The position numbers and the translations under genes are program-made. From Prochlorococcus sp. AG-676-M04 (lineage in GTDB: Bacteria; Cyanobacteriota; Cyanobacteriia; PCC-6307; Cyanobiaceae), in assembly GCA_003210895.1 (NCBI GenBank), contig QCUB01000011.1, positions 1 to 36,396 on the forward strand: 36,396 nt of DNA. Reading direction: 5' to 3'. Below, one piece after another: positions 1-36,396 of this stretch (position 1 is the stretch's first letter; each line of letters starts with the position of its first letter). The notes under the pieces were generated by a model. The model searched no databases. It worked only from the letters and a program-made list of their open reading frames with translations, and was not told the origin of the DNA.

Positions 1-57
1 ATTTTGTCCCTGGCACACCTTTCTAATTAAATCATTGGATAATTAAAATTATAGTGA

Positions 58-327
58 TTATACATTCACTGGCTCAAGGTCCTGCACAGAGCTATCTTGA
101 TCATCACTTTTATTTTTGACCTTATAAGCGTATATTAGTGATCCAACAGCAATTGATGTTGAAGCTAATATACCCGAAATTAGTATCAAAGCAAAAAGGC
201 CACCAATCAAACCTCCCTTTAATCTAAGTAGATTAGACTTTATAAGTAAAACCAAGAGGAATAATGTAGTAGCTTTAAGGGAGGTAACCTTAATAAAAGC
301 AAGAGGGGCAAAAGGATTTAGTAACAT
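58..327 (-). CDS. small hypothetical membrane protein
   Basis: The 89-residue product is not recognised. It has two hydrophobic stretches, at about residues 18-32 and 38-68, and an acidic, serine-rich tail (KSDDQDSS...), so it is probably a two-helix membrane protein. It begins with ATG. Several later hydrophobic start points are possible, but no clear ribosome binding site decides between them. No function can be inferred. Confidence 0.55.
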   Translation of the reverse strand: MLLNPFAPLAFIKVTSLKATTLFLLVLLIKSNLLRLKGGLIGGLFALILISGILASTSIAVGSLIYAYKVKNKSDDQDSSVQDLEPVNV

Positions 328-383
328 TTAAATTTTTCTATATTAGTTACTCTAAAAAGTAAATTGTAAAACTGCTTAATATT

Positions 384-414
384 AAAAAAAAAAAAAAGAC
401 TCGTAATGAGTCTT
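384..414 (-). terminator. intrinsic terminator (minus strand)
   Basis: A 7-bp perfect stem AAGACTC/GAGTCTT with a 5-base loop is followed, on the minus strand, by an uninterrupted run of about 14 T (seen as poly-A at 384-397 on the plus strand). It lies just downstream of the minus-strand small gene at 445-582 and should end its transcript. Confidence 0.8.
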
Positions 415-444
415 ATCTTAAAAAATTGCAAATTTAATTTAAAT

Positions 445-582
445 TTATGCGTCAGGATCAAAATTCTTTAGATTAGGTCCTGCAACCAATCCGACCAAAC
501 CAAAAAGAACTAGAGAACCAATTCCAAAACCAGCAGCCCAAGGGTTGAAACCACCTAAGGCAAATGAAGCTAATAAATTCAT
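445..582 (-). CDS. 45-residue hypothetical membrane protein
   Basis: The track ORF begins at a TTG at 672 (75 residues). The first ATG, at 582, gives a 45-residue protein starting MNLLASFALGG, with one glycine-rich transmembrane segment (GFGIGSLVLFGLVGLVAG) and the polar end NLKNFDPDA. I prefer the ATG because the upstream extension uses a rare start, although that extension is also hydrophobic and may be real. The gene is followed by a strong terminator, which supports it being expressed. The single-helix layout resembles small thylakoid proteins, but no family is recognised. Confidence 0.6.
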   Translation of the reverse strand: MNLLASFALGGFNPWAAGFGIGSLVLFGLVGLVAGPNLKNFDPDA

Positions 583-800
583 AAATTTAAAATCGTATAT
601 CTTCGAGATAGCATACAGAATTATTGAGGTAAATATACCCAAATTGAGACATTTCTTTGTAATTGAAGGCAATTCAATCTTAGGATCTCATTTATAGCTC
701 ATTCAATATTAGCCAAAAAGAATAATTGACTTTGAGTCATTCCAAAACAACAAGTCACTTTATTTTCATGTAATATTCAATTAACTGTAGAAAATTTATT

Positions 801-1181
801 ATGAATAAAGATTTAACATTTATATACGATGGAGAATGTCCTTTTTGTAATCAATTTGCAGAGCTTTTAGAACTTAAAAGTAAAATAAATAACATTTCTG
901 TACTAGATGGTAGAACAAATAAGAACATTACTAACTCCCTTATGAAAAAAGGGTATGACATAGATAAAGGAGCAATTCTTCTCGAGGGTGATGATATATT
1001 TCATGGGGCTGAAGCAATAAATACAATATGTAATCAAATAAATAATCCATCTGGCAGACTTTTAAAACTCTTGTCAAAGATCTTTAAATCAAACAATAGA
1101 ACAAAATTATTGTTCCCTTTCCTTATAAGAGCAAGGAGATTTGCATTGATTGCAAAAGGGGTGCCAACATCCTTGGTTTAA
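801..1181 (+). CDS. DCC-family thiol-disulfide protein (DUF393)
   Basis: This 126-residue protein starts with the hallmark of the DCC/DUF393 family: a beta strand followed by DGECPFCN at residues 10-17. It holds a CxxC pair (C13, C16) in a thioredoxin-like setting. The family is predicted to act in thiol-disulfide exchange, but substrates are unknown. The length and the C-terminal hydrophobic helix (FPFLIRARRFALIAKG) fit the family. The gene stands alone, with about 125 bases upstream. The family call is firm and the function is inferred. Confidence 0.85.
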   Translation: MNKDLTFIYDGECPFCNQFAELLELKSKINNISVLDGRTNKNITNSLMKKGYDIDKGAILLEGDDIFHGAEAINTICNQINNPSGRLLKLLSKIFKSNNRTKLLFPFLIRARRFALIAKGVPTSLV

Positions 1182-1290
1182 AAAGTTATTCTTTCCAAAG
1201 CAATAAATGACATATTTATAAGCTTATTAATGAATAAAAGATAATTTTGTATTTTTTAGCTAGAACATAGAAATAATATCTTTACAATTA

Positions 1291-1476
1291 ATGATAGAAA
1301 ACTTTAATCCATTTATTTCTTTAGGTGGTAAAGATGAAAAAATAAATCATATGGCAGAGGCAGCACTTGAGATGAATTTGACATGCAATGATTTAAAAAA
1401 GGATCTTGATTTAACGGATGGAGACATGGTTGACATGTTGCAATTAGTAATGGATGGTTTTAAGAATAAAAATTAA
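1291..1476 (+). CDS. 61-residue hypothetical protein
   Basis: A small acidic soluble protein with an ATG start, not recognised. It is helical in appearance, methionine-rich, and ends MVDMLQLVMDGFKNKN. It lies on the same strand as, and 44 bases before, the next small gene, so the two may be co-transcribed. Confidence 0.6.
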   Translation: MIENFNPFISLGGKDEKINHMAEAALEMNLTCNDLKKDLDLTDGDMVDMLQLVMDGFKNKN

Positions 1477-1520
1477 ATTAATATTCTTATTAAAAAATTT
1501 AGTTTTACTTAAAATTTTTG

Positions 1521-1829
1521 ATGAAAAGTATTCAATTTGAATTTTCAAAATATAAGTCAGTAAATTCTTTATGGTCTGAATTGATAGAACATTATGGATT
1601 TGAAAGAGCTCAAAAGATTGTTTCTCAAGCAATAGATTTACAAAAAATGAATGGTAATAAAAATGTAACTATTCCTATTATATTTTCTGGGACTGGAGGA
1701 TTAGCATTAATTCCTATTCAATCATTAAAAGAGGAGACTTTAAAAAGTAATACAAAAGATAATCAAGTACTTATATTTAATCTTAAAAAGAAATCATTTC
1801 AAATTTTAAACGAAGCTAAAAATACATAA
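1521..1829 (+). CDS. 102-residue hypothetical protein
   Basis: The track start is a TTG directly before an ATG at 1521; the ATG is the likely start. The protein is soluble, with an amphipathic first half (SLWSELIEHYGFERAQKIVSQA) and a glycine-containing central segment (IFSGTGGLALIPIQSL). No family is recognised. It follows the 61-residue gene on the same strand. Confidence 0.65.
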   Translation: MKSIQFEFSKYKSVNSLWSELIEHYGFERAQKIVSQAIDLQKMNGNKNVTIPIIFSGTGGLALIPIQSLKEETLKSNTKDNQVLIFNLKKKSFQILNEAKNT

Positions 1830-1970
1830 TTGTATTTTTGGAAAACCTTAAAATATAATAAATTAAACTTAAAATTTTAATATGTGAAATAATAGATATA
1901 CCAAACTCTTAGAATTTTTTCTCAATATATATAAATTTAATTTATAGTCAATATAAATATATATCGAATA

Positions 1971-2687
1971 ATGACTTTTGAAGCCAAATATCTTGGTTCA
2001 AATGGTTGGTTAATCAAATTTGATAAAACCAACTTAATAATAGATCCCTGGCTTACTGGTGATTTAGTATTCCCTCCAGGAGAGTGGTTTTTCAAAGGTT
2101 CACTAGACAATGAAATCTTAATTGAGGAAGACATTAATATAATTCTCTTAACGCAAGGGTTACCTGATCATTGCCATATTCCTTCATTAAAAAAGTTTAA
2201 AAAAAATATAGATATCATATGCCCTAACAGTGCAAAAAGAATCCTTGAAAAATTAGGTTTTACCTCGATTAAAGTTCTTCAACCATCAGAAATAATTAAA
2301 AAATATAGTTTAAGAATAGAAGCTACTGCAGGTGCACCTGTACCACAAATAGAAAATGGATACATAGTGAAAGAGGATAAAGGAAAAGGATTCTACATAG
2401 AACCACATGGATATCTTGATGAAAACGTTAAATCTCAAGAAATAGATGCTGTAATAACTCCAATAATTAATCTTGAACTTCCTTTCGTAGGATCTTTTGT
2501 AAAAGGCGCAGATGTACTTCCAAAATTAATAAATACTTTTAATCCAAAATACATACTTTCAAGTACTGCTGGAGGAGAAGCTAAATATACAGGTCTCTTA
2601 AACAAATTTATATCAGTTCAGGAATATGCAGAAGAAGTAAAATGTAACCTGGTAAATTTAAAGACTATGGATTCTGTAAAAATTTAA
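1971..2687 (+). CDS. degenerate metallo-beta-lactamase-fold protein (UlaG/plastid type)
   Basis: This 238-residue protein has the start of the metallo-hydrolase fold: KYLGSNGWLIKF, then the strand LIIDPWLTGD with the family's early DP motif. Where active members carry HxHxDH, this one reads TQGLPDHCH (residues 61-69). By position Q62 and L64 replace the first two metal-binding histidines, while D66 and H67 remain and H69 is extra. As I recall, related cyanobacterial and plant chloroplast proteins share this DHCH form, so the loss is probably a family trait rather than decay. Classical two-metal hydrolase activity is therefore doubtful. The stop is followed in the same frame by the hidden exported ORF described next. 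Confidence 0.8.
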   Translation: MTFEAKYLGSNGWLIKFDKTNLIIDPWLTGDLVFPPGEWFFKGSLDNEILIEEDINIILLTQGLPDHCHIPSLKKFKKNIDIICPNSAKRILEKLGFTSIKVLQPSEIIKKYSLRIEATAGAPVPQIENGYIVKEDKGKGFYIEPHGYLDENVKSQEIDAVITPIINLELPFVGSFVKGADVLPKLINTFNPKYILSSTAGGEAKYTGLLNKFISVQEYAEEVKCNLVNLKTMDSVKI

Positions 2688-2753
2688 AGATTTTTTATAA
2701 AAAAAATTTATAACTTTATAAATATTGCATATAAACTAATAAAATATAAAAGT

Positions 2754-2760
2754 AAAGGAG
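2754..2760 (+). promoter_or_regulatory. Shine-Dalgarno AAAGGAG before a non-ATG start
   Basis: A strong AAAGGAG lies 8 bases before an ATT codon at 2769, in frame with a long open reading frame that has no ATG, GTG or TTG near its beginning. Spacing is ideal for ATT initiation. If translation instead starts at the ATA at 2739, this purine run is a chance occurrence inside the coding region (Ser-Lys-Gly codons). Confidence 0.5.
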
Positions 2761-2768
2761 TATCTAAA

Positions 2769-3122
2769 ATTCATTCGTTATTTTTTTCAACAATTTTTCT
2801 ATTTGCTCTAAACACAACCTATTTTTGCGACAATATTAAACTCAATTTAGTAATTAGAAATAATATTAATGGAGATTTCTCAATAGTTAAAACTATCTCT
2901 GAAATTGAACCTGGAGCATTTATTAATATAGATTGGAATGGGAAAAAGCTTATGCTTCCATATTCTCTTAGAAAAGATTACTTATCATTTACAGACAGAA
3001 AATGGGATTGGAGATATCAAATAAATCAAGAGGGGTTGGCAGAAGATAAAAAGCCCATATTATATGAGTTACTGCAATCTGGAGAAATCAAGAATCATAT
3101 ATGTCAATTAGGAGAAACCTAA
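2769..3122 (+). CDS. hidden exported hypothetical protein, non-standard start
   Basis: The reading frame ends at TAA 3120-3122 and is missing from the ORF track because it lacks a usual start. From ATT 2769 it encodes about 117 residues: a hydrophobic signal-like segment (SLFFSTIFLFALNTTYFC), then a soluble part with several aromatic residues (FTDRKWDWRYQINQEG), ending ICQLGET. The composition looks coding. Two starts compete. ATT 2769 has a good Shine-Dalgarno. ATA 2739 would add a basic region (KYKSKGVSK), which makes a more typical signal peptide and could be a mutated ATG. The frame is open back to the stop of the preceding metallo-beta-lactamase gene. Function unknown. Confidence 0.6.
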   Translation: MHSLFFSTIFLFALNTTYFCDNIKLNLVIRNNINGDFSIVKTISEIEPGAFINIDWNGKKLMLPYSLRKDYLSFTDRKWDWRYQINQEGLAEDKKPILYELLQSGEIKNHICQLGET

Positions 3123-3194
3123 TTATTTTTACTTTATTATGCACATAATTGTCTTTGATAAATTATTTAGTTCAAAGAATTATTTAAATAAAAT

Positions 3195-5804
3195 ATGCTA
3201 AACGTCTCAGAAAATAAGAACAATAATGAATATATAAACCTGGAGGATTATAAATCCTTTGATTATGAAATACCTAATATTTTCTTGGATTTCATAATTG
3301 AAGACTCAAGAGTAATTGTTAAAACCGAACTTAAATTAATCAAAAAGAACATTAATATTAATTCCCTTATTCTTGATGGGATAGATATATTTGTTGAAAA
3401 AATATATTTAGATGAATCTTTATTAGTAGAAAATAACTATTCAATACATAAAGATAAATTATTTATTAAACCCATTCTTAAAGAAACTTTTACCTTAAAA
3501 ATTGAGGGAACAATTAAACCAAAGGAGAATTTTTCACTTTTAGGAATGTATGAAAGTAATGGAATTATTACTACGCAATGTGAAGCAGAAGGGTTTAGAA
3601 GAATAAGCTACCATTCTGATAGACCTGATGTTTTAAGTAAATATAAAGTAAGGATAGAGGCAAATAAGGAAGAATATCCAGTATTACTATCTAATGGAAA
3701 TCTAATCAAAGCAAATGATCTTGAATGCAAAAGACACGAAGTGATATGGGAAGATCCATATCCCAAACCCTCATATCTTTTTGCTTTAGTTGCAGGAAAA
3801 CTTAACTGCATCAAAGATAACTTCAATACTAAATCTAATAAAAAAGTAGAAATAAATATATACGTAGAAAAAGGTGATGAAAAATATGTACAGCATTCAA
3901 TCAATTCATTGAAGAAATCCATGAAATGGGACGAAGAAAAATATAATCTCGAATATGATTTATCATTATTTAATATTGTTGCAATTAGGCATTTCAATAT
4001 GGGGGCAATGGAAAATAAAAGCCTCAACATATTCAACTCTAAATTAATACTTGCAAATACTGAGACTTCGACTGATGAAGAGCTAGAGCGTATAGAAGGT
4101 GTAATCGCTCATGAGTATTTTCATAATTGGACTGGTAATAGAATAACGTGTAGAGATTGGTTTCAATTATCATTAAAAGAAGGTTTAACAGTATTTAGAG
4201 ATCAGGAATTTACCGCAGATCTTCATAATCGTTCAATAAAAAGACTTGAAGATGCAAAATTCCTGAGAAAAGCTCAATTTAGAGAAGACTCTGGCCCAAC
4301 ATCACATCCAGTGAGACCTGAAAAATATTTAGAGATAGACAATTTTTATACGACTACTATTTACGAAAAAGGAGCCGAAATAATAAGGATGCTTAAAACA
4401 TTAGTTAAAGATGAAAGTTTTAATAATGGTTTTAGGAATTTTATTTCTAATTATGATGGGAAAGCCGCAACTATTGATCAATTTGTTGAAAAAATTTTAG
4501 AGAATAACAAAGAAATAAATATTGAAAAATTCAAAATCTGGTATAAACAAAATGGCACTCCATTGGTTAAGTTCAAAAGAAAATGGGATAGAGAAAAACA
4601 AATCCTTAAAATACAGGTCTCTCAAATAAATCCAAATAAAAAGAATCTTTATAACGATTTACCTCTTATAATTCCTATTAATATTGCAATATTTTTGAGT
4701 AGTTATGAAAAAATAAATAAGACACTTATCTTAAAAGAAAAGGAAGAAGAATTCACTCTAAAAAATATAACCTCCAATTTTGATACCCCAATAATTTCCT
4801 ATTTTCGAAATTTTTCAGCCCCAATTAAATGGGAAACAGATACTACATTTGCAGAGAAATTATTAATACTAGAATTTGAAACTGATTATTTCACAATATA
4901 TGACACGATAAAAGGTATATACAGAAAAATTATTTGCAAAAGAATATATGAAGAACCCGATATTAATATTGAGAATAAATTAATAACAACATTAAGATCA
5001 ATTATTAGGAATAATAAAAGTATAAATTTATCTCTCTTATCTGAAATACTTAGTATCCCAAACTTCTCAGAAATAGAATCAGAAATCAAGAAAATTGATC
5101 CATTAAAAATTTATAAAACTATCGATGAATTAAATTATCTTTTTGGTACTAAATTAAAAGAAGAATTGTTGAATAAGCTTAAAGAGATAGATAAAAATAT
5201 TACTAGAATATGGCCTGAGGGTAAGGATGAAAGAAAACTAATAGAAACAATATGGAGGTTACTTTTACATAGTAAAGATGAAGTAATTAAAAGTAAAATA
5301 ATTAGTTATGTAGATAGTAATTCAATGACACTATCGAAAGCTGCTTTGAATGTATTCACAAGGATTAATTGTCCGGAAAGAGAATTAATTTCAAATATAT
5401 TTTTTAATAAATGGAAAAATAATCCAGTAGTCTTAGACAATTGGTTCTATTTTAAAGCTTCTATTGAGATAGATAGTAATCAAAAAAGTCTTGAAGATCT
5501 ATTTAAAAATAAATATTTTGATGTCAAATCACCCAATACTTTAAGATCTATATTGAATGCTTACGTAACGAGAAATTCATTATTCCACTCCATAGATGGA
5601 TCAGGTTATAAGTACATAGCTAATAAAATTCTAGAATTTGATAAATCAAATCCAATAGTAATTTCACGCTTTTTAAAAATATTTAGTACTTTTAGACAAT
5701 ATGAAAATCCCTATAAAAAGAATATAGTTAAAATTCTTGAATACATTAAAAAAAATAAACTTTCAACAAATACAAGAGAAGTTATAGATGCAATTTTAAA
5801 TTAA
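3195..5804 (+). CDS. pepN: aminopeptidase N (M1 family)
   Basis: This 869-residue zinc metallopeptidase removes N-terminal amino acids from peptides in the cytoplasm. The exopeptidase motif GAMEN is at about residues 270-274. The zinc site HEYFHNW begins at H306 (H306 and H310 as ligands, E307 catalytic), and the third ligand E329 is in LKEGLTV. The stabilising tyrosine region (FYTTTIYEKGAE) is near residue 388. N-terminal beta domain, thermolysin-like domain and long alpha-helical C-terminal domain are all present at full length for the E. coli PepN type. No signal peptide is visible. The gene is flanked by a small zinc-ribbon gene that converges on it. Confidence 0.97.
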   Translation: MLNVSENKNNNEYINLEDYKSFDYEIPNIFLDFIIEDSRVIVKTELKLIKKNININSLILDGIDIFVEKIYLDESLLVENNYSIHKDKLFIKPILKETFTLKIEGTIKPKENFSLLGMYESNGIITTQCEAEGFRRISYHSDRPDVLSKYKVRIEANKEEYPVLLSNGNLIKANDLECKRHEVIWEDPYPKPSYLFALVAGKLNCIKDNFNTKSNKKVEINIYVEKGDEKYVQHSINSLKKSMKWDEEKYNLEYDLSLFNIVAIRHFNMGAMENKSLNIFNSKLILANTETSTDEELERIEGVIAHEYFHNWTGNRITCRDWFQLSLKEGLTVFRDQEFTADLHNRSIKRLEDAKFLRKAQFREDSGPTSHPVRPEKYLEIDNFYTTTIYEKGAEIIRMLKTLVKDESFNNGFRNFISNYDGKAATIDQFVEKILENNKEINIEKFKIWYKQNGTPLVKFKRKWDREKQILKIQVSQINPNKKNLYNDLPLIIPINIAIFLSSYEKINKTLILKEKEEEFTLKNITSNFDTPIISYFRNFSAPIKWETDTTFAEKLLILEFETDYFTIYDTIKGIYRKIICKRIYEEPDINIENKLITTLRSIIRNNKSINLSLLSEILSIPNFSEIESEIKKIDPLKIYKTIDELNYLFGTKLKEELLNKLKEIDKNITRIWPEGKDERKLIETIWRLLLHSKDEVIKSKIISYVDSNSMTLSKAALNVFTRINCPERELISNIFFNKWKNNPVVLDNWFYFKASIEIDSNQKSLEDLFKNKYFDVKSPNTLRSILNAYVTRNSLFHSIDGSGYKYIANKILEFDKSNPIVISRFLKIFSTFRQYENPYKKNIVKILEYIKKNKLSTNTREVIDAILN

Positions 5805-5812
5805 TAATTATT

Positions 5813-6049
5813 CTATTTATATAAACTTATAAGGAGTATTATTAAAATACTAATAATAATAAAAATCAAAAATGCTTTTGTAGTGATTAGTTTTTTAAAA
5901 TTATTTAATCTATCTTTTTTAAATTCTTTATTCCACTTACTTTTTATGTAATTATTAGTTACAAATTTATTAGGTCTCCCACAAAATAGGCAAGTTGGAG
6001 CAGTTATTGAGATTAAATTTTTGCATTGTGGACATTTTTTTTGCTTCAT
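5813..6049 (-). CDS. zinc-ribbon, single-helix membrane protein
   Basis: This 78-residue protein has an N-terminal zinc ribbon (CPQCKNL...CLFCGRPN, two CxxC pairs), a basic linker and one C-terminal transmembrane helix (FLIFIIISILIILLISLY). It is thus a tail-anchored zinc-ribbon protein with the ribbon on the cytoplasmic side. It converges on pepN with only 8 bases between stops. A similar layout occurs at 31660-31938. Function unknown. Confidence 0.75.
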   Translation of the reverse strand: MKQKKCPQCKNLISITAPTCLFCGRPNKFVTNNYIKSKWNKEFKKDRLNNFKKLITTKAFLIFIIISILIILLISLYK

Positions 6050-6209
6050 AATTTTTATATCTTAACAAATAATTTTAAGATTTTTTTTATTAAAAAACTT
6101 TATATAAAAAAGTCTCTTAAGTAGTAAATATTAAGGATTATTTATACAAAATGTTTTGAGAATAATTAAATTAAGTTTCAAAAAAAGACTTAATTAAAAC
6201 TAATTAATA

Positions 6210-6407
6210 ATGTGGAATATAATTAATTATTATTTTAATTTTTACATGTTCGCAATTGCATTAGGATTGGGCCCTCTAGAGACAATTACAATAGCAATAT
6301 CAGCTACAGTTTTTATTGCTGCTTTTACATGGGTATCAATTAAAGGTGATTTAAGAGAACTTGCAAGGGAACTTATTGATGATAATAATAAGCAAGAAGA
6401 AAATTAA
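6210..6407 (+). CDS. small single-helix membrane protein
   Basis: 65 residues, starting MWNIINYYFNFYMF; an internal ATG at codon 13 is also possible. One long hydrophobic segment (about residues 15-43) is followed by a charged amphipathic tail (KGDLRELARELIDDNNKQEEN). Not recognised. Confidence 0.65.
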   Translation: MWNIINYYFNFYMFAIALGLGPLETITIAISATVFIAAFTWVSIKGDLRELARELIDDNNKQEEN

Positions 6408-6423
6408 CTTTTTCTATAAATAA

Positions 6424-6621
6424 TTAATTATGTAACTTTGGATAATCAATAATATGTCTTATTTCCTTAAGAGATGCTCCATAAATACTATTGCCATTTA
6501 AATTAACTCCTTTCCACTTTTCTTTTTGGTTAAAAGTATCGTTAATACTAGATTTATTCTTAAAAGAATGATTATCATCCCATGTTAAAGTTATATCCCA
6601 ACCTTTATAGTTTTCTATCAT
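6424..6621 (-). CDS. 65-residue hypothetical protein
   Basis: The track ORF starts at 6657, but the ATG at 6621 (MIENYKGWDITLTWDD) removes a cysteine-rich extension that looks non-coding. The remainder is small, soluble and rich in tryptophan, asparagine and lysine. It lies on the same strand as, and downstream of, purT, 101 bases after that gene's stop. Not recognised. Confidence 0.6.
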   Translation of the reverse strand: MIENYKGWDITLTWDDNHSFKNKSSINDTFNQKEKWKGVNLNGNSIYGASLKEIRHIIDYPKLHN

Positions 6622-6722
6622 AGAAAAAATAATAATACATCTAAATACTACATACAAAGACAGAAAACAAAAACGAAGGAAATAAGTAGTTTTTTATTAA
6701 TATTTATTTAATATTCTATAAA

Positions 6723-7895
6723 TTAGGAAACAATTTTAATTTTAAGTGCTGACTTGTCGGCATTTTCGCGAGCAATATTAAGGTCATCATCTGATGAGAG
6801 GACTACCCCCATTCTCCTTCCTTTCTTTGATGTTGGTTTCCCAAATATTAAAACTTTAGTATTCTCTATTTCAAGTGCTTCGTTTAGTCCAGTGTATGAA
6901 GGATTATTAGATTCATTATCTGAAATTATTACTCTGGATGCTGAGGGCTTTAATAGTGAAATATTTGGTATGGGTAGATTTAAAAAGGCTCTTAAGTGTA
7001 ATTCAAATTCGTTTATGTTTTGACTAACTATGGTGACCATTCCCGTATCATGAGGCCTAGGAGATAATTCTGAAAATATAACCTCTTTGCCTCTAACAAA
7101 AAACTCAACCCCATATATACCCGAACCATTTAAATTATCTAATATTTTTGCAGTCATTTTTCGGGCTTCATTAATCAAGGATTGATTCATATCCAATGGT
7201 TGCCAGCTACATTGATAATCTCCTTTATATTGTTCATGACCTATTGGCTCACAAAATAGGTTCTCTCCACTATCTTTTCTAATAGTTAAGAGAGTAAATT
7301 CATAATCAAAATTTAAAAATTCCTCAAGTATTACACCAACTATTTTTCCTCTTGAATTTTTTAAGGCACCATTCCATGCAAATAAAAGATCCTCTTTCCG
7401 GTTAACTAAACTTTGACCTTTACCTGATGAACTCATTAGAGGCTTTAGCAAAAGAGGGAAGCCAATTTCGGATGATTTTTTTTCTAGCTCTTCAACATTA
7501 AAAACATAACTAAATTTTGCAGTTTTTATATTTAATTCTTTAGAAGCAAGGTTTCTTATTTTATCCCTATTCATAGTTATTTCAACAGTTCTAGCATTAG
7601 GGACGATATTTATTCCTTCATCTTCAAGTTCCTTTAAAGCTTCAATCGAGAGTGCTTCAATCTCGGGAACTACAAAATCAGGTTTGAGTTCTTTTATGGT
7701 ATTTTTTAAAATTTCCTTATCACTCATATCTATTACAAAAGAATTATCAGCTAATTGCATTGCAGGTGCATTTTCGTATTTATCAATAGCTATTACTTCT
7801 AAGCCTAATCTTTTAGCTTCAACCACTAACTCTTTTCCAAGTTCGCCACTTCCGAGTAATAATATTTTCTTAGGAATAAATTTTAAAATGCCCAT
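6723..7895 (-). CDS. purT: formate-dependent phosphoribosylglycinamide formyltransferase
   Basis: PurT makes formyl-GAR from GAR, formate and ATP in purine synthesis, replacing folate-dependent PurN. The 390-residue length is normal for PurT. The N-terminal pre-ATP-grasp domain reads ILLLGSGELGKE (about residues 10-21). The ATP-grasp domain carries FPLLLKPLMSSSGKGQS and the C-terminal half has GVEFFVRGKEVIFSELSPRPHDTGMVT, the metal and substrate region typical of PurT/PurK enzymes. The gene starts 17 bases downstream of the stop of the small minus-strand membrane-protein gene and is probably co-transcribed with it. Confidence 0.96.
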   Translation of the reverse strand: MGILKFIPKKILLLGSGELGKELVVEAKRLGLEVIAIDKYENAPAMQLADNSFVIDMSDKEILKNTIKELKPDFVVPEIEALSIEALKELEDEGINIVPNARTVEITMNRDKIRNLASKELNIKTAKFSYVFNVEELEKKSSEIGFPLLLKPLMSSSGKGQSLVNRKEDLLFAWNGALKNSRGKIVGVILEEFLNFDYEFTLLTIRKDSGENLFCEPIGHEQYKGDYQCSWQPLDMNQSLINEARKMTAKILDNLNGSGIYGVEFFVRGKEVIFSELSPRPHDTGMVTIVSQNINEFELHLRAFLNLPIPNISLLKPSASRVIISDNESNNPSYTGLNEALEIENTKVLIFGKPTSKKGRRMGVVLSSDDDLNIARENADKSALKIKIVS

Positions 7896-7912
7896 CCCTG
7901 AATTAATTCATG

Positions 7913-8155
7913 TTAGTTTTCATCATCAGATAGCTTGTTAGAGAGTTTATCTTTTCTTTTATTAGCTTTTAAACTAGACAAAAATAAATTATTTCGGAAC
8001 CAATCATTTTGCTTCATTCCTCTTGTGATTGATGTTGAGATCGCACCAAGAAAGAAAAAACCCATCATTACCCAAAGGATTCGTTCTAGAGCAATTGAAG
8101 GCGAGAAGCCCTGCCCTGATTTAATAATTTCAGTAAGAGGGTCTAAGGGATCCAA
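7913..8155 (-). CDS. small membrane protein upstream of purT
   Basis: 80 residues; the best start is a TTG at 8155, because an in-frame stop lies a few codons upstream and there is no earlier ATG. One transmembrane segment (ILWVMMGFFFLGAISTSI) is followed by a basic cytoplasmic tail with many lysines. It precedes purT by 17 bases on the same strand. Not recognised. Confidence 0.65.
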   Translation of the reverse strand: MDPLDPLTEIIKSGQGFSPSIALERILWVMMGFFFLGAISTSITRGMKQNDWFRNNLFLSSLKANKRKDKLSNKLSDDEN

Positions 8156-8303
8156 AATAATTTTTAATTCACATACATCAATTATATAAGCAGAGAAAAA
8201 ACTTTTTACTAAAAATTACAAATAAAAATAATAAGATAAAAGATCCTTAAAAACACAAAAACATTTTTACAATGTTATCTTCAAAAGATATTTTATTAAA
8301 CAT

Positions 8304-8783
8304 ATGCTAGTAGAAGTCCGAAACACAACTGTTATATCAGGGAGTGGAGAAGCTAGAAAGCTTGGCGAATATTCTGAAAATGTAATTTTGATAGTAAACG
8401 TCGCTAGTTATTGCGGAAATACTGCTCAATATGAGGATCTCCAAAAGCTTCACAATAAATATGCAAAAAAAGGGTTAAGGATTCTCGCTTTCCCTTGTAA
8501 TGATTTTGGGAATCAAGAGCCTGATTCACTTAAAGAGATTAAAAACTTTTGTTTTACAAAATATGGTGTTGAATTCGAAATTATGGAAAAAGTTCATGCG
8601 AAAGGTAATACAACAGAACCATATACAACGCTAAATAAAGTTGAACCAACAGGTGATGTTGAATGGAACTTTGAAAAATTCTTAATTGGTAAAGATAGTA
8701 AAGTTATTGCGAGATTTAAGCCTGGTGTTCAGCCTTTCGATGAGAACTTAATCGCTGCTATAGAAGTAGCTTTAGAATCTTAA
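8304..8783 (+). CDS. glutathione-peroxidase-family thiol peroxidase
   Basis: This 159-residue protein matches the Gpx/BtuE family. The peroxidatic cysteine is C37 (NVASYCGNT), with the second family block AFPCNDFGNQEP (residues 62-73) supplying Q71, and WNFEKFLI (W121) completing the catalytic set. The active residue is cysteine, not selenocysteine. Members reduce hydrogen peroxide and lipid hydroperoxides, usually with thioredoxin in bacteria and plastids. A resolving cysteine may be C65 or C83. The N terminus has no signal peptide, so it is cytoplasmic. Confidence 0.95.
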   Translation: MLVEVRNTTVISGSGEARKLGEYSENVILIVNVASYCGNTAQYEDLQKLHNKYAKKGLRILAFPCNDFGNQEPDSLKEIKNFCFTKYGVEFEIMEKVHAKGNTTEPYTTLNKVEPTGDVEWNFEKFLIGKDSKVIARFKPGVQPFDENLIAAIEVALES

Positions 8784-8879
8784 TATAAAAATTAGATAAC
8801 TTTTATGTTGATAATACGAAAATACTTATAAGCTCTAATTATTTTCACATTAAAAAAAAATGAATTGATTTAAGATTTA

Positions 8880-9251
8880 TTATATTTCTTTTTTGATTTT
8901 TCTTGGTTTGTTTTTTTTGGGCTCTAACTTTGCTTTTTTTACACCATCTTTGACATCAATTACCTCTGGTTCCTCTGACTTTGCTTCTACTGCCTCTTCT
9001 TTAACTTCAATTACCTCTGGTTCCTCTGACTTTGCTTCTACTACCTCTTCTTTAACTTCAATTACCTCTGATTTCAAATCTAATTGCGATACTAATTTAT
9101 CCTTAGAAATATCCTCTTTTTTACTAAGAAGAAACTTTAATAAACGTTGGAATAAAAACCAACCTTTTTCTATTCTTTTTGGGCCTAAAATTATTAGAAC
9201 AATAACTGATATTACAAAAATTGCTGGAGAATTTAAACCTAAAAAATTCAT
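8880..9251 (-). CDS. TatA/TatB-like protein with acidic repeat tail
   Basis: The 123-residue product (ATG at 9251; the track's TTG lies one codon earlier) opens with a short helix, FLGLNSPAIFVISVIVLIILGPKRI. This is the TatA/B signature: a membrane helix followed by the FGP-like hinge, here LGPKR, then an amphipathic helix. The C-terminal half is an acidic-basic repeat, EEPEVIEVKEEAVEAKS and variants, ending in lysine-rich sequence. TatA/B proteins form the twin-arginine translocase. This could be a genuine Tat subunit or a paralogue; a TatC gene is not in the window. Confidence 0.8.
   Translation of the reverse strand: MNFLGLNSPAIFVISVIVLIILGPKRIEKGWFLFQRLLKFLLSKKEDISKDKLVSQLDLKSEVIEVKEEVVEAKSEEPEVIEVKEEAVEAKSEEPEVIDVKDGVKKAKLEPKKNKPRKIKKEI
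8959..9070. repeat. 51-bp tandem repeat inside the TatA/B-like gene
   Basis: Two nearly identical 51-bp units start at 8959 and 9010, and a partial third starts at 9061. Each encodes 17 residues of the acidic tail. The length keeps the frame, so copy number can vary between strains without breaking the gene. Confidence 0.9.
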
Positions 9252-9299
9252 CAATTTGAAACATTCTAAATGTACTTTAGTACATCATAAAATTTAAGG

Positions 9300-9734
9300 C
9301 TAATTATTTTCAAAAGTTGGTAAATAAAGCTCTCTATTTGAAGCAATAATACCTTCTTCTTTAAAGAAAATTTCTAATTCTTTTAAATCGCTAATATTAA
9401 TATTATCTCCGCAGTTATCTAAAATATTATTAGAAGTAAATTCCCAAAGGTCTTCTAAATATTGATCATCATCAGGAAAAGCTACAAATTTTAGATATGT
9501 ATTATTTAAAGCATATTCACTTGCAAATTCAGAATCTAATCCCTCATTTTTAGCATCACAAAAAACTTTAGCAAACCTTTTACCAACTACAGTTTGAGCA
9601 CTAGACAAATCAAGACTTCCTTGAATAGCATAAACATTATTAGGAGCAATAAAAAGAAATATTGGCAGAAGAATTGATAATAAAAGGATCAAAAATACAA
9701 AACCCAAAAAATATAATCTTTTACAAGATAGCAA
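9300..9734 (-). CDS. exported or membrane-anchored hypothetical protein
   Basis: 144 residues beginning at TTG 9734, the only plausible start because a stop lies three codons upstream. A long N-terminal hydrophobic stretch (about residues 7-30) ends at VYA-IQ, a credible signal-peptidase site. The mature part is acidic, with two cysteines (in VFCDA and LDNCGD) that could form a disulfide. No family is recognised. It lies upstream of the TatA/B-like gene on the same strand. Confidence 0.7.
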   Translation of the reverse strand: MLSCKRLYFLGFVFLILLLSILLPIFLFIAPNNVYAIQGSLDLSSAQTVVGKRFAKVFCDAKNEGLDSEFASEYALNNTYLKFVAFPDDDQYLEDLWEFTSNNILDNCGDNINISDLKELEIFFKEEGIIASNRELYLPTFENN

Positions 9735-9857
9735 AAATAGTCACTAAATTAAGACAATAAAAAGAAATCTAATTAAATTTTTTAAAAATAAAAAACAGAA
9801 CCAAATTAATGTTAATTATTCAATTTATAGTGTATATGTAAAAGTTAATATTTACAT

Positions 9858-10865
9858 ATGTCTTCAATTATAAAATTAAGAGGCAAAGGCGTATCGAAAA
9901 TAATAAATAGTAAAGTAATGTTGTCTCCTCTTGCAGGAGTTACCGATAAAATATTTAGAAAATTAGTAAGAAAATGGGCTCCTGACTCCTTACTATTTAC
10001 AGAAATGGTTAATGCGACAAGTCTAAAAAATGGATATGGTACTCAAAAAATTAAACAACTTGAATTAGAACCAGGTCCTGTAGGTGTGCAGATATTTGAT
10101 AATAGACCCTTTGCTGTTTCTGAGGCAGCAAAACTGGCAGAAGATTCAGGAGCATTTCTAATTGATATAAATATGGGCTGTCCAGTAAAAAAAATCTCAA
10201 GGAAAGGGGGTGGGAGTGCATTAATTAATGATCGTTTATTAGCTGTAGAATTAGTAAAAAGAGTTTCAAATTCTGTTACAGTCCCTGTTACAGTCAAAAC
10301 AAGGCTTGGTTGGGACAATAAAGAAGAAAATATAGAGGAATTTCTATTAAGTCTTCAAGATGCTGGAGCTGAAATGATAACCTTACATGGAAGAACGCGA
10401 AAAGAAGGATTTTCAGGCAAAGCAGACTGGGATATGATTGGAAAAATTAAAGAGCTTTTAGAAATACCCGTAATAGCAAATGGAGATATCAAGAATCCTA
10501 AGGACGCGCTTAATTGCTTAAAAAAAACAAATGCTGATGGTTTAATGATTGGGAGAGGCGTACTTGGTTCTCCATGGAAAATAGGAGAAATAGATTACTC
10601 TGTTAAAGAACTTAAAGGTTTTAAAGAACCAAATATTGAAGAAAAATTGTTATTGATTATTGAACATTTAGATGAACTTATAAAAGAAAAGGGCAGTCAT
10701 GGTTTATTAATAGCCAGAAAACATATTTCATGGAGTTGTAAAAATTTCCAAGGAGCCAACAACCTTCGTAATAAATTAGTAAGAGCAATAGACGCCAATG
10801 AGGTTAAAGAATTAATAAATAAAGCCATTAAAACTTTAAATAATGAACAAAAAACATTAACGTGA
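9858..10865 (+). CDS. dus: tRNA-dihydrouridine synthase
   Basis: This 335-residue FMN enzyme reduces uridine to dihydrouridine in tRNA with NADPH. The TIM-barrel start is MLSPLAGVTDKIFR (residues 21-34). The catalytic cysteine C108 sits in INMGCPVKK, the FMN-phosphate region is in IPVIANGDI and GLMIGRGVLGSPW, and LHGRTR carries the conserved histidine. It looks most like the DusB-type branch. Its stop overlaps the start of the next gene by 4 bases, which suggests translational coupling. Confidence 0.93.
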   Translation: MSSIIKLRGKGVSKIINSKVMLSPLAGVTDKIFRKLVRKWAPDSLLFTEMVNATSLKNGYGTQKIKQLELEPGPVGVQIFDNRPFAVSEAAKLAEDSGAFLIDINMGCPVKKISRKGGGSALINDRLLAVELVKRVSNSVTVPVTVKTRLGWDNKEENIEEFLLSLQDAGAEMITLHGRTRKEGFSGKADWDMIGKIKELLEIPVIANGDIKNPKDALNCLKKTNADGLMIGRGVLGSPWKIGEIDYSVKELKGFKEPNIEEKLLLIIEHLDELIKEKGSHGLLIARKHISWSCKNFQGANNLRNKLVRAIDANEVKELINKAIKTLNNEQKTLT

Positions 10866-11140
10866 AAATAAAAAAGTTTTTTAAAATGAAAAAAATTAGT
10901 TCAAAAACTAGTGAAAGAGTCTGTAAACATATGAATAATGATCACATTGAATCTGTACATAAATATCTGAAATACTACGGAAAAATTTCAGAATTTAAGG
11001 AAGCTTATCTCGAAGAAATTTCTAGTCAATTCATGAAAATTAAATATGATGAGAATTATGCAATTATAAATTTTAAAAATGAGATCTCAGAAGATGAAAT
11101 TCATGAAACATTAGTTTCTATGATAAGAGAAATTGAATAG
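10862..11140 (+). CDS. DUF2470-domain protein
   Basis: The 92-residue product contains the motif VCKHMNNDHIESVHKYLKY, matching the small DUF2470 domain found at the end of HugZ-like heme-binding proteins and in plastid proteins. Start choice: GTG 10862 overlaps the dus stop (GTGA), giving a coupled start. ATG 10886 would remove eight basic residues and leave the domain intact. A free-standing DUF2470 may bind tetrapyrrole-related ligands; this is inference from the family. Confidence 0.75.
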   Translation: MKIKKFFKMKKISSKTSERVCKHMNNDHIESVHKYLKYYGKISEFKEAYLEEISSQFMKIKYDENYAIINFKNEISEDEIHETLVSMIREIE

Positions 11141-11175
11141 TTTTATTTAGTCCAAAGTTCGTAAGAAAAGGACAT

Positions 11176-11340
11176 CTAAGAATTTTTCTCATAGTAATCA
11201 GTAATTACTTTACATTCTTCAAACGTAAGCGTACTCAATCTTGAACTCGCATTACATTTTAAGATTGCACAAACAGCTAACAAATCTGAGCTGTCAACAT
11301 TAAGTGCTTCGGAAAGCTCAATAACTCTTAGACCTTTCAA
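11176..11340 (-). CDS. 54-residue IF2_N-like microprotein
   Basis: Too short for the ORF track. From TTG 11340 the frame gives a 54-residue protein beginning MKGLRVIELSEALNVDSSDLL and ending at TAG 11176-11178. A stop lies three codons before the TTG. The pattern RVIELSEALNVDSSDLLAVC...STLTFEECKVI resembles the small N-terminal domain of translation factor IF-2 (IF2_N: RVYELAKELGVSSKELL..., then LTEEEA). It may be a stand-alone nucleic-acid or ribosome-binding module. Family match is by eye only. Confidence 0.6.
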   Translation of the reverse strand: MKGLRVIELSEALNVDSSDLLAVCAILKCNASSRLSTLTFEECKVITDYYEKNS

Positions 11341-11385
11341 TATTTTTTACTTAAAAATGTATTGATAAAAACATTGTACTTTGAA

Positions 11386-11631
11386 TTAATGTGCAGCATT
11401 TTTTCCTAAACCAGCTATAAATGGGAAAGCTTGTTCATCACCAAAAATATCATCATTAGAAGTTATAGGGATATCACCTTTATCCCTAATATCATTTTTA
11501 ACATCATTAGATTTTGATTCCTTAGATAAATCATTACTTAATTCGCCACCAATTTCATCGGCTAAGCAATTACTAAAACTAAAAAAAAAGGAACTAATAA
11601 AAACAAATGAAATTAAAATGATGCTTTTCAT
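11386..11631 (-). CDS. small exported hypothetical protein
   Basis: 81 residues with a clear signal peptide (MKSIILISFVFISSFFFSFSNCLA, likely cut before DEIGG). The mature part is acidic and low-complexity (SKESKSNDVKND), ending FPFIAGLGKNAAH. Not recognised; likely periplasmic or lumenal. Confidence 0.65.
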   Translation of the reverse strand: MKSIILISFVFISSFFFSFSNCLADEIGGELSNDLSKESKSNDVKNDIRDKGDIPITSNDDIFGDEQAFPFIAGLGKNAAH

Positions 11632-11727
11632 AAAAAAACTAATAAAAAATATTCTCTTACAAAAAATAAATCTTTGAAAAAAATTTAATTATATTAAAAC
11701 AATTCTAAATATATAAATGAATACAAA

Positions 11728-11964
11728 CTATTTATTTAATTTATTTCTATTCTTGAATCTTACCAAGAAATAAATTCCAATAATTATAAGAATAGCCACA
11801 GAATATTTAAAAAGAAAAACATAAACGACATAAACTAAGAAAGGAAACAAGCACGCTCTTTTAAAATTAATTTTTTGAGATGAGTTCATTTTTTTCCAAT
11901 TTAAATATTCTCTCCACTGGAATATTTTCTTCATTTTTCTTTCTTTATAATTTCGATTAAACAT
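11728..11964 (-). CDS. small membrane protein
   Basis: 78 residues: a basic, aromatic N-terminal half (FQWREYLNWKK) and two adjoining hydrophobic segments at about residues 39-67, ending in a basic tail. An internal ATG at codon 11 is an alternative start. Not recognised. Confidence 0.6.
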   Translation of the reverse strand: MFNRNYKERKMKKIFQWREYLNWKKMNSSQKINFKRACLFPFLVYVVYVFLFKYSVAILIIIGIYFLVRFKNRNKLNK

Positions 11965-12073
11965 AATTTTAAAAATATAGTTTTTATTTTTATTTTAATT
12001 AATACAAATCAACTTCAATGAATATATTTTTATTATAAATATAAACATAGTACATTTTAAAATTTTAATATAA

Positions 12074-12487
12074 ATGAAAAAAATTTGGAAAATTGAAAAA
12101 TTAGTTTTACCACAACATTCAGATCATGCAGGAGTTATGTGGCATGGTACATATTTTGATTGGCTTGAAGAAGGAAGGATCAATGCACTTTCAAAAGCAG
12201 GTATAAATTATGTTGACCTTACAGAAAATGGTTTTGACTTGCCTTTAATAGATTCTTCAATAAAATATATATCACCCTTATTTCTTGGAGATACTATAAC
12301 AATAGAAACTATATTTAAAATAAGCGAAAGTCCAAAAATAAAGATCCACTCAAAATTTATTAACAAAAGCAAAACTGTTTTGACCATAGCTGAGGTTAAT
12401 TTGGTTCTAATAAATAAAAAAAGTTTTTCCATCATAAGGAAAAGGCCTGATTTTATATCAAAAGCTTTTTTAAAATTAAACGGTTAA
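12074..12487 (+). CDS. hotdog-fold acyl-CoA thioesterase (4HBT type)
   Basis: This 137-residue protein matches the 4-hydroxybenzoyl-CoA thioesterase family: QHSDHAGVMWHGTYFDWLEEGR at residues 14-35 corresponds to the family's active-site block DxDxxGvvyhxxYxxwfExaR, with D17 or H18 at the catalytic-acid region. In cyanobacteria a protein of this family hydrolyses 1,4-dihydroxy-2-naphthoyl-CoA in phylloquinone synthesis, and this gene is a candidate for that role. No neighbouring menaquinone gene confirms it. Confidence 0.85.
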   Translation: MKKIWKIEKLVLPQHSDHAGVMWHGTYFDWLEEGRINALSKAGINYVDLTENGFDLPLIDSSIKYISPLFLGDTITIETIFKISESPKIKIHSKFINKSKTVLTIAEVNLVLINKKSFSIIRKRPDFISKAFLKLNG

Positions 12488-12540
12488 GATTATAATTAGT
12501 TAATTTATTAATTATTAGCGCAATTGAATTCTATTCACTA

Positions 12541-12741
12541 ATGAAGGATATATTTCTTGTCTTGGATTCATATCAATATAAAATGGAATCAAGTTATCAG
12601 GAAACATCTTCTCTAACTAATATTTTTACTGAAAATAAATTCATAGGATGGCTAGGTCTTTTTATTGTATTTTTTTCAATCTTTGCAATCATTATTTTTC
12701 AATTTCTTGAATGGGAAAGTAATGACAAAACTAAGGAATAA
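12541..12741 (+). CDS. small single-helix membrane protein
   Basis: 66 residues with one C-terminal transmembrane segment (FIGWLGLFIVFFSIFAIIIFQFL) and a short acidic tail (EWESNDKTKE). The ATG at codon 15 (MESSYQ) is an alternative start. Not recognised. Confidence 0.6.
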   Translation: MKDIFLVLDSYQYKMESSYQETSSLTNIFTENKFIGWLGLFIVFFSIFAIIIFQFLEWESNDKTKE

Positions 12742-12780
12742 AAAAGACTTGACTTATAATAAACATAAATATTTTATAAA

Positions 12781-13032
12781 ATGGCAATTTACCTAAAAAT
12801 AACTAATCCAACTGAAGTTGTAAAAAAAAAGACCTCTAAATGGTTAACAGATATAACACCAGAAAGAATTGATAGAAAATTAGTTGAAGACGAAGTTATT
12901 AAAGGTATTATTGAACAATTAACGTTGGAAGGTATTAAAGGTGAAATCTCAGCAATAAGTGGTTTTGATGTAAAAGACTCTAAATTAATTACAAAAAATG
13001 ATTTTATAATTAGAAAAACAAAATCTTTTTAA
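12781..13032 (+). CDS. 83-residue hypothetical protein
   Basis: A soluble small protein with mixed alpha/beta character (MAIYLKITNPTEVVKKKTSKWL...), ending IIRKTKSF. Not recognised. It lies 39 bases after the preceding small gene and 23 before the Mrr-like gene, so the three may share a transcript. Confidence 0.65.
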   Translation: MAIYLKITNPTEVVKKKTSKWLTDITPERIDRKLVEDEVIKGIIEQLTLEGIKGEISAISGFDVKDSKLITKNDFIIRKTKSF

Positions 13033-13055
13033 CTAAAAAATAATAAATAAAAATA

Positions 13056-13928
13056 ATGAATAATATTTTTATTATTTTAGTTTCTCTAATTTTTTTATTT
13101 TTGATAACTATTTTTAGAGCTTTTCTATTAAAAAAAAGAAAAGATAAATTAAATAATGCCTTAAATGCAAATTACTTCATTGAAACGATAAATAGACTTA
13201 TTGAAGAAAATAAATACAATCTATTGGAGGAAAGAATTAGATTAAAAATTATTGATGCTTATGGTAACGAAGACTTGAAAAATTGGATTGGTAATCCCCC
13301 TCTCGATGAGAAATTAATTAAGAAAAGCATCAATAATGGTTCAAAAAGGTTAAAAGAAGGTATTCCATACTTTTGGGAAAAAGTCATTTTAAAAAAATTT
13401 TCAGGTCCAGACATTTTTTTTGAAAAATGGAAAGCTTATTGCAAGATTAATCCAATTATTAATGACGAAATAATTGGTGCGAGTAGAATTTTGGAGAATG
13501 AAGACTGGTTTATATTCATAGCTAGTCAAATAGAAAAAACCTGTTTAAATTTAATAGAAAATAATACATCGAAGAATAATAATCAAAACTATAAAAAAGG
13601 AATTATATTTGAAAATCATTGTATGGAAATTCTCAAAAAGAATGGGTGGAAAGTGAAAGAAACACCTATTACCGGAGACCAAGGAGTGGATTTGATTGCC
13701 TCCATCGATAATTTAAGGATTTGTATTCAATGTAAAAATCATAAAAAAGCAGTAGGCAACAATGCTGTTCAAGAAATTTCTGCTGGTAAATTATATTGGA
13801 AAGGAACCCATGCTGTATTAGTATCAAAATCTGGTTTTACTAAATCTGCACAAAAACTAGCTAGAGCTAATAAAGTAAAACTAATAAATGATTTTGAATT
13901 AAAAGATTTAGAAAATCTACTAATTTAG
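13056..13928 (+). CDS. membrane-anchored Mrr-like restriction endonuclease-fold protein
   Basis: This 290-residue protein has an N-terminal transmembrane helix (residues 2-24), a helical middle and a C-terminal PD-(D/E)XK nuclease domain of the Mrr_cat type. E186 lies in KGIIFENHCMEIL, D212 in GDQGVDLIA, and Q225-x-K227 in ICIQCKNH, the standard QxK form of the site. A conserved serine-rich strand follows (HAVLVSKSGFTKSAQKLA). All catalytic residues are present, so it should be active. No methylase lies nearby, so a modification-dependent or non-restriction role, for example membrane-linked DNA repair, is more likely. Role is inference. Confidence 0.88.
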   Translation: MNNIFIILVSLIFLFLITIFRAFLLKKRKDKLNNALNANYFIETINRLIEENKYNLLEERIRLKIIDAYGNEDLKNWIGNPPLDEKLIKKSINNGSKRLKEGIPYFWEKVILKKFSGPDIFFEKWKAYCKINPIINDEIIGASRILENEDWFIFIASQIEKTCLNLIENNTSKNNNQNYKKGIIFENHCMEILKKNGWKVKETPITGDQGVDLIASIDNLRICIQCKNHKKAVGNNAVQEISAGKLYWKGTHAVLVSKSGFTKSAQKLARANKVKLINDFELKDLENLLI

Positions 13929-13933
13929 TTAAA

Positions 13934-14338
13934 TTACATAAGTTGGGATATCCCTTCCTTATATAAAATAAGTGTCGTAAAAATTCCAGAAGCCCATATT
14001 AAACCTCTAGCAATAGGAATATTTAAAACATAAGCGCCAATATACAAGAAACGTAAGAGAGGGTGCATCCAAGCAGCTATTAATGAGAGATTTGAATCAG
14101 GTAAAGTAATTAAACAAAGTATGCAAGCTGGAGCATGAATAGAAATGCTTTCCCAGCAATTCTGATGACACCAAACTGCTCTTTTACCAAAGTCTGGCAA
14201 TTGATCAAATAATGCTCTTGGTGCAGACATATTCTCCACAGAATAACCAGCTTTGATTCTTCCTAGAGTCAAAGGAATTGTCGATAGTAGTACAACTACA
14301 ACAGACAAGCAAAGGCTCCAAGCGAAAACTATTGGCAT
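13934..14338 (-). CDS. MAPEG-family membrane protein
   Basis: 134 residues with four hydrophobic segments. Between the first two sits AGYSVENMSAPRALFDQLPDFGKRAVWCHQNCWE, the kind of loop seen in MAPEG proteins (membrane-associated eicosanoid and glutathione metabolism), and LRFLYIGAYVLNIPIARGLIW near the end matches the family's C-terminal helix pair. Bacterial members are often uncharacterised glutathione-linked membrane enzymes. It converges on the Mrr-like gene with 5 bases between stops. Confidence 0.82.
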   Translation of the reverse strand: MPIVFAWSLCLSVVVVLLSTIPLTLGRIKAGYSVENMSAPRALFDQLPDFGKRAVWCHQNCWESISIHAPACILCLITLPDSNLSLIAAWMHPLLRFLYIGAYVLNIPIARGLIWASGIFTTLILYKEGISQLM

Positions 14339-14462
14339 ATATCTTAATTATTTAATTTAGCTTAATAAATTACTACTAATTATCGCGGAATAATATTTAA
14401 TTTTTAATTTTAAAAAATCAAAATTATAATTGTATTCATAACCTATATTAAAAAATATTCTA

Positions 14463-14591
14463 ATGGACATTTCAAAACTATTTATAATACTAATAGGAAG
14501 TATTTTAATTTATCTAACTTTTTTATTTTTAGGATTTAATTTAAGAAGTAGAAATATCAAAGCACAAAATATATCAAAAAAAGATAAATAG
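14463..14591 (+). CDS. 42-residue single-helix membrane peptide
   Basis: Below the track cut-off. ATG to TAG encodes MDISKLFIILIGSILIYL..., one transmembrane helix followed by a basic tail (NLRSRNIKAQNISKKDK). The positive-tail topology fits a bitopic membrane microprotein. Not recognised; conservation would decide whether it is real. Confidence 0.5.
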   Translation: MDISKLFIILIGSILIYLTFLFLGFNLRSRNIKAQNISKKDK

Positions 14592-14637
14592 TTGTTATTT
14601 ACTTGAAAAAATTTTTTATTATTTTTTTATCATATTT

Positions 14638-14661
14638 TGTGTAATTACAACAAATTACACA
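14638..14661. repeat. 9-bp inverted repeat, possible operator
   Basis: TGTGTAATT-ACAACA-AATTACACA is a perfect 9-bp inverted repeat in the gap between two small genes, 57 bases before the ATG at 14719. It has no T-tract directly after it, so it reads better as a protein-binding site than a terminator. It does not fit the NtcA pattern GTA-N8-TAC, because the spacing is 12. Confidence 0.55.
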
Positions 14662-14718
14662 TAATATTTTATTAAGAGAAAATTATTTTATAAAAATCTA
14701 TTCTGTTTTATATAAAAC

Positions 14719-15015
14719 ATGATGAAAAAGGTCTATAAATTTATAAAAAGTTTTTTATTCATATCATTATGGCTAATAATCTCTTCTTATTTACAAAAAT
14801 ATTGGAATACATTCCATTGGGAATATTTATACCTTAATTTAAGAACCATCTTTGATAATGAATTTTGGTTCGTTTTGGAAAGATATCTATTTGGACTTGA
14901 CCTGGGTTATTGGATAGAGGAATTATTAAAATTTTTGTCATATGAGATACCCAAAGAGACCTTTAAATATGTGCCAATATTCTTTTTCTTAAAATATATT
15001 TGGATTAAAAGATAA
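14719..15015 (+). CDS. aromatic-rich membrane-associated hypothetical protein
   Basis: 98 residues beginning with a double ATG. It has one N-terminal hydrophobic segment (FLFISLWLIISSYL), many tryptophan, tyrosine and phenylalanine residues, and an end rich in aromatics (YVPIFFFLKYIWIKR). Not recognised. Convergent with the fibrillin gene, 7 bases between stops. Confidence 0.6.
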   Translation: MMKKVYKFIKSFLFISLWLIISSYLQKYWNTFHWEYLYLNLRTIFDNEFWFVLERYLFGLDLGYWIEELLKFLSYEIPKETFKYVPIFFFLKYIWIKR

Positions 15016-15022
15016 AAACAAT

Positions 15023-15565
15023 TTAGAGAGACTCAATAAATTCTTGAAACCTTTCAAATAAGATATTGTCTTTAATTCTTCTAAGAATAAATAAAGTTCC
15101 TTTATCACCCCTACAAATTCTAAGATCATTGCTTAAAAAAGTAATTTCTAACCATCCTTTTTGTTCTTTTTTAATTATGTTTAAAGCGTTTATCTTCCTT
15201 ATTCCAATACAAGGTCCAATTATTCCAGCATGAGTAAAACTAACACCAATTTTATTTTCATTTAAAGTTCTCAATTTTGCTACTATTCCCGTTCCAATAA
15301 TTGAATTAATTCCTCTAGGTTTGAGTAAATTCAAACCATCTAGATTAAGAGGATCAAGAATTTGAAGATTATCAACTAGAGGAGAGTAATTTAGAAATGG
15401 AGCTTTTGAACTACTCCATCTAAGCTCCCATACTCCTTTTAACTTCTCAATATCCTTGCTAAGAGTAAATTTTGATTCCTTCTCTAGTTCTTCAGCCATA
15501 TTTTTAATCTTTTTTGTATTAGGACTTGAGAGGAGTAATTCCAATAATTGTTGTTCTAAATTCAT
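15023..15565 (-). CDS. PAP/fibrillin-family protein
   Basis: The 180-residue product matches the plastid-lipid-associated protein (fibrillin) family: LKGVWELRWSSSKAPFLNY near residues 42-60 is the typical first strand pair of this lipocalin-like fold, and the end RGDKGTLFILRR is the conserved closing motif. Fibrillins bind lipids or quinones at thylakoids and plastoglobules and are restricted to plastids and cyanobacteria. A second, different member is at 17899-18648. The ligand is unknown. Confidence 0.85.
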   Translation of the reverse strand: MNLEQQLLELLLSSPNTKKIKNMAEELEKESKFTLSKDIEKLKGVWELRWSSSKAPFLNYSPLVDNLQILDPLNLDGLNLLKPRGINSIIGTGIVAKLRTLNENKIGVSFTHAGIIGPCIGIRKINALNIIKKEQKGWLEITFLSNDLRICRGDKGTLFILRRIKDNILFERFQEFIESL

Positions 15566-15643
15566 TTAAAAAGATTTACAAAATGACTTGAGCAAAAATA
15601 CTTACGTTGGTGTGCTATATTCTACTGAAAATGTTTTGATTCC

Positions 15644-15928
15644 ATGACAAAAAGTTACTGGCTTAAGAAAATATCTATTCCAAATGCTGATTTATTTCTC
15701 GAATACATAAGGACAGTCTTGCCATGGATAAAATCGGTAGGTGGGGTTGTAGTAAAAAAAGACATTACTCAAAATTCCAATTCAAACAAGTGGGACGGGG
15801 GGCAACTAGGCATAGTAATAGAATTTGAATCTAAGATAGCTGCAAAAAGAGCATTTTATTCTGATGTATTTCAAGACTATTTGAGATCAAGAGATTTGAT
15901 GGAACTTGTTACAATAAGCACTCTTTGA
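15644..15928 (+). CDS. DUF1330-like ferredoxin-fold protein
   Basis: 94 residues: YWLKKISIPNADLFLEYIRTVLPWIKSVGG, then WDGGQLGIVIEFESKIAAKRAFYSDVFQDYLRSR. This order (aromatic-starting strand, helix with Y, GG, then IEFxS..AxxxFYS..Y) follows DUF1330 and related dimeric alpha-beta barrel proteins. No catalytic residue is assigned. The family assignment is by pattern. Confidence 0.7.
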   Translation: MTKSYWLKKISIPNADLFLEYIRTVLPWIKSVGGVVVKKDITQNSNSNKWDGGQLGIVIEFESKIAAKRAFYSDVFQDYLRSRDLMELVTISTL

Positions 15929-16102
15929 TATAAAAAATAAAAATAGAAAACTAATAATAATATTTGCCTACAGAAAAGAACAAATTAATTTCAACAAATT
16001 AAGTATTTATTACTAGTAGTCATTTTTTGTAATGGTTATAACTTCTTTATTCATATAATATTTAGCAAAATATAAAGTAATAATAATTAAGAATTAAATT
16101 AA

Positions 16103-16282
16103 ATGAACTACTCCACTGAACAAGAAGATTATTTAATGACAACCCCTTACACCAAAAAAATTCAAAAAAAATTTAAGGAAGTTAAAACTTTTCTTGAGAA
16201 AAATGGATTCAACTCATCTTCCCAAGGACTAATGCAGGATATTATTAGTTCTCAAGAATATATTTCCAAAAATGATTTATAA
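16103..16282 (+). CDS. 59-residue hypothetical protein
   Basis: Just below the track cut-off. Encodes MNYSTEQEDYLMTTPY..., a soluble, helical, lysine-rich protein ending SQEYISKNDL. Its upstream 170 bases hold no other gene. Not recognised. Confidence 0.55.
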   Translation: MNYSTEQEDYLMTTPYTKKIQKKFKEVKTFLEKNGFNSSSQGLMQDIISSQEYISKNDL

Positions 16283-16295
16283 AAAATTATTTTAT

Positions 16296-16466
16296 TCAAA
16301 GCGTTTTAAAATAATAAATCCCACCTATTAAGAAAGGTAATAATATTCCCAAGAATAAGAGAAATGATTTCTTAGATTCTCCCTGTGTTATTGGATTAAT
16401 TTCAGGTTCAATTGCGAATCCATTTTGTCTTCCACCGCTTTCAGTTGTATAACCTTTTTTATTCAT
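16296..16466 (-). CDS. 56-residue single-helix protein, Ssl1498-like
   Basis: Encodes MNKKGYTTESGGRQNGFAIEPEINP..., a polar N terminus followed by one transmembrane helix (FLLFLGILLPFLIGGIYYF). The phrase NGFAIEPEI followed by a single C-terminal helix recalls the cyanobacterial Ssl1498 family of small proteins, annotated as light-harvesting-like. That match is from memory and tentative. The gene is missing from the track because of its length. Confidence 0.55.
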   Translation of the reverse strand: MNKKGYTTESGGRQNGFAIEPEINPITQGESKKSFLLFLGILLPFLIGGIYYFKTL

Positions 16467-16556
16467 AACTAAAAAATTTCATATGATTATCGCATGAATA
16501 TTTTTTTGTTTAAATAATTTTTACATTTAGAAAAATTATAAATTTTCTAATGATTA

Positions 16557-16688
16557 TTATTTAATTTCAATTTTGGACTTTAATTTAGCAGCTTTCTTAA
16601 GTAAACCAACAATCTCTTTCCTACCATTGGCGTGATCTGCTCTATCAATTAAATCACTGTATCTTTTTATAATTTCTCTATGGTTCAT
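16557..16688 (-). CDS. 43-residue basic hypothetical protein
   Basis: Encodes MNHREIIKRYSDLIDRADHANGRKEIV..., soluble, strongly basic, ending KLKSKIEIK, with an amphipathic helical pattern. Not recognised; the helical amphipathicity and clean ATG support a real microprotein. Confidence 0.5.
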   Translation of the reverse strand: MNHREIIKRYSDLIDRADHANGRKEIVGLLKKAAKLKSKIEIK

Positions 16689-16780
16689 TTAATTAAATAT
16701 ATTAATACCATTATAAAAATAGAATTAATTTTTTTTTGTATAAAAGATATCACAATCGTTTTTAAATTCTCTTAAAAAAT

Positions 16781-17083
16781 CTACCTAAACCAACCTTTCT
16801 TTTGAGGTTCTTGTATAACTTTTATAGGTTCAACTTTTTTACCAAATAATCCTTTTTTCTTTGGTTTCAAATCCTCTTTTACCCGTTCTTTTTTTCTTCC
16901 AAATAAACTTCTCTTCTCAGGTTTATCAACTTTATCAATAGTTTTATTAACTTTTTTTATAGTAAATTTCAATTGAGTTTGAATTGGTTTTTTGCCATCT
17001 GATAAAAGCTGATATACAAAAAATCCAAAGACACCAAAAAATCCTACTGCTTGAACTATGGCGGTACTGATATTATCGAACAT
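16781..17083 (-). CDS. membrane-anchored protein with LFG-K repeats
   Basis: 100 residues: one N-terminal transmembrane segment (AVGFFGVFGFFVYQLL) and a very basic cytoplasmic tail. The tail carries three short repeats of a K-x-LFG-(R/K)-K type: KRSLFGRKK, KKGLFGKK and, at the very end, KKGWFR. The repeats suggest binding to acidic lipid, RNA or a protein partner. Not recognised. Confidence 0.65.
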   Translation of the reverse strand: MFDNISTAIVQAVGFFGVFGFFVYQLLSDGKKPIQTQLKFTIKKVNKTIDKVDKPEKRSLFGRKKERVKEDLKPKKKGLFGKKVEPIKVIQEPQKKGWFR

Positions 17084-17201
17084 ATACGATTATGAGTTTT
17101 TTATACTTTTTAATTATGGAAAAATATTTTTACAAACGCGGAAGAAAAGATTACAGACTTATAAATTAAAAATTAAGATATTAAAAATTTTATTTATAAA
17201 A

Positions 17202-17381
17202 CTATTTATAGTAGTAAACCAGGTCGATTATTAAAATTGTAAGGACAGATATTCCCAAAATATAAGGGAAATAAGGATATTTATTAAAGATCTGATTTAA
17301 TTTGTTTTTTGAATCGCTTTTTACTAATTTCTTCTTTCTAGGCGGCAAACCTAATTCTTCTCTCCTTTTTGCTTCTCCCAT
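17202..17381 (-). CDS. DUF2839-family membrane protein
   Basis: 59 residues starting MGEAKRREELGLPPRKKK, the conserved opening of the cyanobacterial DUF2839 family, followed by a linker and one transmembrane helix (PYILGISVLTILIIDLVYYY). The family is small and confined to cyanobacteria and some plastids; its function is unknown. Confidence 0.75.
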   Translation of the reverse strand: MGEAKRREELGLPPRKKKLVKSDSKNKLNQIFNKYPYFPYILGISVLTILIIDLVYYYK

Positions 17382-17512
17382 TTTTACATATAGTTAATTT
17401 AAAACAAATATAGTTCATATATATGTTCAAATACAATACTTAAATATTTTCTAAATTTGATTATAAATTTGATTATAAATTTAGTTAAGATGAAAATATT
17501 AGTAAAAAATAG

Positions 17513-17620
17513 ATGATAGAAATTGTTTGGTCAGTAAATATAATGGTTGCAATTTTAATTGGTGGAGTTGGCTGGGTCTTATATTATATTTTCACTTACG
17601 ATCAGAAATATACTTCTTAA
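17513..17620 (+). CDS. 35-residue membrane peptide
   Basis: Encodes MIEIVWSVNIMVAILIGGVGW..., a single transmembrane helix with a short polar tail (TYDQKYTS). Only 7 bases separate its stop from the ATG of the Nif11-domain gene, so the two are probably translated from one mRNA. The size recalls small cytochrome or photosystem subunits, but no subunit is recognised. Confidence 0.5.
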   Translation: MIEIVWSVNIMVAILIGGVGWVLYYIFTYDQKYTS

Positions 17621-17627
17621 AATCAAA

Positions 17628-17810
17628 ATGCCTGAAAGAGATTTAGTTAATTTCCTAAAAAAAATTGAACAATTAAATAAAATATCTGAATTAATAGATA
17701 AAGATCCAGTTAAAAAGAAAGAATTGTCAGATTGTAATAATCATGAAGATGTAATTAACCTTACCTCCAAGTGGGGTTTTGAAATTGGCAAAAGATGGGG
17801 GGAATATTAA
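17628..17810 (+). CDS. Nif11-domain protein
   Basis: The track start (17559) runs through the preceding peptide gene in another frame; the ATG at 17628 gives 60 residues. The pattern DLVNFLKKIEQLNKISELI...INLTSKWGFEIGKRWGEY fits the Nif11 domain (helix, spacer, then a GFEI-like end). Nif11 domains also act as leader regions of lanthipeptides and other ribosomal peptides. This copy has no double-glycine cut site and no cysteine-rich core, so it is an orphan domain. Confidence 0.7.
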   Translation: MPERDLVNFLKKIEQLNKISELIDKDPVKKKELSDCNNHEDVINLTSKWGFEIGKRWGEY

Positions 17811-17898
17811 AATAATTAATATCCAATCAATAAAAAAATATTTAAGTAGCACTAATATTCATAAAATTAATTAATATAAAGTTTGTAAAAATGTAATT

Positions 17899-18648
17899 AT
17901 GACTAATATTGAGGAGATAAAAAAGAAGATATATCAAATAGCTGCTATTACTGACAGAGGGCAAAGACTGAACAAATTAATTGCACCTATGTATCAAGAA
18001 AAATCAAAAGAGATGGAAGAACTTATAAAGATTCTTGAAGATTTTAATACCGAAATTTCTGAAGAAAAATTATCTGGAGAGTGGGAATTAATTTATTCAA
18101 CAGTTGAATTATTTAGAAGTTCACCGTTTTTTTTAGCTATAGAAAAAGCATTAAATGATGAATTCAAGAGTAATCTTTTTTTTAAACTACATCAATTACA
18201 AGTTGGATCATTTGGTCTTTCTACCATAGGAAGAATTGCTCAAAAAATTGATTTTGATAAAAAAGAATTTTTATCAACATTTGATACCACAATCTTTGGG
18301 CTTACAACAATTCCAATTCTTGGATGGTTCAAGCTTCTTCCAACTTTTGGAGGCAGAGTAATTACCTTGGCTGATGAATTAAATTTAAAAGATAATTTTC
18401 TTCAAATGAGATTGCGAAAGACTAAAGTCTCAAAAGTCGAGGGGCTTAATAAGATTCCAATTTTTAGTAAACTTCTTATGGATAGATGGTATCCAGTAAA
18501 AGAAGTGTGGGAAAAATTACCGTGGAATAAAGAAATCCCTTCATGTGAAGTATCAGTAATCTATTTAGATGAAGAAATAAGGATAATGAAAGATTTATAT
18601 GGATCTATTTTTATTTATGTAAGACCAACAATATCTTTACTAAATTAA
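17899..18648 (+). CDS. PAP/fibrillin-family protein
   Basis: 249 residues. The family's opening block appears as LSGEWELIYSTVELFRSSPFF (about residues 56-77), preceded by an N-terminal helical region typical of cyanobacterial members, and the C terminus has EEIRIMKDLYGSIFIYVR, the usual strand pair with a conserved R-x-x-x-D/G pattern. It has an inserted hydrophobic middle (IPILGWFKLLPTFGG). Likely thylakoid lipid or isoprenoid binding. Longer than the first fibrillin and only distantly similar to it. Confidence 0.87.
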   Translation: MTNIEEIKKKIYQIAAITDRGQRLNKLIAPMYQEKSKEMEELIKILEDFNTEISEEKLSGEWELIYSTVELFRSSPFFLAIEKALNDEFKSNLFFKLHQLQVGSFGLSTIGRIAQKIDFDKKEFLSTFDTTIFGLTTIPILGWFKLLPTFGGRVITLADELNLKDNFLQMRLRKTKVSKVEGLNKIPIFSKLLMDRWYPVKEVWEKLPWNKEIPSCEVSVIYLDEEIRIMKDLYGSIFIYVRPTISLLN

Positions 18649-18745
18649 GTTTTTAAATTTTAAGTAAATAATTAAAATAATAAAAGTCTAGTTAGATTAA
18701 TTAGATTTACTTAGAGGAATGTCGCAAGATCCAAATAAATGAGTT

Positions 18746-18762
18746 ATGTTCAATATGAACAT
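18746..18762. repeat. 7-bp inverted repeat before the TM2 gene
   Basis: ATGTTCA-ATA-TGAACAT is a perfect inverted repeat ending 10 bases before the ATG at 18773. It is short enough to act as an operator covering the ribosome binding region, or it may be chance in AT-rich DNA. No known regulator site is recognised. Confidence 0.35.
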
Positions 18763-18772
18763 TAATTAAATT

Positions 18773-19087
18773 ATGCTAAAAAATAAAGAAAAAAATTCTG
18801 TTGTAAGAGGAATATTCTTAATTGTTGGTTGGGGTTTAGGTTTAGATAGATTTTACGAAGGAGATAAAAAAGGTGGGATCTTATCAATTATTGGATGGAG
18901 TATTACATTTTTTACTTTCCTTTACCTAAAATGTTCAGGATATGTATTTGTTGATGGAGTAAAAAATTATTCAAATTATTCACCAAATCCTTTAATTGTT
19001 TTACCTTTACTAGGTGCAGCGTATGGAGGGTTTCTCATTATCAAAAAGGCTTTCAGGTTAGCTAAACAATTTGAAAACGCTGAGTAA
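18773..19087 (+). CDS. TM2-domain membrane protein
   Basis: 104 residues. The first part, IFLIVGWGLGLDRFYEGDKKGGILSIIGW (residues 14-42), fits the TM2 domain: helix, G-x-G-x-DRFYxG turn, second helix. A third hydrophobic stretch follows (LIVLPLLGAAYGGFLII). TM2 proteins are widespread membrane proteins of unknown role. Confidence 0.8.
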   Translation: MLKNKEKNSVVRGIFLIVGWGLGLDRFYEGDKKGGILSIIGWSITFFTFLYLKCSGYVFVDGVKNYSNYSPNPLIVLPLLGAAYGGFLIIKKAFRLAKQFENAE

Positions 19088-19102
19088 TCATCTCAACAAA
19101 AT

Positions 19103-19264
19103 TTAAGATAATAAACCTGATCCTTTCAAATAAAATTTAAATAAAAGAATAACTAGTAAATTAACAATTGCTAAAGCCACAATTCCATTTCTGTTTTTTA
19201 CATCTAGCCTTTTAATTAAATTAGAAAGATAAACGACAGGATTTACAGGTTCTTTATTGTTCAA
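19103..19264 (-). CDS. 53-residue single-helix protein
   Basis: Begins at TTG 19264 (a stop lies two codons upstream) and encodes MNNKEPVNPVVYLSNLIKRL..., then one transmembrane helix (GIVALAIVNLLVILLFKFYL). Converges on the TM2 gene with 15 bases between. Not recognised; start assignment is by elimination. Confidence 0.45.
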   Translation of the reverse strand: MNNKEPVNPVVYLSNLIKRLDVKNRNGIVALAIVNLLVILLFKFYLKGSGLLS

Positions 19265-19357
19265 TATTTATAAAATAAAATTTAGATAAAATTATCATGA
19301 ATTCTTTTTAAAACTGAATAATGTAAAGTTCAGATTTTTACAGATATATTTTGACTA

Positions 19358-19708
19358 TTACATTATTCCTGCATTTCTCAAGAAAGCTTTACCTATATTT
19401 CCAATAACAAAAAATAAAGACAAATTTATCAAAAGAATAATTAATAGTGCCAACATTTTATAGTTTGGATTTGATGTGATTCCATCAAATCCATCATTGA
19501 GAATTCTTTTAAAAATTGAATTATTCTTAGTTTCTGGTTTTTTTTCATTTAAATAAGAGTTTCCTTTTTCTTCTTTAATGTCTTGATTACTTGCTTCTTC
19601 AAGAAATTCAGTAAATGCCTTAACATTTTCTTTTTTATTACTTTTTTTCTTTATCTCAGAAGATGATTCAATTGAATTTTCCTCAGGGATTTGCTTTGAT
19701 TCTTCCAA
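19358..19708 (-). CDS. tail-anchored hypothetical protein
   Basis: 116 residues from TTG 19708; an in-frame stop two codons upstream leaves no other start. The first 80 residues are charged and low-complexity (KKKSNKKENVK, EEKGNSYLNEKKPE). The C terminus is one long hydrophobic helix (MLALLIILLINLSLFFVIGNIG). Cytoplasmic domain plus C-terminal anchor; not recognised. Confidence 0.6.
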   Translation of the reverse strand: MEESKQIPEENSIESSSEIKKKSNKKENVKAFTEFLEEASNQDIKEEKGNSYLNEKKPETKNNSIFKRILNDGFDGITSNPNYKMLALLIILLINLSLFFVIGNIGKAFLRNAGIM

Positions 19709-19887
19709 ATTTTAAATTTACGCTAGGGATATATTACACCATAAAAAAAACCCACTCGATCAAATGTAGAGAAGGTTAGTTAAGATTAAAGTTCTTGAAT
19801 ACATAATAATTAACTTTATCAAGGTTTGCGATTATAAATCTTGTATCTAAACAAACAGAATTGTTTAAGTTATTATTAAAATAAAGG

Positions 19888-20091
19888 ATGCTTGATTCAC
19901 AAACAATAAAAAATTGTAAGGATAATCCAACAATAAGAGACATAAAGATAAAAAATATTGAGCACGCTATTGATCAAGCAGAAATGATGATAAAAGAGTC
20001 AAAAATGAGTCAAGAAGAATTAAGTTTTTTGAAAAGAAAAATATCTGATTCAAGGCAGGATCTGGAGATTCTTTATTTGATGAAAATTTAA
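19888..20091 (+). CDS. 67-residue helical hypothetical protein
   Basis: A soluble, charged, coiled-coil-like protein (IKNIEHAIDQAEMMIKESKMSQEELSFLKRKI), starting at ATG 19888 with a nearby purine run (AAAGG). Not recognised. Helical hairpin plausible. Confidence 0.6.
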   Translation: MLDSQTIKNCKDNPTIRDIKIKNIEHAIDQAEMMIKESKMSQEELSFLKRKISDSRQDLEILYLMKI

Positions 20092-20181
20092 ATAAATAAA
20101 TGCTTTTCAAAATGAACTTTTAGTATATTTGGAGACTTATGAATATTTGGAAAAAGGTTTATATTAAAAAAAAATAAAATC

Positions 20182-20283
20182 ATGTCTAAGAAAAATATTT
20201 ATATACCTATAAAACTAGTACCATACATATTTGTCTCAATTGCAGCTATTACAATTGCTGCAACTACAAATATAATTATTTAG
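20182..20283 (+). CDS. 33-residue membrane peptide
   Basis: Encodes MSKKNIYIPIKLVPYIFVSIAAITIAATTNIII, with one helix at the C terminus. Too short for confidence; ATG and stop are clean and the composition is coding-like. Not recognised. Confidence 0.4.
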   Translation: MSKKNIYIPIKLVPYIFVSIAAITIAATTNIII

Positions 20284-20369
20284 TACTTAAGAGCCTTATT
20301 TATGATGATTAATAAAATGGTTCAATAGAATATATTAATTAATTAAAAACAGATAAGAACAATAAATAC

Positions 20370-20612
20370 ATGAAGAATCTAAGGATTACCCTCGCAGTGA
20401 TTTTTTTATCTATGTTTTTTCTAATTAGTATCAAAACATATCGTGATTTTATTATTTCTAGTGATTTAAAAAAAGAAAAAAAAATTAAATTAAAAAAATC
20501 AGCTGAAGTCTTGAATAAATGTTTTGATCTTAAAAACAAGAGTGAAAGAACTCTAAATGATTCAATGAAATTGATTGAATATTGTTTAGAACAATACGGA
20601 TCTGAAAAATAA
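20370..20612 (+). CDS. small exported or anchored hypothetical protein
   Basis: 80 residues with an N-terminal hydrophobic helix (LAVIFLSMFFLISI), then a charged helical region with two cysteines about 31 residues apart (LNKCFDL and IEYCLEQ). Not recognised. The minus-strand 66-residue track ORF over it is a shadow. Confidence 0.6.
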   Translation: MKNLRITLAVIFLSMFFLISIKTYRDFIISSDLKKEKKIKLKKSAEVLNKCFDLKNKSERTLNDSMKLIEYCLEQYGSEK

Positions 20613-20680
20613 TTTAATTAGCATATGCTCAACTACTTATATCTTTTTGCATTACTCATCTAAGATAAAAAAAATGGTCT

Positions 20681-20896
20681 ATGGATAAAAACAATATTAA
20701 TAGATGGGAACCAACAAAACTGCAAATCGAAGATATCATTCTTCCTGCCTATACGGATCTTTTCAAGAGATGTGTTGCTTATATCAATGAGCTTGAATGT
20801 CCACCACAATACATAGCTGATATGTTGGGAGATTTAGCTGATGCAATAATGACTTCATACCCTAAAGTTAAAAAAAATAAAAGTTATAATTTATAG
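20681..20896 (+). CDS. 71-residue hypothetical protein
   Basis: Soluble protein, MDKNNINRWEPTKLQIEDIILPAYTDLFKRC..., with a helical core and two cysteines (FKRCVAYI, LECPPQ). It ends 7 bases before the OsmC gene, so the two are likely co-transcribed. Not recognised. Confidence 0.65.
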   Translation: MDKNNINRWEPTKLQIEDIILPAYTDLFKRCVAYINELECPPQYIADMLGDLADAIMTSYPKVKKNKSYNL

Positions 20897-20903
20897 TCTT
20901 TAA

Positions 20904-21311
20904 ATGAGTAAAATTACATGTTCTTATTTAGGGAACTTAAAATGCGAAGCTAAACATCTCCAATCTGGGAATCTAATCACAACTGATGCACCTATAGATC
21001 ATTGTGGGAAAGGAGAAAACTTCTCACCAACTGATTTACTCGCAACTTCTCTAGGATCTTGCCTTCTAACGATAATGTCTATCAAAGCAAGATCAAATGG
21101 TTGGGAATTAAAAAATATTTATTTAGATATTGAGAAAATAATGACTAAAAATAAAGAAAGGAGAATAGCTCAACTAAAGATAGATATTTATATTCCTGAT
21201 AATTTATCAAAAGAAAAAATTGATTTTATAAAAAATGCCTCTGAAGATTGTCCTGTAACGAGAAATCTTTCAAAATCTCTTGATATTAAAATAAATTGGC
21301 ATAACCAATAA
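20904..21311 (+). CDS. OsmC-family peroxiredoxin-like protein
   Basis: 135 residues with the OsmC/Ohr layout: FSPTDLLATSLGSCLLTIMSI carries the first catalytic cysteine C53, and EDCPVTRNLSKSL carries the second, C116. The pair reduces hydroperoxides in this fold, probably using lipoyl or thioredoxin-type thiols. It is the general OsmC/YhfA type rather than Ohr, judging from the strand pattern. Cytoplasmic. Confidence 0.9.
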   Translation: MSKITCSYLGNLKCEAKHLQSGNLITTDAPIDHCGKGENFSPTDLLATSLGSCLLTIMSIKARSNGWELKNIYLDIEKIMTKNKERRIAQLKIDIYIPDNLSKEKIDFIKNASEDCPVTRNLSKSLDIKINWHNQ

Positions 21312-21353
21312 ACTTCACAAAAATAATTTTTTAATTTTTAATAATAAGACTAT

Positions 21354-21470
21354 ATGAAATACTTCATTGGATTAATTATTCTTGTAGTTGGAATATTTAT
21401 GATGACTGATTTAGCATTTAAAACTAGATATACAAGAAAAAGACTATCCAATAAAAAAAAACGTCAATAA
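21354..21470 (+). CDS. 38-residue membrane peptide
   Basis: Encodes MKYFIGLIILVVGIFMMTDLA... with a strongly basic tail (RYTRKRLSNKKKRQ). One helix plus a positive tail predicts a cytoplasmic C terminus. It follows OsmC by 42 bases. Not recognised. Confidence 0.5.
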   Translation: MKYFIGLIILVVGIFMMTDLAFKTRYTRKRLSNKKKRQ

Positions 21471-21493
21471 GATTTTTGTTCATAAAAATATTC

Positions 21494-21700
21494 TTAGGAT
21501 ACTTTTCTGAAATTTCTACTATTTTTTTCAAGCCATAACCTTTGCTTTTTATTTAACTCTGAAATGTATTCTCTAGATTTTCTAGCTAATTGAATTTTTT
21601 TTTCTCTTTGCTTTACTTCATTTAATTCTTGAATAGAGTAAATTTTAGTATTTTGTTTGTTCTTAAAAATACTTAAAAGACTATGGAAAAATTTTTTCAT
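21494..21700 (-). CDS. 68-residue basic hypothetical protein
   Basis: A charged helical protein (MKKFFHSLLSIFKNKQNTK...LARKSREYISELNKKQRLWLEK). The N-terminal amphipathic helix may bind membranes or nucleic acid. Converges on the preceding gene. Not recognised. Confidence 0.6.
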   Translation of the reverse strand: MKKFFHSLLSIFKNKQNTKIYSIQELNEVKQREKKIQLARKSREYISELNKKQRLWLEKNSRNFRKVS

Positions 21701-21780
21701 AAACTTAATCTACTGTCTTTTGTGATTTTGCCAATAGAGAAAATTACTTCTATATAACTCTAATTTCTAAAACAATTGAA

Positions 21781-22107
21781 TTATCGATTTTTATCAATTT
21801 TTTTATCAATCAAATCAATTAATGGGATCATAAAATTAACATTTATTCCTACGGTGCACCATATATATGTAAGACAGAATATCAATTTTATATATAAGTT
21901 AGATGGTATAGTTACAAACAATTTAAAAAAACTTCCAATAAACAATATAAGTATCCCTATTTGCAATAAGCCCTTAGCTATCCATAGCAAACCTAGTTTT
22001 TGAATGTTCTTACAGAACCAAAGAAAAATAAATCCAATTATAAACAATAGAATTAGATTTACTATCATGAAATTAAGTTCTGAGCTTACATGATAATAAG
22101 ACCTCAT
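21781..22107 (-). CDS. multi-helix membrane protein
   Basis: The track starts at TTG 22110, but ATG 22107 directly follows, and ATG 22068 is another possibility. The protein has three hydrophobic stretches (IVNLILLFIIGFIFLWF, LLQIGILILFIGSFFKLFV, LIFCLTYIWCTVGIN) and ends with a charged tail (IDKKIDKNR). The plus-strand 75-residue ORF across it is judged a shadow. Not recognised. Confidence 0.65.
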   Translation of the reverse strand: MRSYYHVSSELNFMIVNLILLFIIGFIFLWFCKNIQKLGLLWIAKGLLQIGILILFIGSFFKLFVTIPSNLYIKLIFCLTYIWCTVGINVNFMIPLIDLIDKKIDKNR

Positions 22108-22236
22108 CAAAAGGAGATGACCAATATTGCGTTTTTAGAGCACTTTTAATATTAACGATATTGATTTATGTTTAACAGAATTCTAAATGCCAAAACTATG
22201 TATTATAAATTTAAACATTTGCAAATCTGAATTAAA

Positions 22237-22620
22237 TTAAAACAACTTAGATTTTAATAAATTAACTCTCTTTTGATTCACTCCTAAGTCACCTTCTCCA
22301 ACTCTTGATTCAGACCTTACTAGCAATTTACTAGTTTCAGGAACAAAAGATACTTCTAAATCGTCTACATATTTCATCCACTTACTTGTTATTTCAGCAT
22401 GAAGATAGTCTCCATCAAGGTCAATTATCACTGATCTTGGAGAGTTCCCAATAATTTCTTTGATGTTTTTGAAAGGTTGTTCTATTGAACTAACATCCCA
22501 TTCTTCTCTTACACAATGTGCTATTTCTACACATTCAGTCAACTCAATATGAGAAGCAAATGAAGCGGAAGGAAATATAAACCCTATAAATATAAAAATC
22601 GTTACTATAAAATTATTCAT
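22237..22620 (-). CDS. exported DUF1499-family protein
   Basis: The ATG at 22620 gives 127 residues with a clear signal peptide (NNFIVTIFIFIGFIFPSASFA). The mature part, SSIEQPFKNIKEIIGNSPRSVIIDLDGDYLHAEITSKWMKYVDDLEVSF...SRVGEGDLGVNQKRVNLLK, matches DUF1499 throughout: the strand pattern, the conserved SR-x-G-x-DLGVNxxR. Plant and cyanobacterial members occur; the function is unknown. The track start adds 12 unconvincing residues. Confidence 0.85.
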   Translation of the reverse strand: MNNFIVTIFIFIGFIFPSASFASHIELTECVEIAHCVREEWDVSSIEQPFKNIKEIIGNSPRSVIIDLDGDYLHAEITSKWMKYVDDLEVSFVPETSKLLVRSESRVGEGDLGVNQKRVNLLKSKLF

Positions 22621-22658
22621 AAAAAAACATAAACTATTACTTAATTTAACGAACAAAA

Positions 22659-22781
22659 CTAAAGATTTGGAGGAATCATTTTAATTGGATCTAATTTCTT
22701 CTGTCTGTTCAAAAGAAATCTCAAGATCTGATAATAAAAATTTATATAAAAGATAACCTTAAATAAGGTAACAAACAGAAT
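22659..22781 (-). CDS. possible 40-residue ORF without a standard start
   Basis: A minus-strand frame ending at TAG 22659-22661 encodes LFVTLFKVIFYINFYYQILRFL... and finishes RQKKLDPIKMIPPNL. It has no ATG, GTG or TTG near the beginning; the frame opens after a stop and the first codons are GAC TCT TTC ATT CTG. It lies 38 bases before the DUF1499 gene on the same strand. It may be an ATT- or CTG-started peptide, a remnant, or chance. Confidence 0.2.
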   Translation of the reverse strand: MLFVTLFKVIFYINFYYQILRFLLNRQKKLDPIKMIPPNL

Positions 22782-22827
22782 GAAAGAGTCTTAAAATTCA
22801 TCTATACAATCAATAAAACCAAATATT

Positions 22828-23118
22828 GTGGAATTGACTGAATTAATAAAAGATTATGTAACCACCGAATTATTATCAAGTATTGAACTTGACTATCTTG
22901 AAGGAGAGTTATGGGAAACAACTCAACATATTGCAGAGATAAATACATTGACTACGGCTCCAATAAATATATGCAAGAAATTAGACCTAGATGAAAATTC
23001 TTGCTGGCTATTATGTTGCGCAGCTGTTCTTGATTTTTCAAGACCTTTAAAGATTAAACAAGAGAGAGTTAATAATTTAAAAAAATTAATTATTCAATAT
23101 AATCTTTCCGATAAATAA
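22828..23118 (+). CDS. 96-residue hypothetical protein, GTG start
   Basis: Begins with GTG 22828 (no earlier ATG). A soluble helical protein, ELTELIKDYVTTELLSSIELDYL..., with a cluster of cysteines in the middle (ENSCWLLCCAAVLDF). The strong terminator directly after its stop supports it being expressed. Not recognised. Confidence 0.7.
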   Translation: MELTELIKDYVTTELLSSIELDYLEGELWETTQHIAEINTLTTAPINICKKLDLDENSCWLLCCAAVLDFSRPLKIKQERVNNLKKLIIQYNLSDK

Positions 23119-23123
23119 TAAAA

Positions 23124-23146
23124 AAGACCCCTTATAAAGGGGTCTT
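23124..23146 (+). terminator. hairpin terminator after the 96-residue gene
   Basis: Perfect 10-bp stem AAGACCCCTT/AAGGGGTCTT with a 3-base loop, beginning five bases after the stop of the gene at 22828. The T-run after it is weak on the plus strand (TTAATTGGTTTTA), while poly-A precedes it, so it may terminate in both directions. Confidence 0.85.
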
Positions 23147-23790
23147 AATTGGTTTTAATAAATCAGGTGTTTCCTTGTTTCCACTAATTAAATAAAACCT
23201 CTCCTACACACAAATATATAATCGCATTAATAATTAAAAGAAGAAATAACTATTGGGCATGTATATAAACTGTCACAAGATTAAAAACAAAAAATACCCA
23301 AAGCAGAGTTTGGATATTTCGAATATCAGAAAAATATGTGTGAGGAGTTTCTGATCCTTTAAATTTACACCTAATTGAATTGAAATAGCTACAGTATAAA
23401 TTCCTAATTTTGAGTTTTTGTGTTCATTAATAATTAAACCTAGGATAATAAAATGAGTAAAAGTAATTATTAAATTAAAAAGAAATACAAAAAAGATAAT
23501 TTACATTTTCTCAATTATGTTCACTTTTACATTAATTAGACGAGTTGAAAAATATTTTACTAGATAAATAGATAATAATCTTGATATGTATTTTCTTAAA
23601 ACAAAGAGGGGTACTATATACTTCAATTGAAAAACCTTTTTAAAGGTAACTAAAAACAAATTTTTTATTTTAAAAATATCTAGTCTTCAATACAGTATAA
23701 ATAAGAGATAAATAAGAATAATTTAAGTATAAATTCACTTCAAAAAATTAAAAATCTATCTTATATAAATCACAGAGATAAGAGGACTTT
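23147..23790. other. 644-base gap without protein genes
   Basis: Both strands were read for ORFs and no convincing gene was found. The gap is rich in short A/T runs. The only structured part is the small-RNA candidate on the minus strand at 23284-23386; the rest, 23147-23283 and 23387-23790, shows no repeat or gene that I can support. The 3' part presumably holds the promoter of the gene at 23791. Confidence 0.6.
23284..23386 (-). ncRNA. candidate Yfr1/Yfr10-type small RNA
   Basis: On the minus strand the region reads ATCAGAAA, then CTCCTCACACATATT, then TTTCTGAT: an 8-bp hairpin whose loop displays CTCCTCACAC. With the A before it this is ACTCCTCACAC, the ultraconserved motif of Yfr1 that the Yfr10 family also shares. 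Next come a small hairpin (GATATT-CGA-AATATC) and a 7-bp terminator stem (ATCCAAA/TTTGGGT with one G-U pair) followed by T-rich sequence. A TATACT lies upstream (23398-23393) as a possible -10, placing the start near 23386. Yfr1 itself usually has the motif between stem-loops, so this loop placement favours a Yfr10-like RNA. Ends are estimated. Confidence 0.6.
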
Positions 23791-23928
23791 ATGAAAATAA
23801 AAAATACCTTTTTTATTAATAAAGAAAATATTCAAAAAGACTTTAAACCGAAACATAACTATCAAGTAGTAGAAGAATACTGGAAGAGAAGAAAAGAATA
23901 TGAAAAAAATCTATCTAAATTCTGCTAG
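23791..23928 (+). CDS. 45-residue hypothetical protein
   Basis: Encodes MKIKNTFFINKENIQKDFKPK..., soluble, basic and aromatic, ending KNLSKFC. An AGAGG purine run lies 6 bases before the ATG and makes the start credible. It is followed by the next gene after 8 bases. Not recognised. Confidence 0.55.
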   Translation: MKIKNTFFINKENIQKDFKPKHNYQVVEEYWKRRKEYEKNLSKFC

Positions 23929-23936
23929 CAAATATT

Positions 23937-24185
23937 ATGAATTTTATTATTTCTTTATTACTAACTGCGGGAATGTGGGTGCAAGTCCCACAATGGGATG
24001 CCGACTGGTCAAAATGTGCAGTAGATGTTCCAGATAGTTCTTGTCATTGGTATGTCGCGGCACCTGATAATACTTTTGGAGATGGATTTGATTGGGAAAA
24101 CGCTCCTTGGTTTGACGCTAATGGTCTAAAAGATGTAGCAAGAATTGAGAAAGAAACTGTAGTCGAAAAGCTTCAAGATAAATAA
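23937..24185 (+). CDS. tryptophan-rich exported hypothetical protein
   Basis: 82 residues. A short hydrophobic N terminus (MNFIISLLLTAGMW) leads into a segment rich in tryptophan and aspartate (VPQWDADWSKCAVDVPDSSCHWYVAAP...GFDWENAPWFDA) with two cysteines that could pair. Likely exported. Its composition is more GC-rich than that of its neighbours. Not recognised. Confidence 0.65.
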   Translation: MNFIISLLLTAGMWVQVPQWDADWSKCAVDVPDSSCHWYVAAPDNTFGDGFDWENAPWFDANGLKDVARIEKETVVEKLQDK

Positions 24186-24275
24186 GGAATATAAATTCTT
24201 CAATTAATTTTTTTAATATAGTTTTTATTTTTTCTCTAGTTAAATTTAATATGGAAATAATCTTTTAATAATTCT

Positions 24276-24422
24276 ATGCGCTTCAAAGTAAGTTTAAAAA
24301 AAGACGGCAAAGAGTTTGATGAGGTTGTGATAGCAAACAATAAAAAAGATGCTATTGAGGTGGCCTTAAAAAACAATCCAGAAGCGGAGGTCCTTAATTC
24401 TGATTGGACATTTAAACTATGA
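24276..24422 (+). CDS. 48-residue hypothetical protein
   Basis: Encodes MRFKVSLKKDGKEFDEVVIANNKKDAIEVALKNNP..., a strand-helix-strand pattern typical of a small folded domain. Below the track cut-off. It converges on znuB with 8 bases between stops. Not recognised, but the amino-acid pattern is strongly coding. Confidence 0.65.
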   Translation: MRFKVSLKKDGKEFDEVVIANNKKDAIEVALKNNPEAEVLNSDWTFKL

Positions 24423-24430
24423 AAAAAGTT

Positions 24431-25219
24431 TTAAAATTTATTTCCAATTTTTGGAATTATTAATGAAGCAACGCAAATAACACTTATAGCAGGACCAGGA
24501 GATAAGTTTAAAACAATTGAAACAATAAAACCCAATAGAGAAATACAAAGTCCAAAGAATGAAGATCTCATCATTGCAATCCTAAGACTTTGTGCTTTAT
24601 CAAGTCCTAATAAAGTAGGTGTTGATAGTAATGCAATTACTAAAATTACTCCAACAGCTGACATTGAACTAACGATAACTAGTGCAGTCGTGAAACTTAG
24701 AGCTAGGTTTAATAAAGACACATTTATTCCACTAGCTGAGGCGCCTTCTGGATCTAATCCAACATATACAACTTTTTCATATCCGAACGTTATTAATAAA
24801 ATGAATGTTAGAAAAGCAATAATTGTTCTTAACAAATCGCTAAGGTTTGCGGTTAATAAATCCCCAAATAATACTGCCTCTAAATCTATTCTTATCCCAA
24901 GAAGTGGAATTAGTAAGACTCCAAAACCAAGCATGCCAGCAAGAATTGTATTCATTACTGCTTCATAATTTTCACTTTTTTTGTTAGTTAAACTTTCTGC
25001 AATAACTGCACCAAGAAGACCACTAATAACTCCTCCAATTGAGGGATGAATACCTAGAGCCAAAGCGAGAGCAAGTCCTGGTAAAACACAGTGAGAAATT
25101 AAATTGACTTGTAATAATCGTCTATGAGTTATTAAGACGGTTCCCATCGCTGGGCATAAGATTCCAGAGAAAATAGTAATTATTAAAGGGATTAACCACC
25201 AGTTGTTTAAAAAAGACAT
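24431..25219 (-). CDS. znuB: zinc ABC transporter permease
   Basis: 262 residues with about eight transmembrane segments, matching the ABC-3 family of metal permeases (ZnuB/MntB/PsaC). Diagnostic parts are the first helix block ending GTVLITHRRLLQVNLISHCVLPGLAL and the later GVILVIALLSTPTLLG, which is the coupling region to the ATPase. With ZnuA and ZnuC it imports zinc across the inner membrane. It starts 53 bases from zur, divergently, so it is not in one transcript with znuC. Substrate identity comes from context (Zur, ZnuA). Confidence 0.93.
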   Translation of the reverse strand: MSFLNNWWLIPLIITIFSGILCPAMGTVLITHRRLLQVNLISHCVLPGLALALALGIHPSIGGVISGLLGAVIAESLTNKKSENYEAVMNTILAGMLGFGVLLIPLLGIRIDLEAVLFGDLLTANLSDLLRTIIAFLTFILLITFGYEKVVYVGLDPEGASASGINVSLLNLALSFTTALVIVSSMSAVGVILVIALLSTPTLLGLDKAQSLRIAMMRSSFFGLCISLLGFIVSIVLNLSPGPAISVICVASLIIPKIGNKF

Positions 25220-25272
25220 TAATCGTATGATTCGTTATGATCTAAAAAACAGGACATTAAAAGATCTTGAAA

Positions 25273-25671
25273 ATGATGGTAACCAAGCCTGACATTACCA
25301 AAAGACAAGAGCAACTTCTTGAAGAACTTAAAAAATGTGATGATGAATTGAGTGGTCAAGAATTGCATAGACAATTGATTATCGATGGCAAATCTATGGG
25401 TTTGACAACAGTTTATAGAAATCTTCAAGTTCTTATAAAACATGGATTAATTCGATCTAGACATCTTCCAACAGGTGAAGTACTTTACACTCCTGTTGAT
25501 AGAGATATTCACCATCTGACATGTGTTCAATGTGGAGAAACCTCCAAAATGGAAGGTTGTCCGGTAAAAGATATTCATAGCCCCAAGAAAAACCCAAAAA
25601 AATTTCAACTTTTGTTTCATACACTTGAATATTTCGGACTATGCCAAAACTGTTATCAAGCTCAGAGTTAA
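25273..25671 (+). CDS. zur: Zur, zinc-responsive Fur-family repressor
   Basis: The track begins at a TTG; ATG 25273 or 25276 is the likelier start, giving 131-132 residues. A winged-helix domain (RQEQLLEELKK...GLTTVYRNLQVLIKHGLI) precedes a dimerisation domain with the sensor elements DIHHLTCVQCG and FGLCQNC, which make the structural CxxC...CxxC zinc site. Position among znu genes identifies it as Zur rather than Fur or PerR. It sits between znuC and znuB on the opposite strand. With zinc bound it would repress the two Zur-box sites found in the window. Confidence 0.9.
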   Translation: MMVTKPDITKRQEQLLEELKKCDDELSGQELHRQLIIDGKSMGLTTVYRNLQVLIKHGLIRSRHLPTGEVLYTPVDRDIHHLTCVQCGETSKMEGCPVKDIHSPKKNPKKFQLLFHTLEYFGLCQNCYQAQS

Positions 25672-25685
25672 ATTTAAAAATATTT

Positions 25686-26456
25686 TTAATCACAAGAATT
25701 ATTCTCTTTTAAAGAACTAATATTAAGATCATCTAATTTGCCTTGTATTGAATTGGGACTTCCGGATGCTAATACTGTTTTATCTAAAACTACTACCTGA
25801 TCATAATTATTGAGAGATGCACCCCAGTCATGACTGCTTATAAACAAAGCTAAGCCTGCATCTGCAAGTTGACGAACTATCTTAAGAAAATCGTCCTTTG
25901 CGGGAGGATCTAATGCAGCGCATGGTTCATCTAGTAGAAGAATACTTGCGGGAGACATTAAAGTCTTAGCCAAAAGGGCTCTTTGTTGTTGTCCACCAGA
26001 AAGAGAATCAAGTCTTCTATTTGCCAGATTTGAAATTCCAACTCTTTGCATTGTTGCTTCCAATTCGCAACATTTATTGACCCAAGACTTAGGATTTGCG
26101 AGAAGAGCCTTTATTTGGAATGGATTAGCATTTTTTGATTTTGAATATTTTATTTGACCTAAAGAGACTAATTTTTCAACAGTAATAGGAAATTTCCAAT
26201 TCATTGAGCTTCTTTGAGGCATAAGTGCAACATGGGATCTAGCTTTAACTAAACTTTCACCATTAATACTTATATCTCCAATATCAGGATTATTTTGTCC
26301 TTGCAATAATCTCAAAAGAGTTGATTTACCAGCACCATTTGGTCCTACAAGAGCCGTTAAAGTTCCTGGTTTTATTTCAACTGAAACCTTATTTAAAGCT
26401 GGTTTACTTTTTTTTGAATAAGAATAAGTTAGATTATCTGCGATTAAAGTAGACAT
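25686..26456 (-). CDS. znuC: zinc ABC transporter ATP-binding protein
   Basis: 256 residues: Walker A GPNGAGKST (38-46), the ABC signature LSGGQQQRA (152-160), Walker B SILLLDEP (171-178) and a switch histidine in FISSHDWG (H209). An insertion (SKNANPFQIKALLANPKSW) between the Q-loop and signature is larger than usual. It energises ZnuA-ZnuB zinc uptake. It stops 14 bases from the zur stop, convergently, and is divergent from znuA across a 139-base promoter region with a Zur box. Confidence 0.95.
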   Translation of the reverse strand: MSTLIADNLTYSYSKKSKPALNKVSVEIKPGTLTALVGPNGAGKSTLLRLLQGQNNPDIGDISINGESLVKARSHVALMPQRSSMNWKFPITVEKLVSLGQIKYSKSKNANPFQIKALLANPKSWVNKCCELEATMQRVGISNLANRRLDSLSGGQQQRALLAKTLMSPASILLLDEPCAALDPPAKDDFLKIVRQLADAGLALFISSHDWGASLNNYDQVVVLDKTVLASGSPNSIQGKLDDLNISSLKENNSCD

Positions 26457-26554
26457 TAATGAATATATTTAAATCAGTTACGAATTATAGTTTACCAATT
26501 TTAAGGAATCCATACTATTTTATAACAATTGATACCAACTATTGCCATCTTAAA

Positions 26555-26569
26555 TGAAAACGATTATCA
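26555..26569. promoter_or_regulatory. Zur box between znuC and znuA
   Basis: TGAAAAC-G-ATTATCA matches the cyanobacterial Zur consensus TGATAATNATTATCA at 12 of 14 informative positions, with a perfect right half. It ends 26 bases before the znuA ATG, so it should cover that promoter. A minus-strand TATAAT (26489-26484), which could serve znuC, lies about 66 bases from the box, so control of znuC is less clear. Confidence 0.8.
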
Positions 26570-26595
26570 TTTTTAGGTATTAAAAAAATTTTTAA

Positions 26596-28086
26596 ATGTC
26601 AATTTTTAGAAGAGTACTCTTTAGTAATAAGAAATCTAAATATGCAATTGTCAAAAACTCTTTACTAGCAAGCACCATTTTATTTTCTACTGTTAGTCAA
26701 GATGTTTTGGCAAAAGGAAAATCATATGTAGCTGTAGAGCCACTAACTTGTGATCTGGTTAAATCAATAGCCTTAACTTCAGACAAAGTAACCTGTTTGG
26801 TAAAAAGAAAACAAGATGTACATGACTTTAAAATCACTCCAAGACAGGCTCAATTACTTAACAGTGCAGATAAAGTTTTTACTCTTGGGAAAGAGATGAC
26901 CCCAAGCATGAAAAATTGGGAGAGTAAGCCTCAAACTGTTGTAATTGGTGTAAGTGCTATAGATGTAGATGATCATTCCGATCATGGCGCACATGATGAT
27001 CATTCTGACCACTCTGCAGCAAAAGTAGATGATCATTCCGATCATGGCGGACATGACGATCATGCAGAGGGATCATTTGAATGGGCAGGCAAGTTTAAAC
27101 TATCTAAAGGTTCCTACAGTTGGTCATTCGCAAAGTTAGGCGGGGAATATGCAGATCCAGCCATGAAAATGGTAATTCTTGAATCAAATGATATTGAATC
27201 TTCTGAAGAACTAGCTAAAGAGCTATTAGGGTCTAAGGACTCAATAAACAAAAAAAATAATGGAACTCTCGTAGCGAGTAATAAAGCCTATGTTCTTAAT
27301 TTTGACCAAAGGAAGGAGATTACAGTATTTAATGTGAAAATTGAAAAAGATGGCCAATATACATTCTTTACTGAACATATGCCTTTTGAATTTGAATCAG
27401 ACGAGCACTTCTTTAAAGATGTATCCAATAGCGATGTCGAACCAATTGCACAAGTTCCAGATGAAGGAGAAGGTCATCACCATCATGACCATGGGGGTTT
27501 AGACCCACATGTTTGGCATGATCCTCATAACATAATAAAAATGGGAGAAATAGTAAGTAAAAGTTTAAAGAAAGATATCTCTGTTTTTAATAGATCTGAC
27601 AGAAAATTAATCAATTCGAGTTTTGCTTCTGTAGATTCAACACTAGAAGAACTTGATAGTTGGATTGTTGAACAGGTTTCAACAATTCCAGAATCAAATA
27701 GAGTTATTGTGTCTAAGCATAAAGCGATGGAATATTATGGTGATGCTTTTGGATTCGAGACTATTAGTTTACTAGATTTTCTTGGTGACTCATCAAGCCT
27801 AAGACCAGACAATATCCAAACAACATTGAAGATGCTTGATGAAGAAAATGTTAAGTCAATTTTTCCTGAACAAATACCAGCTTCTAAGTTATTAAAAAAT
27901 TTAAGCAGACAAAGTTCGGTTCCTTTAGCTTCTAATCAAATATTTGTTGATGGATTAATGATGACAGGGAATACAGTTTCAGTTGCGGTTCACAATACAT
28001 GTACCATTGTTAATTCATTAGGTGGATCATGTGATAGAAAAGCTGGCTCCAACTTGGAAGACACCTGGAATTCAATACAAAATTAA
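26596..28086 (+). CDS. znuA: zinc-binding ABC transporter protein with inserted domain
   Basis: 496 residues, far longer than usual ZnuA (about 310-340). A signal peptide (LLASTILFSTVSQDVLA) precedes a periplasmic solute-binding fold. Likely zinc ligands are H76 (DVHDFKITP), H305 (LDPHVWHDPHN), H375 (SKHKAMEYY) and an acidic residue near D452. The histidine-rich loop is split: HSDHGAHDDHSDH repeats (residues 124-157), a domain of about 120 residues (SFEWAGKFKL...PFEFESDEHFF), then GHHHHDHGG (293-301). The gene should bind zinc in the periplasm and pass it to ZnuB. A Zur box precedes it. Confidence 0.93.
   Translation: MSIFRRVLFSNKKSKYAIVKNSLLASTILFSTVSQDVLAKGKSYVAVEPLTCDLVKSIALTSDKVTCLVKRKQDVHDFKITPRQAQLLNSADKVFTLGKEMTPSMKNWESKPQTVVIGVSAIDVDDHSDHGAHDDHSDHSAAKVDDHSDHGGHDDHAEGSFEWAGKFKLSKGSYSWSFAKLGGEYADPAMKMVILESNDIESSEELAKELLGSKDSINKKNNGTLVASNKAYVLNFDQRKEITVFNVKIEKDGQYTFFTEHMPFEFESDEHFFKDVSNSDVEPIAQVPDEGEGHHHHDHGGLDPHVWHDPHNIIKMGEIVSKSLKKDISVFNRSDRKLINSSFASVDSTLEELDSWIVEQVSTIPESNRVIVSKHKAMEYYGDAFGFETISLLDFLGDSSSLRPDNIQTTLKMLDEENVKSIFPEQIPASKLLKNLSRQSSVPLASNQIFVDGLMMTGNTVSVAVHNTCTIVNSLGGSCDRKAGSNLEDTWNSIQN
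26965..27063. repeat. 60-bp imperfect repeat in the znuA histidine loop
   Basis: A 39-base stretch (GTAGATGATCATTCCGATCA...) starts at 26965 and again at 27025, differing at two positions. Each copy encodes VDDHSDHG(A/G)HDDH. It looks like a recent tandem duplication that enlarged the histidine-rich loop. Confidence 0.85.
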
Positions 28087-28096
28087 ACTTTTCTAT

Positions 28097-28111
28097 AGAT
28101 AACGGTTTTCA
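28097..28111. promoter_or_regulatory. Zur-box-like site before the COG0523 gene
   Basis: AGATAAC-G-GTTTTCA matches the Zur consensus at 10 of 14 informative positions, and matches the reverse complement of the znuA box at 12 of 15 bases. It lies 61 bases before the ATG of the COG0523 GTPase and just after the znuA stop. This is weaker than the first site but well placed. Confidence 0.6.
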
Positions 28112-28117
28112 TTATCA

Positions 28118-28152
28118 AATAATGTCTAATATGTTATTTGTTAGACATTATT
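28118..28152. repeat. 12-bp inverted repeat between znuA and the GTPase gene
   Basis: AATAATGTCTAA and TTAGACATTATT form a perfect 12-bp stem around an 11-base loop, without a T-tract. It sits between the Zur-like site and the ATG at 28173. It may attenuate read-through from znuA, protect the mRNA 3' end, or bind a second regulator. Confidence 0.75.
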
Positions 28153-28172
28153 CCAATTAGGTCAACTAATAG

Positions 28173-29531
28173 ATGAGAATTAACGAAAAAGTTCCAGTCA
28201 CTATCCTTACAGGATTCCTGGGTTCAGGTAAAACAACTCTTCTTAATAGAATATTAAGTGAAGAGCATGGTAAGAGAATCGCTGTAATTGAAAATGAATA
28301 CGGTGAAGTTGGGATAGATCAAGGTCTTGTAATAAATGCCGATGAAGAAGTATTTGAAATGTCTAATGGTTGCATTTGTTGTACTGTTCGCGGAGATCTT
28401 ATTAGAGTCCTTGGTAATTTAATGAAAAGAAGGGATAAATTTGACTATGTTTTAGTTGAAACAACTGGATTAGCTGACCCTGGTCCTGTTGCTCAAACAT
28501 TTTTTATGGATGAAGAAATTAGTTCTGAATTCACACTTGATGGAATAGTTACATTAGTTGATGCAGCTCATATTGATCAACAACTTGGACGTAGTGATGA
28601 GAGTTCTGAGCAAGTGGCATTTGCAGATGTCTTAGTTCTTAATAAAACTGATTTAGTCTCAGATGATGCTCTGAATAACCTTGAATCAAGATTAAGAGAT
28701 ATGAATCGAATGACTCGTATTATTCGCGCGGAGAAAGCAGAGGTTCCTATTGATACTGTTTTAAATTTGAGTGCATTCGATCTTGACCAAATTTTAAAGC
28801 GTAGACCAACTTTCTTAGAACCTGAATATCCTTTTGAATGGTCAGGAGTTTATGAAGTTGAGCCTGGGAAATATGAATTAAAACTTGAAGAAGGGCCAGA
28901 TCCTGAAATGTCTTTAGTAGCTTTTGCTAATCAAGGATTTAGTGAGGAAGAATTAAAAAAGGGTGCAGAAGCTTCTGTAAGACTTTATGCAGAAAAAGCT
29001 AAAAACTTAGAACCTGGAAATACTATTCCATATAATGAACATGTAAGTCTTAAATTGCAAAAAAAAGGATCTAAATCTTTTATTTTGGATGTTGAAAAAG
29101 CTTCAAAAGTTGGATTGTTTACACAACATACTGCTGAAGAATTTAACATGAAAGTGTTAAAAATTGATGCCCAAAATAATTTAAAGGAAATTCCTTTTAA
29201 AACTGAACGAAACTGGGTAGCAGAACATGAACATGATGACGAAGTTGGATCAATTGCAATAGAGCGTTTTGGAGATGTTGATCCTGAAAAGTTGAATACT
29301 TGGATGGGAAGACTTCTTTCCGAGAAAGGAGTTGATATATTCAGGACAAAAGGGTTTATTAGTTATTCTGGCAACCCACGAAGAATAGTATTTCAAGGAG
29401 TTCATATGTTATTTACTGCCCAACCAGATAAAGAATGGGGAAATGAACCACGAAGAAATCAACTCGTGTTTATTGGAAGAAACCTAGATGAAAAAGAGAT
29501 GCAAGAGGGATTTGATAAGTGCCTGATATAG
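28173..29531 (+). CDS. COG0523 (CobW/ZNG1-type) GTPase, putative zinc chaperone
   Basis: 452 residues. Walker A GFLGSGKTT (14-22), the hallmark metal motif GCICC (C67, C69, C70), a Walker B region (FDYVLVETTGLADPGP) and the guanine motif NKTD, then the C-terminal CobW_C domain (KGFISYSGNPRRIVFQGVH...). Zur-linked members of this family deliver zinc to client enzymes during starvation. Position behind znuA and a Zur-like site puts it in that group, not in cobalamin synthesis. Its end overlaps the next gene by 13 bases, implying coupled translation. Confidence 0.93.
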   Translation: MRINEKVPVTILTGFLGSGKTTLLNRILSEEHGKRIAVIENEYGEVGIDQGLVINADEEVFEMSNGCICCTVRGDLIRVLGNLMKRRDKFDYVLVETTGLADPGPVAQTFFMDEEISSEFTLDGIVTLVDAAHIDQQLGRSDESSEQVAFADVLVLNKTDLVSDDALNNLESRLRDMNRMTRIIRAEKAEVPIDTVLNLSAFDLDQILKRRPTFLEPEYPFEWSGVYEVEPGKYELKLEEGPDPEMSLVAFANQGFSEEELKKGAEASVRLYAEKAKNLEPGNTIPYNEHVSLKLQKKGSKSFILDVEKASKVGLFTQHTAEEFNMKVLKIDAQNNLKEIPFKTERNWVAEHEHDDEVGSIAIERFGDVDPEKLNTWMGRLLSEKGVDIFRTKGFISYSGNPRRIVFQGVHMLFTAQPDKEWGNEPRRNQLVFIGRNLDEKEMQEGFDKCLI

Positions 29532-30592
29532 AACCATTTAGCCCTAGAGGCATGTTTCATGAGGGTTGGACTGCTAAAGTTGATGATTACGCAATAGTTT
29601 GTGGTTGGGCTATAAGAGGGAAGCTTTTTATCGTTGGAGATGTAGTCGGAGGACTTTATGGGTTCGAAGGAGATACAGGTAAGCTTATTTGGAAAAAGGA
29701 TGAAGCCCATTCAGGAGGTCTTCTTGCAATGTCTATCCATCCTAATGGAGAGATTTTTGCAACTTCAGGGCAAGACGGAATAGTTCGAATATTAAATTGC
29801 AATAATGGGGAAGAAATTAAAGCTATTAAACTTGGTAAAGGTTGGGTAGAACATTTAAGTTGGTCAAATGGCGGTTTATATTTAGCCATAGCTTTTTCCA
29901 AAAAAGTATATGTATTTAATCAAGATGGTAATGAAGAATGGGTTTCTGAAGAACATCCAAGTACAGTAAGCGCGATATCTTGGTCGAATAAAAATGAATT
30001 AGCAACGGCATGCTACGGACGAGTAACTTTCTTTGACGTAGCAAATAAAAAGACCAATCAAAAACTTGAATGGCAAGGTTCCTTAGTATCGATGCAGTTA
30101 AGCCCTGATGGAGATATAGTCGCTTGTGGAAGTCAAGATAATTCAGTACATTTCTGGCGTAGATCAACAGGACTTGATGCTGAAATGACAGGTTATCCAG
30201 GAAAGCCTTCTCACCTTTCTTTTGATGATACTGGCATGCTATTAGCAACAAGTGGTAGCGAAAGAATTACAGTATGGAGTTTTTCAGGTAATGGCCCTGA
30301 AGGAACTATGCCTGGAGAATTATGTCATCATAGTGAACCAATTTCTAGCCTAGCTTTTTCTAATAAAGGTTTGTTAGTTGCCTCTGGATCAAGAGATGGT
30401 TCAGTCGTAGCTAGTTTTCTTAAAAACGATGGTAATGGTGATCCTGTTGGGGCTGCTTTTGCTGGAGATTTAGTTGGAGATATTGCTTGGAGACCCGATG
30501 ACTGTGCTTTAGCCGCAGTTAATGCAAAGGGTGTTGTAACCGTTTGGAATTTCAAAGTACGTACTAGTTCCTTTTCAAAGGGATTCAAGTAA
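29519..30592 (+). CDS. WD40 beta-propeller protein, Zur-regulon partner
   Basis: 357 residues from GTG 29519, inside the end of the GTPase gene. It holds about seven WD40-like blades, for example GGLLAMSIHPNGEIFATSGQDGIVRIL, VSMQLSPDGDIVACGSQDNSVHFW, ISSLAFSNKGLLVASGSRDGSVVA and GDIAWRPDDCALAAVNAKGVVTVWNF. There is no signal peptide, so it is cytoplasmic. WD40 propellers are scaffolds, and co-translation suggests it works with the GTPase, perhaps as client or partner. A specific function is not known to me. Confidence 0.88.
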   Translation: MPDIEPFSPRGMFHEGWTAKVDDYAIVCGWAIRGKLFIVGDVVGGLYGFEGDTGKLIWKKDEAHSGGLLAMSIHPNGEIFATSGQDGIVRILNCNNGEEIKAIKLGKGWVEHLSWSNGGLYLAIAFSKKVYVFNQDGNEEWVSEEHPSTVSAISWSNKNELATACYGRVTFFDVANKKTNQKLEWQGSLVSMQLSPDGDIVACGSQDNSVHFWRRSTGLDAEMTGYPGKPSHLSFDDTGMLLATSGSERITVWSFSGNGPEGTMPGELCHHSEPISSLAFSNKGLLVASGSRDGSVVASFLKNDGNGDPVGAAFAGDLVGDIAWRPDDCALAAVNAKGVVTVWNFKVRTSSFSKGFK

Positions 30593-30608
30593 TTAATAGC
30601 TTATAAAT

Positions 30609-30773
30609 TTACCAATAATTAGTTTTCAAATGTCTCTCCATACAAATCACTTCGCAGTCATTATCTATACCTTTTGGATGAATATCACAATATGAAAGAC
30701 ATTGTAAATATTCATCTATAGGATTATTCGTATCAATATTATTTTGATTATTTTGAATTTTTGAATTAGTCAT
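30609..30773 (-). CDS. 54-residue twin-CX3C protein
   Basis: Encodes MTNSKIQNNQNNIDTNNP..., an asparagine-rich N terminus, then YLQCLSYCDIHPKGIDNDCEVICMERHL. This is CX3C-X10-CX3C (C25, C29, C40, C44), the same spacing type as helical-hairpin twin-CX3C proteins. Two disulfides or a single metal ion could be held. It converges on the WD40 gene with 16 bases between stops. Below the track cut-off; family not recognised. Confidence 0.65.
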   Translation of the reverse strand: MTNSKIQNNQNNIDTNNPIDEYLQCLSYCDIHPKGIDNDCEVICMERHLKTNYW

Positions 30774-31008
30774 AAATAGATTTCCTCAATTCATTTAGAG
30801 TTAACATAAACGAAGGAAATAAGAAAAGAAATGAGCAAAACTTCCTAAATATTAAGCAAGAAATATTTATGATTTAAAACTAAAAATAAACAAATTGATT
30901 ACCACTATCGGACATTTTGGATTAAAAATCAATGCGTACAAAAACGGATTGTTAATTAAAAATATTTGGATTAATTTATGAATGCTGAGTTTTAGGAGGT
31001 CTTTCAAA

Positions 31009-31041
31009 ATGATCGATAGCCTGCCTGCAATTTCGGAATAA
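31009..31041 (+). CDS. 10-codon ORF with consensus Shine-Dalgarno
   Basis: AGGAGG (30994-30999) lies 9 bases before ATG 31009. The ORF encodes only MIDSLPAISE and stops at TAA 31039. Perfect AGGAGG sites are uncommon in this window, so the site may be functional: a leader peptide, the start of a broken gene or part of a regulatory RNA. It is not proof of a product. Confidence 0.3.
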   Translation: MIDSLPAISE

Positions 31042-31083
31042 TACCGAACTGATTTAATTAACTGCTCCAATTATTTTTTATTA

Positions 31084-31203
31084 ATGTCTGAACTTACTTC
31101 TTCTGCATCGTTTAGGTGCCCTATAAGAAAAAGTTCAATACTAGAGTCTTTGCCCCAGTTAAAAAAATTTAGTTACTTAAGGTTAGTTTTAGCTAAAGAA
31201 TAA
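31084..31203 (+). CDS. possible 39-residue ORF
   Basis: ATG 31084 to TAA 31201-31203 encodes MSELTSSASFRCPIRKSSIL..., a serine-rich basic peptide ending LRLVLAKE. No Shine-Dalgarno is visible. It lies 42 bases after the decapeptide ORF, upstream of the terminator, so it may be the message that terminator ends. Not recognised. Confidence 0.3.
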   Translation: MSELTSSASFRCPIRKSSILESLPQLKKFSYLRLVLAKE

Positions 31204-31270
31204 TTAACAACTAGGATCAATGATTTAGGCTGGTTGCTAATTTTGATAGAAAAAATAAGTAAGAGAATAA

Positions 31271-31305
31271 AAAGGAGTGCTTTTAAAAGCACTCCTTTTT
31301 TTAAT
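31271..31305 (+). terminator. strong palindromic terminator
   Basis: AAAGGAGTGCTTTT/AAAAGCACTCCTTT is a perfect 28-base palindrome; the central ttttaaaa forms the loop. It is followed by a T-tract on the plus strand, with a shorter one on the minus strand. It ends a plus-strand transcript from the gene-free gap at 30774-31270 and may also work from the other side. Confidence 0.9.
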
Positions 31306-31388
31306 TTAGATAAAAATAAATTTGGCATTATTATTTTTCTTGAGCTATTAATTGTAATAACAAACTTTATTGAAATAGGTGTTAAAAA

Positions 31389-31535
31389 GTGTCAAATAAA
31401 CTTAGATATTTTTCTGACTTATTAGCTAGAGTGATTATTGAAATTGAATACAAAATAGTTGTTAAGAAATTAAAGAGACAAGATCTGATAGCAGATGTTG
31501 ACGATCAGAGATTACACCATTTCATATCTTACTAA
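31389..31535 (+). CDS. 48-residue basic hypothetical protein
   Basis: Starts with GTG 31389 and encodes MSNKLRYFSDLLARVIIEIEYKIVVKKLKRQ..., ending DVDDQRLHHFISY. It is charged and probably helical. An AGGTG purine run lies a few bases upstream. Below the track cut-off. Not recognised. Confidence 0.5.
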   Translation: MSNKLRYFSDLLARVIIEIEYKIVVKKLKRQDLIADVDDQRLHHFISY

Positions 31536-31659
31536 TAAGTTTCACTTTAATTAAATGAATAACAATATTACCTTTAAAAAATTTCAACTAAACTACAAAT
31601 CTATTTTAAATTTAATTATTTGTATTTCTAATACTATTAATAGAATTTTGTTTTAATGA

Positions 31660-31938
31660 ATGAAAAATTATTATTGTCCATACTGTAATCCCAAATATCA
31701 ATTTCATAAGAAATCAACAACTGGGGAATTGATATGTGGTTTATGTGGGGATCCCCTTGTAAAAAAACCATATATTAAAATTAAACAGCTAGTTGCTATT
31801 ATTGCTTCCTTATCATTATTACTCCCTCTGATTTACACATTTATTTATTTAATTAAAAACCAAATAAATCCTCCTAAGAGAAATTATCAAGCCCATAATA
31901 TTTCAATCCACAAATCATCAATACAAAAAACATATTAA
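31660..31938 (+). CDS. zinc-ribbon membrane protein
   Basis: 92 residues. The N terminus is a zinc ribbon (CPYCNPKYQFHKKSTTGELICGLCGD), followed by one transmembrane helix (LVAIIASLSLLLPLIYTFIYLI) and a basic tail. Layout resembles the 5813-6049 gene, though the ribbon differs. It overlaps the next gene by 4 bases, convergently. Function unknown. Confidence 0.7.
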   Translation: MKNYYCPYCNPKYQFHKKSTTGELICGLCGDPLVKKPYIKIKQLVAIIASLSLLLPLIYTFIYLIKNQINPPKRNYQAHNISIHKSSIQKTY

Positions 31939-32156
31939 CCTCTACAAAGTGATTTAGTTAAACAAGAATAATTATCTTCAATTTGATTTTTAAAATTAAT
32001 ATTATCTAACTCTTTAACCTTAGTAATTGGAGTAACTGATTCTTTGCAATGCTTCTTACAGCCTCCATTTAAAGAGTTGTGAGCTTGTGAAAATTGAATA
32101 TTTGTTATTAAAAATAAAAATATTAAATTAATTGCTTGTTTTATTTTTGATTTCAT
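31935..32156 (-). CDS. exported cysteine-containing hypothetical protein
   Basis: 73 residues: signal peptide (IKQAINLIFLFLITNIQFSQA), then a mature part with four cysteines in pairs, GCKKHCKES and YSCLTKSLCRG, which suggests two disulfides in the periplasm or lumen. Not recognised. Confidence 0.65.
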   Translation of the reverse strand: MKSKIKQAINLIFLFLITNIQFSQAHNSLNGGCKKHCKESVTPITKVKELDNINFKNQIEDNYSCLTKSLCRG

Positions 32157-32202
32157 TTTTAAACTAATTTATCTTTTAACTGTTCGTAATAAATAATATC
32201 AA

Positions 32203-32439
32203 TTAATTCCAAGGGGTGTTAATAAGTCCCCAAATATCAAAAAAGAAAAATAAAATAGCAATGACTACTAAATCCCAGGCTCTCTCCCTAAAAGCCCAAG
32301 GAGCAATAAAAACTTCTCCTAAACCATGAAGCGCAGCTCCAGTAGGTAGATGATCTAAAACAAGTAAACTATGAGAAAGTATAAAAAGTAAACTTGCAAA
32401 ATATCTAAAAAAAACAAATTGCCATTTGCCTGAATTCAT
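32203..32439 (-). CDS. small multi-helix membrane protein
   Basis: The track start (32526) is a TTG; the ATG at 32439 (MNSGKWQFVFFRYFASLLF) gives 78 residues without the extra hydrophobic extension. Two hydrophobic stretches flank a loop with HLPTGAALHGLGEVFIAPWAFRERAWD. Not recognised. The loop is unusually rich in aromatic and glycine residues. Confidence 0.6.
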   Translation of the reverse strand: MNSGKWQFVFFRYFASLLFILSHSLLVLDHLPTGAALHGLGEVFIAPWAFRERAWDLVVIAILFFFFDIWGLINTPWN

Positions 32440-32566
32440 GTTTTTTAAGATTTTTATGAAATATACTTCAATGATTAAAATAAATAAATAGATAGTGTTT
32501 GTATATATTTCTTTTTGTATTAACAAATACTTATTAGGGCTTCAACCTAAAGTAAAAAGTTAGTAA

Positions 32567-34012
32567 ATGAAGAGATATATGTTTTCAAATTATCGCCCTA
32601 AAAATAGTTTTGATGAATACTTTAAAGACAATGTAAATTCTGCTAGAGAAATTTTATCCCCCTTATTGTCCGCTCTTGATAATATGGGTCTAACCGAACT
32701 GAACAGAAATCACTCAGCAGCCAAGAAATTATTACTTAGGCATGGAGCAACTTTCAGGTTAAATGACACAGGATTAAAAGGAACAGAAAGAATACTACCA
32801 TTTGACCCTTTACCAAGGATAATAAGTAAGGATGATTGGATAACATTAGAAGAAGGACTAAAACAGAGACTTGAGGCAATAGATCTATTCTTAGATGATG
32901 TATATAACTCTCAAAATATTATTAATGATGGAATAATTCCAAGAGAGTTGATAGAGAGCTCAGATGGATGGAGACCTCAAATGTTAGGTTTTAAGCCTCC
33001 ATTAAATAAATGGTGTCAAATTTCAGGACTTGATTTAATAAGAGATGGAAAAGGTACTTGGCATGTTTTAGAAGATAATTTGCGATGTCCTTCTGGTGTA
33101 GCTTATTTTCTAGAGAATAGATTAGTTATGAAGAATATCTTTCCTAACCTTTTCTCGGGAAGAATAGTTAAACCTATTGATGATTACCCATCATATTTAC
33201 TAAAAACGCTCAAAGAACTTGCTGTTTGGACAGATACTCCAAAAATAGTCTTATTAACTCCTGGAATTTTTAATAGTGCCTATTTCGAACATAGTTATCT
33301 AGCTCAAGAAATGGGAATTCAATTAGTTCAAGGTCATGACCTTGTTTGTATTGATGATTATGCTTACTTAAAAACTACATCTGGATTAAAGAGGGTGGAT
33401 GTAATTTATAGAAGAATTGATGATGATTTTTTAGATCCAATTCATTTTAGAAAAGATTCATATTTAGGTGTTAGTGGATTACTGGATGTTATGAAAGCAG
33501 GTCATGTTGCCCTCGCAAATGCTCCTGGGACAGGATTAGCAGATGACAAAATGATTTATTCTTTTGTTCCTAAAATAATAAAATATTTTCTTGATGAAGA
33601 ACCAATTATAAAAAACGTTGAAACCTATATTTGCTATTACGAAAAGGATAGAGAATATGTTTTAAAAAACCTTCCAAAACTTGTTGTTAAATCAGTCTCA
33701 GAAGCGGGTGGATATGGAATGTTAATTGGTCCCCAATCAACTACAACTGAGATAAATGAATTCTCTGATAAAATTAAAAAAAATCCAAGAAATTTTATAG
33801 CTCAACCTACTCTAGAACTTTCTACAGTCCCCTCATTATGTGATGGTGAACTTTATCCTTGCCACGTTGATTTAAGACCTTATATTTTAAGGGGCAAAGA
33901 TTCTTGGGTAAGTCCAGGAGGGCTAACTAGAGTTGCTTTAAGAAAAGGATCATTAGTAGTTAATTCATCTCAGGGTGGTGGATGCAAAGATACATGGGTT
34001 GTAGGAAATTAA
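32567..34012 (+). CDS. circularly permuted ATP-grasp family protein
   Basis: 481 residues of the CP_ATP-grasp type (DUF404/DUF407): the WHVLEDNLRCPSGVAYFLENR block near residue 165 and later YVLKNLPKLVVKSVSEAGGYGMLIGP carry the nucleotide-binding features in permuted order, with SPGGLTRVALRKGSLVVNSSQGGGCKDTWVV as the family's conserved end. ATP-grasp enzymes join a carboxylate to an amine. With alpha-E and transglutaminase partners it is predicted to form peptide-like bonds on an unknown substrate. One base separates it from the next gene, so the cluster is an operon. Confidence 0.92.
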   Translation: MKRYMFSNYRPKNSFDEYFKDNVNSAREILSPLLSALDNMGLTELNRNHSAAKKLLLRHGATFRLNDTGLKGTERILPFDPLPRIISKDDWITLEEGLKQRLEAIDLFLDDVYNSQNIINDGIIPRELIESSDGWRPQMLGFKPPLNKWCQISGLDLIRDGKGTWHVLEDNLRCPSGVAYFLENRLVMKNIFPNLFSGRIVKPIDDYPSYLLKTLKELAVWTDTPKIVLLTPGIFNSAYFEHSYLAQEMGIQLVQGHDLVCIDDYAYLKTTSGLKRVDVIYRRIDDDFLDPIHFRKDSYLGVSGLLDVMKAGHVALANAPGTGLADDKMIYSFVPKIIKYFLDEEPIIKNVETYICYYEKDREYVLKNLPKLVVKSVSEAGGYGMLIGPQSTTTEINEFSDKIKKNPRNFIAQPTLELSTVPSLCDGELYPCHVDLRPYILRGKDSWVSPGGLTRVALRKGSLVVNSSQGGGCKDTWVVGN

Positions 34013-34013
34013 T

Positions 34014-34967
34014 ATGCTTTTAAGTCGGGTAGCTGAATCTCTTTATTGGATTAATCGTTATTTAGAACGTGCGGAAAATATCTCTCGTTTCGTCGAAGTA
34101 AGTGAAGCGATGTCTTTAGATTGTCCGCCAGGTAGTGCAGAACCATGGCTTCCACTTATTGATGCTTCAAGTGATAGAGAAACTTTTGATTCAAGATTTC
34201 CAGAAAAAAAGCAAGATGATGTTATTAATTTTTTAATAAGAGATCGTATAAATCCCAACAGCATAATCTCTTGTATTCAAAAGGCAAGAGAAAATGCAAG
34301 GCAAATAAGAGACGTAATGACATCTGAGATGTGGGAACAGATAAATATTTTATATTGGAATTTACAAGAGGGTGAAACAATATGGGATCTTTCAAGACAG
34401 GAGCAATTAAGTGAAATAAGAAGAGGATGTCAGTTGTTTTACGGAATTACAGATGCAACTCTAAGTAAAGATCTTGCATGTCAATTTAGTATTTTAGGAA
34501 GATTACTAGAAAGAGCAGATAAGACATCAAGAATATTAGATGTAAAATACTATTTACTACTACCAAGCTTAGATGAGCTAGGAGGCGTACTTGATGAGTT
34601 GCAATGGATTGCTCTTTTGCGTTCGGCCGGGGCTTATCAAATGTTCAGGAAAGCAGAACAAAATTCCATTAAGCCAAATTCAGTAGCAAGATTTCTCTTG
34701 CTAGATAATAATTTCCCAAGATCTGTTAGATATTGCTTAGATGGTATAAGTAATACACTTAAAATGATAGATAAAAATCCAATATCAGATAATCCCTCAA
34801 AACTTGAATGCATGAGAGGTTTACTTAAAGCAAAGTGGAGTTATATCAGAATTGAAGATATAATCGATAACGGACTTCATGAAGCTATTGATTCACTGCA
34901 AATTGATTTAAACAAACTGCATAATCTTATACAAGATAAATATTTTATAAATAAAGAGTTTGATTAA
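34014..34967 (+). CDS. alpha-E (DUF403) domain protein
   Basis: 317 residues, almost wholly alpha-helical, with the family start LLSRVAESLYWINRYLERAENISRFVEV (residues 2-29), in which W12, R15 and E18 belong to the conserved pattern. The domain always accompanies the ATP-grasp protein in this gene set. Catalytic role is not established. It starts one base after the ATP-grasp stop and overlaps the transglutaminase gene start by one base (TAATG). Confidence 0.9.
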   Translation: MLLSRVAESLYWINRYLERAENISRFVEVSEAMSLDCPPGSAEPWLPLIDASSDRETFDSRFPEKKQDDVINFLIRDRINPNSIISCIQKARENARQIRDVMTSEMWEQINILYWNLQEGETIWDLSRQEQLSEIRRGCQLFYGITDATLSKDLACQFSILGRLLERADKTSRILDVKYYLLLPSLDELGGVLDELQWIALLRSAGAYQMFRKAEQNSIKPNSVARFLLLDNNFPRSVRYCLDGISNTLKMIDKNPISDNPSKLECMRGLLKAKWSYIRIEDIIDNGLHEAIDSLQIDLNKLHNLIQDKYFINKEFD

Positions 34968-35827
34968 TGAAAATAAAATATATTCATAACCTTGAATATT
35001 CTTATGAAGAATCAGTTCAATTAGGGGAACATAGATTATGTATCAAACCAAGATCGCATGGATTTCAAAGGTTGATAAATTTTGATTTAAATATCTCTCC
35101 AAATCCTAAGATTCTTTATCCTTTACTAGCAGCAAGCGGTGAAGAGATTAACAGAATTACCTTTGAGGGCTATACAAATAATCTTTCGATTAAAGCCGTC
35201 AGCGAGGTTGAGACTCTTGAACATCCAGATATTTTTGATGGTGTTAAAGAAAGAGATCTTACATTACCCTTTTGCAGAAGCATCATAAATAGAGATCTTC
35301 AAGGTGCCCTAGAAGGATGGATGCCAAATGGACAGCATGATCCTTCTGCTGTTGAATTAGCTCAAGAAGCTTTGGCAGGCAGCAGCAATAATGCATTATC
35401 TTTCACATATCAATTAATAGAAATTATTCAGGATCGAGTAAAGTACACAAAAAGACATACAGGGCCAGCATGGCCAGCCAGCAGAACTCTTAGAGAAAGA
35501 GTTGGATCATGCAGAGACTTAGCAATGCTTATGGTAGAAGCCTGCAGATCAGTTGGGATTCCAAGCAGGTTTGTCAGTGGTTATCATTTTGAAGATCCCT
35601 TACCAAATGAATTTGATCTACATGCATGGGCTGAATTATATATTCCTGGAGCAGGATGGAGAGGTTTTGATCCAAGTGGTAAAGGATTAATAGATGAGAG
35701 ATATTTAACATTAGTATCTTCTTCAAAATCTAACCTTACAGCTGTAATAACAGGAAACTTTAGAGGAAGAACAAACCTAAAGAATAATTTTTCATGGGAA
35801 ATAAGACCTCTACAAATTAATAATTAA
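34967..35827 (+). CDS. transglutaminase-like protein of the ATP-grasp/alpha-E cluster
   Basis: 286 residues. An N-terminal beta domain (YIHNLEYSYEESVQLGEHRLCIKP) precedes a transglutaminase core with the catalytic triad C182 (VGSCRDLAML), H219 (DLHAWAELY) and D235 (WRGFDPSGK). No signal peptide is seen, so it acts in the cytoplasm, probably as a protease or amide hydrolase that trims or recycles the ATP-grasp product. The one-base overlap with alpha-E shows coupled translation. Confidence 0.93.
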   Translation: MKIKYIHNLEYSYEESVQLGEHRLCIKPRSHGFQRLINFDLNISPNPKILYPLLAASGEEINRITFEGYTNNLSIKAVSEVETLEHPDIFDGVKERDLTLPFCRSIINRDLQGALEGWMPNGQHDPSAVELAQEALAGSSNNALSFTYQLIEIIQDRVKYTKRHTGPAWPASRTLRERVGSCRDLAMLMVEACRSVGIPSRFVSGYHFEDPLPNEFDLHAWAELYIPGAGWRGFDPSGKGLIDERYLTLVSSSKSNLTAVITGNFRGRTNLKNNFSWEIRPLQINN

Positions 35828-36011
35828 TCAAACTTCTAAAATACAAAAACTTAAAAAGGTTATAAAAAACGTTTAATTCCATTGAGGTGTTTCTAATTTA
35901 GTGTTCAATGATACGCTATTTTGAATATTTATCTGTTTTCATTTGTTTAATATTTAAAACAAATTGAACTCAACTTTAAAAATCGAACTTATCAAGCCAA
36001 ACAAGTCCGAA

Positions 36012-36396
36012 ATGTTTGAATTGAAAAGTTACGAAAAATTTCGCGATACGGAAGATGTTAGATTTTTCGATATTAGTATAAATAACTCAAATTTTAGAGA
36101 CCTAGTTATTCATAAAGGTCCTGCTGTAAGTCCTCCTAATGATGAGGCATTAGGCAATTGGCAATTTTATATTCATCACAATCAAGAAGATAATCTCTTA
36201 GCTATATCAGGAGGTCGGACATTTTTTCTCGTTAACTTCGGCTGGGAATATCCTTTCTACAAAGTAAGATTAGAATCTTGTGGTTTAATATTGAAAATAC
36301 CTAGAGGTACATACCATAGATCTGTTTCTGATGAAAATGGATCTATTGTTTTAAATCAAGCAATAAGGGATGAAGAAGGTAGTATTGAATCTGAAT
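36012..36396 (+). CDS. cupin-like protein (truncated by window edge)
   Basis: About 128 residues from ATG 36012, with no stop before the edge. The sequence NWQFYIHHNQEDNLLAISGGRTFFLVNFGWEYPF and LILKIPRGTYHRS has the strand pattern of a cupin fold, with a histidine pair (IHHN) and a later H in YHRS as possible metal ligands. A TTG at 35964 is a longer start option. It lies downstream of the transglutaminase cluster, separated by 184 bases. Product unknown. Confidence 0.6.
   Translation, partial: MFELKSYEKFRDTEDVRFFDISINNSNFRDLVIHKGPAVSPPNDEALGNWQFYIHHNQEDNLLAISGGRTFFLVNFGWEYPFYKVRLESCGLILKIPRGTYHRSVSDENGSIVLNQAIRDEEGSIESE

Follow-up and report, generated by a model that had tools for sequence, protein, structure and literature searches.

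A predicted Yfr18-Yfr5 small RNA pair in Prochlorococcus sp. AG-676-M04

We found that the minus strand of a 36,396-nucleotide stretch of Prochlorococcus sp. AG-676-M04 DNA, analysed over its whole length and called the window here, carries a real small RNA (sRNA) gene of an already described kind. On the strength of its sequence, structure, family match, gene order, conservation in tandem with a second sRNA and predicted duplex with that partner, the two genes are very probably the orthologue of the MED4 Yfr18-Yfr5 pair, with Yfr18 a trans-acting, mRNA-pairing sRNA that is titrated by Yfr2-family RNAs including Yfr5. Prochlorococcus, a very abundant photosynthetic organism of the ocean, has few protein regulators, and the network of Yfr1, Yfr10 and Yfr2 is thought to tune its carbon and nitrogen metabolism. 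Yfr18, its adjacency to Yfr5 and the pairing of the two were reported in 2008; the exact identity of the present locus and its fixed genomic position are refinements.

Results

An earlier note on this DNA had described a minus-strand, Yfr10-like RNA and had suggested a covariance-model search. In that search, the Rfam Yfr10 model RF02362 matched positions 23278-23355 of the minus strand over its whole length (model positions 1-78) with 66.9 bits (E 2.1e-8). Since this score is well above the curated cut-off of 43 bits and both the motif and the hairpin are present, the reading as a Yfr10-type sRNA is right. The ultraconserved motif was found where it had been described, in the loop of an 8-bp hairpin, and its site is the only match to ACTCCTCACAC in the window when up to one mismatch is allowed (chance expectation 0.14); as in the Yfr10 family, ACUCCUCACAC lies within the hairpin loop. 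The stem of hairpin 1 is formed by the arms AUCAGAAA and UUUCUGAU (23355-23348 paired with 23332-23325), the first A of the motif being the last stem base, and the motif ends in CACACAT, the usual end being CACACAC. Hairpin and motif are kept in relatives of the strain: each hairpin 1 pair is formed in 97-100% of the sequences of 66 distinct relatives, and the stem is so nearly invariant that it gives slight covariation support. In hairpin 2, base pairs are replaced among relatives (G-C/A-U, C-G/U-A and others). The spacer, taken as gene-free in the first reading, held no convincing genes in an ORF check. Of the terminator expected after the hairpin, a 12-bp hairpin with a T run is indeed there, but its stem (23320-23291) is A/T-rich and is not called by a simple terminator scan. 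Although folding gives the 101-nt transcript a modest energy z-score (-1.87), we take the covariance model score as decisive for the family.

The window had no match to the Yfr1 model RF01116 in the Rfam scan, its motif is displayed in a loop, and the separate Yfr1 of this genome is located elsewhere (RF01116, C47:4630-4683, 53.8 bits); identity with Yfr1 was rejected on these grounds. Yfr1 has the same 11-base motif and the same expected pairing with the Yfr2 family, but there the motif is single-stranded between two stems (PMC6778093), whereas in the window it is presented by a hairpin loop. A chance occurrence in an A/T-rich spacer has a negligible probability: the motif needs only 11 bases and is found bare, without the hairpin, in unrelated bacteria and viral contigs, but the Rfam E-value of 2e-8, the conservation and the synteny refute this explanation.

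Matches to the Yfr10 family were found in 219 of 266 genomes of the genus and in 84 of the 87 nearly complete ones. Some genomes (G024, G052 and G066) have five or six copies, and most of the copies inspected there have a Yfr2-family partner downstream. Bacteroidales, Planctomycetota and other unrelated bacteria gave matches to the 17-mer in which the hairpin is absent, and these were rejected as chance. Two scans of viral contigs for the motif returned 18 and 2 matches, none with the Yfr10 hairpin, and these look like coding matches; blastn against phage records returned only short partial matches (at most 21% query coverage).

The same Rfam scan detected a partner that had been absent from the earlier note. 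The Cyano-1 model RF01701 matches 23146-23213 on the same strand with 64.5 bits (cut-off, 41 bits), 64 bases downstream of the match of the upstream sRNA, and the GGAAACAAGGAAACA loop of the family is present at 23182-23168. Cyano-1 corresponds to the Yfr2 family, because the four Cyano-1 matches of MED4 fall where Yfr2 to Yfr5 are published. The upstream RNA is therefore encoded ahead of a Yfr2-family sRNA, the arrangement reported for Yfr10 homologues and Yfr2 homologues of high-light strains (PMC6778093). This arrangement is widespread: a pattern search recovered 107 cyanobacterial loci, and in 99 of them the motif is followed 163-205 nt downstream by a Yfr2-family loop; some of the eight exceptions, which have no such loop downstream, lie near contig ends. 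RNAs of the Yfr2 family carry the complement of the motif and not the motif itself, and the duplex predicted between GTGTGTAGGAG and the loop sequence CUCCUCACACA has an energy of -16.5 kcal/mol, which was equalled by 40 of 5000 shuffled loops. Pairing between the loop and Yfr5 was already proposed and written out (Steglich 2008, PMC2518516). No compensatory changes between the two RNAs could be shown among the relatives compared, in which motif and partner are nearly invariant. The TGTGACA block is near-invariant in 73 Yfr18-type loci and is present in Yfr10-Yfr2 loci too; it may serve the Yfr2-family gene as a regulator site or be part of a promoter. In reverse orientation, the Yfr5 terminator is also compatible with the end of ORF 22828-23118, which runs convergently.

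Table 1 Features of the sRNA pair, in window coordinates
Feature	Positions	Strand	Basis
Candidate -10 element (TATACT) of the Yfr18 promoter	23393..23398	-	conserved block in 73 aligned loci
Predicted Yfr18 (Yfr10-family) sRNA, about 100 nt if started at the conserved promoter	23286..23386	-	RF02362 match and two-hairpin fold
Hairpin 1, 8-bp stem and 15-nt loop presenting the motif	23325..23355	-	folding and relatives' alignment
ACTCCTCACAC, ultraconserved Yfr1/Yfr10 motif	23338..23348	-	pattern scan of the window; published unadecanucleotide common to Yfr1 and Yfr10 (PMC2518516)
Hairpin 2, probable weak terminator made of a 12-bp A/T-rich stem and a downstream T run	23291..23320	-	folding
Conserved TGTGACA block in the spacer after Yfr18 and ahead of Yfr5	23271..23277	-	alignment
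Yfr5, Yfr2-family sRNA (Rfam Cyano-1) with terminator	23118..23213	-	RF01701 and synteny
GTGTGTAGGAG, 5' motif of Yfr5 that complements the loop of Yfr18 apart from a single bulged C	23201..23211	-	duplex prediction
GGAAACAAGGAAACA, conserved loop of the Yfr2 family	23168..23182	-	RF01701 match and relatives' alignment
Strong terminator of Yfr5	23124..23146	-	called by terminator scan

The assignment within the family came from gene order. In the genome used as the MED4 reference (G033), a Yfr10-family match falls exactly at the published MED4 Yfr10 coordinates, 346661-346738. The zinc-type ABC permease gene of the window (24431-25219), 1.1 kb away from the sRNA, is 98% identical to MED4 973406-974191, and the convergent ORF matches MED4 971799-972086 with 74% identity. 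Between these two counterparts, MED4 has a Cyano-1 match at 972111-972178(-), syntenic with that of the window, and Yfr18, published at complement(972284..972388) and adjoining Yfr5 (Steglich 2008, PMC2518516); the Yfr18-Yfr5 regions of the window and of MED4 align directly. When comparable loci of relatives were fetched by an exact 17-base pattern, neighbouring genes in common with the window were present in 72 of 72 Yfr18-type loci (the DUF1499 gene in 72, the permease in 65) and in 0 of 28 Yfr10-type loci. The gene order of MED4 Yfr18-Yfr5, together with these counts, therefore identifies the window RNA as Yfr18 and its neighbour as Yfr5. As judged from sequence, the locus is the orthologue of this pair and not of Yfr10-Yfr2, and Yfr18 is a paralogue of Yfr10.

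Orthology of the window RNA to Yfr10 proper, which has Yfr2 as its partner, is very improbable. The Rfam model, motif and hairpin are identical in kind, but the gene order and the second hairpin match Yfr18-Yfr5, the spacing from the motif to the Yfr2-type loop is 166 in the window versus 186-195, and no Yfr10-type locus has any neighbouring gene of the window; synteny refutes this orthology unless gene conversion swapped the sRNA between loci. Yfr10 (RF02362; MED4 346661..346738) resembles the window RNA in the loop ACUCCUCACAC, the 8-bp stem, the downstream hairpin and the Yfr2-family gene downstream, whereas the window RNA sits at another locus with another second hairpin and a shorter partner spacing, and reaches 66.9 bits with RF02362 as compared with 99 bits for MED4 Yfr10. 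The window RNA agrees with MED4 Yfr18 (Steglich 2008, PMC2518516) in gene order as well as in motif and hairpin, and both lie next to Yfr5. The window DNA has nevertheless diverged from MED4 Yfr18 (the best local alignment on the sRNA side has 76.5% identity), with CACACAT in place of CACACAC and with other base pairs in a second stem whose pairing is kept.

A second Yfr10-family copy is present in this genome (C1:70278-70354, 44.6 bits), and the DNA beside it is 82% identical to MED4 382772-383163, next to Yfr12-Yfr4. In this copy the motif is mutated to ACTCCTTACACAC and the stem is weakened, but an intact Yfr2-family partner of its own lies downstream. A copy at the Yfr10-Yfr2 locus was not found in this assembly, which is only 72% complete.

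TATACT of Yfr18 sits in a strongly conserved block with the consensus AATTAGTAATTTATACTGTAG in 73 aligned loci. As a -10 element it would predict a transcription start near 23386, which fits the start proposed in the first reading, but the published 5' end of MED4 Yfr18 (972388) transfers by alignment to about 23422, so that either position may be the start. The leader at 23358-23386 of the minus strand, which separates the promoter-like block from hairpin 1, shows partial conservation (consensus GTAGATTAA) that extends over loci of the Yfr18 type and of the Yfr10 type alike and exceeds the need of a mere spacer. In MED4, Yfr18 stayed below the microarray threshold, and Northern bands of 29 and 76 nt were reported (PMC2518516), suggesting a low level or processing inside the motif. 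By our own arithmetic, 29 and 76 nt add up to the annotated 105 nt of MED4 Yfr18, which would place a cut inside the motif. The weak energy z-score, the A/T-rich terminator and the low MED4 signal would also suit a decayed or silent copy that has lost its expression, and a mutated motif is indeed what the genome's other copy, that of the Yfr12 locus, carries; this explanation is nevertheless very unlikely, because the window keeps intact its motif, both stems (8 bp in hairpin 1, 12 bp in the terminator) and the TATACTGTAG block.

Possible mRNA targets of Yfr18 were sought by a genome-wide search for perfect loop complements with a reversed-pattern control. Outside sRNA genes, only two perfect 10-nt complements GTGTGAGGAG were found in the genome, a count not clearly above the one match of the control. 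One lies in the coding sequence of glgC (C52:3903-3912), where the complement of the Yfr motif extends to a perfect 11 nt, and the other in an ORF resembling, by eye, an RNA methyltransferase. glgC is a published Yfr1/Yfr10 target in MED4, and its site has two mismatches in MED4 and in the other genomes found; the site can be considered a lead, not evidence, for a Yfr18 target.

Discussion

In the mechanism that we propose, Yfr18 would be a trans-acting sRNA of the Yfr10 family, about 70-100 nt long, whose loop presents the anti-Shine-Dalgarno-like ACUCCUCACAC to mRNAs carrying GUGUGAGGAG-like sites. Yfr5, transcribed either from a promoter of its own or together with Yfr18 when the weak terminator is read through, would pair through its 5' GUGUGUAGGAG with the ACUCCUCACAC motif and titrate Yfr18 away from mRNAs, as it equally would Yfr1 and Yfr10, and Yfr18 in turn could occupy Yfr2-family RNAs. 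We infer this action in the present strain by homology with the paralogues Yfr1, Yfr10 and Yfr2, whose expression and physical interaction have been demonstrated. Yfr2 pulls down Yfr1 and Yfr10 in MED4, lifts, in E. coli, the repression that Yfr1 exerts on a porin 5' UTR and, in small amounts, abolishes the binding of Yfr1 and Yfr10 to ppa mRNA, while binding of Yfr1 or Yfr10 protects Yfr2 from RNase E (2019, PMC6778093); Yfr18 is not mentioned in the main text of that paper. A 270-nt precursor of Yfr10 and Yfr2 has also been reported (PMC2518516). The pairing with mRNAs at ribosome binding sites that the earlier note had expected is part of the published picture, but most Yfr10 sites in MED4 pull-downs (64%) lie inside coding sequences, and the best-established partners are Yfr2-family RNAs (PMC6778093).

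The upstream RNA might mainly be an antagonist or protector of its neighbour Yfr5, the two forming an sRNA-sponge pair in which it has no mRNA targets of its own. The nearly universal tandem arrangement is consistent with such a role, as are the protection of Yfr2 from RNase E by Yfr1 and Yfr10 and the small amount of Yfr2 that abolishes their binding to ppa mRNA (PMC6778093). We consider it unlikely, as a MED4 pull-down with Yfr10, whose loop has the same motif, recovered 253 mRNAs (PMC6778093), and as a perfect complement of the loop is found inside glgC, though within a genome-wide count not clearly above the control. The reading of Yfr18 as an mRNA-pairing sRNA titrated by Yfr2-family RNAs is preferred.

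It is conceivable, although we regard it as doubtful, that Yfr18-Yfr5 is a two-gene switch fixed at one place in high-light Prochlorococcus, in which weak termination would set the ratio of sRNA to sponge from one transcript and whose unit (promoter, sRNA, TGTGACA block, sponge and terminator) would have been duplicated to the Yfr10-Yfr2 and Yfr12-Yfr4 loci. Yfr10 homologues in general are stated to have no conserved synteny (PMC6778093). Unlike these, the Yfr18-Yfr5 member keeps its chromosomal place (72 of 72 relatives of the sequence type) and is therefore a good site to test the balance of sRNA and sponge.

Two viral contigs (L170:9588-9605 and L171:378-395) contain an 18-base Yfr2 loop sequence in identical surroundings, apparently in a coding frame, which is probably a coincidence. 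In the window, the permease gene belongs to a zinc/manganese-type ABC transporter cluster at 24431-28086 (permease, ATPase and histidine-rich binding protein), within which a gene for a Fur-family regulator is located at 25267-25671.
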